Below, in pieces: positions 1 through 64,000 of a stretch of 64,000 nt of DNA (its first letter is position 1; each line of letters begins with the position of its first letter). The notes under the pieces are model-generated. The model did no database searches and was not told where the DNA came from. It saw nothing but the letters and a program-made list of their open reading frames with translations. The DNA comes from Hydrogenophilus sp. (GTDB taxonomy: Bacteria > Pseudomonadota > Gammaproteobacteria > Burkholderiales > Thiobacillaceae): assembly GCA_020725265.1 (NCBI GenBank), contig DYFK01000003.1, forward strand, positions 62,001-126,000, given 5' to 3'. The translations under genes were made by a program, and so were the position numbers.

Positions 1-242
1 GCGGCCGTGTCCGTCACCGCCCGGACCACGTCCGGATCGGCGTGACCGAGAATCAGCGGCCCCCAGGAACCGACGTAATCGAGATAGCTTTTGCCGTCCG
101 CGTCCCACACCCGGCTGCCCTGCCCCCGGCTGAAGAAACGCGGCGTGCCGCCGACCGAGCGGAAGGCGCGAACCGGCGAATTGACGCCGCCGGGGATGAA
201 TTGCTGGGATTGCGCGAAGAGTTCGTCGTTACGGGATGTCAT
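1..242 (-). CDS. hemL: Glutamate-1-semialdehyde 2,1-aminomutase, N-terminal part (runs off the left edge)
   Basis: About 80 N-terminal residues are visible on the minus strand, starting at an ATG and cut by the window edge. They include [31 protein letters not shown] and ILGHADP, which are diagnostic of HemL. HemL is a PLP enzyme that turns glutamate-1-semialdehyde into 5-aminolevulinate in the C5 tetrapyrrole pathway. The PLP lysine lies outside the window. The start codon sits inside the end of thiE (14-base overlap), so the gene is co-transcribed and probably translationally coupled with thiD-thiE. This gene order is common in Betaproteobacteria. Confidence 0.95.
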
Positions 243-876
243 GTCGGTTCCTTGCGTGTTGCTCGATCAATTCCACGAATTTCCGGCTCGCCAAACCGGG
301 ATCGGCGGCCTCGTACAGCGCCGAGATCACCGCCACCAGATCGGCGCCGGCGGCGAGCGGTTCGGCGACGTTGGCCAGCGTGATGCCGCCGATCGCGCAC
401 ACCGGCAGGCCGGTTCGGCGACGGGCGGCGGCCAGCACGGCCGGATCGAGCCGGCGCGCCGACGGCTTGGTCGGCGAGACGAAACAACTGCCGAAGGCGA
501 GGTAATCGGCGCCGGCGGCGGTGGCGGCATCCGCGCGTTCCAGGCTCTGGTAGCACGAAGCGCCCAGCATTCTACCGGCACCCAGGCGTCGCCGGGCCTC
601 GGCGAGCGCGCCATCGTCCTCGCCCAGATGGACACCGTCGGCCTCGGCGAACAACGCCAGCTCGATATCGTCGTTGACGATCAGACGGGCACCGAAGCGA
701 CGCGTCAGGCCGCGCAGGGCTACCGCCTGTTCCTGGCGATGGCAGGGGCTGGCGATCTTGTTGCGGTATTGCAGGACACGACAGCCGGCGGCCAGGATCG
801 TCTCGGTCGCGGCCAGCAGCGCGCGGGTATCGCCCCAGTCCGGGGTGATGGCGTAAAGGCCGCGCGGCAACACCAT
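229..876 (-). CDS. thiE: Thiamine-phosphate synthase
   Basis: The 215-residue product is a TIM-barrel enzyme joining HMP-pyrophosphate and thiazole phosphate to make thiamine monophosphate in the cytoplasm. It begins [13 protein letters not shown] and carries the family motifs [16 protein letters not shown] and [12 protein letters not shown] chose the ATG four bases after the thiD stop. Another ATG 18 bases upstream (base 894) would overlap thiD by 14 bases; neither has a clear Shine-Dalgarno sequence, so coupling to thiD is likely. The gene is second in the order thiD, thiE, hemL. Confidence 0.93.
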
Positions 877-880
877 CCGG

Positions 881-1747
881 TCACGACCGGTCATCGCCGC
901 GCAGCCAGTGAAAGCGATCCGGAATGAACTGGCCCATGCCCGGCCGCTGCGCGTGCCGGAGCGCCAACCAAGTGTACTTCTGTGCCTCGCGGGCGGCTTC
1001 GGCGACATCCTGTCCACGCGCCAGCAGCGCCGCCAGCGCCGAAGCCAGGGTGCAACCGGAACCGTGGTAAGACCCCGGCAGGCGCTCCCAATCCAGCCGG
1101 TGGACGACGCCGCGTGTGTTGTAGAGGGTATTGCGGACCTGGGCGCCAGCCTCATGGGCACCGGTGATCAACACGTACTCGCTACCCAGATCGATGAGCC
1201 GGCGCGCGCACTCGATCAACCCCGGTTCGTCATGTTCCTCGTCCGGATCCTCGGCCAGCCGGCGCGCCTCGATGCTGTTCGGCGTCAACACCGTCGTCTG
1301 CGGCAGCAACAGATCGCGCATCGCCTCGATCAATTCCTCGCCGGCCAACGGATCGCCACGCCCCGACGCCAGCACCGGGTCCAGCACCAGCGGCACGTCC
1401 GGGTAATCGGAGACCACCTCGGCGATCGCCGCCGCCGCCTCGACGCCACCGAGCATGCCGATCTTGATCGCCGCCACCGGCATGTCTTCCAGCACACTCC
1501 TGGCCTGATCCGCGATCCATTCGGGATCGATCGGCAGATAGTCGTCGACGCCGACCGTATCCTGGACCGTGATCGCGGTCACCACCGACAGTGGATGGCA
1601 ACCCAGGCTGGCCAACGTCAGCACGTCGGCCTGCAGGCCGGCGCCCCCGGTCGGATCGGTGCCGGCGAAGACCAGGACAGCGGGAAGGGGCAGGGACCAA
1701 GCCGGCAGCGAAGCGACGGACGGGCCGGATACGGACATGGATGACAT
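881..1747 (-). CDS. thiD: Hydroxymethylpyrimidine/phosphomethylpyrimidine kinase
   Basis: The 288-residue ribokinase-fold enzyme phosphorylates HMP and HMP-P for thiamine synthesis. Visible motifs are FAGTDPTGGAGLQADV near the N-terminus, AIKIGMLGG, LVLDPVLASGRGDPL, TVLTPNSIEAR and the C-terminal anion-hole motif GSYHGSGCTLASALAA. The chosen ATG has AAGGG about ten bases upstream; an in-frame ATG three codons later is possible. No TPP riboswitch was recognised in the 144 bases before the gene. It is the first gene of the thiD-thiE-hemL unit and is divergent from the pil-associated operon. Confidence 0.95.
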   Translation of the reverse strand: MSSMSVSGPSVASLPAWSLPLPAVLVFAGTDPTGGAGLQADVLTLASLGCHPLSVVTAITVQDTVGVDDYLPIDPEWIADQARSVLEDMPVAAIKIGMLGGVEAAAAIAEVVSDYPDVPLVLDPVLASGRGDPLAGEELIEAMRDLLLPQTTVLTPNSIEARRLAEDPDEEHDEPGLIECARRLIDLGSEYVLITGAHEAGAQVRNTLYNTRGVVHRLDWERLPGSYHGSGCTLASALAALLARGQDVAEAAREAQKYTWLALRHAQRPGMGQFIPDRFHWLRGDDRS

Positions 1748-1891
1748 CGGGGAAACCCTTGGCGCGGGCGGGAAGAATCGGCAGAATCCAATTTTCACAC
1801 AAGAAGCGGCTTCCCGGACGGCGCGCGGGAGCGCAAGGCGCGGCCGGAGCCGGTTTCCCGGGTGGGTCTGGTCTTGAGAAGGAGGAGCAGC

Positions 1892-3067
1892 ATGCGTTGG
1901 TTCGCCATCCTGATCGCGACGCTGGCGTTTCACGTCCACGCCGACGAAGCGTTGATCTTCAACGTCACCCTGGACTACGACCAGGAACGCGACCACGTCG
2001 CCACCCAGTCGGTCTTCAACGATCTCACCAAACATCTTTCCGCCACGGTCGGACGCCAGGTCAAGCTGGTCATGACCCAGAACGCCGAACGTGTCGGCGA
2101 ACGCATCCGCACCGGCAGTTACGCCATGCTCCTGGCCCCCGCGCAACTGGTCGGCCTGGCCATGCGCAATGGCTACACGCCGGTGGCCAAAACCGAGGAT
2201 GAAGCCCGCGTGGTTCTGGTCGGCAACCGCAAGGCCAATATCGCCAGTCTGGACAACGCGCGCGGCAAGCGCATCGCCCTGCCACACCGCGAATCGCTGG
2301 TGACCTACATGGTCAACGGCGAAATGAACGCCAAGGGCCTGGCGCCTGCCAGCTATTTCGGCCAGATCATGCACATGAACCAATACGGCGCCGTGCTCTA
2401 CGCCATGGAAATCGGCCAAGCCGACGTCGCCGCCTCCAAGGAAAACATGATCAAGGCCTGGCTGGAGAAAAACCGCGACGCCGCCGTGATCGGCCAGTTG
2501 CCATCGGTGCCCTCGGCCGGCGTGGTGGTCAACGACAAGCTTGGCGAAGCGCTCAGGGATCGCATCCGGGTCGCCTTCACGACCATCGATCCAGCCCTGG
2601 AAAAGCGCCTGACCCGCATCCGCCTGAGCGCCTTCGACCCAGCCGACACCGCCGATTTCGAATTCGTCTCGACACGCGGCTTCTACACCCCCGAAGTGCT
2701 GCCCGGCGGCACCATCGCCACCGCCCAGCAGGTCAAGCGGCTGATGGACCAGGGCGTCAAGCTGTTCGACGTGCGTCCGGCCGCGCATTATCGGGAGGGC
2801 CACATTCCCGGCGCCGTCAACGTCACCTACCAGATGAACAGTCCCAAGGAAGTCGAATACGACGACAGCGTCGACGCCTTCGACATCGGCCGCTTGCCGC
2901 AGGACAAGAACACGCCGATGATCTTCCAGTGCAACGGCGCGGAATGCTGGTATAGCTACAAGGCGGCCCGCTACATGATCAAGCGCGGTTACAAGAAGAT
3001 TTACTGGTTCCGCACCGGCCTGCCGGCCTGGAAAGGGGCCGGATACCCCGTCCAGCGCGGCACCTGA
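1892..3067 (+). CDS. Exported PhnD-like binding protein fused to a rhodanese domain
   Basis: The 391-residue protein has a signal peptide (MRWFAILIATLAFHVHADEA). A periplasmic phosphate/phosphonate-binding (PhnD-like) domain spans roughly residues 17-255, and a C-terminal rhodanese domain roughly 280-385. The rhodanese active-site loop reads CNGAECW (residues 347-353). This cysteine-x4-cysteine-tryptophan arrangement resembles the CXXCW rhodanese-like proteins seen with PQQ-dependent catabolism rather than the classic CxxGxR loop. A strong AGGAGG ribosome-binding site fixes the start. The gene ends 25 bases before pilG, so it is probably the first gene of the pil-chp operon. Ligand and role are unknown: the family suggests a small oxyanion or sulfur compound, and the position suggests an input to twitching chemosensing. 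Both are inference. Confidence 0.85.
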   Translation: MRWFAILIATLAFHVHADEALIFNVTLDYDQERDHVATQSVFNDLTKHLSATVGRQVKLVMTQNAERVGERIRTGSYAMLLAPAQLVGLAMRNGYTPVAKTEDEARVVLVGNRKANIASLDNARGKRIALPHRESLVTYMVNGEMNAKGLAPASYFGQIMHMNQYGAVLYAMEIGQADVAASKENMIKAWLEKNRDAAVIGQLPSVPSAGVVVNDKLGEALRDRIRVAFTTIDPALEKRLTRIRLSAFDPADTADFEFVSTRGFYTPEVLPGGTIATAQQVKRLMDQGVKLFDVRPAAHYREGHIPGAVNVTYQMNSPKEVEYDDSVDAFDIGRLPQDKNTPMIFQCNGAECWYSYKAARYMIKRGYKKIYWFRTGLPAWKGAGYPVQRGT

Positions 3068-3092
3068 GCCGCGCGTCTTGCTAGGAGGAAAC

Positions 3093-3488
3093 GTGGACGA
3101 AGCCAACGATCTGGCCGGTACCAAGGTCATGGTGATCGACGACAGCAACACCATCCGGCGTAGCGCCGAGATCTTCCTGCTCAAAACCGGTTGCGAGGTG
3201 ATCCTTGCCGAGGATGGGTTCGACGCGCTCGCCAAGATCGCCGATCATCAGCCACAGGTGATTTTCGTGGACATCATGATGCCGCGCCTGGACGGCTACC
3301 AGACCTGCGCGCTGATCAAGAAAAACCCGCGCCTGCGCGATACGCCGGTGATCATGCTGTCGAGCAAGGACGGACTGTTCGACCGCGCGCGTGGCCGTCT
3401 GGTCGGCTCCGACGAATACCTCACCAAACCCTTCACCAAGGACACCCTGCTGGAAGCGGTGCGCCGACACCGTCCCAAATCCGCCTGA
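3093..3488 (+). CDS. pilG: Twitching motility response regulator PilG
   Basis: The 131-residue stand-alone receiver domain has the acidic pair in VMVIDDSNTIRR, the phospho-acceptor D60 in FVDIMMPRLDG, and the lysine in YLTKPF. The length and NTIRRSAEIFL signature match PilG, which acts in Pil-Chp signalling to drive type IV pilus extension and cAMP signalling. The start is assigned to GTG because AGGAGG lies four bases before it; a TTG five codons upstream would put that ribosome-binding site inside the gene. It is followed at 26 bases by pilH. Confidence 0.92.
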   Translation: MDEANDLAGTKVMVIDDSNTIRRSAEIFLLKTGCEVILAEDGFDALAKIADHQPQVIFVDIMMPRLDGYQTCALIKKNPRLRDTPVIMLSSKDGLFDRARGRLVGSDEYLTKPFTKDTLLEAVRRHRPKSA

Positions 3489-3514
3489 CCCCGGATCAAC
3501 CGCAAGGAAACGAC

Positions 3515-3880
3515 ATGCCGATCAAGAAAGTGCTGGTCGTCGACGACTCCCCGACCGAGCGATTCTTTCTCACCGACCTGCTGCGCAAGCAGGGCTATGA
3601 CGTCCTTACCGCCGAGAACGGCGAGCAGGGCGTCGCCACCGCCAAGGCCGAACAACCGGACCTGATCCTGATGGACGTGGTGATGCCCGGCCTCAACGGC
3701 TTCCAGGCCACCCGCCAACTCTCCAAGAGCCCGGACACCCAGGCCATTCCGGTCATCATGTGCACGACCAAGGGCCAGGAAACCGATCGGGTCTGGGGCA
3801 TGCGCCAGGGTGCCAGCGATTACATCGTGAAGCCGGTGGTGGCGGACGAATTGCTGGCCAAGATCAAGGCTCTCGGCTGA
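3515..3880 (+). CDS. pilH: Twitching motility response regulator PilH
   Basis: The 121-residue CheY-like receiver begins MPIKKVLVVDDSPTERFFLT. The phospho-acceptor is D54 in LMDVVMPGLNGF, and the conserved lysine is in YIVKPV. In Pseudomonas, PilH counterbalances PilG and favours pilus retraction or acts as a phosphate sink. AAGGA precedes the ATG. Its TGA stop overlaps the ATG of pilI by one base, so the pair is translationally coupled. Confidence 0.92.
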   Translation: MPIKKVLVVDDSPTERFFLTDLLRKQGYDVLTAENGEQGVATAKAEQPDLILMDVVMPGLNGFQATRQLSKSPDTQAIPVIMCTTKGQETDRVWGMRQGASDYIVKPVVADELLAKIKALG

Positions 3881-4431
3881 TGGCCGGCCTCGACGGCACG
3901 CCCGACACCGAGTCCAGGCGCGAACAGGAAAGCCTGCGCGACTTTCAGTCGCGTCTCGCCGAACGGCTCGCGCTCGCCGAAACCGGTGCCGCCGGCGGCG
4001 CATCCCGGCTCGGATTCATCGCCGGTGGCCGACACTGGCTGGTCGCGCTCGACCAGATCAACGAAGTCGTGACCCTGCCCGGACTGACCGAAGTCCCGTG
4101 GGCACGCCCCTGGTTCGTCGGCGTCGCCAGTGTGCGTGGCTCGCTCTATGGCTGCACCGATCTGGCCGCCTACCTGGGGCTGGCCGCTCCCATTCCCAAA
4201 GGCGAGGTCCGTCTGCTGCTCGCGCACCCGCGCCATGGCATCAACGCCGCCCTGCGCATCGATCGCGCGCTCGGCCTGCGCGCGCTCGACAAGCTCACTC
4301 CCGAGCCCGGCGTGGCCGACGCGCCAGCCTGGCGACTGGGCGACTGGCGCGACGAGAACGGCCAGGTCTGGACCGAAATCAGTCTGGAAAACCTGGTTAC
4401 CACGCCTGAATTCATGGATGTGACCGCCTGA
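3880..4431 (+). CDS. pilI: CheW-like adaptor PilI
   Basis: The 183-residue protein has a CheW fold from about residue 40, with [18 protein letters not shown] and [18 protein letters not shown], the usual CheW surface for binding chemoreceptor and kinase. About 40 charged residues precede it. By position between pilH and pilJ it should link the PilJ receptor to the PilL/ChpA kinase. The start overlaps the pilH stop by one base. Confidence 0.9.
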
Positions 4432-4507
4432 TGCGGCGGCCCCGCAAATAGCCGCCGAGAGACCGCGAGACGGCCAACGGCGCATCGAAAACACGAGGGG
4501 ACAGACA

Positions 4508-6592
4508 ATGGCAATCAAGAAGCCCGATTTCGACATCGGCAAAACCTTCGGCGGCCTCGGCCGTGTCATGGAACGCTGGTCCGAACTCGACCCCGAGCGC
4601 ATCCCCCTGCTCAATCGCGTGCCCGTGGAAAAGCGGCGGCCACGCCTGCTCGCCACCCTGCTGATCACCCTGATCCTGGCCGGCGTCCTGATCATCTGGT
4701 ACGTCATCCAGGTCGGCAACCGGGCCGAATACATCGAGATTTCGACCCGTCTGCAAATGCAGTCCCAGCGCTACACCAAGACCGCCCAGCAGGCGGTGCT
4801 CGGCAACCGTGACGCCTTCGTCCAGCTCGACGAAAGCCGCAAGGATTTCGCCGAAGGTCTGGACACCCTGATCAACGGCGGCGCCGGCGTTCCCGGCTCG
4901 CCACAGTACATCCAGTCCGATCTGGCGGAATTGAGGAAGCGCTGGGAAGTCTCGCGCGACGACATCAAGGCCCTGGTCGACGAACAGGCGGTCCTGATCG
5001 AACTCGGTCGGTCGCTCGCGGAAGTCAACCAACGCAACAGCGAGCTCCTGGACCTGACCGAACAGGTGATCGCCCTGTTGCCGGGCGAAACCCGCCGCCC
5101 CTGGGCGTTCGCGCACCAGCAGGCGTTGTGGACGCAACGCATGGCCAAGAACGCCAACGCCCTGATCTCCGCCGACCGTATCGATCCGGAAACCGCCTAC
5201 CAGCTCGGTCAGGACGCGCGCACCTTCCGCGAGGTGCTCGACGGCCTGCTCAACGGCAGCGCCAGCCTGGGCCTGCTCGGGGTGACCGACCCGGACGCGC
5301 GCGACAAACTGCTGGAAGTCGACGAAGTGTTCACCCGCTTCGAGCAGCAAATCAGCCTGATCCTGCGCAACATGCCGCAACTGGTCGAAGCCAAGCGCGC
5401 CGCCCGCCAGATCTTCGACGAATCCGAACGCCTGCTGGAAATGACCCAGAAGCTGACCCAGCGCTATCAGGACATGGGCACCGGCGTCTACCTGCTGTTC
5501 GCCATCGCCTTCGCGCTGGCCTCGCTGGCCGCGCTACTGTTGCTGAACGTGATCAACGTGCACGAGGCGCGCCGACGCGCCGACGAGGCTGCGCTGGAAA
5601 ACCAGCGCAACCAGGACGCCATCCTGCGTCTGCTCAACGAAATGGGCGATCTGGCGGAAGGCGACCTGACCGTGCAGGCCACCGTCACCGAGGACATCAC
5701 CGGCGCCATCGCCGACTCGGTCAACTACGCGATCGAGGAACTGCGCAACCTGGTCCAGGGCATCAACCGCGCCGCCGATCAGGTCACCGCCGCCACGTCC
5801 GAAGCCCGCGCCAACTCGGAACGGCTGCTGGCCGCCGCCGAAACCCAGGCCCAGCAGATCGGCGCGACCACCGAGGAAATCGGCCACATGTCGGCCTCCA
5901 TCGCCGAGGTCTCGCAGAACACCGCCGAATCCGCCCGCGTGGCCGATCAGGCCCTGGCCACCGCCCGCAAGGGCGGCGATTCGGTGCGCGGCGCCATCGC
6001 CGGCATGAACGCCATCCGCGATCAGATCCAGGAAACCTCCAAGCGGATCAAGCGGCTGGGCGAGTCGTCCCAGGAAATCGGCGGCATCGTCGACCTGATT
6101 TCCGACATTACCGAACAGACCAACGTGCTCGCGCTCAACGCCGCCATTCAAGCCGCCGCCGCCGGCGAGGCCGGCCGCGGTTTCACCGTCGTCGCCGAGG
6201 AAGTGCAACGCCTGGCCGAACGCTCGGCGCACGCCACGCGCCGGATCGGCAACATCGTCAAGACCATCCAGAGCGACACCCAGGATGCCGTCAACGCCAT
6301 GGAGCAATCGACCCAGGGCGTGGTCGAGGGCACGACCCGTTCCGACGCGGCCGGTGGCGCGCTGACCGAAATCGAATCGGTTTCGGAACAACTGGCGCGC
6401 CTGATCCAGAGCATCTCGGACGCCACCCAGGCCCAGGCCGCCACCGCCGAGCGCATCGCCGGCAACATGCGCCAGATTCTGGAAGTCACCGAACAGGCCG
6501 CCGACGGCGCCCGCGGCAGCGCCGCGTCGGTCGGCGAACTGGCGGTGCTGTCGGACGAACTGAAGGTATCGGTGTCCGGCTTCAAGCTGTAA
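4508..6592 (+). CDS. pilJ: Type IV pilus methyl-accepting chemotaxis protein PilJ
   Basis: The 694-residue inner-membrane receptor has a first membrane helix at about residues 50-72, a mostly helical periplasmic sensor with PilJ-type repeats to about 320, and a second helix at about 322-350. A HAMP segment follows, then a long cytoplasmic coiled coil. The hairpin tip is intact near residue 535 ([19 protein letters not shown]), the region that contacts PilI and PilL. It ends VSVSGFKL, with no pentapeptide tether for methylation enzymes, and no pilK (CheR-like) or chpB (CheB-like) gene is in this cluster. Expected role: sensing pilus or surface cues. Confidence 0.94.
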
Positions 6593-6634
6593 GCGCCGGA
6601 CCGCGCAACCCGCACGCGAATAGGACACATCGCC

Positions 6635-9600
6635 ATGAGCATGGACATGGACTTCGATCTGGGCCCCCTCACCTGGGTCAAGGGCGAGCTGGACAACGCA
6701 CTGGAAGCCGCGCGCGTCGCGCTGGCGGGCTGGAACGGCGAGGACATCACGCCGCTCAAGACCGCCGCCGCGCATCTGCACCAGGTTCGTGGCGCCCTGG
6801 AAATCGTCGACCTGCGTGGCGTCACCCAGGTCACCGGCGAAACCGAACGCCTGCTCGCGGAAATGGAAACGCGCGCGGAACTGCGCGATCGAGACTCCGC
6901 GGAAATCATCCTGCGCGCCATCGCCGCGCTGAAAACCTATCTGGACGGGCTGATGGCCGGCACCCCGCCGATGGAACTCAAGCTGGCCGGACATCTGCAC
7001 GCGCTGGTCACCCGCCGTGGTGGCGAGGCGCCGGCGCCGAGCGAGCTGTTCCACCCCGATACCGACATCCGCGTGCCACGCCCGGCGCCGGAACCCCAGC
7101 TCACCGAGGCCGTCCGCGCCGCCAGCGTTCACGCCGCCCGCCAGCGCTACCAGCTCGGCCTGCTGAAGGTCCTGCGGAACGACGACGCCGCCGCCGGCCT
7201 CGACCAGATGGCCCGGGCGGTCGGCGAAATCGAACGGATCGCTCCCGGCACCGCGCAATACACCTTCTGGTGGAGCGTCGGCGCCCTCATGGATGCCCTT
7301 GAGCGGCGCGCCCAGCCCGCCGATTTCTGGATCAAGCGCCTGTGCGGCCGCGTCGACCTGCAGATGCGCCGGCTCATGGAAGGCTCCCGCCAGCTCGCCG
7401 ACCGCCTGTTCCGCGACGTGCTCTACCACCTTGGCCGGGACGAGGCGGCGGATGGTCGCGCCGCCCAGGCACGCGAACTGTTCCGGCTGCGTAGCCATTT
7501 CCCGGACCGGGCCGACGACGCGCTCACCGCCGAACACCTCGCCCAGCTTGCCGCCCTCAGGGAAAGCCTGGCCACCGCCAAGGACCACTGGATGCGCTAC
7601 TGCGGTGGCGCCCGCGAAAGCCTGGAGGCGTTCAAGCATGGCGTCGCTGGCTTCGTCGAGGCCAGCAGCCGGCTGCCCAATCCGGCCATGCAGTCGCTGG
7701 CGCGCATGGTTCAGGCCGTCACCAAGCGTCTGTCCGGCGACGACGCCACCGCGCAGAACGAAGCCCTGCAACTGGAAATGGCGACCGCGCTGCTGCTGGC
7801 CCAGAACGCCGCCGAACACTACGAGAAGCTGGATGACCAGTTCGGCCGCCAGTGCGAAGCGCTGACCATGCGTCTGCAAGCCGCGATCGACCCCCATTTC
7901 GACACCAGCACGATTCCCGAGGTCGAACTGCTCGACGAAGTCTCGCGCGCCGCCCAGGAAAAACTGGTGGTCTCCCAGGTCGCCCAGGAAATCCAGGTCA
8001 ACCTCAACCAGATCGAGGAAATCCTCGACAAGTTCTTCCGCAACGCCCAGGAACGCGGCGGTCTGCCGATGGTGCCCAGCCTGATGAAGCAGATCCAGGG
8101 CGCGCTCAACATCCTCGAGCTCGACACCGCCGTCTCGCTGGTCGACGAAGCCCTGCGACGCATCCAGCATTTCGCCGAACCGGATGCCCAGATCGCGCCG
8201 GAGAATCTCAACTGGGTGGCCGAGGCCCTGTCGACCCTGGGTCTGTACATGGACAGCCTGCGCTACGGCCGCGACGACAAGCAATCGATGATCCGTCTGC
8301 TGGCCGAGCCGGAAGTCGACATGCCGCGCGAGACCTCGGTGGAGAGTGAAATCCACGCCGAAACCGAGCGCCTCAAGGAATCGGTCTCGCGCTGGGCCGC
8401 CGAAGGCGGCGACGCCGAGGGCCGGGAAGCGCTGCGCGGCGAACTCGGCAAGCTCGTCCGCGACGCCGACCTGATCGGCGACGCCGACCTGCGCGGCCAG
8501 GCCGATGCCGCGCTCAAGGCGCTCAGCGCGGCCGACGCGCCGGAAGCCGTGCGCGAGGCGGTGGTCAACCTCGGCGGCGCGCCCACCGCCGCGCCGGCGC
8601 CGAGCGCGGACAGCATGCGCCTGGCCGCCGCCACCGACGACACCATCGACCGGGAACTGCTCGACACCTACATCGAGGAAGCCAATGAAGTCCTTGGCGT
8701 CATCGCCAGCAAGGTCGCCCGCCTGCACGTCAGCCCCTACGACACCGACGCTTTCACCACCATCCGGCGCGGCTTCCACACCCTCAAGGGCAGCGGCCGC
8801 ATGGTCGGCCTGACCGATCTGGCCGAACTGGCCTGGGAAGTCGAACAGACGCTCAACCTCTGGCTGCGCGACGAACGCGCCCCGGACGCGGCCATGCTGC
8901 GTTTCCTGGAAGACACCGGTAACGCCTTCGAAGTCTGGGTGAACGAACTCGATGAACAGGGTCGTGCCCGCGTCGAGGCCGATCACCTGGCCCGCGCCGC
9001 GCGCGTGTTGCGCGGCGAACAGGTGGCACCGGTGGAGGCCCCGCCCCCAAAGCCTGAAGCCGACGACACGGCCGCCCCGGCCGCGGCCGTCGGCGACGCG
9101 GATGCGGGCACCGGGGCGCCGACGGAAACCGACGTGGCGATGGAACGGGATGGCGGCCAGGACGACGCCGAAGACCATCTCGTCGACATCGGCGGCCATA
9201 AACTGCCCGCGGAACTGTTCGACATCTTTTCCAACGAAGCCGGCAACCGGCTCGACGAACTCGCCGTCGCGGTTTCCGAAATGACTGGCGGCGACCGGCC
9301 GGACGGCTGGGAAGCCTTCGCCCGCGCCGCCCACACTTTGGCTGGCATCTCCCGGACCACCGGTTTCACGCCGCTGGCCGAGGCGGCGCATGCGCTCGAA
9401 CTCTGGGCTGGCGCCTGGCCGGACCGGCACGCGCCACTGGACGAGGACGCCGCGGCGGTACTCGATCGATGCCTGAATACCCTGGCCCGGGCGGTCGAGG
9501 GCATCCTGGCGCGCCGCTATCCCGCGCCGATGCCGGAAATCGACGCCGGCCTGGCGGAGCTCGCCGCCCCCCTCCCCGCCGGCTCGGACGACAAGGCCGC

Positions 9601-12073
9601 CGAACCCGTGGACATCGACACCTCGTCGGATCAAGCCCCCGACACCGCGCGGGCTGGCGACGAACACGGCGAAACACCCCGCCCCCCCGCCATCGACTTC
9701 GCCGACGACCTGCCCCCCGAACTGGCCGAGGAACTGGCGCGCGTGCTCGCCGACGGTCCCGACGAAAGCAGCCTCACCCACTTCGTGCCGCCCCAGCCGG
9801 CCGCGCCCGCGCGACCACGGGAAGAACCGGCGCCGGTGCGCGACGAAATCGACGAACAGCTGCTGCCGATCTTCCTGGAGGAAGCCACCGAACTGCTGCC
9901 GCGCATCGGCGAGACCCTGCGCGCCTGGCGCGCGGAGCCCGATGCCGCCGAACCGCGCGACGCCTTCAAGCGGGCCCTGCACACGCTCAAGGGCTCGGCG
10001 CGCATGGCCGGCGCCATGATCCTGGGCGATACCGTCCACAAGCTGGAAACCCGGGTCATCGAACTCGGCGAGGGCGCGGCCGACGCCGACTTCCTCGACG
10101 ACATGGAAACCGCCTACGACCATTTCGCCGAACTGGTCGAGCACCTGCACGGCGGCCCCATGCCCGACGAAGCGGTGGCCCCGGCCTCCCCCGCCGCCGC
10201 GCCAACCGTTCCCGCTGGCGCGATGCCCGCGCCGGTGGCACAACCCGCGCGCGCGCCCGACGAGGACATGCGCGCGCGCCAGGCCATGCGCCTCAAGGCG
10301 GACATCCTCGACACCCTGCTCAACGAAGCCGGCGAGGTCGCCATCGCCCGCGCCCGGATCGAGAACGTGCTCGGCAACCACAAGCAGATCGTCCAGGAAC
10401 TCGCCGCCAACGTCGACCGCCTGCGCGCCCAGTTGCGCGAGCTCGAAATCCAGGCCGAATCGCAAATGCGCTCGCGCCTGTCGCAAATGGACGAAAGCCA
10501 GTTCGACCCGCTCGAATTCGACCGTTTCTCGCGCTTGCAGGAACTCACCCGCATGCTCGCGGAAAGCGTCAACGACGTATCCACCGTGCAGGACAACCTG
10601 TTCGCCGGCCTCAACGAAGCCGACAACGCGCTGATCCAGCAATCACGCATGGCGCGCACCCTGCAACAGGAACTCATGCACCTGCGCATGGTGCCGCTCA
10701 ACACCCTGGCCGAACGCCTGCACCGGGTGGTCCGCCAGTCGGCCAAGCACACCGGGCGCAAGGCGCAGCTGGAAATCGACGGCGGCCAGACCGAACTCGA
10801 CCGCGGCGTGCTCGACAAGATCGCCGCGCCGCTCGAACACCTGGTCCGCAACGCCATCGCCCACGGCATCGAAAACCCGGCCACGCGCGCCACCGCCGGC
10901 AAGCCGGAATACGGCGAGGTCCGCCTGGGCGCCCGTCAGGAAAGCAACGAGATCATCCTGACCCTGAGCGATGACGGCGGCGGCATCGACGTCGACGCCG
11001 TTCGCGCGCGCGCCGAAAAGATGGGCTGGATCGAACCCGGCGAGGAAATCAGCGACGAACAGGTCGAACAGACCCTGTTCCGTTCCGGCTTCTCCACCGC
11101 CGAGCAGGTCACCGAACTGGCCGGTCGCGGCGTCGGCCTCGACGTGGTCAAGAACGAGATCGCCGGCATCGGCGGCCGGGTCCGGATCGATTCGGAAAGC
11201 GGCCGGGGCACCCGCTTCACCATCCGCCTGCCGCTCACCCTTGCCCTCACCCAGGTCGTGCTGGCGCGCGCCGGCGGCCAGACCTGGGCGCTACCCGCCA
11301 ACCTGGTCGCGCAGGTGCGCGAGGTCAAGGCCGAACGCATGCACGCGCTGCACGAGGCCGGTCAGGTCGAACTGGACGGCGAAGCCTACCCACTGCGCAC
11401 CCTCGCCGAGCTGGTCGACCGTACCGCCGAACCCAGCGAGGGCCACTACCGCACCGTCCTGCTGCTGCGCGCCGGCGACCGCCGCCTGGCGATCCGGATC
11501 GACGCCCTGGAAGGCAATTTCGAAGCCGTGGTCAAGAACATCGGACCGCAGCTTGCCCGCATCGTCGGCGTCAGCGGCGCCACCGTGCTCGGCGACGGCC
11601 GCGTCGCCCTCATCCTCGACCCGTTCCAGCTCGCCGAACGGGCACCCCGCCTGACCATCGAGGAAGAAGAGCGCACCACCGAACAGGCGCCGCTGGTCAT
11701 GGTCGTCGACGATTCACTGACCGTGCGCAAGATCACCAGCCGCTTCCTCGAACGCGAGGGCTTCCGCGTCATCACCGCCCGCGACGGCGTCGAAGCCCTG
11801 GAAATCCTGGAAACCGAGAAACCGATCGCCATGCTGCTGGACATCGAAATGCCGCGCATGGACGGCTTCGAGGTCGCCCGCAACCTGCGCGCGGGCACCA
11901 CCCACCGCGATCTGCCGATCATCATGATCACCTCGCGCACCGCCGAGAAACACCGCAAGCACGCGCTCGAACTCGGCGTAGACGCCTATCTGGGCAAGCC
12001 TTACCAGGAAGAGGAACTGCTCACCACCCTGCACCGGCTGAGCGCGGCGCGCATGGCGGAAATCGACGCATGA
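6635..12073 (+). CDS. pilL: Giant hybrid chemotaxis kinase PilL/ChpA
   Basis: The 1812-residue cytoplasmic kinase is the last gene of the pil cluster. Phosphotransfer histidines are visible at H715 (FHTLKGSGRMVG), H900 (HTLAGISRTTG) and H1116 (HTLKGSARMAG). A degenerate N-terminal one lies at H49 (HLHQVRGALEIVDL). A CheA core follows: dimerisation region from about 1220, HATPase with LVRNAIAHGIE near 1400 and GRGVGLDVVK near 1500, then a CheW-like domain from about 1545 to 1680. A C-terminal receiver has D1736 in LLDIEMPRMDG. Alanine/proline-rich linkers separate the phosphotransfer domains. Pseudomonas ChpA has eight phosphotransfer domains, so either this one has fewer or some are too diverged to see. 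It phosphorylates PilG and PilH. Confidence 0.95.
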   Translation: MSMDMDFDLGPLTWVKGELDNALEAARVALAGWNGEDITPLKTAAAHLHQVRGALEIVDLRGVTQVTGETERLLAEMETRAELRDRDSAEIILRAIAALKTYLDGLMAGTPPMELKLAGHLHALVTRRGGEAPAPSELFHPDTDIRVPRPAPEPQLTEAVRAASVHAARQRYQLGLLKVLRNDDAAAGLDQMARAVGEIERIAPGTAQYTFWWSVGALMDALERRAQPADFWIKRLCGRVDLQMRRLMEGSRQLADRLFRDVLYHLGRDEAADGRAAQARELFRLRSHFPDRADDALTAEHLAQLAALRESLATAKDHWMRYCGGARESLEAFKHGVAGFVEASSRLPNPAMQSLARMVQAVTKRLSGDDATAQNEALQLEMATALLLAQNAAEHYEKLDDQFGRQCEALTMRLQAAIDPHFDTSTIPEVELLDEVSRAAQEKLVVSQVAQEIQVNLNQIEEILDKFFRNAQERGGLPMVPSLMKQIQGALNILELDTAVSLVDEALRRIQHFAEPDAQIAPENLNWVAEALSTLGLYMDSLRYGRDDKQSMIRLLAEPEVDMPRETSVESEIHAETERLKESVSRWAAEGGDAEGREALRGELGKLVRDADLIGDADLRGQADAALKALSAADAPEAVREAVVNLGGAPTAAPAPSADSMRLAAATDDTIDRELLDTYIEEANEVLGVIASKVARLHVSPYDTDAFTTIRRGFHTLKGSGRMVGLTDLAELAWEVEQTLNLWLRDERAPDAAMLRFLEDTGNAFEVWVNELDEQGRARVEADHLARAARVLRGEQVAPVEAPPPKPEADDTAAPAAAVGDADAGTGAPTETDVAMERDGGQDDAEDHLVDIGGHKLPAELFDIFSNEAGNRLDELAVAVSEMTGGDRPDGWEAFARAAHTLAGISRTTGFTPLAEAAHALELWAGAWPDRHAPLDEDAAAVLDRCLNTLARAVEGILARRYPAPMPEIDAGLAELAAPLPAGSDDKAAEPVDIDTSSDQAPDTARAGDEHGETPRPPAIDFADDLPPELAEELARVLADGPDESSLTHFVPPQPAAPARPREEPAPVRDEIDEQLLPIFLEEATELLPRIGETLRAWRAEPDAAEPRDAFKRALHTLKGSARMAGAMILGDTVHKLETRVIELGEGAADADFLDDMETAYDHFAELVEHLHGGPMPDEAVAPASPAAAPTVPAGAMPAPVAQPARAPDEDMRARQAMRLKADILDTLLNEAGEVAIARARIENVLGNHKQIVQELAANVDRLRAQLRELEIQAESQMRSRLSQMDESQFDPLEFDRFSRLQELTRMLAESVNDVSTVQDNLFAGLNEADNALIQQSRMARTLQQELMHLRMVPLNTLAERLHRVVRQSAKHTGRKAQLEIDGGQTELDRGVLDKIAAPLEHLVRNAIAHGIENPATRATAGKPEYGEVRLGARQESNEIILTLSDDGGGIDVDAVRARAEKMGWIEPGEEISDEQVEQTLFRSGFSTAEQVTELAGRGVGLDVVKNEIAGIGGRVRIDSESGRGTRFTIRLPLTLALTQVVLARAGGQTWALPANLVAQVREVKAERMHALHEAGQVELDGEAYPLRTLAELVDRTAEPSEGHYRTVLLLRAGDRRLAIRIDALEGNFEAVVKNIGPQLARIVGVSGATVLGDGRVALILDPFQLAERAPRLTIEEEERTTEQAPLVMVVDDSLTVRKITSRFLEREGFRVITARDGVEALEILETEKPIAMLLDIEMPRMDGFEVARNLRAGTTHRDLPIIMITSRTAEKHRKHALELGVDAYLGKPYQEEELLTTLHRLSAARMAEIDA

Positions 12074-12080
12074 CCCGGGT

Positions 12081-12098
12081 CGACCCGCGCATGGGTCG
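12081..12098. terminator. Weak hairpin between convergent pilL and superoxide dismutase genes
   Basis: The arms CGACCC and GGGTCG enclose a six-base loop just after the pilL stop. There is no T-run on either strand, so this is only a possible terminator. Confidence 0.3.
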
Positions 12099-12116
12099 GC
12101 CCCCTCGCCGCGAGGC

Positions 12117-12821
12117 TTACTTCATGGCCTCGTCATAGCGGCGCGTGACCTCGTTCCAGTTCACCACGTTCCACCAGTTGGTCGCGTACTCGCCGCGCTT
12201 GTTCTGATATTTCAGATAGTAGGCGTGCTCCCAGACATCCAGGCCGAGAATGGGCGTGCCGCGCGTGATCTCGGGCAGATCCATCAGCGGATTGTCCTGG
12301 TTGGGCGTCGAGGTGATCGCCAGCTTTTTGTCCGGCGTCACGATCAGCCAGGCCCAGCCGGAGCCAAACCGGCCCAGCGCCGCCTGATCGAAACGCTTCT
12401 TCATGTCCTCCAGCGAACCAAAAGTGCGCGCGATGTCCGCCGCCAGCGCCTCGCCCGGCGCGCCGCGCTGGCCGGCCGGCGCCATCAGCTTCCAGAACAG
12501 GTCATGGTTGTAATGGCCGCCGCCGTTGTTGCGCACGGCGGTATTGAATTTCGAGATCTGGCCCTGCATCGCCTCTAGCGACAGGTTGGCCAGATCGGGG
12601 AAATTCTTGACCTGCCCGTTGAGATTGTTGACGTACGCGGCGTGATGACGACCGTGATGAATCTCCATGGTCGTCCTGTCGATATGTGGTTCCAGGGCGT
12701 CCGCCGGATAGGGCAGCGGCGCCAGCGTGAACTGCGCCGCCGCCAGCATGGGCGCCAACAAAGTGGCGACACCGGCCGCGAGAGCGGACAAAAGCGGAGG
12801 ACGAATCGGTTGAGTACGCAT
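12117..12821 (-). CDS. Exported Mn/Fe-type superoxide dismutase
   Basis: The 234-residue protein is an iron/manganese superoxide dismutase, converting superoxide to peroxide and oxygen. Predicted metal ligands are H55 (MEIHH), H106 (GGHYNHDLFW), D195 and H199 (DVWEHAYY). A glutamine in STPNQDNPLM (Q175), with glycine rather than glutamine before HYNH, is the manganese-type arrangement, so it looks Mn-dependent or cambialistic. Unlike the usual cytoplasmic enzymes it starts with a basic, hydrophobic leader of about 30 residues ending LAPMLAAAQ, suggesting periplasmic export. AGGAG precedes the ATG. It is leftward and convergent with pilL. Confidence 0.93.
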   Translation of the reverse strand: MRTQPIRPPLLSALAAGVATLLAPMLAAAQFTLAPLPYPADALEPHIDRTTMEIHHGRHHAAYVNNLNGQVKNFPDLANLSLEAMQGQISKFNTAVRNNGGGHYNHDLFWKLMAPAGQRGAPGEALAADIARTFGSLEDMKKRFDQAALGRFGSGWAWLIVTPDKKLAITSTPNQDNPLMDLPEITRGTPILGLDVWEHAYYLKYQNKRGEYATNWWNVVNWNEVTRRYDEAMK

Positions 12822-12848
12822 GTGAATCTCCTGAATGTGAATAAGCGA

Positions 12849-12894
12849 ACCGCCGCCACGCGGCGGTGAATTTCGATGCCGATTCCCCGGCATC
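12849..12894 (-). terminator. Two consecutive hairpins downstream of the GGDEF regulator
   Basis: Reading leftward from the GGDEF regulator stop there are two perfect hairpins: a seven-base stem (arms GATGCCG and CGGCATC, bases 12875-12894) and an eight-base stem (arms ACCGCCGC and GCGGCGGT, bases 12849-12867). They lie between the signalling cassette and the superoxide dismutase gene. T-runs are poor, so they may attenuate rather than stop transcription. They also form the 5' region of the dismutase gene. Confidence 0.45.
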
Positions 12895-12908
12895 CATTGA
12901 GATCCGGA

Positions 12909-13865
12909 TCAGGATTCCGCCGTGATCGGCGGGATCGTTTCCTTGCCGGCGCAGCCGACGTGGTCGGGTGCCCAGGCCACCTGGTTGCGGCCGTCGCGCT
13001 TGGCTTCGTACAGATAGGTGTCGGCCAGGCAGAACAGCTCGGTGTCGGGTGGGCCTTCGGGCGGGATCCGGGTGGCGCCGCCCATGCTCACGGTGACCCG
13101 GGACATGGCGTTGGTGACGGCGTGGGAGATGCTGAGCGCCTCGATCTCGCGGCGCGCGTGCTCGGCGAGCGCGCGCGCGCCCTGGCGGTCGATGCCGGGC
13201 AGCAGGATGACGAATTCCTCGCCGCCGTAGCGGGCGACGAAATCGGCCGGCCGGCGCAGCGTGGCGCGCAGGGTCGCGGCGACCTGGCGCAGGACCTGGT
13301 CGCCGGCGGCGTGGCCGTGGGTGTCGTTGAAATCCTTGAAGTGGTCGACGTCGACGACGATCAGCGACAGCGGCGCGATGTCGCGCTGACAGCGCCGCCA
13401 TTCCTGGTCGAAGACCTGGGCGAAGCGGCGCCGGTTGGGAATGCCGGTCAGGCTGTCGAGCATGGCCAGTTGTTCGAGCAGGCGGCGCTGTTGCACCGAT
13501 TGCAGGTGGTTGCGGATGCGCGCGCGGACGATGGACGGGTGGAAGGGTTTGGAGATGTAGTCGACGGCGCCGAGTTCGAGGCCCTGTTCCTCGTCGCCGG
13601 CGGAGTCCAGCGCGGTGACGAAGATGACCGGAATGTCGCGGGTGAGGTCGTCGTTCTTGAGGGCGCGGATGACGGCGTAGCCGTCCATGTCCGGCATCAG
13701 CACGTCGAGCAGGATCAGGTCGGGCAGATGCGAGCGCGCGCGTTGCAGCGCCTGTTCACCGTTCTTGGCCAGGATCAGGTGGTGATCGTCCTTGAGCAGT
13801 TCCGTGAGCAGCGTGCGGTTCTGCTTCTCGTCGTCGACGATGAGGAGGGTGAAAGCGGGAGTCAC
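12909..13865 (-). CDS. Response regulator with GGDEF diguanylate cyclase output
   Basis: The 318-residue protein has a receiver domain at about residues 1-125 ([11 protein letters not shown], phospho-acceptor in [13 protein letters not shown], lysine in YISKPF). A GGDEF domain follows from about 145 to 300. The active site reads RYGGEEF, compatible with c-di-GMP synthesis, and RPAD five residues upstream is a complete RxxD inhibitory site, so product feedback is likely. It starts at a GTG overlapping the kinase stop by four bases (GTGA). It is the output of the receptor, YfiR, kinase, cyclase cassette. Confidence 0.94.
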
Positions 13866-16492
13866 GACACGTTCTCCTGGAGGCGCGCGCGCAGGTCGTT
13901 GGCCAGTTCGAGGGCGGCTTCATATTCTACGTCCTCGATCAGTTCGCGCAGGCGCTCCAGCGGCTGCCGCCATTCGGGGCCGCCGAGATGGCCTTCGAGT
14001 TCGGTCTGGGCGCTCTCGGCGGTGGCGTCGTCGGCGCCGAGCAGGGAAATCAGCTGGTCGAGCGCCGCGCGCGCCGCCGCCGCCTCCACCCTGGCGCCGG
14101 CGGCGGCGGCGCGCGCGGCGTCTTGCGCCATGGGCGCCAGGGCGGTGGTCACGCGCGTCAGGGCGATGGCGAATTCGGCCAGTTCGCGCTCGGCCGGCGC
14201 ACCCAGCGCGAGGTGCTGTTCCAGCACGCGGGCGTGGCCGGCGAGCTCCTCGGCGCCGATGGTGGCGGCGGCGGATTTGACGGAATGGGCGCTCCGGCGC
14301 GCGCGCTCGCGGTCGCCGGCGCTCAGGGCGGCGCCGATCTCCTCGGCGGCGGTCCCGAATTCGGCGTTGAACCTGGACAGGATGCGGCGGTAGAACGCCG
14401 GCCGGTGCATGTGGTTGGCAAGCCCGCGCGCGCTGTCGATGCCATCCAGCGGCGGCAGCGCGTCGTCATCGTCGACGGTTTCCAGTCCGGCTTCCCGCGC
14501 CGGCGCCGGCGCGCTCGCGGCGCCGGCGATCGGCGCGATCCAGCGCAGCAGGGTGGCGCGCAGGGCGTCCGGATCGATCGGTTTGGTCAGATGGTCGTTC
14601 ATGCCGGCGGCCAGACTTTCCTCGCGGTCGCCGCTCATCGCGTGCGCGGTCATCGCCACGATCGGCAGATCGCGGGCGCGTGGGTCGGCGCGGATTGCGC
14701 GGGTGGCGGCCAGGCCATCCATGACCGGCATCTGGATGTCCATCAGCACCAGCGCGTAATCGCCCCGCGCGACCTTGTCGACGGCCTCCCGGCCGTTGGT
14801 GGCGACGTCCACGCGCACGCCGGTGCCGCGCAGGAGCTCGATGGCGACCTCGCGGTTGAGTTCGACGTCGTCGACCAGCAACACGCGGGCGCCGCGGATG
14901 GCGTCGAAATCGCGTGGCGCCCGCGGTTCATGCGTCGGTAGCGGCGACGCCGGCGCGGCGGCGACGCCGAAGCGGGCGCTGAAATGGAAACGGCTGCCTT
15001 GGTCGGGCGCGCTGTCGACGCCGATCTCGCCTCCCATCATCTCGACCAGTTGCTTGCAGATCGACAGGCCCAGGCCGGTGCCGCCGAAACGGCGGGTGGT
15101 GCTGTCGTCGATCTGGGAGAACGGCTGGAACAGCGCATCCCGGCGTTCCACCGGAATGCCGATGCCGGTATCGCTGATCTCGAAGCGCAGACTGGCGCCG
15201 TCGGCATCGGCGTCGATGAGGCCGACGCGCACGCTGACCTCGCCGGTCTCGGTGAACTTGATCGCGTTGTTGATCAGGTTGATCAGCACCTGGCCGAGGC
15301 GCATGGGATCGCCGCGCAGATGCCGCGGCACCTTGGGATCGATGCGGAAGCCCAGTTCCAGACCCTTGTCGCGCGCCTTCAGCGCGAGCACGCCGATCAC
15401 CTTGTCGACCACCCGGTCGAGCTCGAACGGAATCGTTTCCAGGGACAGCTTGCCGGCTTCGATGCGCGAGTAGTCGAGCACGTCGTCGATGACGCCGAGC
15501 AGGGTCTCGGACGCGAACAGCATTTTTTCCAGGTAGTCGCGCTGACGGGCGTCCAGCCGGGTTTCCCGGAGCAGGGCGCCAAGGCCGACGATGGCGTTCA
15601 TCGGCGTCCGGATTTCATGGCTCATGCGCGCCAGGAAACTGGATTTTGCGCGGTTGGCCTGGCGCGCTTCCTCGGTCGCCAGGTTGAGCGCGCGGGTGCG
15701 CTGCTCGACCAGTTGTTCCAGGTTGTCGCGATACTGGACGAGCTCGCGATCGCGCGCCTGGACGGCGTCGACCAACTGGTTGAGGCCGCGACCGAGGCCG
15801 GCGATCTCGTCGCTGCCCTGGGTGCTGGCGCGATCGGCCAGGCTCATGTCGGCGGCCATCCGCCGCATCAGGTCGTCGAGCGCTTCCACCGGCGCCGACA
15901 GCCGGCGCACCACCCGCCGCGACAGCCAGAACGAGACCACCAGCGCGATCAGCAGGATGCCGGCGGTTTCCCGCGCGGTGCGGGCAAGCGCCCGGCGCAT
16001 CGGCGCCAGCGAGGCGACCAGTTCGACGGTGGCCTGCGCCGCGCCGTTGTCGATCACCGGCGTCCACACCGTCAACGTGTTCTCGCCAAAGCGGTGACCG
16101 GTGTCCGCGCGCGGCGACGTGGACAGACCCTCGCCGCCGGCGCCGGCGCGCGCGTACTCGGCGAACAGCATGCCATCCGGCATGTACACGCGCGCGCGCA
16201 GGATGAACGCATTGCCATCGACCGCCGACAGCAGGCGCGCGGCCTCGCGCCGGTCCAGGAAGGCGACGGCGGCGCGGCTGTCGATGGCGACGACGCGCGC
16301 CTGCGCGGTCAGCGATTCCACCCATTCGCCACGCAACAGGCGCTGTTGCTGGTAGGTCATCAGCACGAACGCCAGGATCGCCGCGACCGCCAGCGTGGCC
16401 GCGCTGAGCAGGACCAGTTTGCCGCTCAGGGTTTGCGGCGGGCGGAGCCGGTCGAACCACCGACGACTCGGGCGCGTGGCACCGGTGGCCAT
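13862..16492 (-). CDS. Membrane hybrid histidine kinase with receiver and Hpt domains
   Basis: The 876-residue sensor kinase has a first membrane helix at about residues 24-45 and a periplasmic domain of about 120 residues. The second helix is near 175-195, followed by HAMP and coiled coil to about 275. The HisKA histidine is near residue 293 ([16 protein letters not shown]). HATPase boxes are present ([25 protein letters not shown]). A receiver has its aspartate near 585 ([12 protein letters not shown]), and a C-terminal Hpt histidine is near 735 ([13 protein letters not shown]). This is a full His-Asp-His relay that should pass phosphate to the adjoining GGDEF regulator. It follows the YfiR-like gene by three bases. 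Confidence 0.93.
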
Positions 16493-16495
16493 CGT

Positions 16496-17050
16496 TCAGG
16501 GCTCGACGATGCGGGCCAGACGCAACAACTGGGCGTTGAATTCGACGCCCTGGCGTTGCGCGGCCTTGCGGTTGATCAGGATCTGCACGCCCTCGCCGTC
16601 GCGGCGCAGGGCGAACTCGACCATGCCGCCGGCGCGGGCGAAGCCATCGATGTCGGACACCGTGACCAGATCGCGCCCGGTCAGGCGACGCAGATGGACA
16701 TCCAGGCTGGCCGCCTCGGCGCGGCCGATGAACAGGAAATCGCAATCCGCGCTGGTGTCGAGGCTGGCGATCGCCCGGTACCGCGTCGGGCGGCCGTCCG
16801 CGGGCGCGCGCGCCAGCCGTTCGAGGGCCTGGTGCAACGGGCCGCCGCCGAGCAGGCACAGGCCGGGCGGCGGCGACCGGTCGCCATCGGCCCGGTAGAC
16901 GAATTGCGGCAGCTTGAAGAACAGCACCGCCTTCAGCGCCGGTTCAGGCACCGCCACGCTGTCGGCCGGCGTCGCCGACGCCAACCCGAGCGCGAGACTG
17001 GCGGCCAACGCGAACGCCACGCGGCGCCACCGGAACCGGCGCCCGATCAC
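16496..17050 (-). CDS. YfiR/DUF4154 family periplasmic protein
   Basis: The 184-residue protein has a basic/hydrophobic leader and matches the DUF4154 (YfiR) family in its body. Visible family features are KAVLFFKLPQFVYR after the leader, CDFLFIGR in the middle and the C-terminal VEFNAQLLRLARIV. In Pseudomonas, YfiR restrains the diguanylate cyclase YfiN from the periplasm. Here the likely partner is the kinase encoded three bases downstream, with the upstream TonB-type receptor as signal source. The start is a GTG with GGGAGGG ahead of it. Confidence 0.85.
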   Translation of the reverse strand: MIGRRFRWRRVAFALAASLALGLASATPADSVAVPEPALKAVLFFKLPQFVYRADGDRSPPPGLCLLGGGPLHQALERLARAPADGRPTRYRAIASLDTSADCDFLFIGRAEAASLDVHLRRLTGRDLVTVSDIDGFARAGGMVEFALRRDGEGVQILINRKAAQRQGVEFNAQLLRLARIVEP

Positions 17051-17080
17051 GATACCCTCCCGATCGTGGTCGACATGCGC

Positions 17081-19297
17081 TCAGAACCGGTATTCGAGGC
17101 TGGTCATCCAGGCGCGCGGCGATTGCGGCATGTCGACGAAGGTCGTGCTCGCGGAACCGTGGGCGGCGTAATGGCGTTTGTCGAACAGGTTGTGGACGTC
17201 GAGCCAGAGCGTGGCCTTGCCGTCCAGCAGCTTGTGCCAGCCGAGATGCAGGCTGGCCACCGCGTAGCCCGGGGTTTCCAGGCGCCGGCCGGGGTTGGCG
17301 CGGTCCTTGCGGCCGGTCGGGGTATCGCCGATCCACTGCGCGCGCGGCGTGATCGTGAACCGGTCGAGATAGCGGAAGGTGGCGCCCAGCTTGAGCTTGC
17401 GCGCGGCCACGTAGCTGAGATCCCAGTCGACCATGTCGGCAGCTTCCCGGATGTCGCCACGCGCCAGGCTGAGGCTGCCCCAGAGGTCGCCGGTCCAGGA
17501 AGGGCCGATCTGGAACCGCCACTGTCCCATCAGGTCGAGGCCGGAATGGGTTTCCTCGCCGGCGTTGGCCTTGATCGTGGTCCGGCTGAGCACGGCGCCG
17601 GGGATGTACTGGCTGGACACCGCCTCGTCGACGGTGACGATGAGGTCGCGGATGCGGCTGTGGTAGGCGTTGGCGACCAGATTCAGGGCCGGCGTCGGTC
17701 GCCAGTCCCAGGTCAGGCTCAGGGTCTTGGCCTTTTCCGGTTTCAGGTGGCTGTTGGGCGCGCGAAAACCAGTGCCCAGGTAATTGCCGTCGGCGTCGCG
17801 GGCGCCGGTGAAGGAGCCGAACGCGCTCAGGCTTTCCTCCGGCGACGGTGCCCGGAACGCCTCGCCGTACAGCAGTTTCAGGACATGATCGCCACGCGGC
17901 CGCCAGACCGCGCCCAGGCGCGGGTTGAAGCTGTCGCCGTAGGCGGAATGGCGGTCGTGGCGGAAGCCGGCCATGGTCGAGAAACCGGCGCCCCAATCCG
18001 ACTGGATCTGGGCGTAGAGGGAAACGTTGTGATAGTCGGCGTCGAAAATCCGGATCGGCAGCGACGTATTGACGTAGGTCATGTCCTGGTTGTCGGGCGC
18101 CCGGCCGGTATCGTAGGGGCGCGGCAGGTCCGGCGTCTCCAGCGCGTAGTAATCCTGGTAGCCGAAGCCGGCCTGGACGCTGTGGCGCGCGTTCACCGTC
18201 CAGCTCAGGTTCTGCTCGATGGCGGTCCGCCGGCCCTTGACGTAGTCGTGACCGTGATCGTCGAAGTCGGTGAAGATGTTGACGTATTGCGAGCGCGGGT
18301 CCACTTCCAGCACGGAATGGTCGATCACCAGTTCGCCGGTCAGCGCCGGCGTCAGCTCGAAACGGAACTTGCCGTAGGTGGTCTCGGTGGTCGTGCGCCA
18401 GCGCGCGTCGTCCAGGAACAGCGCGGTATCCGGCCGGTCGCCGGTACTGGTGAGCTGGCGGAACTGGTTGCGGTAATGGCCCAGACTGACGCGTTCGCCG
18501 ATGTCCAGGCGCGCGTACAGGCTGTGGCTGCCGATGTCGCCGACATAGCGCTCGCGCTCGGCCGCCGGCACCACGACCTGGCCGCCGAAGGTCTTGGCGT
18601 CGACGCGCGGGAAATCATCCGGATAGTACTTGTCGAGCCGGGCCCGGTCGGCGCGCTGGGCATGACCGCCGACGCTCAGGGCCAGGCCGTTGTCGGCGCG
18701 GGCGGCGGCCATGAAGGCGCCGTCCTCGGCGCCGAACGCGCCACGCCCCAGCGAAACCCAGGCGCCGGGATGCTGGCCGGCGCGGTCGGTGACGATGTTG
18801 ATCACGCCGGCCAGCGCGTCGGCGCCGTACAGCGCGGCGGCCGGGCCGTACAGCACCTCGACCTGGCGGGCATGCTGGAGCGCGAAGTTTTCCGCCACCG
18901 GAATCTTGCCGCCGGCCGGATGATCGATGCGCACGCCATCGAGCATGATCAGCAGCTTGTTGTTGCTGTTGAAGCCCTGGACGCTGAAGTTGTGATAGCT
19001 GGACGATTTGGTGCCGCGCATGAAATCGACGCCCGGCAGGTCTTCCAGCAGATCGGCGAGGTTGCGATAGCGCCGTTCCCGGATCTGCTGGCGCGTCACC
19101 ACCACGATGTGCGCCGGCGTCTGGCCACGGGTTTCCTCGCGACGCGAAGCGGTGGTCACCGGGACATTCAGGAGTTCCTCCAGCGACAGCGGCAGCAAAC
19201 GCATCAGATCGCTGTCTGCGGGAGCCGCCCGGACGCCGCCGGAAGCCATCAGCGCGAGCGCGAGCAGGGAGAGGGGCGCGAGGGTGGAGCGAGGCAT
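17081..19297 (-). CDS. TonB-dependent outer-membrane receptor of the YfiR-kinase cassette
   Basis: The 738-residue protein has a signal peptide ending GGVRAAPAD. A plug domain follows at about residues 50-170 (TPAHIVVVTRQQI, LADLLEDLPGVDF, VEVLYGPAAALYGADALAGVINIVTD), then a beta-barrel ending in a terminal aromatic (SLEYRF). The N-terminal LSLEELLNVPVTTASRREE motif is typical of receptors co-encoded with YfiR-like proteins. Ligand unknown; neighbours give no siderophore or cobalamin clue. It is the first gene of a four-gene leftward cassette and probably has its own promoter upstream. Confidence 0.93.
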   Translation of the reverse strand: MPRSTLAPLSLLALALMASGGVRAAPADSDLMRLLPLSLEELLNVPVTTASRREETRGQTPAHIVVVTRQQIRERRYRNLADLLEDLPGVDFMRGTKSSSYHNFSVQGFNSNNKLLIMLDGVRIDHPAGGKIPVAENFALQHARQVEVLYGPAAALYGADALAGVINIVTDRAGQHPGAWVSLGRGAFGAEDGAFMAAARADNGLALSVGGHAQRADRARLDKYYPDDFPRVDAKTFGGQVVVPAAERERYVGDIGSHSLYARLDIGERVSLGHYRNQFRQLTSTGDRPDTALFLDDARWRTTTETTYGKFRFELTPALTGELVIDHSVLEVDPRSQYVNIFTDFDDHGHDYVKGRRTAIEQNLSWTVNARHSVQAGFGYQDYYALETPDLPRPYDTGRAPDNQDMTYVNTSLPIRIFDADYHNVSLYAQIQSDWGAGFSTMAGFRHDRHSAYGDSFNPRLGAVWRPRGDHVLKLLYGEAFRAPSPEESLSAFGSFTGARDADGNYLGTGFRAPNSHLKPEKAKTLSLTWDWRPTPALNLVANAYHSRIRDLIVTVDEAVSSQYIPGAVLSRTTIKANAGEETHSGLDLMGQWRFQIGPSWTGDLWGSLSLARGDIREAADMVDWDLSYVAARKLKLGATFRYLDRFTITPRAQWIGDTPTGRKDRANPGRRLETPGYAVASLHLGWHKLLDGKATLWLDVHNLFDKRHYAAHGSASTTFVDMPQSPRAWMTSLEYRF

Positions 19298-19335
19298 GAT
19301 CGGCGGCGGAGTACGCGGAGTCGGGACCGGCGGCG

Positions 19336-19364
19336 AGTATTGAGCGATTGCCCACCCCGGTCAA
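19336..19364 (-). promoter_or_regulatory. Putative sigma-70 promoter of the TonB receptor cassette
   Basis: On the minus strand, TTGACC (19359-19364) and AATACT (19336-19341) are separated by 17 bases and lie about 40-65 bases before the receptor start. They match the consensus at five and four of six positions. Confidence 0.5.
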
Positions 19365-19388
19365 TGTCCACGACAAGCCGGGTCTGGC

Positions 19389-19413
19389 GGGGGTGGGCGG
19401 GGGTGGACAGGGG
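19389..19413 (+). other. G-rich run able to form a G-quadruplex
   Basis: Four or more runs of at least three guanines (5, 3, 5 and 4) are separated by loops of one to six bases. They lie just upstream of the putative receptor promoter and beyond the terminator of the cytochrome c peroxidase gene. It is a sequence match only; function is unknown. Confidence 0.4.
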
Positions 19414-19433
19414 TGAACAATTCCCACCCGACG

Positions 19434-19459
19434 AAAAAAATCCGGCCACGCGGCCGGAT
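19434..19459 (-). terminator. Rho-independent terminator of the cytochrome c peroxidase gene
   Basis: On the minus strand a perfect eight-base stem (ATCCGGCC and GGCCGGAT, four-base loop) is followed at once by a run of seven T residues. It begins about 40 bases after the peroxidase stop codon. Confidence 0.9.
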
Positions 19460-19498
19460 GAAGGCGTTGGCCGGCGCCGGGCCGGCCCCATGCGAGTC

Positions 19499-20482
19499 TT
19501 ACTCGAACGGCTTCGGACGCGGCGTGTCGTTGGTCGACGGCGGCAGGATCGGCAGCTTGAAATCGGGCTGCTTGCCGGTCAGCGTCTTCAGGTAGGCGAC
19601 GATCCTGGCGATCTCGTCCTTGTTGTATTCCCGGCCCAGTTGCAGGCGACCCATGATGTCGACCGCTTCCTCCAGGGTCCAGACCGCGCCGTCGTGGAAG
19701 TACGGATAGGTCATTTCGATATTGCGCAGGGTCGGCACCTTGAACTTCATGCGGTCGGCATCCTTGCCGGTCAGGCCGGCGACGCCCTCGGCCTTGCTCT
19801 TGGTGTCATAGGCGGCGACCAGACCCATCTTCTGGAACGAGGTGCCACCCATGGCCGGGCCGTAGTGGCAGGCGGTGCAGCCGCTGTCCTTGAACAGCTT
19901 GTAGCCTTCCAGCTCGGTCTTGGTCAGCGCCTTCTTGTCGCCCTTCAGCCATTTGTCGAAGCGCGAATCCGGCGTCACCAGGGTTTCCTCGAACGCGGCG
20001 ATGGCGTCGGTGACCATGTCGATGTTGGCCTTGTCCTTGCCGAACACCTTCTTGAATTCGGCGCGGTAGGCCGGGATCGAGTTGAGCACGTCAACCGCCA
20101 GTTCATGGGTGAACGCCATTTCACCCGGGTTGGCGATCGGGCCGCCGGCCTGTTCCTTCAGATCCTTGGCGCGGCCGTCCCAGAACTGAGCCATGTTCAT
20201 GCTGGAATTGAGCACGGTCGGCGCGTTGATCGGTCCCTGCTGCCAGTTGTGGCCGATCGAGGTTTCCAGGTTGTCGGTGCCGCCCATGCTCAGGTTGTGG
20301 CAGGAGTTGCAGGAAATGAAACCGGACTTGGACAGACGCGGATCGAAATACAGCTTCTTGCCCAGCTCGACCATGGCCGGATTCTTGGGCTTGAACGCGG
20401 GAATCGGCTGGATCGGCTCGGCGGACCAGGCCGGCGTGGCCGCCAGGGTGAGAACGGCGAGAGCAATGGCGCGCAATTTCAT
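19499..20482 (-). CDS. Dihaem cytochrome c peroxidase
   Basis: The 327-residue protein has a cleavable signal peptide (ending TPAWSAE) and two CXXCH haem c sites: CNSCH in the N-terminal domain and CTACH in the C-terminal domain. Family features are LGKKLYFDPRLS, MAQFWDGRAKDLKEQ and VPTLRNIEMTYPYFHDG. It should reduce hydrogen peroxide in the periplasm using electrons from small cytochromes or other donors. AAGGAG precedes the ATG. Upstream lies a TTGAC-N4-GTCAA palindrome. FNR/ANR control is known for peroxidases of this family in other Proteobacteria, but is only inferred here. The gene is monocistronic with a strong terminator. Confidence 0.95.
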   Translation of the reverse strand: MKLRAIALAVLTLAATPAWSAEPIQPIPAFKPKNPAMVELGKKLYFDPRLSKSGFISCNSCHNLSMGGTDNLETSIGHNWQQGPINAPTVLNSSMNMAQFWDGRAKDLKEQAGGPIANPGEMAFTHELAVDVLNSIPAYRAEFKKVFGKDKANIDMVTDAIAAFEETLVTPDSRFDKWLKGDKKALTKTELEGYKLFKDSGCTACHYGPAMGGTSFQKMGLVAAYDTKSKAEGVAGLTGKDADRMKFKVPTLRNIEMTYPYFHDGAVWTLEEAVDIMGRLQLGREYNKDEIARIVAYLKTLTGKQPDFKLPILPPSTNDTPRPKPFE

Positions 20483-20555
20483 GTGAGGCTCCTTGTCGAC
20501 GGGATGGACAACATGGTCCAGAGTCTGGAATGAGTCTGGACTTAAAACAGATAAA

Positions 20556-20585
20556 AGTATCTTGAAAAAGATTGACCATGGTCAA
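20556..20585 (-). promoter_or_regulatory. FNR-like palindrome overlapping a possible promoter of the peroxidase gene
   Basis: TTGACCATGGTCAA (20572-20585) is a perfect 14-base palindrome fitting the FNR/FixK half-site pattern TTGAY-N4-RTCAA. It lies about 90-103 bases before the peroxidase start. Its minus-strand TTGACC can also be read as a -35 element, with GATACT (20556-20561) as -10 at an 18-base spacing. An activator site and a promoter-blocking operator are both possible. Confidence 0.5.
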
Positions 20586-20694
20586 GCAAAAAATTCCATC
20601 CGGCTGGCATGGCCATTGCATTCGATCCGGGCCGGGCTGCCCGGCGTCAAGCCGCGACCGTGGCGGCGGCATGTATGCTTGCGCCGACATCCAC

Positions 20695-20721
20695 GCGTCA
20701 TGCCGGATTCCGGCATGACGC
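20695..20721. repeat. 27-base near-perfect palindrome
   Basis: The arms GCGTCATGCCGGA and its reverse complement surround a single T. The palindrome lies 22 bases before the reductase start codon. It resembles REP-type dispersed palindromes of Proteobacteria but occurs once in this window. It could be a transcript stem or an operator. Confidence 0.6.
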
Positions 20722-20743
20722 CGCTTTCTTCAAAGGACAGGAC

Positions 20744-21907
20744 ATGAACCCCATCGTCATCATCGGCACCGGCATGGCCGGCTACGGCCTGCTGCGCGAA
20801 TTCCGCAAACGCGATCCGGATACCCCGGTCACCCTGATCACGGCCGACGACGGCCGCGTCTACAGCAAGCCCAATCTGTCCAACGCGTTCGCCCAGAATC
20901 GCGCGCCGGCGCAACTGGCCAGCGACACGGCGGCGCGGGCGGCCGGGAAATTCCGCGCCAGCGTGCTCACCCACACCCGCGTCGAGGCCATCGATACCGC
21001 CGGCAAGCGACTCGCCACCGACGCCGGCGAGATCGTCTATGGCCGTCTGGTGCTGGCGCTGGGCGCCGATCCGATCGCCTCCGGTCTCGACGGTCCGCTC
21101 GTCCAGGCCATCAACGATCTCGACGATTACACCCGCTTCCGCGCCGCGCTCGACGGCAAGCGCCGGGTCACGATCCTGGGCGGTGGCCTGATCGGCTGCG
21201 AATTCGCCAACGATCTGGTCGGCAACGCGCTGGTCGCGGAAACCGGCGCCAAGGCGATCGAGGTGGATGTCGTCCATCGCGGCGCCTGGCCGCTGGAACG
21301 GCTGATCCCGGAAGCGGTCGGCCAGGCGCTCGCCGAGGCGCTGGAACAGCGTGGCGCGCGCTGGCATTTCGGCCGGACCGCGAGCCGGATCGAGGCCGAC
21401 ACCGGCGGCGCGCGTGTGCTCCTGGACGATGGTGAAGAACTGGAAACTGATCTGGTGCTGTCGGCGATCGGCCTGCGTCCGCGCGTGGAGCTGGCCAGCG
21501 CGGCCGGCATCGCCGTCGGGCGCGGCATCGTGGTCGACCGCGAACTGCGGACCAGCGCGCCGGAGGTCTGGGCGATCGGCGATTGCGCGGAGGTCGAGGG
21601 CCACGTGCTGCCGTTCGTGCAGCCGCTGCTGATCCAGGCGCGCGCGCTCGCCGCCCGACTGGCCGGCGAGGAAGTCCGGGTTACCTACCCGGCCATGCCG
21701 GTGGTGGTGAAGACCGGCGCTTATCCGTTGGCGGTGCTGCCGCCACCGGCCGGAACGGCCGGAGCATGGCGGGTGGAGACCGGCGATGGCGGCCTGCGCG
21801 CGCTGTTCGAGGACGCCGCCGGCAATCTGGCCGGCTTCGCGTTGAGCGGCAAGGAAACCGCGCGCCGGGCCGAGCTGGCGGCGCGGGTACCGCCATTACT
21901 GGCGTGA
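20744..21907 (+). CDS. FAD-dependent NAD(P)H oxidoreductase, rubredoxin-reductase-like
   Basis: The 387-residue flavoprotein has an N-terminal FAD motif (VIIGTGMAGYGLLREF), a central NAD(P)H Rossmann motif (VTILGGGLIGCEFANDL) and a C-terminal FAD motif (VWAIGDCAEVEG). Length and the YSKPNLSNAF segment fit rubredoxin/NorW-type reductases. No rubredoxin gene is in the window, so the electron acceptor is unknown. AAAGGA lies just before the ATG; a longer in-frame reading back to 20609 lacks support and would swallow the upstream palindrome. It is divergent from the peroxidase gene. Confidence 0.88.
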   Translation: MNPIVIIGTGMAGYGLLREFRKRDPDTPVTLITADDGRVYSKPNLSNAFAQNRAPAQLASDTAARAAGKFRASVLTHTRVEAIDTAGKRLATDAGEIVYGRLVLALGADPIASGLDGPLVQAINDLDDYTRFRAALDGKRRVTILGGGLIGCEFANDLVGNALVAETGAKAIEVDVVHRGAWPLERLIPEAVGQALAEALEQRGARWHFGRTASRIEADTGGARVLLDDGEELETDLVLSAIGLRPRVELASAAGIAVGRGIVVDRELRTSAPEVWAIGDCAEVEGHVLPFVQPLLIQARALAARLAGEEVRVTYPAMPVVVKTGAYPLAVLPPPAGTAGAWRVETGDGGLRALFEDAAGNLAGFALSGKETARRAELAARVPPLLA

Positions 21908-21939
21908 CTCCCCACTCCCCACTCTCTACTCCCCACTCC
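21908..21939. repeat. Low-complexity CTCCCCACT tract between convergent genes
   Basis: Imperfect tandem copies of CTCCCCACTCC fill the space between the reductase stop and the DUF3299 stop. No hairpin terminator is visible. It is probably a replication-slippage tract. Confidence 0.6.
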
Positions 21940-22539
21940 CTACTTCTTGTAAGGCGTAACCTCGCGCGCGCGCAGCCGGTAACCGGATTTGCCCATGGGC
22001 GTGTCCGACTGGCCGACGCCGAGGCTGCCGACCACCCAGGCCGGCGCCATGTTCTTGATGCCCTTGACCGGCTTGTCCGGCATCACGTGGATGATCTGGT
22101 TGGCCGGCGGCGGCGGCGTGTGGATGCAGGCGCCGAAGTACGGCACCAGCAGGAACTCGCGGATTTCGTCGGGACCGCCATCGAGCGAAACGATGAAGCC
22201 GGGAATGCGCACGTTCTGGCCATCCAGACTCCGGTTCACCGGCGCCGCGTCCCAGGCCTTGCGCATGCGCGCGAGCGCGTCGGTGGCGCGTGGGTCGGCG
22301 TCGTCGAGCTTGTTCAGGTCGATGCCCTTGAACGCCGCCATCGGATCCCAGTCGGCCGGCAGCAGATCGTCCCAGACCAGGGTGCGCGGCGCGTTCCTGG
22401 CGGTCGCGTTCTTGGCGGCTGCCGCCTTGGCCGCCGGCAGCCGGTCGCCGACCTTGTAGTCCTGGCTCCATGCCGACGCGGTGGTGAGCGCCAGGACGAC
22501 GGTGGACAGAACAGCGAGCAGACGGGCGGACTTGGTCAT
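21940..22539 (-). CDS. DUF3299 family exported protein
   Basis: The 199-residue protein has a signal peptide ending SAWSQDYK. The body matches DUF3299: LVWDDLLPADWDP, VRIPGFIVSLDG, FLLVPYFGACIHTPPPPANQIIHV. DUF3299 proteins are often encoded with DUF2796 (ZrgA) and a LolD/FtsX-type ABC pair, as in the Vibrio zrg zinc-uptake locus. All those partners are present upstream here, supporting a role in metal handling in the envelope. It is the last gene of the long leftward metal operon, 64 bases after the permease gene. Confidence 0.8.
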   Translation of the reverse strand: MTKSARLLAVLSTVVLALTTASAWSQDYKVGDRLPAAKAAAAKNATARNAPRTLVWDDLLPADWDPMAAFKGIDLNKLDDADPRATDALARMRKAWDAAPVNRSLDGQNVRIPGFIVSLDGGPDEIREFLLVPYFGACIHTPPPPANQIIHVMPDKPVKGIKNMAPAWVVGSLGVGQSDTPMGKSGYRLRAREVTPYKK

Positions 22540-22603
22540 GGCGATTCCGGGAAGATGGGCGAAGGCCGGGTTCGACAGGCGATCCCGGCACCGGTTTCGC
22601 CGA

Positions 22604-23371
22604 TTATCGCCGGACCGCCAGGCTTGCCGCCAACATCGCCAGCAACACCGTGACCAGAACCGGGCCGAACGGCTGATCGAGCGCCAACGCGATGGCGAAC
22701 GCAAGCAGATAGCCGGCGCCACCGAGACCGGCGGCCAGCCGACCGGCCCGCCGCCAGTCGGGCGCCAGCCGGAACGCGATCCAGGCCGGCAGGAACACCA
22801 GCGCGAACGCCGCCATCAGGCCGAGCGTGGCGGTGGCGACGGCGATGGCGAGCGCGGCGAGCAGGTCGAAGCCGAAGTGCCAACGCCAGGCCGGCAGCCG
22901 GTTGGCGAGTTCATGGCCGGGAAACAGGCGCGCGCGGATCAGGCGCGGCGTCAACCAGGACAGCGTGGCCAAGCCGAGAGCTCCGACCAGCCAGGCCGCG
23001 GCAAGATCAATGGTGCTGGCGAAATAGAGCTGACCATCGACCAGCGCGTGCGCAAGCGACTCGCCGAGCGAACTGTTGGCGGCGATCAGCAGGGTCGCCG
23101 CCCAGCCAGCCAGGATCATCACGCCGAACACGCTGTTGCCGCGCCCACCCAGGGCGTGCTTGAAACCGGCGCCGGCTAGCGCGCCCAGCGGCGCGCCGAG
23201 CACCGCCGGCAGATGCCAGGCCAGACCGGCCAGGCCGGCGGCGCCGGCGAGATGGGCGATGCCGAGCGCGGCCAACCACTCGTCGCGCAGGCGCGCGAGG
23301 TTGCCGAGCACGGGCAGCAGCAGGGCCAGCGGCAGACCGGCCAGGAAGGGAATCAGGAACAACTGGTCCAC
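22604..23371 (-). CDS. Zn/Mn-type ABC transporter permease (ZnuB-like)
   Basis: The 255-residue, very hydrophobic protein has about eight predicted membrane segments and the size of ABC-3 family metal permeases. Sequence alone is not highly conserved. The assignment leans on the ATPase and TroA-like binding protein encoded directly upstream. It begins at a GTG inside the end of the ATPase gene (19-base overlap), which implies translational coupling. Confidence 0.8.
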   Translation of the reverse strand: MDQLFLIPFLAGLPLALLLPVLGNLARLRDEWLAALGIAHLAGAAGLAGLAWHLPAVLGAPLGALAGAGFKHALGGRGNSVFGVMILAGWAATLLIAANSSLGESLAHALVDGQLYFASTIDLAAAWLVGALGLATLSWLTPRLIRARLFPGHELANRLPAWRWHFGFDLLAALAIAVATATLGLMAAFALVFLPAWIAFRLAPDWRRAGRLAAGLGGAGYLLAFAIALALDQPFGPVLVTVLLAMLAASLAVRR

Positions 23372-23967
23372 GCCGCCTCCCCGGATTCACCGATTTCGCC
23401 AAGATCGATGACGCGCGTGCTCACGGCGTCGAGGAAGGCGCGATCATGGCTGACCACGACACAGCCCCGGCGCGCGCGTTCGGCGCCGATTTCCTCGATG
23501 GCCAGATCGACATGACCGCGGTCGAGGTTGTTGGTCGGCTCGTCGAGCAACACCAGATCGGCGTCGCCGGCCAGACAGGCCCACAGACAGAGCACCTGGT
23601 ACTCGCCGCCGGAAAGGCGGTCGACGCGGGCGTCGAGCAACGCCGCCAGGCGCGATGGCGGCGGCAGCGCCAGGGCGTCCATGACCGCCAGCAGCTCGCG
23701 CCCGGACACCGGCGCCTCGGCCGGCCGCTCGGGACGTTGCGGCAACTGGCGCAGCCGGCAGCCCGGGCGCAGCCAGAGCGTGCCGGCATGAATCCGGGCG
23801 GCACCGGCGATGGCGGCCAGCAGCGTCGATTTGCCGATGCCGTTGGCGCCGGCCAGGCCGAGCACCTCGCCACGCGCCAGCGTCAGTGAACAGGCCGGCG
23901 TCACCGGCGTCCGGTAGCCGGCGACCAGGCCATCCAGGCGCAGCAAGCCTTCCGGCTGACCGCTCAT
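23353..23967 (-). CDS. ABC transporter ATPase, ZnuC-like
   Basis: The 204-residue ATPase is compact. Walker A is GANGIGKST, the signature LSGGEYQVL, Walker B LVLLDEPTNNLD, and the H-loop VVSHDRAF. It is shorter than typical ZnuC and lacks a C-terminal extension. It sits between a metal-binding protein gene (one base upstream) and the permease (19-base overlap), so it should power zinc or manganese import. Confidence 0.87.
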   Translation of the reverse strand: MSGQPEGLLRLDGLVAGYRTPVTPACSLTLARGEVLGLAGANGIGKSTLLAAIAGAARIHAGTLWLRPGCRLRQLPQRPERPAEAPVSGRELLAVMDALALPPPSRLAALLDARVDRLSGGEYQVLCLWACLAGDADLVLLDEPTNNLDRGHVDLAIEEIGAERARRGCVVVSHDRAFLDAVSTRVIDLGEIGESGEAAWTSCS

Positions 23968-23968
23968 C

Positions 23969-24853
23969 TCAGCCTTTCACCGCCGCCAGCGCCTCGACCC
24001 AGGCGTCGATGACGCCGAACCAGCCGTCGGCGCCGGCGTCCACGGCCGGCTCCATCGGCACCACCCGAACCGGCCAGCCAAGCTGACCCGCCAGGAAATC
24101 GGCGCCGCGCGCGGGTTGCCAGGCCTGGCGCAGGATCACGCCGGACTTGCCCTTGAGCCGACCGGCCAGCCCGCTCAGATGCGCGGCGCTGGGCGGCAGG
24201 CCGGGCACCGGCTCCAGATAGCCGAGCACCGGCACGCCGAGCCGGTCGAACAGATAGAGGCCGTCCTTGTGATGCAGCACCGCGCCGGGATGGCCTGCCA
24301 CGCGCGCGCGCCAGGCCGGCCAACGCGCCTCGACCGCGCGTTCGAAGGCGGCGGCGCGCGCGCGGAAACCGGCCGCGTCGGCCGGCCGCAGGCGGGCCAG
24401 ACGCTCGGCCAGCGCGTGGCCGACCGTGGCCATGCGCGCGGGGTCGAGATTGACGTGCGGATTGCCCATCGGATGGACATCGCCGCGCGCCCGGTCGGCG
24501 GCCTGGCCGGCTTCCAGCAACGGCACCTGCGCCGCCGCCTCGAAGTAGCCGGGACGGCCGGGCAGGATGCGCGGATTGCCGGCGCCGGCGATGGCGGCCG
24601 GCAGCCAACCGACTTCCAGCTCGGCGCCGACCGCGACCACCAGGTCGGCGTCGCGCAGCGCGCGCATCATCGACGGCCGCGCTTGCAGGGTGTGCGGATC
24701 GCGGTCGGGCGGCGCCAGCACCCGCGCCGACACCGCCTCGCCACCGATCTCGCGCGCCAGCATGGCCATGCTGGCGGTGGTCGCGGCCACCTCCAGCGCG
24801 GCCCAAGCCGCCGGACTGAACAACAGCGCGAACAACAGGATCAGTTTGCGCAT
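23969..24853 (-). CDS. TroA/ZnuA-like periplasmic metal-binding protein
   Basis: The 294-residue protein has a signal peptide (LFALLFSPAAWAALEV) and the two-lobe TroA layout. Candidate ligands are the histidines in RDPHTLQARPS, NPHVNLDP and VLHHKDGLYLF, with an aspartate near the C-terminus. There is no long His-rich loop, unlike many ZnuA proteins; the His-rich role may fall to the porin encoded eight bases upstream. It delivers metal to the ABC permease encoded downstream. Confidence 0.87.
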   Translation of the reverse strand: MRKLILLFALLFSPAAWAALEVAATTASMAMLAREIGGEAVSARVLAPPDRDPHTLQARPSMMRALRDADLVVAVGAELEVGWLPAAIAGAGNPRILPGRPGYFEAAAQVPLLEAGQAADRARGDVHPMGNPHVNLDPARMATVGHALAERLARLRPADAAGFRARAAAFERAVEARWPAWRARVAGHPGAVLHHKDGLYLFDRLGVPVLGYLEPVPGLPPSAAHLSGLAGRLKGKSGVILRQAWQPARGADFLAGQLGWPVRVVPMEPAVDAGADGWFGVIDAWVEALAAVKG

Positions 24854-24861
24854 GGCCGACC

Positions 24862-26301
24862 TCAGAACTTGTGGGCGCCGTGGGTGCCCAGGCTGTGCTG
24901 ATATTGCAGGAAGACCTGGTTCACCCGCTCCTTGTCGCCCTCCACCATCAGATCGGCGCTGGACGCCTGCAAGCGCAGCCGCGAGAACTCGGTGATGTCG
25001 CGGGTGAGCGCCAGGCTCCAGCGGTCGGACTTGCCCATCTTGCTCACGCTGGCGCCACGATCGACTTCGTTGATGCCGCCGGTGACGTCGTAGCGCACGC
25101 CGACCCGCCAGTCCGGCGCGAAGCCGTAGACCGCCTGCACGTAATAACCATCCTGGGTGGACTTGCGCGGCGCGCCGATGACCGCCGCGTTGCTCTGGTG
25201 GTAAGCGACTTCCAGATCCTTGCGCTGGCGCAGGTATTCCGCCGCCAGCGTGAAGTCGCCGTGACCGCCGGCGCCCGGCGCGTCGAACTTGTAGACCAGA
25301 TCGGCGCCCCACAGCCAGCCGTCGCCGGACAGGCCGTGCACGCTGGCGTTGGGATTCTCGTCGCGATGATCGTGCACTTCCTGGATCTGGCGGCCGCGCG
25401 CGTGCGAGACACCGAATTGCAGGGCATGGCTGTCGCCGAGATCGGGGCCGAACTTGGCGAAGGCGGTGACCAGGCGCGGCCCGGCCTTGCCGCCGGCCAT
25501 GTCGCCGAAGCCAATGTCGTGGACGTCCTCGGGCAGCTCGGCGGCGCCGCTGACGAAGTGGTGGTCGTTGCCTTGCAGCAGCTCCAGGCCGAGCAGGCTG
25601 TAGACCTTGCCAGTCCTGGGCAACCAGGTCAGTTGCAGGCCGGTGTCGCTCAGACCGTGGTCGCCGAGCAGGCTCCGGTAGGCCAGGTTCTGGTCGACGA
25701 AATCCCAACTGTGCGGATGCTGGCCGTTCAGGTAGCCGATTCCGGACAGGAACTTGCCGCCGCGCAGCTTGAGGCCGCCGGGCAGCATGCGGGTATCGAA
25801 GTAGGCTTCCTCGACCTCGACGCCACCGTGGGAGTCCACCGCCAGGTACAGATTGGCGTCGAAATACGGGCTCACCGTCGCCGAGAAGGCGATTTCCGTC
25901 TCGCGCAGGTTGAACCCACGCTCCAGGCCACCGTGGTCGTGGCCATCATGACCGTGGCCGTGGGTGATGCCGTCGATGTGCTCGTACAGTTCGGGACCGG
26001 CGCCCCGCTTGTTGTCGCTGTAATAAACACCGTCGAGGATCACCGAGATGCGCGGATTGAAGGCGCCGCCGGCGCTGACTTCGCCGAGCCGGTCGACACC
26101 GGGGGATGCGGTTTCGGCGCGCGCCGGGGCTTGCGTGCCGGCGTTTTTCAGACGGTTTTCCATTTCCGCCAGGCGGGCTTCGTAATGCTGGCGCATCTGG
26201 CGGATTTCCTCGCGCAGGGCGTCGAGTTCGGATTGCGCCAGCACGGGCGCGGGCAGGGAGGCGGCCAGCAGGGCGCTGGCCAGCAGGGTACGTCGGAACA
26301 T
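24862..26301 (-). CDS. Outer-membrane porin-like protein with His-rich loop
   Basis: The 479-residue protein has a signal peptide, then a coiled-coil segment (about residues 24-55) like trimeric porins. A likely 16- or 18-stranded barrel follows, ending in phenylalanine (HGAHKF). A loop near residue 110 reads HGHGHDGHDHGG, and further His/Asp clusters occur (QGNDHHF, VHDHRDEN). In the middle of a metal-uptake operon this suggests metal capture or passage at the outer membrane; the substrate is inferred. Its coding start is 64 bases after the DUF2946-like gene. Confidence 0.83.
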   Translation of the reverse strand: MFRRTLLASALLAASLPAPVLAQSELDALREEIRQMRQHYEARLAEMENRLKNAGTQAPARAETASPGVDRLGEVSAGGAFNPRISVILDGVYYSDNKRGAGPELYEHIDGITHGHGHDGHDHGGLERGFNLRETEIAFSATVSPYFDANLYLAVDSHGGVEVEEAYFDTRMLPGGLKLRGGKFLSGIGYLNGQHPHSWDFVDQNLAYRSLLGDHGLSDTGLQLTWLPRTGKVYSLLGLELLQGNDHHFVSGAAELPEDVHDIGFGDMAGGKAGPRLVTAFAKFGPDLGDSHALQFGVSHARGRQIQEVHDHRDENPNASVHGLSGDGWLWGADLVYKFDAPGAGGHGDFTLAAEYLRQRKDLEVAYHQSNAAVIGAPRKSTQDGYYVQAVYGFAPDWRVGVRYDVTGGINEVDRGASVSKMGKSDRWSLALTRDITEFSRLRLQASSADLMVEGDKERVNQVFLQYQHSLGTHGAHKF

Positions 26302-26365
26302 GGGTCAACCTCGTCATCGGGCAAAAGCGGGACTGGCCGGCCGCGCGGGCGGCCGGTTCGGGTGG

Positions 26366-26683
26366 TCAGCGGACGAGGGAAACCGGTGGCGCGCGGCTGC
26401 GGTAGGCGGCCACGGCCGCGCGCGGACGCGGCGACCAGACCGGTGGCGCCAACGTGATCGGCGCGCCGGACAGATCGGCCGGCGCCGGTGCCGACGCCGG
26501 CAGGCCGGCACCGAGCGCGCCATGCGCCAGGCAGAGTTCACAAGCCGGCGCGTGATCGTGATCGCCGTCATGCGCCGACAGGCCGTGCGCCAGGGTCAGG
26601 CTCTGGGCCAGCACCAGCGCCAGCGCGAGGAAGAACGCCGACCAGAATGGCGGCGCGGGGGGGTGGCGTAGCGGCCGTTGCAT
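26366..26683 (-). CDS. Small membrane/exported protein, DUF2946-like
   Basis: The 105-residue protein has one strong N-terminal hydrophobic helix, then AHGLSAHDGDHDHAPACELCLAHG, a His/Asp stretch with a CxxC motif, and a proline/alanine-rich tail. The pattern resembles DUF2946 proteins found beside metal transport genes. It may bind zinc or copper at the membrane face. It begins one base after the FtsX-like permease gene. Confidence 0.65.
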   Translation of the reverse strand: MQRPLRHPPAPPFWSAFFLALALVLAQSLTLAHGLSAHDGDHDHAPACELCLAHGALGAGLPASAPAPADLSGAPITLAPPVWSPRPRAAVAAYRSRAPPVSLVR

Positions 26684-26684
26684 C

Positions 26685-27947
26685 TCAGACCCGGGGCGTC
26701 AGGCCGTCGGCCAGCGACATCCGGTAGGCGCGCCAACCCGGCACCAGACTGACCAGGGTGCCGGCGGCGACCACCAGGCCGAGCAGCCGCAGTTCGGCGG
26801 CGGTCGGCAGCGCCAACGCCAGCGCCAGGCCGTAATGCGCCTCGATCCAGGGACCGACCGCCAGGGTCAGCCCGCTCAGCGCCAGGGTGCCGAGCAGCGC
26901 GCCGGCGATGGTGACGGCGCAGCCTTCCAGCGCCAGCAGCGCGAACACGTCGCGCGGACGGGCACCGTTGGCGCGCAGGATGGCCAGCTCGCGCCGGCGT
27001 TCGCCGAGCCCGGCGAGCACCACCGCGACCAGACCGGCGAAACCGACCGCGACCACCAGCGCCGAGATCGCCAGCAACGCGCGCTCGACCACCGCCAGGG
27101 TCTCCCACAACTGGGCCAGCGCGACGCCGGGCAGCACCGCCATCAGCGCCTCGTCGGGGTTGTCGGCGATGGCGCGCTGCATCGCGAACACGCCGGCGCG
27201 GCTGTGCAGGCCGAGCAGCAACGCGGTGACCGCCTTCGGCTTCAGGTCGAACTTGGCGACCAGCTCGGGCGGGATCGAGAACCCGGGCACCGGCGCGCCG
27301 CCCTGCCAGTCGAGATGGATCGCCTCCATCGCCTCCAGGCCGATGTGCACGCCGCGATCGACCGGCGTGCCGGTGCGCGCCAGGATGCCGACCACGGTGA
27401 ACGGCTTGTCGTCGTGTTCGGCGCCGGCGAAGCCGCCCATGCCGTGGCTGAGGGTGACCCGGTCGCCGAGCCGGTAACCGAGCCGTTCCGCCACCTCGGC
27501 GCCGAGCACGGCGTCGAACAGGCCGGCGAACGGGCGCCCTTCGGCGAACGCCAGCGGGCGCCGGTCGCCATGGCGGAAATGTTCGAAATAGTCCGGCGTG
27601 GTGCCGACCACCGGGTAGCCGAGATGGGAATCGCCCAACGAGATCGGAATGCTCCAGGCCACCCCGGGATGCGCCGCCAGCTTCTCGACGCTGGCCCAGC
27701 TCATGTTCTGGGTCGCCTCGCCCATGCGGAACACCGCGTAGAGCACCAGCTGGATCGGGCTGGAGCGGGCGCCGACGATGAGGTCGGTACCGGATACCGC
27801 CTGGCCGAAACCGGTACGCGCCGCCTCGCGCATGCGCTCGATGCCGAGCAACAGGGTCACCGACAGCACGATCGCGAGCAGGGTCAGGCCCAGGCTGTAG
27901 CGGCGGTTCCAGGCGCTGCGCAGCGCGAGCGGAAGCAGATGGGTCAT
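26685..27947 (-). CDS. FtsX/LolC-type ABC transporter permease
   Basis: The 420-residue protein has an N-terminal membrane helix, a large MacB-like periplasmic domain (about residues 45-270), and three C-terminal helices with the RRRELAILRANGARP coupling motif. The TPDYFEHF and FAMQRAI segments are typical of permeases in zinc-linked zrg-type loci. Its start overlaps the ATPase stop by four bases. It probably works with that ATPase and the ZrgA/DUF3299 proteins as a mechanotransmission-type machine rather than a classic importer. Confidence 0.87.
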   Translation of the reverse strand: MTHLLPLALRSAWNRRYSLGLTLLAIVLSVTLLLGIERMREAARTGFGQAVSGTDLIVGARSSPIQLVLYAVFRMGEATQNMSWASVEKLAAHPGVAWSIPISLGDSHLGYPVVGTTPDYFEHFRHGDRRPLAFAEGRPFAGLFDAVLGAEVAERLGYRLGDRVTLSHGMGGFAGAEHDDKPFTVVGILARTGTPVDRGVHIGLEAMEAIHLDWQGGAPVPGFSIPPELVAKFDLKPKAVTALLLGLHSRAGVFAMQRAIADNPDEALMAVLPGVALAQLWETLAVVERALLAISALVVAVGFAGLVAVVLAGLGERRRELAILRANGARPRDVFALLALEGCAVTIAGALLGTLALSGLTLAVGPWIEAHYGLALALALPTAAELRLLGLVVAAGTLVSLVPGWRAYRMSLADGLTPRV

Positions 27948-28639
27948 GCCGTCGCCATCGTCACGCGGTTGATGTCGGCCATGGCCACCCGGCGACCGAA
28001 GTGCGCGGCCAGGCGCTGGTCGTGGCTGACGAACAGCAGGGTGGCGCCGGCCGCCGCGCATTCCCGGCCGAGCAGGTCGAGGAAGGCGGCCTGGCGCGCG
28101 GCGTCGAGCGCCGAGGTCGGCTCGTCGGCGATCACCAGCTCGGGCCGGCCGATCAGCGCGCGCGCCGCCGCCACCCGTTGCTGCTGGCCGACCGACAGTT
28201 GCGTGGCGTCGCGTCGCCACAGGTTTTCCGGCAGGTCGAGGTGGCCGAGCAGGGTCGCCGCCGAAGCACGCGCGTCACCGGCGCGTTCGCGCCGGCGCTT
28301 GGAGAACCGGGTCGGCAGCAGCACATTGTCGAGCACCGACAGATAGGGGATCAGGTTGAACTGCTGGAAGATCAGGCCGACGTGGTCGACCCGGAAGCGG
28401 TCGCGGGCGGCGGCGCCGAGCGCCGGCAGGTCATGGCCGAGCACGCGCAGGCGGCCGCTGGCCGGCACCAGCACGCCGGCCAGCAGGTTGAGCAACGTGC
28501 TCTTGCCGCCACCGCTTTCGCCATGCAGGAATACCTGCTCGCCGGCCGCCACCGAGAACTCCGGGATGTCCAGGCAGACGCCGGCCGGTCCCGGCCAGCG
28601 GAACACCAGGTCGCGCAGTTCGATCAGGGCTTCGGCCAT
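27944..28639 (-). CDS. LolD/MacB-type ABC transporter ATPase
   Basis: The 231-residue ATPase has Walker A GESGGGKST, Q-loop IFQQFNLIPYLSV, signature LSVGQQQRV (the usual SGG is SVG), Walker B LVIADEPTSALD and H-loop LLFVSHDQRL. It pairs with the overlapping FtsX-type permease and follows the DUF2796 gene by 19 bases. Confidence 0.92.
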   Translation of the reverse strand: MAEALIELRDLVFRWPGPAGVCLDIPEFSVAAGEQVFLHGESGGGKSTLLNLLAGVLVPASGRLRVLGHDLPALGAAARDRFRVDHVGLIFQQFNLIPYLSVLDNVLLPTRFSKRRRERAGDARASAATLLGHLDLPENLWRRDATQLSVGQQQRVAAARALIGRPELVIADEPTSALDAARQAAFLDLLGRECAAAGATLLFVSHDQRLAAHFGRRVAMADINRVTMATA

Positions 28640-28658
28640 GACTGGGATTACGGCGGGA

Positions 28659-29195
28659 TCACCAGCTCAGGAAGCGCATTTTCGCGGTGATCCGGCTGGC
28701 CGTCTGGCCTTTCGGGCCGATCACCTGGGCATCGATCCGGCGCATGCCCTTGAAATGGTCGGCCAGGCGCACTTCCAGGCCGGTCAGGCGCGCCGGCTCG
28801 GCGCACTCGAAGCGGTATTCGGCGACCAGATCGGCGTGTTCGCCGGCCGCCTTGCCGTCCAGCGTCGGCGCGTCGACGCGGGCCGACACCTGCCGGCAGC
28901 GCGCGGCGGCGGTCGGCGCGAACAGCGTTTCGCCCTGGTTCAGGCGGGCGCGCATCGTCGCCACCGCCGCCCGTTCCTTGTCGTTGCGCGGCGCCCGCTC
29001 GAAACCGAGCAGGTTGTCGAGTGGCGATTCCAGACGCAGATCGACATTGCCGCCGTCGACCGCCACTTCCAGCTTGGCGACGCCGTGCACGTGGGCGTGA
29101 TGGTGCTTGTGGTCCTTGTGGTCATGGGCCAGGGTGGACATGGCCGGGGTCAGCGCGAGCAGGGCGCACAGCGCGATCGTCGGAGTCGGTTTCAT
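28659..29195 (-). CDS. DUF2796 (ZrgA-like) periplasmic zinc-binding protein
   Basis: The 178-residue protein has a signal peptide followed by a His-rich segment (AHDHKDHKHHHAHVHGVAKLEV), then the DUF2796 body (LRLESPLDNLLGFERAP, CRQVSARV, YRFECAEPARLTGLEV). ZrgA of Vibrio cholerae belongs to this family and supports zinc uptake under Zur control. The next gene is the ABC ATPase, as in zrg loci. Confidence 0.87.
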   Translation of the reverse strand: MKPTPTIALCALLALTPAMSTLAHDHKDHKHHHAHVHGVAKLEVAVDGGNVDLRLESPLDNLLGFERAPRNDKERAAVATMRARLNQGETLFAPTAAARCRQVSARVDAPTLDGKAAGEHADLVAEYRFECAEPARLTGLEVRLADHFKGMRRIDAQVIGPKGQTASRITAKMRFLSW

Positions 29196-29231
29196 CGGGT
29201 CGTCCTCATGGGGTGGGGGATTTTCCTGGGC

Positions 29232-30401
29232 TCAGGCCGCTTCCGGCAAATCCCAGTCGGTGAACGGGTCGTCGAAGCCTCGCCAGGCGGCTTCGCCGAG
29301 CGCCAGCTCGGCGTCGTCGAGCAGACAGGCATCGAAGCAGGCGACGAGTTCCTCGCGATCCATGCCGATGCCGATCAGCACGATTTCCTGATGACCGGCG
29401 GGCCGGCTCGCACCCTGCCCGTCGATGCCTTCCGGCCAGGCGCCGGCGATGCCGTAATCCCGGCTGGAACCGGCCAGCGACCAGGATCCCGCCCAGCGCG
29501 GCCGGCTGGCCAGCCAGAACCAACCCTTGGCGCGCAGCACGCCCGGCCATTCGGTATGGATCCAGTCCCAGAAGCGTGCCGGATGGAACGGCCGCCGGGC
29601 CCGGTAGACAAAACTGGAAATGCCGTATTCCTCGGTCTCCGGCACATGTTCGCCACGCATCTCGCGCAGCCAGCCGGGCGCTTGCGCGGCCTGCTCGAAA
29701 TCGAACAGGCCGGTGTCGAGCACGCTCGCCAGATCGACCCGGCCGTATTGCGCCAGTTCCAGCCGGGCGCGCGGATTGAGGGTATGCAGGATCGACAGCA
29801 GGCGCGCCAGTTCGGCACCGGTGACCAGATCGGCCTTGTTGACCACGAGTACGTCGCAGAACTCGATCTGGTCGACCAACAGGTTGGCCACCGTGCGCGC
29901 GTCGTCCTCGCCCAGCGATTCGCCGCGATCGCCGAGCAGATCGTCGCTGGCGTAGTCGTCGAGGAAGTTGCGCGCGTCGACCACGGTCACCATGGTGTCG
30001 AGCCGGGCCAGTTCCGACAGCGAGGCGCCCTGGCCATCGGCGAAGGTGAAGGTTTCCGCCACCGGCAGCGGCTCGGCGATGCCGGTCGACTCGATCACCA
30101 GATAGTCGAAGCGACCCTCCCGCGCCAGGCGCGCCACCTCCTCCAGCAGATCCTCGCGCAGCGTGCAGCAGATGCAGCCGTTGCTCATCTCCACCAGCCG
30201 TTCCTCGGTGCGCGACAGACCGGCGCCACCCGCGCGCACCAGCGCCGCGTCGATGTTGACCTCGCTCATGTCGTTGACGATCACGGCGACGCGGCGGCCC
30301 TCGCGGTTGTTCAGGATGTGGTTGAGCAGCGTGGTCTTGCCGGCGCCGAGGAATCCGGACAGCACGGTGACCGGCAGGCGGGTATCGATGGCGGGGAGCA
30401 T
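29232..30401 (-). CDS. COG0523 GTPase, probable zinc chaperone (ZigA/YciC-like)
   Basis: The 389-residue protein has the P-loop [15 protein letters not shown], the CxCC metal-binding motif in [13 protein letters not shown], the NKAD guanine motif and a C-terminal CobW_C domain. Within a zinc operon the likely role is delivery of metal to client enzymes when zinc is scarce. AAGGAAGG precedes the ATG. It lies 28 bases after the ZIP gene. A second COG0523 protein is encoded about 4 kb to the right. Confidence 0.92.
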
Positions 30402-30429
30402 GGGGCCTTCCTTTCAGGCGGTACGGAAA

Positions 30430-31200
30430 TCAGTGCGCGTGCGGCGCGACCGCGCCGATGCCCTGGACCAGCGCGATGCCGACCAGCATCAGCGCCAGTT
30501 GCGCGCCGGCATCGGTGACGCCGCGATGCCGGCGCAACTCCGGCACCAGATCGGCGACCGCGATGTAGAGGAAGCTGGCGGCCGCGATCACCAACACGTA
30601 GGGCACCAGCGCCTGGGCGCCATCGAGGGCCAGGTAGCCGAGCACGCCGCCAAGCACCATGGCGGCGCCGGACAGGGCGTTGAGCAGCAACGCGCGGACG
30701 CGGCCGACGCCGGCATCGAGCAGCACCATGAAATCGCCGATTTCCTGCGGCAACTCGTGCGCCAACACAGCCGCCGTGGTCGCCCAGCCGAGCACCGGAT
30801 CGGCCAGGAAGGCGGCGGCGATCAGGATGCCGTCGACGAAATTGTGCAGGCCGTCGCCGAGCACGATCATGGCCACCCTGGGCGGCTCCGGCGGCCGGCC
30901 GGACCGGCGCGCGTGGCCATGGGCCAGGGCATGGTCGTGACGCCAGAGCGCGGCCTTCTCCAACAGGAAGAAGGCGACGATGCCGGCCAGCAGCCACTGC
31001 CCCGCCAGCTCCGGCGCCAGGCCGAGATGCACCGATTCCGGCAGCAGTTCGGCCAGGGCGAAGGCAAGCAACACGCCAACCGAGAACGCGATCATGCGAT
31101 CGGCGAACCGGGGCAGCCAGGTCAACGCCAGCGTGGCGGCCGCCAGCACCGAGAGGACGCCGCCGATCAACGTGGCGAGCAGGATGGAAAGCAAAGTCAT
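30430..31200 (-). CDS. ZIP family metal permease
   Basis: The 256-residue inner-membrane protein has about eight helices. The ZIP metal-binding helix motifs are intact (GDGLHNFVDG and AHELPQEIGDF), and a cytoplasmic loop carries HDHALAHGHARR. It imports zinc and possibly other divalent cations. I start it at the ATG; a TTG two codons earlier is in frame. No Shine-Dalgarno is visible because the upstream bases form a palindrome. It is the first gene of the eleven-gene metal operon. Confidence 0.9.
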   Translation of the reverse strand: MTLLSILLATLIGGVLSVLAAATLALTWLPRFADRMIAFSVGVLLAFALAELLPESVHLGLAPELAGQWLLAGIVAFFLLEKAALWRHDHALAHGHARRSGRPPEPPRVAMIVLGDGLHNFVDGILIAAAFLADPVLGWATTAAVLAHELPQEIGDFMVLLDAGVGRVRALLLNALSGAAMVLGGVLGYLALDGAQALVPYVLVIAAASFLYIAVADLVPELRRHRGVTDAGAQLALMLVGIALVQGIGAVAPHAH

Positions 31201-31202
31201 AC

Positions 31203-31218
31203 GCAATCGAGTTGCATT
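31203..31218 (-). promoter_or_regulatory. Zur-like operator 1, next to the ZIP start codon
   Basis: On the minus strand this reads AATGCAACTCGATTGC: near-palindromic half-sites GCAAC and ATTGC around three bases. It is a variant of the second copy 35 bases upstream, placed between the predicted transcription start and the ZIP ATG. Confidence 0.5.
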
Positions 31219-31227
31219 GGAGCGTGG

Positions 31228-31256
31228 ATTCTAGGGGCCGGGGCCAGCAAGCGCAA
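31228..31256 (-). promoter_or_regulatory. Putative sigma-70 promoter of the metal operon
   Basis: Minus-strand TAGAAT (31228-31233) serves as -10 and TTGCGC (31251-31256) as a weak -35, spaced 17 bases. The -35 is overlapped by the second GCAAC/GTTGC palindrome, which suits repression when metal is plentiful. Confidence 0.5.
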
Positions 31257-31268
31257 CTTTGTTGCATT
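31253..31268 (-). promoter_or_regulatory. Zur-like operator 2, over the -35 region
   Basis: Minus-strand AATGCAACAAAGTTGC contains the perfect inverted repeat GCAAC-AAA-GTTGC. A second, slightly diverged copy with the same AATGCAAC start and 13-base core lies downstream. The regulator is inferred to be Zur from the genes controlled, not proven by motif. Confidence 0.5.
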
Positions 31269-31340
31269 AATTGACCGGGTCCGGCGTCAGCCCGGCCGCG
31301 ACCTTCACCCTCGCCCGCTCGCCGGGCTCGGGTCAGTGTT

Positions 31341-33380
31341 TCAGGCCGCCCCCCGTTCGGAAAGGAGGGCCAGCAGGCTGTCCAGATCGGTGATTTCTGG
31401 TCGGCAGACGCCATCGACGCAGACGCGCGCGCCAACACGCGACGACTCCGGCCGGGCCAGTCCGGCCGCCATCCCGGCATCTCCGGAGACAGGCGCGAAC
31501 ACCAGCCAGTCCGGGCCGACGCGCGCGAGCGCGGCGTGCCAGCGCGCCACTTCCCCATCGGCGCCACCCAGCACCACCAGACCCGGGGGCCGCGCCAACT
31601 CGCGGGCGGCCAACAGCAGGCCGGAGCAGGCCGCCGGATGTTCGGCCAGCAATGGCCGGAAGTGATCCAGCGCGCGCGCCGCGACATCGCCATATCGGTC
31701 CTCGCCAAGAACCAGGCCGAGCCGGATCAGGGCACGCGCGGCGACCCCGTTGCCGGCCGGCATGGCCTGATCATGCGCCGGCTTGACGCGCTGGATCAGG
31801 CGTTCGTGATCGTGGCTGGTGAACCAGAAACCACCGGCTTCGGCATCCTCGAAATGATCGATCATCGCGTCGGCGAGCCGCCGCGCCCAGACCAGGTCGG
31901 CGTCACGCCAGCCGGCCTGAGCCAGTTCCAGCAGGGCATCGAGCAGAAAGGCGTAATCATCGAGATAGCCATTGTGGCGGGCCTCGCCCCCCTGGAAGGA
32001 CGCGGCCAGGCGACCCTCGCGCCAGACCCGTTCGCGCAACGCGTCGGCGGCGCGGCGCGCCATGGCCAGCCAGTCGGCGCGACCGAAGCGCCGGGCGGCG
32101 CGCGCGAGGCCGTGGATCACCAGCGCGTTCCAGGCGGTCAGGCATTTGTCGTCACGCCCGGGCCGGACACGACCGGCGCGCGCGGCGCGCAGACCGACAC
32201 GCGCCGATTCGAGCATCGCGGCCGCCGCCTCCGGCGTCACCGCCAGGCTGGCGGCAACCTCGGCGAGCGGCCGCGCCTCGCCGAGATGCCAGGCGCGGTT
32301 CTCGAAATTGGGCGGACCGTCGAGACCCCAGCTTGCCGCCGCCACCCGATATTCATCGGCACTCAGGCAGGCCGCCGCCGTGGCCGGCGTCCACAGGTAA
32401 TAGCCACCCTCCTCATGCTCGGAATCGGCGTCGAGCGCGGCATGGAACAAGCCCTCGGGCGAGGTCATCTCGTCCGCCAGCCAGGCCACCGTCGCGGCCA
32501 CCGCGCGCGCGAACGGTGGCCGCTCGGTGGCCGCCCAGGCATCGGCATGTCGCGCCAGCAGCAAGCCGTTGTCGTAAAGCATCTTCTCGAAATGCGGGAT
32601 CGCCCAGCGCTCGTCGACCGAATAGCGAAAGAAGCCACCGCCGATCTGGTCCATGAGGCCACGCGCGGCCATGTTTTCCAGCGTGAACCACACCTGACCG
32701 CGCACAGCGGCATCGCCGGCCACCGCCAGAAATTCCAGCTCGGTGGCGCGCGGGAACTTGGGCGCGCCGGAAAAACCGCCATGCACCGGATCGAAGCCGT
32801 GTCGGATGTCGGCGATGGCGCGTCCGGTCAGCGCCTCGACGGATTCGACCGGCGAGCGCGATTCCGGGCGCGGCGATTCCAGGCGCGACAGCTCGGCGCG
32901 CAGCGCGACATTCCGCTGTTCGATCCGGTCGCGCCGATCGCGCCAGGCGTCGGCGACACCGTCGAGCACCTGGCAAAAGCCGGGCAGACCATGGCGCGGC
33001 GTCGGCGGGAAATAGGTGCCGCCGAAGAAGGGCGTACCGTCGGGCATCAGGAATAGCGTCAGTGGCCAGCCGCCCGGCCGTCCGGTAAGCAATTGCTGAG
33101 CGGCCTGATAGATCTGGTCGAGATCGGGCCGCTCCTCGCGATCCACCTTGATGTTGATGAAGCTCGCGTTCATGCGCGCGGCCACCTCGACATCCTCGAA
33201 CGATTCGCGCGCCATCACATGGCACCAGTGGCAGGTGGAATAGCCGATCGACAGCAGGATCGGCTTGTCCTCGGCGCGCGCCCGCGTAAGCGCCGCCTGG
33301 TCCCAAGGGTGCCAGTGCACCGGGTTGTCGGCGTGTTGCAGCAGGTAGGGACTGGTCTCCCGGGCGAGCAGGTTGGCCAT
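31341..33380 (-). CDS. DUF255 thioredoxin-fold protein (YyaL/spermatogenesis-associated protein 20 family)
   Basis: The 679-residue protein has an N-terminal thioredoxin-like domain with a CHWC redox motif ([15 protein letters not shown], near residue 50). A long (alpha/alpha)6-barrel follows, with signatures [38 protein letters not shown] and [17 protein letters not shown]. Biochemical role is unknown for the family. The start is the ATG of [23 protein letters not shown], the usual N-terminus; an in-frame ATG 19 codons upstream looks non-coding. It is leftward, after the AhpD-like gene. Confidence 0.9.
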
Positions 33381-33455
33381 GGCCGTGGGGCACGAGTCGA
33401 AAACGCCAGTGTAGGCGCCCCGACCATTCCTGACCATTTTCGTCGGGATTCAGCC

Positions 33456-34205
33456 TTACCGGGCCGGTGGCGTCGGAATCCGTTCCAGCACGTCGAGGAA
33501 CACGGCCGGCAGGCGACCTTCGGCGCGCAGTTCCTCGGCCACGTCACGGATGTGCACCGCCTCCCAGCGCGCGGGGAAACCGCCCATGACCTGGGCGATG
33601 CCGATGATTTCCAACAACTCCTCCGGCGTCACGTCGCTCTTGGTCAGCAGCTCGTGGGTGTGCAGGCGCACCAGCCGGCGCTTGCGCACCACCAGGCTCA
33701 TCAGCAGCGCGATCAGGTTGTAGAACTTGAGGTTGGAAACCCGACCGTTGGGCAGGTGCGGCCATTCCTCGAAACGCTGCCAGTGCTTGCTGTAGGCATC
33801 GAACAGCAGGTAGGTGTCGTCGTCGGCCTGGGCGCGCACGTACAGGGCGATGGCCTGGACGGTATCGATCAACGCGTCCGGCGCCTTGGCGCGGATGGCG
33901 CCGTCGATGTGGGTGAGCGCGCAGACCTCGCAACCGTCGGCGATGGCGGCGCTGTAGATCAGGATTTCGCTGAGATGGCGCTCGCGCGAGAACTCCCCGC
34001 GCGAGGTCAGCAGGCGCGCCATGTCGAGCAGGGCATCGCCGAGATCGACGCCCTTGCGGGCAAGACGGCTGGCCTCGGGAGCGGCTTCGGCATCCATGCC
34101 GGCCTCGGCATGCTCCTGCAAGGCCATCAACAGACTGTTGGCGCCGCCGGCGATGGTGTGGGCATCGCTCAGATCGAGGCGGCCGTAGAGAAATTCCTTG
34201 GACAT
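33456..34205 (-). CDS. Carboxymuconolactone decarboxylase/AhpD-like protein
   Basis: The 249-residue, mostly helical protein has the AhpD-type motif CEVCALTHIDGA (two cysteines and a histidine) near residue 100. This is the pattern of peroxidase/redox-active members of the carboxymuconolactone decarboxylase superfamily. AGGAAA precedes the ATG. The C-terminal half is less familiar. It lies between a COG0523 GTPase gene and the CHWC-motif DUF255 gene on the same strand, so a thiol-redox role is plausible but unproven. Confidence 0.72.
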   Translation of the reverse strand: MSKEFLYGRLDLSDAHTIAGGANSLLMALQEHAEAGMDAEAAPEASRLARKGVDLGDALLDMARLLTSRGEFSRERHLSEILIYSAAIADGCEVCALTHIDGAIRAKAPDALIDTVQAIALYVRAQADDDTYLLFDAYSKHWQRFEEWPHLPNGRVSNLKFYNLIALLMSLVVRKRRLVRLHTHELLTKSDVTPEELLEIIGIAQVMGGFPARWEAVHIRDVAEELRAEGRLPAVFLDVLERIPTPPAR

Positions 34206-34324
34206 CCGGGTTTCCTGGTTGACGAGGGAGAAAATTGCGTTGGCTCGGATCATCGGCGCGATGGCGCGGCCCGCCATTGGAACCGATCCATGTTGCCGGT
34301 GGATTGCGCGGGGGGCGCGCCCGA

Positions 34325-35383
34325 TCAGCCGCCGGCCGCCGCCCGGGTGAAATCATCGAGCAGACGGGCGACGAAATCCGGATCCAGGTCGGCGGTGATG
34401 AACACCAGGCGGCTGCTCCGGTCCTGGTCCGGCCAGTCGGGCAGTTCGACCGGCGGATACAGCAGATGCTGGACGGCGTGCAACGCGACCGGACCGGCGC
34501 GGTCGCGCACATGCACGATCCCCTTCATGCGCAGCAGGTTGCGTGGGCGGACCGCGCGCAGCATGTCCAGGGCCGAGAGCAGGCCGAACCAGTCGAGCGG
34601 CTGTTCAAAGCGCAGGCTGAAAGCACGGATGCGCTCGCCGTGGTCGTGGCCGGCGCGCGGGGCCATGGCGGCGGGCGCGGCGGCGGCCGGGCGATAGCGC
34701 CGCCAGGCCAGCCAGGACTCGGCGTCACGCCGGTCGCCATCGGCCAGGCCGATACCGGTAATCCGATCGGCATCGACATCGCCGTCAATCACTTCGAGCA
34801 CCGGCGCGGCCGGGTTGAGATCGGCCAGACGCGCGCGCAGCGCGGCGATGGTGGCGGGCGTGGCCAGATCGGTCTTGGTCAGCAGCAACCGGTCGGCCAC
34901 CGCCACCTGGCGCGCGGCTTCCGGGTGGTCGTCGAGCTGGCCGGCGCCGAACAGCGCGTCGACCGTGGTGACGATGCCGTCCAGGCGATGACGGGCGGCG
35001 ATCCAGCGATCCGCCAGCAGCGCGCCGAGGATGGGCGCGGGATCGGCCACGCCGGTGGTTTCGATGATGACGCGCTGGTACGCCGGCAGGCGGCCCTCCG
35101 CGCGGCCCATGTACAGATTCTTCAGGGTCGGCGCCAGCGCGCCCTGGACCTGGCAGCAGACGCAACCGCCGGCGAGCAACGCCAGCGGCCCTCGGGTTTC
35201 CTCCAGAAGCTGGTGGTCGAGGCCGATCTCGCCGAATTCGTTGATGACCACGGCGGTCAGCGGCAGCCGACGCAGCAGGCGGTTGAGCAACGTGGTCTTG
35301 CCGCTGCCGAGAAAACCGGTGAGCAGGGTGACCGGAATCGGTCCGGCATCGGCCGGCGGCGTGGCGGGGGTGGCGGGAGGCAT
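34325..35383 (-). CDS. COG0523 (CobW/YjiA) family GTPase
   Basis: The 352-residue protein has P-loop [16 protein letters not shown], metal motif CxCC ([10 protein letters not shown]), LTKTD as guanine motif, a His-containing linker (RAGHDHGER) and a CobW_C domain. It is closest in layout to YjiA-type proteins and differs from the zinc-operon paralogue by a shorter C-terminal half. No Shine-Dalgarno decides the start; an ATG ten codons upstream is possible. Its metal client is unknown. Confidence 0.9.
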
Positions 35384-35512
35384 AGCGGGTGAACGGGTGA
35401 GCCGGGCCGGCATTATCGCGGATGCGCGCCGACCAGCGGCCGAAGCGGCGCGAAACATCGAGTTGCCGTACCATCCGCGCCGCCTCGTTCACCCCGTTCC
35501 GGTACCGTCATC

Positions 35513-36475
35513 ATGGATATTTCCAGCGTCATCACCCCGATCTTCTGGGTCGGTTTCATCACCTTCGTGCTCGCCATGCTCGCCATCGACCTGTTCGTGC
35601 TCGGCGGCAAGTCCGCGCACCGGGTCTCGGCGCGCGAGGCACTGGCCTGGACCGCGACCTGGGTGACGCTGTCGCTGAGCTTCTGCGCGCTGCTGTGGTG
35701 GTGGCTGGACGCCGAGATGGGGCGCGCCGTCGCCAATGCCAAAGCACTCGAATTCCTCACCGGCTACGTCATCGAATTGTCGCTATCGGTCGACAACATC
35801 TTCGTCTTCATCATGATCTTCAGCTATTTCGCGGTGCCGCCGGAATACCAGCGCAGGGTACTGATCTATGGCGTGCTCGGCGCCATCGTGATGCGCGCGA
35901 CCATGATCCTGGCCGGCGCCTACCTGGTCACCCGTTTCCACTGGATCCTGTATTTCTTCGGCCTGTTCCTGGTCGTCACCGGCTTCAAGATGCTGATCTT
36001 CGCCGAAAAGGAAACCGACCTGTCGACCAACCCGATCCTGAAATGGATGCGCGGCCACCTGCGCATCACGCACGAGTATCACGGCGAGAAATTCACGGTG
36101 ATGAAAGAGGGCGCGCGCTGGTTCACGCCGTTGTTCCTGGTGCTGGTCCTGATCGAGACCTCGGACGTGATCTTCGCGGTGGACAGCATTCCCGCCATTT
36201 TCGCCATCACCACCGACCCGTTCATCGTGTTCACCTCGAACATCTTCGCGATCATGGGCCTGCGCTCGATGTATTTCCTGCTCGCCGATCTCAACGGCCG
36301 CTTCCATCTGCTCAAGTACGGCCTGGCGATGGTGCTGGTGTTCATCGGCGTCAAGATGTTGATCGTGGAGTTCTACAAGGTGCCGATCGGTCTGGCCTTG
36401 GGCATCGTCGCGCTGGTCATCGTCAGCTCGGTGGCCGCCAGTCTGATCGCCACGCGCGACCGATCCGGGAAATAA
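35513..36475 (+). CDS. TerC family integral membrane protein
   Basis: The 320-residue protein has about eight or nine membrane helices and the TerC motifs ELSLSVDNIFVFIMIF and LVLIETSDVIFAVDSIPAIFAI, whose aspartates lie within the membrane. Family members (Alx, TerC, MeeF) are linked to manganese export or metalation of exported enzymes and to tellurite resistance. No alx-type pH/Mn riboswitch is evident in the short leader. It is followed 42 bases later by a PsiE-like gene. Confidence 0.92.
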   Translation: MDISSVITPIFWVGFITFVLAMLAIDLFVLGGKSAHRVSAREALAWTATWVTLSLSFCALLWWWLDAEMGRAVANAKALEFLTGYVIELSLSVDNIFVFIMIFSYFAVPPEYQRRVLIYGVLGAIVMRATMILAGAYLVTRFHWILYFFGLFLVVTGFKMLIFAEKETDLSTNPILKWMRGHLRITHEYHGEKFTVMKEGARWFTPLFLVLVLIETSDVIFAVDSIPAIFAITTDPFIVFTSNIFAIMGLRSMYFLLADLNGRFHLLKYGLAMVLVFIGVKMLIVEFYKVPIGLALGIVALVIVSSVAASLIATRDRSGK

Positions 36476-36517
36476 TCACGCGAACACGCGACACCCACCC
36501 CAGACGAGGAGCCAGCC

Positions 36518-36916
36518 ATGCGTCAGAACCGGTTCACCGAACAGGCCCAGAGCATCCTGGGATTCATCGAATTCATCGGCCTGGCGGTGATCACCATCGC
36601 AACCGTGGTCGCCGGCATCATCGAAGTCAACGTGATGATCGACGCCGGCACGGTCACCCTGGCCGACCTGCTGCTGATGTTCCTGTACCTGGAAATCCTG
36701 GCCATGGTCGGCGTCTACTTCCAGTCCGGCAAGCTGCCGGTGCGGTTTCCGATCTACATCGCCATCGTCGCGCTGGCCCGCTACCTAGTGCTCGACATCA
36801 AGAATCTGGACCACTGGCACATGATCGGCGTCGCCGTCGCCATCCTGCTGCTGACCCTGGCGGTGCTGGCGATCCGCTACGGCCATCTCCGGTATTCCTA
36901 CGGCGACAAGGAGTGA
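36518..36916 (+). CDS. PsiE-like membrane protein
   Basis: The 132-residue protein has four predicted membrane helices and the PsiE family pattern (LLLMFLYLEILAMVGVYF, KLPVRFPIYIAIVALARYLVLD). PsiE is phosphate-starvation inducible in Escherichia coli, with unknown function. GAGGAG lies about seven bases before the ATG. It is probably co-transcribed with terC. No pho box was recognised. Confidence 0.85.
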   Translation: MRQNRFTEQAQSILGFIEFIGLAVITIATVVAGIIEVNVMIDAGTVTLADLLLMFLYLEILAMVGVYFQSGKLPVRFPIYIAIVALARYLVLDIKNLDHWHMIGVAVAILLLTLAVLAIRYGHLRYSYGDKE

Positions 36917-36946
36917 GCCGGTCGCGCCCCCCGGAATTCGAAGCGC

Positions 36947-37786
36947 TCAGGTCTTGACCACCAGAACCGGACATTTCGCCAGTACCACCACCTGCCCGGA
37001 AACGCTGCCCATCAACAACCGGTCGAGCCCGGAGCGACCATGACTGCCGACCACGATCAGATCGCATTCGCTCTCTTGCGCGGCGGCGACGATGGCCGGC
37101 GCCGGCGCGCCCTCGCGAACCAGGCTGTCGGCGGCGACACCATCCCGGCGCAGCAGGTCGCGCACCCGGTCGGCGATGGCCCGAACCTGTTCGCACCGGA
37201 GATCGTCACTGGCGCATACCGACAGCACGGTCACCGGCAGACCGCAGCGTCGCGCCAGCTCACCGGCCGCCAGCGCGGCCGCGTCGGCATGGCGCGATCC
37301 GTCCACCGCCAGCAGGATGCCGCTCTCCCACATCGCCGCCTCCTTCGGCACCACCAGAACGCTGCAACGCACGTGGCCAACCACGCGGGCGGCGGCTTCG
37401 CCCAGCATCAGCCGCTCCAGCCAATGCACGCCGCGTCGGCCCATGATCACCAGATCGGCGCCGCTTTCCTCGGCCTGGGCGGCGATCTCGCGCACCGGCT
37501 CGTCGCCATGACGCAGCACCGGCGCGCAATCGACGCAGGCGGTGCCGGCCTGGGCCTCGACCTCGCGCAGCACCTCCATCCCTCGGGCCTCGACACGCTC
37601 GACCCCGGCCGGGTTGAACATCGCGTAATCGGGCAGGGTTCGCGCCATGTGCATCACGGTCAGACGGGAACCGCACCGGCTGGCCATGCGCAAGGCGACG
37701 CGCACGGCGCCGACACTGACCTCGCTGCCATCGGTGGCCAGCAACAGGTTGTCGAATCGGGCAAGGGGGGAGAGCTGGTCGGTCAT
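36947..37786 (-). CDS. Tandem universal stress protein
   Basis: The 279-residue protein is two UspA domains in a row (about 10-148 and 155-278). Each carries an ATP-binding style glycine motif: GRRGVHWLERLMLGEAA in the first and GSHGRSGLDRLLMGSVSG in the second. It is cytoplasmic, probably nucleotide-binding and stress-related. It converges with psiE, and its start borders the 316-base leader of the exported cysteine-rich protein gene. Confidence 0.92.
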   Translation of the reverse strand: MTDQLSPLARFDNLLLATDGSEVSVGAVRVALRMASRCGSRLTVMHMARTLPDYAMFNPAGVERVEARGMEVLREVEAQAGTACVDCAPVLRHGDEPVREIAAQAEESGADLVIMGRRGVHWLERLMLGEAAARVVGHVRCSVLVVPKEAAMWESGILLAVDGSRHADAAALAAGELARRCGLPVTVLSVCASDDLRCEQVRAIADRVRDLLRRDGVAADSLVREGAPAPAIVAAAQESECDLIVVGSHGRSGLDRLLMGSVSGQVVVLAKCPVLVVKT

Positions 37787-38102
37787 CGCGATTCACCTCG
37801 TGGGCAGGAAACCATGCATCCCTCCCAAGCTAGCAGGCCGATGGTTTTTCGCATCGACGACGGAACCGATCGGCCATGCCGGCCTCCATCCGGATCCATG
37901 GAGGTCACGCAGTGTTCACGAGCGCGAAGGCACGAAGCCTTATCATGTCGGCAAGGGTGTCGATTTTTTTTACACCCACCACCGGCCAGCCCGAGCGAGC
38001 GGGCGAGCGCCCGCGCGAATCAAGGACTTCCGGCCGCGAGAAATAAAGGCATATTTCTTGCTTCCAGACAAACGACTACTTGGTTTCATATCGGAGTGCA
38101 TG
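37787..38102 (+). other. 316-base non-coding stretch upstream of the exported Cys-rich protein gene
   Basis: No convincing gene was found here. It holds an inverted repeat with GGGTGT and ACACCC around an 11-base T-rich loop (37955-37977) and a GCGGGC/GCCCGC hairpin (37999-38014). An AT-rich segment from about 38040 to 38090 departs from local composition. GGAG at 38093-38096 is the ribosome-binding site of the next gene. A 33-codon ATG frame from 37944 has no ribosome-binding site and is probably chance. Confidence 0.6.
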
Positions 38103-38846
38103 ATGAACAAACCCGATCTGCCTGAAAGCGCGGACGTCAGAGAGAATCCCGAAACGGAATCCGTGAACACCGGACGCCGCCGGCTCGGCAAGGCCGCCCT
38201 GGCCACGCCGGTCATCGCATCCCTGGCCGCGCGCCCGGCACTGGCCTGCTCGGTATCCGGCTTCATGTCCGGCAACGCCTCGCCCGGCCGCGAGGATCCG
38301 CGTTGCGACGGCTACGGCTGCACGCCGGGGTTCTGGAAAAACAATGTCAAGGCCTGGAAGTACACCCCGTACAGCCCCGGAACCTGTGGTCAATGGAAAA
38401 ACGGCGTTTGCAAACAGTGGACCATCGAGGGCACCAAGCTCGCCGCCATCCTGCCTCCCTCCTGCTCGACCCCGTTCGACGGCTACAAGAACTACTACCT
38501 GCTCGAACTCCTGAACCTCGGCATCAAGAGCGGTGGTGGCAGCACGCACGCCCAGATCGCGCACTACATCGCCGCCATCCTGAACGCGGCCGCTTCGCAG
38601 GCCTCCTACGGCAGCAGTGTCGCCGACATCCAGGCCGGCTTGTGCAAGGCGGCGGCGGACGGCAAGGTCAACTACTACACCACGACCCTGCTGGCCGGCC
38701 TCAACGAGCGCGGCTGCATGTTCAACGCCCACGGCAACTGCGAATCCGACTTCGTGCTCGACGACGCCAGCAAGACCTGCATCCCTGCCTGCCCGACCGG
38801 CCAGATCTGGAACAGCGTGACCATGCGCTGCGAGACCAAGCCATGA
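38103..38846 (+). CDS. Tat-type exported cysteine-rich protein with CTPGFWKN motif
   Basis: The 247-residue protein has a polar N-terminal region of about 23 residues before a twin-arginine-like signal (GRRRLGKAALATPVIASLAARPALA). The mature part has 12 cysteines, an even number suited to disulfides. It contains GYGCTPGFWKNN, a motif shared by many secreted bacterial proteins of unknown function, and a C-terminal knot-like segment CIPACPTGQIWNSVTMRC. GGAG is six bases before the chosen ATG; the ATG immediately before it would leave only three. It is followed at 54 bases by the PqqD-like, HprK-like and nucleotidyltransferase genes. It may be their substrate, which is an inference from position. 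Confidence 0.85.
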   Translation: MNKPDLPESADVRENPETESVNTGRRRLGKAALATPVIASLAARPALACSVSGFMSGNASPGREDPRCDGYGCTPGFWKNNVKAWKYTPYSPGTCGQWKNGVCKQWTIEGTKLAAILPPSCSTPFDGYKNYYLLELLNLGIKSGGGSTHAQIAHYIAAILNAAASQASYGSSVADIQAGLCKAAADGKVNYYTTTLLAGLNERGCMFNAHGNCESDFVLDDASKTCIPACPTGQIWNSVTMRCETKP

Positions 38847-38900
38847 CAATCTCCGCGCGGCTCCACCGGATCGCGCGCGGATAACGTCCGGAACGCGCGC

Positions 38901-39185
38901 GTGCGGTGGCGCCTGGCACCGGGGGTGGTCCGCCATGCCTGCCCGGACGAGGAAGAAATGGCCGTCTACGTCGGACTCGCCGGCACGGCGCATGTACTCG
39001 CCGGCCTCGGCTATCTGATCGTGGACGCTTGCGGACAAGATCCGCAATCCCTTGATGCCTTGACGATCCGCGCCGACGCCCTGTTCGAAATCGACGCCGG
39101 AACCGACCTGACCGCCGTCATGCGCGAAACCGTGAGTCAACTGATCGGGCTTGGTATCCTCGCGCCATGCCCGCCGACCGCCTGA
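38901..39185 (+). CDS. PqqD-like peptide chaperone of the HPr-rel-A system
   Basis: The 94-residue protein matches the PqqD-like winged-helix layout used to bind leader peptides: WRLAPGVVRHACPDEEEMAVY, then a helix with HVLAGLGYLIVDA, and a C-terminal TVSQLIGLGIL. The order PqqD-like, HprK-like, nucleotidyltransferase is the hallmark of what databases call the HPr-rel-A system. The start is a GTG with no clear Shine-Dalgarno. It overlaps the kinase gene by 19 bases. Confidence 0.8.
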   Translation: MRWRLAPGVVRHACPDEEEMAVYVGLAGTAHVLAGLGYLIVDACGQDPQSLDALTIRADALFEIDAGTDLTAVMRETVSQLIGLGILAPCPPTA

Positions 39186-40093
39186 ACAGCCTCGATCCCA
39201 ACCGGATCGCCCAACACTTGCGTGGCCCGGACGGGCTGGTATTCGACATCGGCCCGTTTCGCGTGCGCGCGCACTCCCGGTTGCCGGCCATTCGCGACCA
39301 TGTCGTGGAAATGTACGGCCAATACCCGTTGGCCGATCCCGATTACGCGGATCTGCGCTTCTCCGTGAATCCACCACGCGGGTTGCGCGCGCTCTGGCGC
39401 GGACAGGTCAATTTCCGTTTCGACGAAGAAACCCCGTTCAAACCGCTCCCCATCGCCCAGGCCCGTCCGTTCTTCGAATGGGGGCTGAACTGGTGCATCG
39501 CCACCACCGCCCATCAATACCTGCTGATTCACGCCGCCGTGGTCGCGCGCGGCCGCTTCTGCGCGCTGATTCCGGGACGTCCGGGCGCCGGGAAAAGCAC
39601 CCTTTGCGCGGCCCTGGTGGCGAGTGGCTGGCGGCTGCTGTCCGACGAAATGGCGTTGATCGAGTTGAATACCCGACAGGTCTGGCCGGTTCCCCGACCA
39701 ATCAGTCTCAAGAACGCATCCATCGACATCCTGCGCGGGTTCGCCAAGGACGTCTTCCTGGGGCCGGTCGTGACCGACACCCACAAGGGCACGGTGGCGC
39801 ACATGCGCGCGCCCGCCGACAGCATCGCCGCCGCCGGCATCCCGGCCGAGGCGGCCTGGGTGATCTATCCCGGCTACCGGGCCGGCGCGGCGCTCGCGAC
39901 CACGCCGGTCAGCCCCTGCCGCTCCACCCTGCGGCTGGCCGACGACAGTTTCAACCTGCCCCTGCTCGGCGCGCGCGGCTTCTCGGTCCTGGCCGAGGTC
40001 GCCCAGGGCTGCCGCTCCTTCGAACTGGTCTACAGCCGGCTGGAAGACGCCCTCGACTGGTTCGACCGGCTCGCCGGCGAGGCCATGGCGTGA
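39167..40093 (+). CDS. HprK-related kinase A
   Basis: The 308-residue protein resembles the C-terminal kinase domain of HPr kinase/phosphorylase. It has a conserved histidine in LLIHAAVVARG, the P-loop GRPGAGKST at about residues 137-145, and an acidic LLSDEM segment. The N-terminal 110 residues (FDIGPFRVRAHSRLP, DYADLRFSVNPP) are specific to the HprK-related group. HprK-like enzymes are known to phosphorylate lasso peptides (for example paeninodin), so a peptide or protein serine target is plausible. It is coupled to both neighbours by overlaps (19 and 4 bases). Confidence 0.87.
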   Translation: MPADRLNSLDPNRIAQHLRGPDGLVFDIGPFRVRAHSRLPAIRDHVVEMYGQYPLADPDYADLRFSVNPPRGLRALWRGQVNFRFDEETPFKPLPIAQARPFFEWGLNWCIATTAHQYLLIHAAVVARGRFCALIPGRPGAGKSTLCAALVASGWRLLSDEMALIELNTRQVWPVPRPISLKNASIDILRGFAKDVFLGPVVTDTHKGTVAHMRAPADSIAAAGIPAEAAWVIYPGYRAGAALATTPVSPCRSTLRLADDSFNLPLLGARGFSVLAEVAQGCRSFELVYSRLEDALDWFDRLAGEAMA

Positions 40094-41199
40094 AGCCACG
40101 CGCGCAACCGCTGATCGAGGCGCTCGCCCATCCGGCCAGCCTGGATCGATTCAGCCTCGCGGACTGGGACCGGGTGATCCGCCAGGCCCGCGCCGCCGGC
40201 CTGCTCGCCACCCTCCACCATGCCGCCGTCGATGCCGGCCAAACCGAGCGCTTGCCGGCCCGCGTGCGCGCGCAACTGACGGCCGCCGCCGAAGTCGCCG
40301 CGCGTCATCGCGATGTCATGCACTGGGAGGCGGAGGCCATCGGCCAGACCCTGGAGCGCATCGGCGTGCCGGTGATGCTGCTCAAGGGCGCGGCCTACGT
40401 GATGGCCGACCTGGAAGCCGCGCGCGGCCGGTTGTTCGGCGATATCGACATCCTGGTGCCGCGCGGCGCGCTCGCCGAAGTCGAGGACGCGCTGGGTCGG
40501 GACGGCTGGGTTCAGGATTCCCGCGATGCCTACGACGACCGCTATTACCGGCGCTGGATGCACGAAATCCCGGCGCGCCGGCACGCGCAGCGCGGCACCG
40601 TGCTCGACGTGCATCACAACATCCTGCCGCTGACCGCGCGCAACCAGCCTGCCGCGCGCGATCTCTGGGATGCCGCGCGACGTCTGGACGCCCCCGGCGA
40701 ACTCTATGTACCCTGCGCGGAAGACCTGTTGCTGCACTCCGCCGCGCATCTGTTCCTGAACGGCGAGTTCGATCGCGGTCTGCGCGATCTCAACGATTTC
40801 CGGCGGCTGGCGCGCCAGTTCGCCGGCGAACCGGACTTCATGGCGCGCCTCGCCACGCGCGCCGAGCGGCTCGATCTGGTCCGGCCGTTGACCTACGCGA
40901 CCCGCTACGCCAACCGTCTGCTCGCCGCTGGCCTGGAGGAAACCGCGACCATGTCGATGCCGGTCATGGATGCGCTGTTCACGCGCGGCCTGCGCCCCGA
41001 CCACGCCAGCGCGCGCGATGCCCTGACGCCGCTGGCGCTGTTCGCCCTGTACGTACGCGGCCACTACCTGCGCATGCCCTTCCACCTGCTGTTGCCGCAC
41101 CTGCTTTACAAGGCCACGCTGGCCAAGTTTCACGACACGGAAATACGCGACGAGAACGCCGAGAAGCTCGCGCGCTTCCGCGCCTTCCTGGGCAAATGA
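40090..41199 (+). CDS. Nucleotidyltransferase of the HPr-rel-A system (NTP_transf_5 family)
   Basis: The 369-residue protein has the core nucleotidyltransferase signature: MLLKGAAYV, then GRLFGDIDILVPR with the metal-binding DxD, and a later acidic residue in GTVLDVHHNIL. The rest is helical. It starts at a GTG overlapping the kinase stop (GTGA). Its likely job is to transfer a nucleotide or related group onto the product of the kinase or a partner protein. Substrate unknown. Confidence 0.87.
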   Translation: MKPRAQPLIEALAHPASLDRFSLADWDRVIRQARAAGLLATLHHAAVDAGQTERLPARVRAQLTAAAEVAARHRDVMHWEAEAIGQTLERIGVPVMLLKGAAYVMADLEAARGRLFGDIDILVPRGALAEVEDALGRDGWVQDSRDAYDDRYYRRWMHEIPARRHAQRGTVLDVHHNILPLTARNQPAARDLWDAARRLDAPGELYVPCAEDLLLHSAAHLFLNGEFDRGLRDLNDFRRLARQFAGEPDFMARLATRAERLDLVRPLTYATRYANRLLAAGLEETATMSMPVMDALFTRGLRPDHASARDALTPLALFALYVRGHYLRMPFHLLLPHLLYKATLAKFHDTEIRDENAEKLARFRAFLGK

Positions 41200-41200
41200 A

Positions 41201-41222
41201 AACGGCGGCCGCGGCCGCCGTT
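41201..41222. terminator. Palindromic hairpin between convergent nucleotidyltransferase and fbp genes
   Basis: The perfect arms AACGGCGGCC and GGCCGCCGTT surround a two-base centre, three bases after the nucleotidyltransferase stop. T-runs are short, so it is a likely but not textbook bidirectional terminator. Confidence 0.55.
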
Positions 41223-41239
41223 CCGATGTCGCGCCCGCT

Positions 41240-42247
41240 TCAGGCTTCGCGGTGGTAGCCCACCACCACTTCCACCTCGTTCTTCGAGCCGAGGATCACC
41301 GGCACGCGCTGGTGCAGGGATTCCGGCTGCATGTCGAGGATGCGCTCGTAGCCGGTCGATGACAGGCCGCCGGCCTGCTCGACGATGAAGCTCATCGGGT
41401 TGGCTTCATACATCAGGCGCAGCTTGCCGGGCTTGCTCGGATCCTTGGTGTCGCGCGGGTACATGAAGATGCCGCCGCGCGTCAGGATGCGATGCACCTC
41501 GGCGACCATGGAGGCGACCCAGCGCATGTTGAAATCGCGGCCGCGCGGGCCTTCCTTGCCCCGCAGACACTCCTCGACGTAACGCTGCACCGGCGGCTCC
41601 CAGAAGCGCTGGTTGGAAGCGTTGATGGCGAATTCCTTGGTCTCGGCCGGGATCTTCATGTCCGGGTGGGTGAGCAGGAACTCGCCGACCTCGCGATCCA
41701 GCGTGAAGCCGTTGACCCCGTGGCCGGTGGTCAGCACCAGCATGGTGGAGGAGCCGTACAGCGCGTAGCCGGCGCACACCTGCTTGACCCCGGGTTGCAG
41801 GAAATCGGCCTCGCCAGCCGCGCGGTTGGGCACCGGCGCGCGCAGGATGGAGAAGATGGTGCCGACCGAGATGTTGATGTCGACGTTGCTGGAGCCGTCG
41901 AGCGGGTCGAACACCAGCAGATACTTGCCGAGCGGGTACTTGTTGGGAATGGCGTAGACCTCGTCCATTTCCTCCGAGGCCATGCCGGCCAGATGGCCGG
42001 CCCATTCGTTGGTGCGGATCATGATGTCGTTGGTGATCACGTCCAGCTTCTTCTGGGTCTCGCCCTGCACGTTCTGGCTGTCCAGCGCGCCCATCACGCC
42101 GATCAGCGCGCCCTTGTTGACGGCGTTGGAGATGACCTTGATGGCGGTGACCAGGTCGTTGAGCAGCGCGGTGAAATCACCGGTGGCGCCGGCGATGTGG
42201 CGTTGTTCCTCGATGATGAACTGGGTGAGCGTGGTGCCGGTGTGCAT
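41240..42247 (-). CDS. fbp: Fructose-1,6-bisphosphatase class I
   Basis: The 335-residue enzyme hydrolyses fructose-1,6-bisphosphate in gluconeogenesis and, in an autotroph, the Calvin cycle. Motifs include [14 protein letters not shown] (metal and substrate site), [31 protein letters not shown] and [27 protein letters not shown] precedes the ATG. Upstream it carries TGCAAAATGCAA, also found before the sulP gene. Location near prk supports the autotrophic role. Confidence 0.96.
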
Positions 42248-42266
42248 GATTTCCTCTCGGGCGATA

Positions 42267-42288
42267 TGCAAAATGCAAACGAATATTA
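42267..42288 (-). promoter_or_regulatory. fbp upstream region: TAATAT -10 and shared TGCAAAATGCAA motif
   Basis: Plus-strand TGCAAAATGCAA (42267-42278) lies 20-31 bases before the fbp ATG, next to a minus-strand TAATAT (42283-42288) that fits a -10 element. No good -35 is seen, which hints at an activated promoter. The same 12-mer and a TAATAT occur upstream of sulP. Confidence 0.45.
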
Positions 42289-42339
42289 GAACTTGCTGAT
42301 TTTAATTTATTCGCGGGTTTTATGGGCGATCAATTCCAC

Positions 42340-43266
42340 TTATTCGCTCGTCAGCTGGTCGGATCGGGTGAAGGTCCAGCTTCGGGTGATCCCAAGTATG
42401 TCGACCTTGTCGCGCATGGATTCGGAAAAGCGCGCGAACGGCGCCGACATCTCGACGATCCGGATCGCGGCCTGGTCGAGCACGCGCGAACCCGAGGAGC
42501 GTTCGATCTGCACCGACTCCAGCGAGCCGTCCTCGCGGATCTCCACGGTCAGGATGAGCGTGCCGTACAGGCCATTGCGACGCGCCGCCTCGGGATAATT
42601 GAGATTGCCGATGCGTTCGACCTTGAGCCGCCAGTCCTCGACATACTGGGCGAAGGTGTATTCCTTGGCGCGGGCACCGACGAACAACCGGCGGGGACGC
42701 TTCTGATACTCGTCACGCTGCTGGTCGATACGCGCCTGCAAGCGCGCCATTTCCAGACTGCGCGCGGCGAGGTCGGAAGGCGCCGGGACCGGCTTGGGCG
42801 GACTCGGCTCCGGTGCCGGTTGTGGCGCCGGAACCGGTACCGTGTAATCGGACTTGATCCGCCGCATCAGGTGATCAGCCTGTTCCTCAAGGGCCCGCAT
42901 GCGGGCATTGAGGTCCGCCTCCACGCTCAACGCCTGATCGACCTCGCTGGCCGGTAGCGGCGAACTGGCCCGGCGCTCTTCATCGACATTGCCGCCGCCA
43001 TCCAGATTGTGCTGGGCGAGCACATCGGCCTGGAGCGGCTTGTCCGGGGATTTGGCGTTGACCAGGACGACGTCGAGCGGCGGGTTGGGATTCTCGAACA
43101 GCCTGGGATCGATCTGGGTTTTCTGCACGCCGAAGATCACCACCACATGGACGATCAGGGAGAGCAGCACCGCGTTGCCGAAGGTCGCCACCGCCGAGCC
43201 GAGAAAGCCCAGCCAGAAACCGGCCTCGGCCTTCACGCGGGCGGCGACGGCGGCGAAATCAGCCAT
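42340..43266 (-). CDS. TonB-like energy transducer
   Basis: The 308-residue protein has a single N-terminal membrane helix (about residues 25-47). A proline-rich periplasmic spacer follows (PVPAPQPAPEPSPPKPVPAP), with coiled coil on both sides. The C-terminal TonB domain is intact: YVEDWRLKVERIGNLNYPEAARRNGLYGTLILTVEIREDGSLESV. It overlaps the RNB gene by eight bases. No exbB/exbD are adjacent. It may serve outer-membrane receptors such as the one at 17-19 kb. Confidence 0.92.
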   Translation of the reverse strand: MADFAAVAARVKAEAGFWLGFLGSAVATFGNAVLLSLIVHVVVIFGVQKTQIDPRLFENPNPPLDVVLVNAKSPDKPLQADVLAQHNLDGGGNVDEERRASSPLPASEVDQALSVEADLNARMRALEEQADHLMRRIKSDYTVPVPAPQPAPEPSPPKPVPAPSDLAARSLEMARLQARIDQQRDEYQKRPRRLFVGARAKEYTFAQYVEDWRLKVERIGNLNYPEAARRNGLYGTLILTVEIREDGSLESVQIERSSGSRVLDQAAIRIVEMSAPFARFSESMRDKVDILGITRSWTFTRSDQLTSE

Positions 43267-45121
43267 CCGCTTCCGGCACCGCCGCCGGCTGCTCCAGACG
43301 GAGGAAACGGCAGTTGAGATCGTTGTCGAGCAGGTCGACGGCCTCGATGGCGACCCGGACGCGGTCACCAGGATTGAGCGTCGGCGCGCCAACCACCCGG
43401 GCGATGTAGGGCAGGCCATCGAGCCGGATCAGATTCTCGCGCCAGACCGTGGCATCGAGTTCGGAAACCCGCTCCTGGAGCAGCCAACGCAGACACCAGT
43501 AGCGCTCCAGGCCACGCTGGAATTCGTTGTAGGCATCGTAGGCAAGCTCGAAGTCGCGCATCAGCGCGAACAACATCGGGTCGTTGCCGGCGTGCGGCGC
43601 CGGCTCGCCACGGGCGACGGCGAGAATCTGGCGCTGGTTGAGAAGATCGACGTAGCGCCGCAGCGGCGACGTGCTCCAGGTGTACTGGGCAACGCCCAGG
43701 CCCTCGTGCGGCGCCGGTTTCAGGGTCATGCGCACCTTGCCACCGGTCTGCGCCCGGTAGATGCCGGCCACCTCGCGTTCGGCGAGCAGGCCGCCCCAGT
43801 GACTGTTGGCCAGGATCATCAGCTCGGAGACCAGCTTGTCGATCGGGTTGCCGCGCACGCGCGGCACGATATCGACACGCTCGCCATCGACCCGGAACAC
43901 GTAATCGTGGCGCTGGACCTGATCGGCCTTGCCACGCGCGGCTTCCAGGCTCAGGGCAAACCGGTGCAGCCATTCCAGCTCGCGCCGGAACGGATAGTCC
44001 GCCCCGGGCTGGCCGATGGTGGTCTCGTTGAACAGCGGTTCGAGGGTTTCGTGGCGCAGGTTGGCGGCGATGCGGATGACGTCGGCCTGGGTGACGTGGC
44101 CACGCACTTCCAGATCGGGGCCGACCTCGACGTAGAGCGACAACGCCGGGCAATCCCGATTTTCCGCCAGCGTGTAGCGCTCGATCAGGCCCTCCGGCAG
44201 CATGGTGATCTTGTCGCCGGGCATGTAGACCGTCGACAACCGCGTGGCGGCGACGCGGTCGAGCGGAGAGTCGCGCGGAATTCCCAGCGCGGGCGCGGCG
44301 ATGTGGATGCCGACGCGGACACTGCCGTCCTCGCGGAAGATCACCGAGAAGGCATCGTCGATCTCGGTCGTGGCGGTATCGTCGATGCTGAATGCCGGCG
44401 CGTCACCGGCTGGCAACGCTGGCGGTGGCGGCGGCGGCTCCAGTTCGGGGAACCCGGTCCCGCGCGGAAAATGGGTCAGCAGGAAGGCCTGGCGATGGAA
44501 CTCGTGACTGGACGGAATCGCCCCGCAACGATCGAACAGGCGCACCACCGACAACCCGGTGGCGACGCAGGCGTCCTGCAATGCCTTGTATTCCAGGCTG
44601 TTCTTGTCCGGCTTGTGCGCCAGTTCATAGACCTTGGCCGTGAACGGCGCCGGCAGCTCGCCACGCGCCAGCGCATCCGCCCATTCGGCGCGCAGCGCCG
44701 TCTCACGCGCCTTGCGCTCCAGCGCCGCCTTGGCCGCCGCGAGCACATCCGCCGGCGCTGCCCGGTAGCGACCCTTGCCCTTCTTGTGGAAATAGATCGG
44801 CGCGCCATGCAGCGCCAGCGCGATCGCGGCCGCCTCCGGCGCGCTCGGCGTCTGGCCGAAATACTCCGCGGCCAAGTCCGCGAAGCCGAATTCCTCGGCG
44901 CCCGCCACTTCCCAGAGGAAATCGAGATCGAGCCCGTCGCGCAGCGCGCGCGCCGCGTCCATGGTTGGGCCTGGCGCCGGCGTCGTGAAGCGCAGCAGCA
45001 CATTGGCCACCTTGAGCTTGGCGCGCTTGCCGTGCTGGGATTCGATCTGCAACGAACTGTCGTTGTCGGCCAGGATGGTGCCGGCCTTGATGTCGCCGTC
45101 TTCTTCGTAAAGCAGGTGCAT
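43259..45121 (-). CDS. RNB-domain 3'-5' exoribonuclease (RNase II/R family)
   Basis: The 620-residue cytoplasmic enzyme has an N-terminal helical region and an RNB catalytic core from about residue 240. The core has the metal-binding acidic cluster FSIDDTATTEIDDAFSV, STVYMPGDKITMLPEGL and SELMILANSHWGGLLAE. TSPLRRYVDLLNQRQ is followed by a C-terminal S1-like segment (APTLNPGDRVRVAIEAVDLLDN). It lacks the cold-shock domains of RNase R. It sits in a compact run esterase, RNB, tonB. Confidence 0.92.
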   Translation of the reverse strand: MHLLYEEDGDIKAGTILADNDSSLQIESQHGKRAKLKVANVLLRFTTPAPGPTMDAARALRDGLDLDFLWEVAGAEEFGFADLAAEYFGQTPSAPEAAAIALALHGAPIYFHKKGKGRYRAAPADVLAAAKAALERKARETALRAEWADALARGELPAPFTAKVYELAHKPDKNSLEYKALQDACVATGLSVVRLFDRCGAIPSSHEFHRQAFLLTHFPRGTGFPELEPPPPPPALPAGDAPAFSIDDTATTEIDDAFSVIFREDGSVRVGIHIAAPALGIPRDSPLDRVAATRLSTVYMPGDKITMLPEGLIERYTLAENRDCPALSLYVEVGPDLEVRGHVTQADVIRIAANLRHETLEPLFNETTIGQPGADYPFRRELEWLHRFALSLEAARGKADQVQRHDYVFRVDGERVDIVPRVRGNPIDKLVSELMILANSHWGGLLAEREVAGIYRAQTGGKVRMTLKPAPHEGLGVAQYTWSTSPLRRYVDLLNQRQILAVARGEPAPHAGNDPMLFALMRDFELAYDAYNEFQRGLERYWCLRWLLQERVSELDATVWRENLIRLDGLPYIARVVGAPTLNPGDRVRVAIEAVDLLDNDLNCRFLRLEQPAAVPEADG

Positions 45122-45124
45122 GAA

Positions 45125-45682
45125 TCAGAATTCCAGAATGGCGGGCAGGTATTCGACGAAACGGCTGAAACCATGGTCGCCGCCTTCCAGCACGACCTGC
45201 CGGGCACCGGCGTAGCGTGCCACCGCCTCGCGGTAGTCCAGCACCTCGTCACCGGTCTCGGCGAGCAGGAAATAACGGTCCGGGCGGGTCGGCGCGACGA
45301 CCTGGAGCGCGATGAGCGCATCCCGATGCGCCTCGGTGAACGGATATTCCTCGCCGGAATGCCAGTTCTTCTGGGTTTCGCCGACCAGCGCGGCGAGCTT
45401 GACATGGCAATCGACGCAGGGGTTGACCAGCACCGCCTTGAGTCCATGGCGCTCGGCCAGCCAGGTGGCGTAGAAACCGCCCAACGAGCTGCCGACCAGC
45501 TTGGCGTCGCCGCGTCCTTTCGCGATCAGCGTTTCCAGCAAGTCGATGGCCAGGTCCGGCCGATGCGGCAGATCCGGGCAGACGAATGCCTCGGCGAGGC
45601 CACGGGCGGCCATCCAGGCCGCCATCTCCCTGGCCTTGCCGGATTGGGAAGAACTATTGAAACCGTGGATGTAGATCAGCAT
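45125..45682 (-). CDS. YqiA-like alpha/beta hydrolase (esterase)
   Basis: The 185-residue single-domain hydrolase starts MLIYIHGFNSSSQSGKA. The nucleophile is S66 in GSSLGGF, the acid is in the ETGDEVLDY segment, and the histidine is in EGGDHGFSRF. This is the layout of YqiA/YcfP-type short esterases. The physiological substrate is unknown. It ends three bases before the RNB gene start. Confidence 0.9.
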   Translation of the reverse strand: MLIYIHGFNSSSQSGKAREMAAWMAARGLAEAFVCPDLPHRPDLAIDLLETLIAKGRGDAKLVGSSLGGFYATWLAERHGLKAVLVNPCVDCHVKLAALVGETQKNWHSGEEYPFTEAHRDALIALQVVAPTRPDRYFLLAETGDEVLDYREAVARYAGARQVVLEGGDHGFSRFVEYLPAILEF

Positions 45683-45723
45683 GAAGCGCGGCCGCGCCGC
45701 CCGGATGGTCGGCTTGACGTGAA

Positions 45724-45748
45724 GAAGGCCGGCATTTTACCGGCCTTC
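45724..45748. terminator. Hairpin between sulP and the esterase gene
   Basis: The perfect nine-base arms GAAGGCCGG and CCGGCCTTC enclose a seven-base loop. It lies just beyond the sulP terminator and could back it up or shape the 5' end of the esterase transcript. Confidence 0.5.
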
Positions 45749-45752
45749 CCCG

Positions 45753-45772
45753 AAAAAACGGCGATGTCGCCG
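45753..45772 (-). terminator. Rho-independent terminator of sulP
   Basis: On the minus strand CGGCGA and TCGCCG form a short stem directly followed by six T residues, about ten bases after the sulP stop. Confidence 0.75.
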
Positions 45773-45781
45773 CGCCGTCGG

Positions 45782-47905
45782 TCAGGCGCGCGCCGGCACC
45801 AGACAGAACAGATCGTCGCTGGCCGCCTCGCCCATGCGTTCGTAGATGGCGGCGATGGCCTGATCCTCGGCGGCGAAGATGTTGCGCTGGCCGATCAGCT
45901 CGAACAACCCGGTCGAGCGCATCACGTCGAGCACCTGTTTCTTCAACCCGGAGAACACGATTTCCATGCCGTTCTCGCGCAGCCGTTCGACCAGGTGATG
46001 CACCACCTCCTCGCCGGAGGCATCGAGCTGGTTGATGGCATCGCCCACCACCAGCAGGTATTTGGCGTCGGGCTTGTGCGCCACCAGTTCCAGCACGCTG
46101 TCCTCGAAATACGCGACGTTGGCGAAATACAGCGAACCGTCGAAACGCATGGCGATGATGTGCGGGCTGGTCGGCAGATCCGGATTGACCTTGATGTCGC
46201 GCAGGGTACCGTCCTTGAAGCGGCCGAGTTGGGCCACTCGCGGCTTCATGGTGCGGTACAGATAGAGGATGATGGCCAGACCGGCGCCGATCAGGATGCC
46301 CTTGTCCAGGTGCGGCGCCGCCAGCAGCGTGACAACGAAGGTGGTCAACGCGACGATGCCGTCCAGGCGACTGGCCTGCCAGGTGTGCTTGAGCGCCTTC
46401 GGCGTCACCAGACCGGTCACCGCCAGCAGGATGATGACCGCCAACGTGGCCTTGGGCAGGTGATAGAGGTAATCGGTCAGGAACAGCAGCGTCACCGCCA
46501 CGAACAGGCCGTTGAAGACCATCGCGAAGCCGGTCTTGGCGCCCGCCTGGAGGTTGATGGCCGAGCCGGTGAAGGAACCGCAGGCCGGATAGGACTGGAA
46601 GAACGAACCACCGATGTTGGCCAGGCCCTGGCCGATCAGTTCCTGGTTGGGATCCAGTCGCTGCTTGGTCTTGGCGGCCAGCGCCTTGGCCATGGAAATC
46701 GATTCCATGAACGCGACCAGGGCGATGATGAAGGCCGCCGACAGCAGTTGCAGGATGGCGTCGAGCGACAATGGCGGAATCCGGAAACCGGGCAGCCCGG
46801 ATGGAATCTGGCCGACGACGTCGCCGCCGCCGACCAGGCTGATCTCGCCCTTGTCGATCTTCTTGATATGCCAGTGCCGGCCATCGGTCTCCACGCCGGC
46901 CGGAAGCTGGCCGGCCAGATACAGGGGCGCGGCCGCCTTTTCGTCACTGCCGGCGCGTTCGAACTGGAGCCGGCGGATATCGCGCAGGCGCGCCTTGTTT
47001 TCCGCTTCCAGCGCGAGGATATCCAGCTTGGCCAGTTCGGCCCGGTATTCCAGATCCGCGACCGCGCGCGCATCGCCGGCTTTCTGTGCCTGACGCGCCT
47101 GGCTCGACAGGTTGGTCACGTTCGCGCCCAGCTCGGCGATGCGCTGGTTGGCGCCGGCATAGGCATCGACCAGTTCGCGCGCGGCCGGATCGGCGATATG
47201 CGCCGGCACCGCCTTGGCCTTGTGTTCGAAACCCACCACCGCGCTGACGACGATGGTGACCACCACCGCGACCAGCACGGAAAGCTTGGACAAGGCCGGA
47301 ATTTTCTTGAGCCCGAGCATCAGGACCAAGGCGAAGACCGACATCGCCAGGGTCGGCAGATGCGTCTGCGGCAGATAGCCGAACATCTCCCAGATGTCAT
47401 ACAGGAAGGAATCGCTGCGGCCCTTGGGGATGCCGAGCAGCATGTCGAGTTGGGACAATGCGATGATCACCGCCGCCGCGTTCATGAAACCGAGAATGAC
47501 CGGGTGCGATACGAAATTGACGATGGTGCCGAGCTTGAACGCGCCCAGCGAGAACTGGATGACCCCCACCATCAGGGCCAGCAACAAGGCCAGGCCTATG
47601 AACTCCTCGGAAAACGGCATCGCGAACGGCGTGATGGCGGCCGCGGTCATCAACGAGACGATGGCCACCGGACCGGTCGACAGCTGTCTGGACGATCCCC
47701 ACAACGCGCCCAGGATGGCCGGCACCAACGCCACGTAGAGGCCGAAATACACCGGCAGGCCGGACAGCTGCGCGTACGCCATCGCCTTCGGCACCAACAC
47801 CAGCGCGCCGGTGATGCCGGCGATCATGTCGCCGCGCAGCAGCACCGAATTGACCGGAAACCAGGCGAGGAACGGGAAAAGACGGAGCAGCAGGGGGTTG
47901 TTCAT
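45782..47905 (-). CDS. SulP family anion transporter with STAS domain and coiled-coil insert
   Basis: The 707-residue protein has a SulP core of about ten to fourteen helices (MIAGITGALVLVPKAMAYAQLSGLPVYFGLY, GSFFQSYPACGSFTGSAINLQAGAKTG). The C-terminal STAS domain spans about residues 580-690 (YLLVVGDAINQLDASGEEVVHHL). A hydrophilic, largely coiled-coil stretch of about 115 residues interrupts the membrane domain at about 235-350 and is unusual for the family. Substrate may be bicarbonate or sulfate. The divergent carbonic anhydrase and nearby prk and fbp favour bicarbonate, as for known SulP inorganic-carbon transporters of chemolithoautotrophs. Confidence 0.92.
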   Translation of the reverse strand: MNNPLLLRLFPFLAWFPVNSVLLRGDMIAGITGALVLVPKAMAYAQLSGLPVYFGLYVALVPAILGALWGSSRQLSTGPVAIVSLMTAAAITPFAMPFSEEFIGLALLLALMVGVIQFSLGAFKLGTIVNFVSHPVILGFMNAAAVIIALSQLDMLLGIPKGRSDSFLYDIWEMFGYLPQTHLPTLAMSVFALVLMLGLKKIPALSKLSVLVAVVVTIVVSAVVGFEHKAKAVPAHIADPAARELVDAYAGANQRIAELGANVTNLSSQARQAQKAGDARAVADLEYRAELAKLDILALEAENKARLRDIRRLQFERAGSDEKAAAPLYLAGQLPAGVETDGRHWHIKKIDKGEISLVGGGDVVGQIPSGLPGFRIPPLSLDAILQLLSAAFIIALVAFMESISMAKALAAKTKQRLDPNQELIGQGLANIGGSFFQSYPACGSFTGSAINLQAGAKTGFAMVFNGLFVAVTLLFLTDYLYHLPKATLAVIILLAVTGLVTPKALKHTWQASRLDGIVALTTFVVTLLAAPHLDKGILIGAGLAIILYLYRTMKPRVAQLGRFKDGTLRDIKVNPDLPTSPHIIAMRFDGSLYFANVAYFEDSVLELVAHKPDAKYLLVVGDAINQLDASGEEVVHHLVERLRENGMEIVFSGLKKQVLDVMRSTGLFELIGQRNIFAAEDQAIAAIYERMGEAASDDLFCLVPARA

Positions 47906-47929
47906 GAGCAGGCGCCTGTCGAGGAGATG

Positions 47930-47971
47930 GTTGCAAAATGCAACTATTGCGTGTGAAATCGCAACATATTA
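47930..47971 (-). promoter_or_regulatory. sulP upstream region: GTTGC/GCAAC palindrome, TGCAAAATGCAA motif and TAATAT -10
   Basis: GTTGC-AAAAT-GCAAC (47930-47944) embeds TGCAAAATGCAA, identical to the fbp upstream motif. A second pair TTGC/GCAA follows (47947-47964), then a minus-strand TAATAT (47966-47971) usable as -10 for sulP. It lies in the divergent sulP/carbonic anhydrase region. Confidence 0.45.
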
Positions 47972-48036
47972 GCAAAATCCGATAGTCGGCCCAAGCCAGC
48001 CCAGGCCATCCCATCCCGCGGACAGGAGACACCCGC

Positions 48037-48597
48037 ATGATTCGACGCAATCCGAACGGCGGCCTTCCGGTCGTTCATGAAACCGCCTTCGTCGACCCCA
48101 CCGCCATCCTCTGCGGCAAGGTCGTGGTCCGGGAAAACGTGTTCATCGGCCCCTACGCGGTCATCCGCGCCGACGAAGTCGACGACGACGGCCAGATGGA
48201 GCCGATCATCATCGGCGCCGGCTCCAACATTCAGGATGGCGTGGTCGTCCATTGCAAGGCTGGCGGCGGCGTCGTCATCGGCAACAACTCCTCGATCGCC
48301 CATCGCTCGATCGTGCATGGCCCCTGCCGGGTTGGCGACAACGTGTTCATCGGCTTCAACTCGGTGCTGTTCAACTGCACGGTGGGCGACGGTTCGGTGG
48401 TCCGTCACAACTCCGTGGTGGAAGGCTGCAACGTGCCGCCGGGCTTCTACATTCCATCCACCAGCAACGTCCACTCGGATGCCGACCTCGCCCACATCGG
48501 ACCGGTGACGTCCGATCAGGCCGGCTTTTCCGAAAGCGTCGCCCAGGCCAACCACGAGCTGGTCAAGGGCTACAAACGCATCCGCAACGAGTTCTGA
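48037..48597 (+). CDS. Gamma-class carbonic anhydrase family protein
   Basis: The 186-residue left-handed beta-helix protein is built of hexapeptide repeats (AVIRADEV, IIIGAGSNIQDG, VVIGNNSSIAHRSI, CRVGDNVFIGFNS). Zinc-ligand histidines are present at H72, H89 and H94, as in Cam-type enzymes. It interconverts CO2 and bicarbonate if active. AGGAGA precedes the ATG. Divergence from sulP suggests a shared inorganic-carbon function. Confidence 0.88.
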   Translation: MIRRNPNGGLPVVHETAFVDPTAILCGKVVVRENVFIGPYAVIRADEVDDDGQMEPIIIGAGSNIQDGVVVHCKAGGGVVIGNNSSIAHRSIVHGPCRVGDNVFIGFNSVLFNCTVGDGSVVRHNSVVEGCNVPPGFYIPSTSNVHSDADLAHIGPVTSDQAGFSESVAQANHELVKGYKRIRNEF

Positions 48598-48655
48598 GAA
48601 CCGCCCCGGAAAGCTCCCGGCCCAGCGTGGCTTCCCGAAAGGAAGCATGAAAAAA

Positions 48656-48691
48656 GAAAGGCCGGAAGGGCGCCAACCCTTCCGGCCTTTC
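48656..48691. terminator. Strong bidirectional terminator between carbonic anhydrase and prk
   Basis: The perfect 15-base arms GAAAGGCCGGAAGGG and CCCTTCCGGCCTTTC enclose a six-base loop. On the minus strand it is followed by T-rich sequence (from AAAAAAG), and on the plus strand it ends in TTTC. Confidence 0.88.
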
Positions 48692-48706
48692 GTGGAGCGG
48701 CCGCGC

Positions 48707-49597
48707 TCAGCTTTCGCGGCTTGCCTCGACCATGCGTTCGATGATGGGTCCGAGGATGACCTCCATGGCGAAACCCATCTTGCCGCCCGGCACCACCAGG
48801 TTGTTCGGACGCGACATGAAGGAACCCGGGATCATGCTCAGGAAATACGGGAAATCGGCCTTCTTGGGATCCCGGAAGCGCACCACCACCAGGCTCTCGT
48901 CCGGCGTCGGGATGTCGCGGGCGATGAACGGATTCGACGTATCGACCAGCGGCACGCGCTGGAAATTGATGTCGGTGCGCGAGAACTGCGGCGTGATGTA
49001 GTTCACGTAGTCCGGCATCCGACGCAGGATGGTGTCGACGATGGCGTCAGCGGAATAGCCCCGCTCGGCGGCATCACGATGGATCTTCTGGATCCACTCC
49101 AGGTTGACCACCGGCACCACGCCGACGGCGAGGTCGACATATTTGGCCATGTCGACCTTGTCGGTCACCACCAAGCCATGCAGGCCTTCGTAGAACAGGA
49201 TGTCGGTCGGAGTCGGAAGATCCCGCCAGGGCGTGAACTCTCCCGGCTTCAGGTTGGTTCCGAGCTTGGCGTTGTGCTCAACCGCTTCTTCATCGCTGTG
49301 AATGTAGTAACGGCGCTGACCACCGCCGGTCTCGCCATAGGTCTTGAACAGATTCTCGAGCGCGGCGAAATCGTTGGCGTCCGGACCGAAATGGGAGAAA
49401 TGCTTGTTGCCGGCGGCCTCGGCCTTTTTCATGGCCTCCTTGAATTCGGCGCGTCCCAGACTGTGGAAGCTGTCGCCCTCGATGACGGCGGCGGACAGCT
49501 TTTCGCGCGTGAAGATGTGTTCGAACGCGCGCTTGACGGTGGTGGTGCCGGCGCCGGATGAACCGGTGACGACCACGACGGGATGCTTCTTGGACAT
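48707..49597 (-). CDS. prk: Phosphoribulokinase
   Basis: The 296-residue enzyme makes ribulose-1,5-bisphosphate for Rubisco. Motifs are the P-loop GSSGAGTTTVK, VIEGDSFHSLGR, HFSHFGPDAND, DILFYEGLHGLVVT and WIQKIHRDAAERGYS, typical of the proteobacterial octameric class. GGGGGAG lies before the ATG. A good sigma-70 promoter precedes it. No Rubisco gene is in the window. Its presence is the main evidence for autotrophy. Confidence 0.97.
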   Translation of the reverse strand: MSKKHPVVVVTGSSGAGTTTVKRAFEHIFTREKLSAAVIEGDSFHSLGRAEFKEAMKKAEAAGNKHFSHFGPDANDFAALENLFKTYGETGGGQRRYYIHSDEEAVEHNAKLGTNLKPGEFTPWRDLPTPTDILFYEGLHGLVVTDKVDMAKYVDLAVGVVPVVNLEWIQKIHRDAAERGYSADAIVDTILRRMPDYVNYITPQFSRTDINFQRVPLVDTSNPFIARDIPTPDESLVVVRFRDPKKADFPYFLSMIPGSFMSRPNNLVVPGGKMGFAMEVILGPIIERMVEASRES

Positions 49598-49643
49598 CGG
49601 GTGCTCCCCCAAAAGACAAAATGACGCGAAAAAAAGCCGTGGG

Positions 49644-49672
49644 AGTATATCCGCGCCCCCCGGGGCTGTCAT
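49644..49672 (-). promoter_or_regulatory. Putative sigma-70 promoter of prk
   Basis: Minus-strand ATGACA (49667-49672) and TATACT (49644-49649) are separated by 17 bases; each matches the consensus at five of six positions. They lie about 47-75 bases before the prk start. Confidence 0.65.
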
Positions 49673-49683
49673 CCGAAGGCCGG

Positions 49684-52298
<2,615 letters not shown>

Positions 52299-52301
52299 GG
52301 C

Positions 52302-52811
52302 ATGCATCCGATGCGCGCGATCCGGCGAACGCTCCTGACCGCCCTGATGACGCTGGCGCTGGCGGCGCAGCTCGGCGGTTGCGGTTTCCAGTTGCGCGGC
52401 CAGGCTCAGCTGCCGTTCGCCGCCGCGTTCATCGACGCCCCGGCCGGCTCCAACGTCGGCAACGCCTTGCGCCTCGCGCTGTCGGAGCAGAACAAGCTGG
52501 CGGAACGCGCCGAGGGCGCGCCGGTCCGGCTGCGCCTGGCCGGCGAACGGCGCGACAAGAACATCCTGTCCCTGTCCGGTGGCGGCAAGGTACGCGAATA
52601 CCGGCTCGAATACCGGGTCACGGTGTCCGCGCACGACCCGATCGGCCGGGAGCTGATGCCGCCAACCGACCTGCACCTGCTGCGCGATTTCTCCTACAAC
52701 GACGCCCAGGCCCTGGCCAAGGAAACCGAGGAACAGAGCCTGATCCGGGCCATGGAACAGGACGCCCTGCGCCAGATCCTGCGGCGCCTGTCCTATCTGA
52801 AGCAACCATGA
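52302..52811 (+). CDS. lptE: LPS-assembly lipoprotein LptE
   Basis: The 169-residue lipoprotein has lipobox LGGCGF with the acylated cysteine at C27 (C24 if the second ATG is used). The LptE domain begins FQLRGQAQLPF. It plugs LptD in the outer membrane for LPS export. It begins three bases after the leuS stop and overlaps holA by four bases, the standard leuS-lptE-holA order. Confidence 0.93.
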   Translation: MHPMRAIRRTLLTALMTLALAAQLGGCGFQLRGQAQLPFAAAFIDAPAGSNVGNALRLALSEQNKLAERAEGAPVRLRLAGERRDKNILSLSGGGKVREYRLEYRVTVSAHDPIGRELMPPTDLHLLRDFSYNDAQALAKETEEQSLIRAMEQDALRQILRRLSYLKQP

Positions 52812-53836
52812 AACTGCGCGGTGATCAGCTCGAAGCCGCGCTGGCGCGCGGACTCGCGCCGGTCTGGCTGGTCAGCGGCGACGAACCGCTGCTGGTCGAC
52901 GAGGCCTGCGCGGCGATCCGCGCCAGCGCGCGCGCGCGCGGTTTTCTGGACCGTCAATCTTGGCAGGTGGAAACCGGTTTCGACTGGCGTGGCTGGCTGG
53001 GCGGTTTCGACTCCCTGTCGCTGTTCGCCAGCCAGCGTCTGGTGGAATTGCGGCTGCCCACCGGCCGCCCCGGCGTCGAGGGCGGCAAGACCCTGGAAAC
53101 CTGGGCTGCGCGACCACCGGCGGAAACCGTGTTGCTGATTACCCTGCCGCGCCCGGACAGAGCCATCCAGTCGACAAAATGGTTTGGCGCCCTGGAACAG
53201 GTTGGCGCGCATGTCGCCACCACGCCGCCGACCTTCGAACAACTGCCGGCCTGGATCGAGCAACGTCTGGCCCGGCATGATCTACGGGCCGAACGCGAGA
53301 CCCTGCGCTGGCTGGCCGCGCGCGTCGAGGGCAACCTGCTGGCCGCGCACCAGGAAATCGAAAAGCTCGCCCTGCTGCTACCCCCCGGCCCGCTCTCGAC
53401 GGAGGCCGCGCGCGCCGCCGTCACCGATGTCGCCCGCTACGATGTCGGCGATCTCGCCGATGCCTTTCTGAAGGGAGAACCGGCTCGCTTCTGCAAGGTT
53501 CTGGACGGACTGCGCGCCGAAGGTGAGGCGCTGCCGCTGGTGCTGGCGGTGATCGGCAACGAGATCCGCACCCTCTACCAGCTCGCCGTCGGCGTCGCGC
53601 GCGGTGAACGGCTGAACGCGCTGATGCGTGACGCGCGCGTCTGGGACAGCCGCCAGGGGCTGGTCGAGCGTGCTCTCAAGCGCGCCGCCGGCCCGCGCCG
53701 GCTGGCCTGGGCCATGCGCGCGCTGGCGCGTCTGGATCGGGCCGCCAAGGGCCTGTTGCGCGAGGACGCCTGGGACGAGACCAAACAGCTCGGCCTGGCG
53801 CTGATGAATCATGGCAAGGCGCCCGCCTTCAGGTAA
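52808..53836 (+). CDS. holA: DNA polymerase III subunit delta
   Basis: The 342-residue protein begins [33 protein letters not shown], the typical HolA N-terminus. It continues with an AAA-like domain ([42 protein letters not shown]) and the C-terminal collar ([17 protein letters not shown]). It is the clamp-loader subunit that opens the beta clamp. Confidence 0.95.
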
Positions 53837-53864
53837 TGTCGGCGGCCGCGCACAAGGAAACGAC

Positions 53865-55142
53865 ATGGACATCGAAAACCACATGCACACCCTCGGCCGC
53901 CAGGCCCGCGCCGCTTCGCGGGCGATGGCCGCCGCCGACACCAACCAGAAGAACCGCGCCCTGCTGGCCATTGCCGCCGCCATCCGGCGCGACGCCGCCC
54001 GGCTGATCGAGGCCAACCGCCAGGACGTCGAGGCCGCCCGCGCCGCCGGCCTGGACGCGGCCCTGCTCGACCGCCTGGCGCTGACCGAGAAAACCGTCGT
54101 CGGCATGGCCGAAGGGCTGGAACAGATCGCCACCCTGCCCGACCCGGTGGGCGAGATCACCGATCTGAAGTACCGTCCCTCCGGCATCCAGGTCGGCAAG
54201 ATGCGGGTACCGCTGGGCGTCATAGGCATCATCTACGAGGCCCGTCCCAACGTCACCGCCGACGCCGCCGGCCTGTGCCTGAAATCCGGCAACGCCGCCA
54301 TCCTGCGTGGCGGTTCCGAGGCCATCCGCTCCAACCAGGCGGTCGCCACCTGCGTCCGGGAAGGCCTGGCCGCCGCCGGCCTGCCCGACACCGCCGTGCA
54401 GGTCATCGAGACCACCGATCGCGCCGCCGTCGGCGCGCTGATCACCATGAAGGATTACGTCGACGTCATCGTCCCGCGTGGTGGCAAGGGCCTGATCGAG
54501 CGAATCAGTAACGAGGCGCGCATCCCGGTGATCAAGCACCTGCACGGCAACTGCCATGTTTATGTCGACGACCGCGCCGACGCCGCCAAGGTGGTGCCCG
54601 TGGTCGAAAACGCCAAGACCCAGCGCTACGGCACCTGTAACACCACCGAGTCGCTGCTGGTGGCGCGACCGGTCGCCGCCGCGCTGCTGCCCAACCTCGG
54701 CCGCATGCTCGCCGGCAAGGGCGTCGAGATGCGCGCTTGCGCCGAAGCCCTGGCCATTTTGCGCGACGCCGGCATCGATGCCGCCAGGTTGCGGGAAGCC
54801 ACCGAAGCCGACTGGCACGAGGAATACCTGGCCCCGATCATCGCCGTGAAGGTGGTGGCCGGCCTGGACGAGGCCATCGACCACATCAACGCGCACGGTT
54901 CCCACCACACCGACGCCATCCTCACCGAGGACTACGGCCGCGCCCGCCGCTTCCTGCGCGAAGTGGATTCCGCCAGCGTCATGGTCAACGCCTCCACCCG
55001 CTTCGCCGACGGCTTCGAGTACGGCCTGGGCGCGGAGATCGGCATCTCCACCGACAAGATCCACGCTCGTGGCCCGGTCGGCCTGGAAGGGCTCACCAGC
55101 CAGAAATGGGTGGTGCTCGGCGACGGCCACACACGGGGGTGA
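53865..55142 (+). CDS. proA: Gamma-glutamyl phosphate reductase
   Basis: The 425-residue enzyme reduces glutamyl-5-phosphate to the semialdehyde in proline synthesis. Motifs are [46 protein letters not shown], the catalytic cysteine in [12 protein letters not shown], and [31 protein letters not shown]. The ATG with AAGGAAA upstream was chosen over an in-frame ATG 18 codons earlier. No proB is adjacent. Confidence 0.96.
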
Positions 55143-55870
55143 TGGCGAATGAAGGGCGCGTGATGGGGAACAACACCAGGCATGGTGGGCAACCACTCCC
55201 CATTTCCCAGCCCCCTGGCCAGCAGGCCATCGGCCTGCTCGGCGGCACCTTCGACCCGATCCATCATGGCCACCTGCGCATGGCCGAGGAACTGGCGGAG
55301 GTGCTGGAACTCGATCAGGTCCGCTTCGTTCCCGCCGGCCAGCCGCCGCATCGCGGCCATCCGCGCGCGGCCGCCCACCACCGGCTGGAAATGACGCGCC
55401 GGGCGATCGCCGGCAATCCACGCTTCCTGCTCGACTCCCGAGAGATCACGCGCGACGCGCCCAGCTACAGCGTCGATACCCTGTCGGAACTGCGCGCCGA
55501 ATTGCCGGCGACCACGCCACTGGTCCTGTTCATGGGCGGGGATGCCTTCCTGGGCCTGACCACCTGGCACGAATGGGAGCACCTGCTCGATCTGGCCCAT
55601 CTCGCCGTTGCCCACCGCCCCGGCTTTTCCAGCGCGGTCTGGGAGGATGCACTGCCCGATCCGCTGCGCAAACGGCTGTCGACCCGACGCTGCGAGCAGC
55701 CCGGAGAAATCCGGGAATGCCCGGCCGGCCGCATCTTCCTGCACACCATCACCCAACTCGACATTTCCGCCAGCCAGATCCGCGCCCGCGCGCTACGCGG
55801 CACCAGCCTGCGCTATCTGTTGCCTGATTCCGTCATCGACTACATCCACGAGAACCGTCTTTATGTCTGA
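55142..55870 (+). CDS. nadD: Nicotinate-nucleotide adenylyltransferase
   Basis: The 242-residue enzyme forms deamido-NAD. The core starts at IGLLGGTFDPIHHGHL (nucleotidyltransferase HxGH motif) and ends with the ISASQIRARALRGTSLRYLLPDSVIDYI segment. About 28 polar residues precede the core, so the true start is uncertain: the ATG overlapping the proA stop by one base, or the next ATG seven codons later. It is followed by rsfS with an eight-base overlap. Confidence 0.93.
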   Translation: MANEGRVMGNNTRHGGQPLPISQPPGQQAIGLLGGTFDPIHHGHLRMAEELAEVLELDQVRFVPAGQPPHRGHPRAAAHHRLEMTRRAIAGNPRFLLDSREITRDAPSYSVDTLSELRAELPATTPLVLFMGGDAFLGLTTWHEWEHLLDLAHLAVAHRPGFSSAVWEDALPDPLRKRLSTRRCEQPGEIRECPAGRIFLHTITQLDISASQIRARALRGTSLRYLLPDSVIDYIHENRLYV

Positions 55871-56222
55871 ACTCCTCTCCACCGAACAGCTCACCACCAT
55901 CGCGATCGCCGCCCTCGAGGACATCAAGGGCAAGGACATCGTGGTCATCGACGTTCGTCATCTCACCTCCCTGTTCGACAAGATGATCGTCGCCAGCGGC
56001 GATTCCACCCGGCAGGTGAAGTCGTTGGCGGACAACGTCCAGAAAAAGCTGAAGGAAGCCGGCGCGGACATCGTCGGCATCGAGGGCGAGCAGGTCGGCG
56101 AATGGGTGCTGGTGGATGCGGGCGGGCTGGTGGTGCATGTCATGCACCCGAGCACGCGCCTGCACTACAACCTGGAAGAGCTCTGGGGCGCGGCCCGCAA
56201 GGCCCGGCAGGCGGCGGCCTGA
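55863..56222 (+). CDS. rsfS: Ribosomal silencing factor
   Basis: The 119-residue protein has the RsfS/DUF143 motifs DIVVIDVRHLTSLFDKMIVASGDSTRQV, GEWVLVDAGGLVVHVM and LEELWG. It binds ribosomal protein L14 and blocks subunit joining in starvation. It overlaps nadD, the usual pairing. It is the last gene of the leuS run; rlmH does not follow. Confidence 0.95.
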   Translation: MSELLSTEQLTTIAIAALEDIKGKDIVVIDVRHLTSLFDKMIVASGDSTRQVKSLADNVQKKLKEAGADIVGIEGEQVGEWVLVDAGGLVVHVMHPSTRLHYNLEELWGAARKARQAAA

Positions 56223-56249
56223 TCGCCGCCGCCGCCCCCGGCCCGGGTC

Positions 56250-56269
56250 GGGGGGCGCCCAAGCCCCCC
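56250..56269. terminator. GC-rich hairpin between rsfS and the RcnB-like gene
   Basis: The arms GGGGGGC and GCCCCCC enclose a six-base loop between two convergent genes. There is no T-run. Confidence 0.5.
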
Positions 56270-56271
56270 GT

Positions 56272-56628
56272 TCAGTAGGCAACCCGCGGAATCACGTCGA
56301 GGATGGCGTGGGTGTCACGGTTGATCAGCACCACGTCGGCGCCCACGATCAGGCGGGTATGGGGATCCCTGAGGTCGGGCAATTGCTTGAGCAGATCGAC
56401 CGGCAACTTGTTGGGGCGCTGCCCCGACAACAGGGTGTCGCCCGGCTTCACGCCCTGGGCTGGCGGCGTCGCCGGCCTTGGTCCCCGCAACCGCGCGTAG
56501 TATTCAGTGATGGTTTGACGCTCCGATTCGGAAAACCGGAGTCCCGGGGATTCCGGCTGACTGGCTGGTTTGCTCGCGCAACCGGCGGCGAACAGGGAAG
56601 CGAAAATCAGGAATTCGCGGCGCAGCAT
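56272..56628 (-). CDS. RcnB-like lipoprotein
   Basis: The 118-residue protein has a lipoprotein signal (FLIFASLFAAGCASK). A C-terminal domain reads KLPVDLLKQLPDLRDPHTRLIVGADVVLINRDTHAILDVI, matching the RcnB/YohN-like fold found in periplasmic nickel-cobalt homeostasis proteins and many small envelope proteins. AAGGGGG precedes the chosen ATG. No nickel transporter is nearby, so a structural or signalling role is as likely. Confidence 0.75.
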   Translation of the reverse strand: MLRREFLIFASLFAAGCASKPASQPESPGLRFSESERQTITEYYARLRGPRPATPPAQGVKPGDTLLSGQRPNKLPVDLLKQLPDLRDPHTRLIVGADVVLINRDTHAILDVIPRVAY

Positions 56629-56716
56629 GGTTACCCCCTTCAACAGCGTGGACATGGACGCCCTATGTAACAAAGTCGACAGGGGGAAACTTTGAGCGCC
56701 ATCAATTCGGCGCGAG

Positions 56717-56753
56717 AAAAAGGGCCGGCGGGGTTGCTCACCCTCGCCGGCCC
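56717..56753 (-). terminator. Terminator of the gltBD operon
   Basis: On the minus strand GGGCCGGCG and CGCCGGCCC pair, with an inner three-base stem and one bulge, followed by five T residues. It begins 35 bases after the gltD stop. Confidence 0.8.
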
Positions 56754-56787
56754 TGGCGGGATCGCTGATCACTCGATCAGCACCCGG

Positions 56788-62650
<5,863 letters not shown>

Positions 62651-62694
62651 TGTTGTTGCGCCGATCAGGGTAAGTGGAGCAAAAAAGGGCGGAA

Positions 62695-62724
62695 ATTCTA
62701 GCTTGAACAAGGACTTCCCGCCAA
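62695..62724 (-). promoter_or_regulatory. Putative sigma-70 promoter of gltBD
   Basis: Minus-strand TTGGCG (62719-62724) and TAGAAT (62695-62700) are spaced 18 bases, about 45-75 bases before gltB. They match the consensus at four and five of six positions. Confidence 0.5.
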
Positions 62725-62864
62725 CCTTGGAGCGCCGCGCGGGCTTGCGCCCTGGTGCCGTTTGTCGTTTCCCGGACCAAACCGTTCCGAATGCGCGAGC
62801 CGCGACACGCTGTTGTCGCCGGCCCTGGCGCGGGTTTCTTTTGGAAACAAGGGACTAGCGCGAC

Positions 62865-63152
62865 ATGGCGACCGGCATGGAATTTGCGGATTCTCCCCGA
62901 CCCGCTCCACCATCCCCGCAGGCCATGACCATCGACCAGGACCGCCAGGAAATCAACCGGCTGAAAAGTCGGATCGCCGAGACATATGTCCGGCGCGAAG
63001 CCCTCAAACGCGACCTCGAAACCGGCGCCTTGCCGCCACGCCGGGGATTCGCGCGGCTGGAAACGATCGATCGGGAATTGTCGGAACTCGACACCCGCTT
63101 CAAGCAACTGTGGGACGCCAGCCGCGCCAATGGGGCGCTAGAGCAACCCTGA
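62865..63152 (+). CDS. Small coiled-coil protein of unknown function
   Basis: The 95-residue protein has a proline-rich start, then a charged helical stretch (DQDRQEINRLKSRIAETYVRREALKRDL, TIDRELSELDTRFKQLWDA) expected to form an antiparallel coiled coil. There are no cysteines or membrane segments. AAGGGA supports the first ATG; an internal ATG at codon 21 would give only the coiled part. It ends 24 bases before the rhodanese-ankyrin gene. I do not recognise the family. Confidence 0.65.
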   Translation: MATGMEFADSPRPAPPSPQAMTIDQDRQEINRLKSRIAETYVRREALKRDLETGALPPRRGFARLETIDRELSELDTRFKQLWDASRANGALEQP

Positions 63153-63176
63153 CCAACCCTGAACCGGAATCACGAC

Positions 63177-63953
63177 ATGCACTACCAGGACATTTCCCCG
63201 GCCGATGCCGCGACCCTGCTGGCCAGTGAAGAGGTCATCGTCTTCGACACCCGCGACGACGCCAGCCGCGCGCCCGGCGAAATCACCGGCGCCCGGACGT
63301 TGACCGACGTCGAGCTACGGCAACTGATCCGGAACCGGCGGCGCGAACAGCCGATCCTGGTCTATTGCCAACGCGGCAACAGCAGCCGCGACCTGTGCGA
63401 GTTCATCGCCGGCTTGGGTTTCACCCGGGTCCACAATCTGGCCGGCGGCTGGCAGGCCTGGACCGAACACCAGACGCCCACCCCGTCCCCGGAAACCCCG
63501 CTGGACGTCTGGATGCAAGCCGAGGGATTCACGCCCGGCCATCTCAACAGCCGCATCGACAACGGCATGTCGCCGTTGATGTGGGCCGCGCTCAAGGGCG
63601 ACCCGGCGCGCATCCGCGAACTGCTGGCCCTGGGCGCCGATCCCAACCACGTCAACGACGATCACCACAACGCGCTCTGGTTCGCCTGCGTGCATGGCGA
63701 CCCTGATCTGGTCTCGCTGCTGATCGAGGCCGGCGCCAACCTCGACAACGCCAACGTCAACGGCGCCACCTGTCTGGTCTACGCCGCCTCCACCGGCAAG
63801 CTCGAAATCGTCGAACGCCTGGTGCGGGCGGGCGCCGACCCGGGCAAGGAAACCAGCGGCGGCTACAACGCCCTGGAAAGCGCCTCGACCCTGCCGGTGC
63901 TGAAATATCTGCGCGGCGTCATGGCCGACCGCCGGACCTTGTCGCCAGCCTGA
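63177..63953 (+). CDS. Rhodanese domain fused to ankyrin repeats
   Basis: The 258-residue cytoplasmic protein has an N-terminal GlpE-like rhodanese (about residues 1-98) with the active loop YCQRGNSSRDL, so the sulfur-carrying cysteine is present. About four ankyrin repeats follow (from about residue 125: NGMSPLMWAALKGD, ALWFACVHGDPDLVSLLIEAGA, NGATCLVYAASTGKLEIVERLVRAGA). The repeats suggest docking to a partner that receives or gives sulfur. It resembles proteins seen near nitrogen and sulfur genes in Betaproteobacteria; role unknown. Confidence 0.88.
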   Translation: MHYQDISPADAATLLASEEVIVFDTRDDASRAPGEITGARTLTDVELRQLIRNRRREQPILVYCQRGNSSRDLCEFIAGLGFTRVHNLAGGWQAWTEHQTPTPSPETPLDVWMQAEGFTPGHLNSRIDNGMSPLMWAALKGDPARIRELLALGADPNHVNDDHHNALWFACVHGDPDLVSLLIEAGANLDNANVNGATCLVYAASTGKLEIVERLVRAGADPGKETSGGYNALESASTLPVLKYLRGVMADRRTLSPA

Positions 63954-64000
63954 ACGCGGGACCGCGGGTCCGCGCCGGGCATGCCTATTTGGTCAGCGCC

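Follow-up and report, generated by a model that had tools for sequence, protein, structure and literature searches.

Four adjacent genes of a Hydrogenophilus sp. genome, located at 38103-41199 on the + strand of the window (the whole 64,000-nucleotide stretch of DNA analysed), probably make up, as judged from their sequences, a stand-alone cytoplasmic modification and export unit, combining leader recognition, serine phosphorylation, a second transfer reaction and Tat export. They encode an exported protein, here called E, a PqqD-like protein, an HprK-related kinase and a nucleotidyltransferase. HPr-rel-A, the system to which the enzymes are assigned, is named in NCBIfam, and no described substrate was found for it; the comparison reported here provides a near-universal candidate, E, and also points to a leader for recognition and to residues for modification, in several sequence contexts.

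In the proposed mechanism, the PqqD-like protein would recognise the conserved leader of E, and the kinase would phosphorylate a fixed serine: conservation suggests S52 and/or S56, behind the signal-like stretch, in the window, and a serine within a C-terminal motif of the C-W-x-S-F type in other lineages. The nucleotidyltransferase, in what is the less certain step, might add a second group: either a nucleotide or, on the phosphate, a hexose like that reported for PsmN in pseudomycoidin. The Tat route accepts proteins already folded and modified inside the cell, and modified E would leave by this route, to act outside, probably with the exopolysaccharide matrix, as suggested by co-occurrence.

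Organization of the locus

ORF analysis places the gene for E, an exported Cys-rich protein of class A and the proposed substrate, at 38103..38846, followed on the same strand by those for the PqqD-like protein (TIGR04353-like, the proposed leader binder; 38901..39185, GTG start), the HprK-related kinase A (39167..40093) and the PF14907 nucleotidyltransferase (40090..41199, GTG start). A gap of 54 nt separates the E gene from the PqqD-like gene. The first-pass annotation, made from the sequence alone, had described an exported Cys-rich protein next to three overlapping genes: ORFs and family models locate all four genes at these positions, and the description is correct for the trio, since the kinase gene shares 19 nt with the PqqD-like gene before it and 4 nt with the nucleotidyltransferase gene after it. 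A comparable gene set was found at well over 100 loci, and is thus more than a chance arrangement. A promoter and terminator scan gave no signal exceeding shuffled sequences.

The eight genes flanking the cassette, between 33.4 and 45.1 kb, encode CMD, CobW, TerC, PsiE, Usp, FBPase, TonB and RNB proteins; neither a lasso cyclase (asparagine synthetase-like) nor a B2 protease was present among these eight neighbours. In four relatives from the genus, E lies downstream of the nucleotidyltransferase and the kinases form a separate clade. The idea that the window gene order is ancestral in the genus was therefore rejected, and the window cassette is probably xenologous.

Survey of kinase loci

The survey of trio-bearing genomes for a conserved exported neighbour, which the first-pass annotation had suggested as a check, did provide one: of 169 distinct loci, in a sample that includes the best 80 of 184, 161 have a protein with a twin-arginine leader next to the kinase. 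The starting set of 177 loci was drawn from each of the 50 genomes in the order sample with a kinase above cut-off, from 46 of 55 genomes outside the order (nine, G328, G351, G359, G394, G420, G436, G459, G466 and G482, were left out as kinase loci) and from these best 80; merging of eight loci, whose kinase was identical across the last 240 residues, left 169. The leader profile detects E at 166 of the 177 loci, with wrong picks possible, the search having been iterated from class A seeds; three additional loci (L028, L031 and L094) have E by other evidence, and at 8 distinct loci E was not found within the stretch examined. Loci and alignment rows are mutually related, so that the counts are not independent events.

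PqqD-like relatives were found at 165 of the 177 loci. Eight of the 12 loci with no match lie in stretches of at least 7.6 kb; the 12 include the six loci of family f53 (L155-L160), with only an unrecognised frame of 62-92 aa at the corresponding position, and L091, with no frame there. No nucleotidyltransferase match was obtained at 14 of the 177 loci, 13 of them in stretches shorter than 4 kb and one, L092, in a long stretch.

The pairing of E and kinase was seen in many families, across the order, the class and the phylum. Of 39 class A matches obtained in 300 genomes of the order, 35 lie less than 3 kb from the kinase; the remaining 4 are long frames (1046-2888 aa) with a TPGxW domain, aligned only behind the leader and serine tail. 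The E-like domain was found away from the cassette in six cases, all without the serine motif.

Leader, serine tail and body of E

The window E is 247 aa long and contains 12 Cys. Residues 24-48 read GRRRLGKAALATPVIASLAARPALA; the twin-arginine leader/signal proper (residues 25-48, 38175..38246, + strand) extends from R25 R26 to the residue before C49, with a hydrophobic stretch up to ARPALA and its AxA-type site, as judged by eye, features expected of a Tat signal. R25 R26 show no variation in alignments of 26, 69 and 104 sequences; the pair is found in all 104 aligned class A proteins (out of 107, three without a terminal stop having been left out) and in every one of the 158 distinct E proteins chosen by the leader profile, the latter figure partly by construction. 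TIGR01409 (TAT_signal_seq) did not match the window E, and gave 1 sub-threshold match in 10 other E proteins.

The signal-like stretch is followed by C49-x-x-S52-x-x-x-S56 (38247..38270, + strand), the tail whose serines are proposed to be modified. In the class A alignment, window E included, S52 and S56 are each conserved in 103 of 104 sequences and C49 in 100, and column conservation is highest for R, R, S and S, with C next. Among 69 sequences the only invariant columns are R25, R26, S52 and S56, against a mean column identity of 13%; the mean majority-residue fraction in class A is 0.58 in the leader versus 0.29 in the body. The globular body, TPGFW...LN (residues 68-205, 38304..38717, + strand), has pLDDT block means of 69-94 from residue 71 onward; in the same single-chain prediction the serine tail scores in the 50s, and is read as flexible.

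The body shows little of this constancy: the window E is 19-37% identical to 25 relatives lying next to other kinases. E falls in no NCBIfam family (no match at E-values up to 1) and in no Pfam family, its sole Pfam line being a sub-threshold CBM_14 (E-value 0.1), and a PDB search for its fold gave no match at E-values up to 0.001. Considering the Cys-rich protein as a feature on its own was rejected, because leader and serines are what is conserved. Similarly, the window E was rejected as a PEP-CTERM substrate: it ends in SVTMRCETKP, with no preceding hydrophobic helix, and no PEP-CTERM model matched. A search of its own genome with the leader profile, in which the window leader is one row, returned the window E at an E-value of 8e-9 and eight other matches between 0.04 and 5.9; the best of these, the one inspected, has no leader and looks like chance, and a second leader-bearing substrate in this genome is considered unlikely.

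Serine motifs in dissimilar bodies

E proteins have the leader in common, and many of their bodies have no detectable mutual similarity. The motif [CAS][WFYLI]xS[FLVI] is found near the C-terminus in 47 of 51 non-class-A E proteins (shuffle mean 0.78, maximum 5), being missed in 4, and the strict form C[WFY]xS[FLVI] in 38 of the 51 cores (mean 0.05, maximum 2); the class A pattern C-x(2-4)-S-x3-S occurs in 91 of 107 proteins (mean 4.2, maximum 12, 500 rounds), the other 16 having a different spacing or no Cys. One form of the C-terminal type, in family f85, ends in CFASLQMPRG. All patterns were written after viewing the sequences, a choice that the shuffles leave uncorrected. After removal of motif and tail, BLAST separates the other cores into 16 groups with no similarity between them, 7 having at least 2 members; one further core, L165, was grouped with class A.

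The position of the motif is opposite in the two types, after the signal in class A and near the C-terminus of the mature chain in the other cores, and a single recognition rule cannot, therefore, cover both. As sequence features, the conserved serines are the obvious acceptor candidates, but their conservation could instead reflect a need in folding, disulphide chemistry or sorting.

The enzymes

The kinase is recognised by TIGR04352 (HprK_rel_A) with 344.9 bits, above the cut-off of 200. Its P-loop, GRPGAGKS (residues 137-144, 39575..39598, + strand), is intact, as the first reading had it, and the P-loop region matches the HprK structures 1jb1 and 2qmh at E-values of about 6e-4. H122 (39530..39532, + strand) aligns with the HPr kinase histidine in 1jb1, and D160 E161 (39644..39649, + strand) with the DD pair of HPr kinase. 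Within the P-loop region, rounded conservation over 169 sequences is 0.99 for G140 and 0.97 for S144; it is 1.00 for G142, K143 and T145, as it is for H122, D160, E161, T205 and K207.

The PqqD-like protein scores 30.8 bits with TIGR04353 (PqqD_rel_X), over 70 residues (E-value 4.3e-07), below the cut-off of 35. Position and relatives fit despite this score; because of it, the protein is here named PqqD-like and the HPr-rel-A label rests on the kinase. By analogy, it may be expected to bind the leader of E.

The nucleotidyltransferase matches PF14907 with 196.9 bits (cut-off 31.2, E-value 5.6e-58). The DxD motif of the earlier reading is present as D118-x-D120 (40441..40449, + strand), presumably the metal-binding pair, and a third conserved Asp is D173 (40606-40608, + strand); all three are invariant in an alignment of 56 and, together with K99, G100 and R114, reach 1.00 (rounded) of 154 rows. 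Catalytic residues are thus almost invariant in both enzyme families. The AlphaFold model has a mean pLDDT of 94. A Foldseek search of the PDB gave no match reaching an E-value of 0.001: the first-ranked was the nucleotidyltransferase-like 5uvd (0.0023, target TM 0.49), and the closest folds include the small nucleotidyltransferases ANT(2'')-Ia and LnuA, which share the DxD pair (probability 0.99-1.00, target TM 0.62-0.66) but at E-values of 0.008-0.086 and 12-18% identity. Sequence search of the PDB gave chance-level matches only.

Comparison with known systems

The locus shares with the HPr-rel-A system (TIGR04352, TIGR04353) the kinase family, above cut-off, a sub-threshold PqqD-like neighbour and the PF14907 nucleotidyltransferase, which we take to be a component of that set. 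It differs in the exported partner, which matched no NCBIfam model; a leader-bearing E, present at 161 of the 169 distinct kinase loci, is our proposed addition. No description of HPr-rel-A was found in 5.39 million open papers, in agreement with the earlier statement that it is known only as a predicted system.

Similarity of the kinase to HPr kinase/phosphorylase (HprK), the enzyme that acts on Ser46 of HPr, is weak and centred on the P-loop and the His/Asp pair (E-value 5.6e-4 with 1jb1); it scores only 16.6 bits with TIGR00679 against a cut-off of 240, and HPr is absent from the cassette.

In lasso peptide systems, a PqqD-like B1 protein binds the leader. According to two reviews (PMC9266682, PMC8498205), PsmK is the kinase for the C-terminal Ser of pseudomycoidin, and the decoration of that residue with one or two hexoses requires PsmN; in these systems (PadeK for paeninodin, PsmK/PsmN for pseudomycoidin) an HprK homologue acts on Ser and an annotated nucleotidyltransferase on phosphoserine, as proposed here. 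Unlike lasso clusters, the cassette was not seen to contain a leader protease or a cyclase, and its substrate would be an exported protein, usually of about 130-300 aa, with a twin-arginine leader. The pathway of phosphorylation and nucleotidylation proposed in the first-pass annotation is thus partly supported: the comparison holds, and the chemistry on E is what we infer. Neither of the two outcomes named there as refuting it, lack of a conserved candidate substrate or loss of catalytic residues in the two enzyme families, was observed. The tie to XrtA/PEP-CTERM genomes in the order and the serine motif common to dissimilar bodies go beyond that annotation.

Alternative explanations

The trio might modify E by a different chemistry, the kinase domain serving as a regulator or a phosphorylase, or the nucleotidyltransferase acting alone, for example by placing AMP on serine. 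HPr kinases double as phosphorylases, and the resemblance to ANT(2'')-Ia and LnuA, enzymes which nucleotidylate hydroxyls, makes direct nucleotidylation of serine chemically possible. We nevertheless regard this as rather unlikely, because no fewer than 97% of 169 sequences retain the P-loop and the other catalytic residues of the kinase and because, with lasso peptides, the product of the nucleotidyltransferase depends on that of the kinase (PMC9266682, PMC8498205).

Alternatively, E could be a co-produced partner or final carrier, the trio acting on another molecule, such as a sugar or lipid intermediate of exopolysaccharide. This finds an argument in the strong tie to XrtA/PEP-CTERM, genomes of which the cassette tracks within the order (47 of 50 versus 28 of 250), often lying nearby, and in the recurrence of neighbour clusters represented by XrtA/EPS proteins: PrsK at 31, a chain-length determinant at 22, PrsR at 19 and PrsT at 18 of the 108 distinct loci that span 6 kb or more. 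It appears improbable, leaving unexplained the conservation of the leader, the serines common to dissimilar bodies and the PqqD-like member of the set. An ordinary operon, in which serines and C-x-x-S would serve folding, disulphides or signal-peptidase recognition next to unrelated housekeeping enzymes, would suit a Cys-rich protein whose class A motif contains a Cys and adjoins the likely cleavage site, but we give it very little credit: in the other cores the motif is near the C-terminus, remote from the signal, it is absent from the six related domains outside the cassette, and the pairing is kept across many families in order, class and phylum.

Returning to modification of E by serine phosphorylation and a second transfer, we tentatively suggest, with some reserve, that the logic of RiPP pathways may here be applied to whole exported proteins by a system widespread in proteobacteria: a single leader would recruit the trio to dissimilar bodies, and a fixed serine would receive, ahead of export by Tat, a nucleotide or sugar in phosphodiester linkage. 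Exopolysaccharide could be anchored at that serine. If true, this would be a new kind of protein phosphoglycosylation, and a form of exopolysaccharide-protein attachment in the PEP-CTERM biofilm matrix. If the main reading, a leader-guided modification of E, is right, the kinase family of carbon control and lasso peptides would be linked to cell-surface proteins of polysaccharide-producing bacteria, through a leader that may steer a phosphate-based modification onto dissimilar proteins.

Genomic context

The genome-level association with XrtA/PEP-CTERM systems in the order (47 of 50 versus 28 of 250) is also the ground on which the main reading places E with the exopolysaccharide matrix, although a PEP-CTERM tail is lacking in the window E. 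In genomes outside the order, an exosortase match was found in 26 of 55 with the kinase versus 8 of 80 without it; an obligate link was rejected, the other 29 of the 55 having no such match. Among the same 108 loci, a secreted protease of the trypsin/HtrA-like, not B2, type is a frequent neighbour, at 33.

Results

The four genes that the first-pass annotation had placed at 38103-41199 are present there, on the + strand. They encode a Cys-rich exported protein with a twin-arginine leader, the proposed substrate (E; 38103-38846, 247 aa), a PqqD-like protein, an HprK-related kinase A (TIGR04352) and a PF14907 nucleotidyltransferase. The window kinase and transferase are clear members of their families; the PqqD-like protein matches the PqqD partner family below the model's threshold.

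A conserved candidate substrate next to the kinase, set beforehand as a test of the proposal, was indeed found: E lies beside the kinase in 161 of 169 distinct loci (identical kinases merged). Among the 30 top-scoring loci outside the window, from 300 genomes of the order Burkholderiales, a twin-arginine exported protein is encoded immediately upstream of the PqqD-like gene in 26, and downstream of the nucleotidyltransferase gene in the remaining four (L017, L025, L031, L032). The A2 profile, built on 26 E proteins including that of the window, matched at 78 of 80 named genome loci, picked by the kinase alone as the best 80 of 184, at E-values up to 0.001; six of the 80 repeat loci which supplied profile rows, and without these six the count, now independent of the profile, is 72 of 74. 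The profile failed at L039, where the contig starts 356 bases upstream of the kinase, and at L108, whose core is of another kind. When the set was enlarged to 177 kinase loci of the order and phylum, a leader-only profile, run for five iterations, detected E in 166, upstream in 158 and downstream in 8. Evidence other than this profile places E at three additional loci: L028; L031, where it is cut by the stretch and complete in L217; and L094, where it lies on the opposite strand. It is absent from the available stretch at eight distinct loci (L039, L117, L127, L129, L130, L136, L153, L154). Two tandem E genes of class A (proteins related to the window E, with serines just behind the signal) were observed downstream of a single kinase (L102:5689-7107). 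At L077 (4862-8882) one E gene sits between a pair of HprK-related kinase A genes (4862-5764; 7788-8882), an arrangement that resembles two cassettes brought together.

Conservation in an alignment of 104 class A proteins peaks at five columns, two Arg (104/104 each), two Ser (103/104 each) and one Cys (100/104), corresponding to R25, R26, S52, S56 and C49 of the window protein, with Trp, Asn and Leu columns ranking behind; R25, R26, S52 and S56 are the sole invariant positions in an alignment of 69 sequences with a mean identity of 13%. The mean majority fraction is 0.65 for residues 49-57, 0.58 for the leader, 0.29 for the body and 0.17 for the stretch preceding the leader. Since sequence conservation is, as a rule, unusual in signal peptides, that of the leader points to its recognition by a reader beyond the export machinery. 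In the AlphaFold model of E the body is predicted with confidence, and pLDDT lies in the 50s in the tail near S52 and S56; no PDB relative of the model was found at E-values up to 0.001.

Other families of the order, class and phylum contributed 51 distinct E proteins with bodies unlike class A. After removal of motif and tail, these cores form 16 groups lacking BLAST similarity at 1e-3, seven with at least two members; the groups may be remotely homologous to one another. The leader search which selected them made no use of the C-terminus, where a second motif, [CAS][WFYLI]xS[FLVI], falls within the last 26 residues of 47 of the 51 (e.g. SCWTSF, TCFASL, AAYTSI, SAWNSV, SCIVSI), against 0.78 expected from shuffles, with a maximum of 5; its strict form, C[WFY]xS[FLVI], occurs in 38 of 51 against 0.05, and, as both patterns were written after viewing these proteins, the shuffles show that composition does not account for the motif, but not that its presence had been predicted. 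The strict motif is found in none of the 104 class A proteins, and the class A motif in none of the 51. The C-terminal motif is absent from L105, L157, L158 and L165. The last (G067:C31:36000-45000) has a leader and a low-complexity body, Gly/Asn- and then Ser-rich; its grouping with class A is probably spurious.

Searching without the kinase, the class A profile gave 39 matches in the 300 order genomes, 35 of them less than 3 kb from a kinase. The other four are TPGYW domains in reading frames 1046 to 2888 aa long; two come from genomes that lack the kinase. The phylum sample added two TPGYW-type domains, in frames of 760 aa (G617) and 299 aa (G566), from genomes not among the kinase-positive ones. 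The class A E domain of TPGYW type is also observed in other, mostly large proteins, of genomes with or without the cassette (L212-L215, L230, L234). In all six cases the match begins behind the leader and serine tail, and no serine motif was found in the 60 residues preceding the domain; the class A body therefore appears to be an exported domain that is used more widely, with leader and serine tail coming with the cassette. Two further distant matches in the phylum sample are other-core E proteins: L237, next to a partial kinase gene where the contig ends, and L233 (1300-2200), of CWSSF type, with a PqqD-like frame behind it and the genome's kinase on a different contig.

The catalytic residues of both enzymes, on whose conservation the original proposal also hinged, proved near-invariant (0.97-1.00 of 169 kinases; 1.00 of 154 transferase rows, the window counted twice). 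In the kinase, H122, G142, K143, T145, D160, E161, K182, T205, K207 and G208 stand at a rounded 1.00, G140 at 0.99 and S144 at 0.97; profile alignment to HPr kinase structures places histidine on histidine and D-E on D-D. The transferase residues are K99, G100, R114, D118, D120, D173, H175 and H216. The transferase model (pLDDT 94) has nucleotidyltransferases as top PDB matches: 5uvd comes first (E-value 0.0023, target TM 0.49), with ANT(2'')-Ia next and LnuA lower in the list (probability 0.99-1.00, E-values 0.008-0.086, target TM 0.62-0.66), enzymes that attach a nucleotide to a hydroxyl. Transferase relatives were detected at 163 of 177 loci and PqqD-like relatives at 165. No PqqD-like match was found at six loci of family f53 (L155-L160), where the only frame lying between the E and kinase genes is unrecognised and 62-92 aa long, so that the third component is there either very divergent or absent; L091 has neither the match nor such a frame.

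L034, from a gammaproteobacterial MAG, carries the sister of the window kinase (support 0.95, 50% identity). The kinases of four genus relatives, one family relative and two named loci group in a clade of their own (support 1.0), with E downstream; L178, an other-core locus also with E downstream, was left out of this test. Lying outside the clade of its genus relatives, the window cassette was probably acquired from elsewhere.

PrsK, the histidine kinase of the XrtA/PEP-CTERM exopolysaccharide system, is found in 47 of the 50 kinase-positive genomes of the order sample (the exceptions being G005, G115 and G137) versus 28 of the other 250 (Fisher p 2e-31, uncorrected for relatedness). In the window's genome it is encoded on another contig (C29:3990-6014), so the host holds this regulator away from the cassette. 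Around 108 loci with long stretches, recurrent neighbour clusters include a trypsin/HtrA-like secreted protease, the commonest (33), PrsK (31), XrtA chain length determinant (22), PrsR (19) and PrsT (18), all upper figures because clusters are single-linkage, with one representative annotated in each. The protease gene, which has a signal-like start, lies about 2.5 kb before the kinase (e.g. L056:5421-6212), and its product could act on E extracellularly. None of these five was found among the eight genes scanned beside the window cassette, which lies between genes for carboxymuconolactone decarboxylase-like, CobW, TerC, PsiE and universal stress proteins and, at its other end, genes for FBPase, TonB-like and RNB proteins, all ordinary and with no evident relation to it. 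Outside the order, an exosortase match occurs in 26 of 55 kinase-positive versus 8 of 80 kinase-negative genomes; among the former, it is found in 7/7 of f53 and 12/12 of f85 and f118, and in 0/8 of f83 and 0/11 of f87. Given these last two families, the link is not to exosortase itself, and may be to polysaccharide production in general.

Discussion

By analogy, the cassette probably works in four steps: the PqqD-like protein would hold the leader of E, the kinase would phosphorylate a fixed serine, the transferase would then act on the phosphate or near it, and the product would be exported via Tat. The best precedent is the tailoring of lasso peptides, whose C-terminal Ser is phosphorylated by HprK homologues, and where PsmN, an annotated nucleotidyltransferase, is required for the addition of one or two hexoses to the C-terminal Ser, the cited sections leaving open whether PsmN is itself the hexose transferase (PMC9266682; PMC8498205; PMC7533575). 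The near-C-terminal motif of other-core E proteins resembles this site; in contrast, class A proteins carry their serines at the opposite end, for which the proposed model gives no reason.

No description of the system by its names was found among 5.39 million open-access papers (subscription journals and the models' curator notes, where one may exist, lying outside this search), nor, judging by title or abstract start, any open-access paper describing it under the broader topic. The 26 class A members scanned share no NCBIfam or Pfam family, giving single weak matches only. Ten other-core E proteins have no Pfam match and yield two sub-threshold Tat-type matches in NCBIfam. The C-terminal Cys-rich extension of the window E (residues 206-247; 38718-38846), whose conservation in class A relatives is poor (0.10), bears a weak resemblance to CBM_14 (E-value 0.1).
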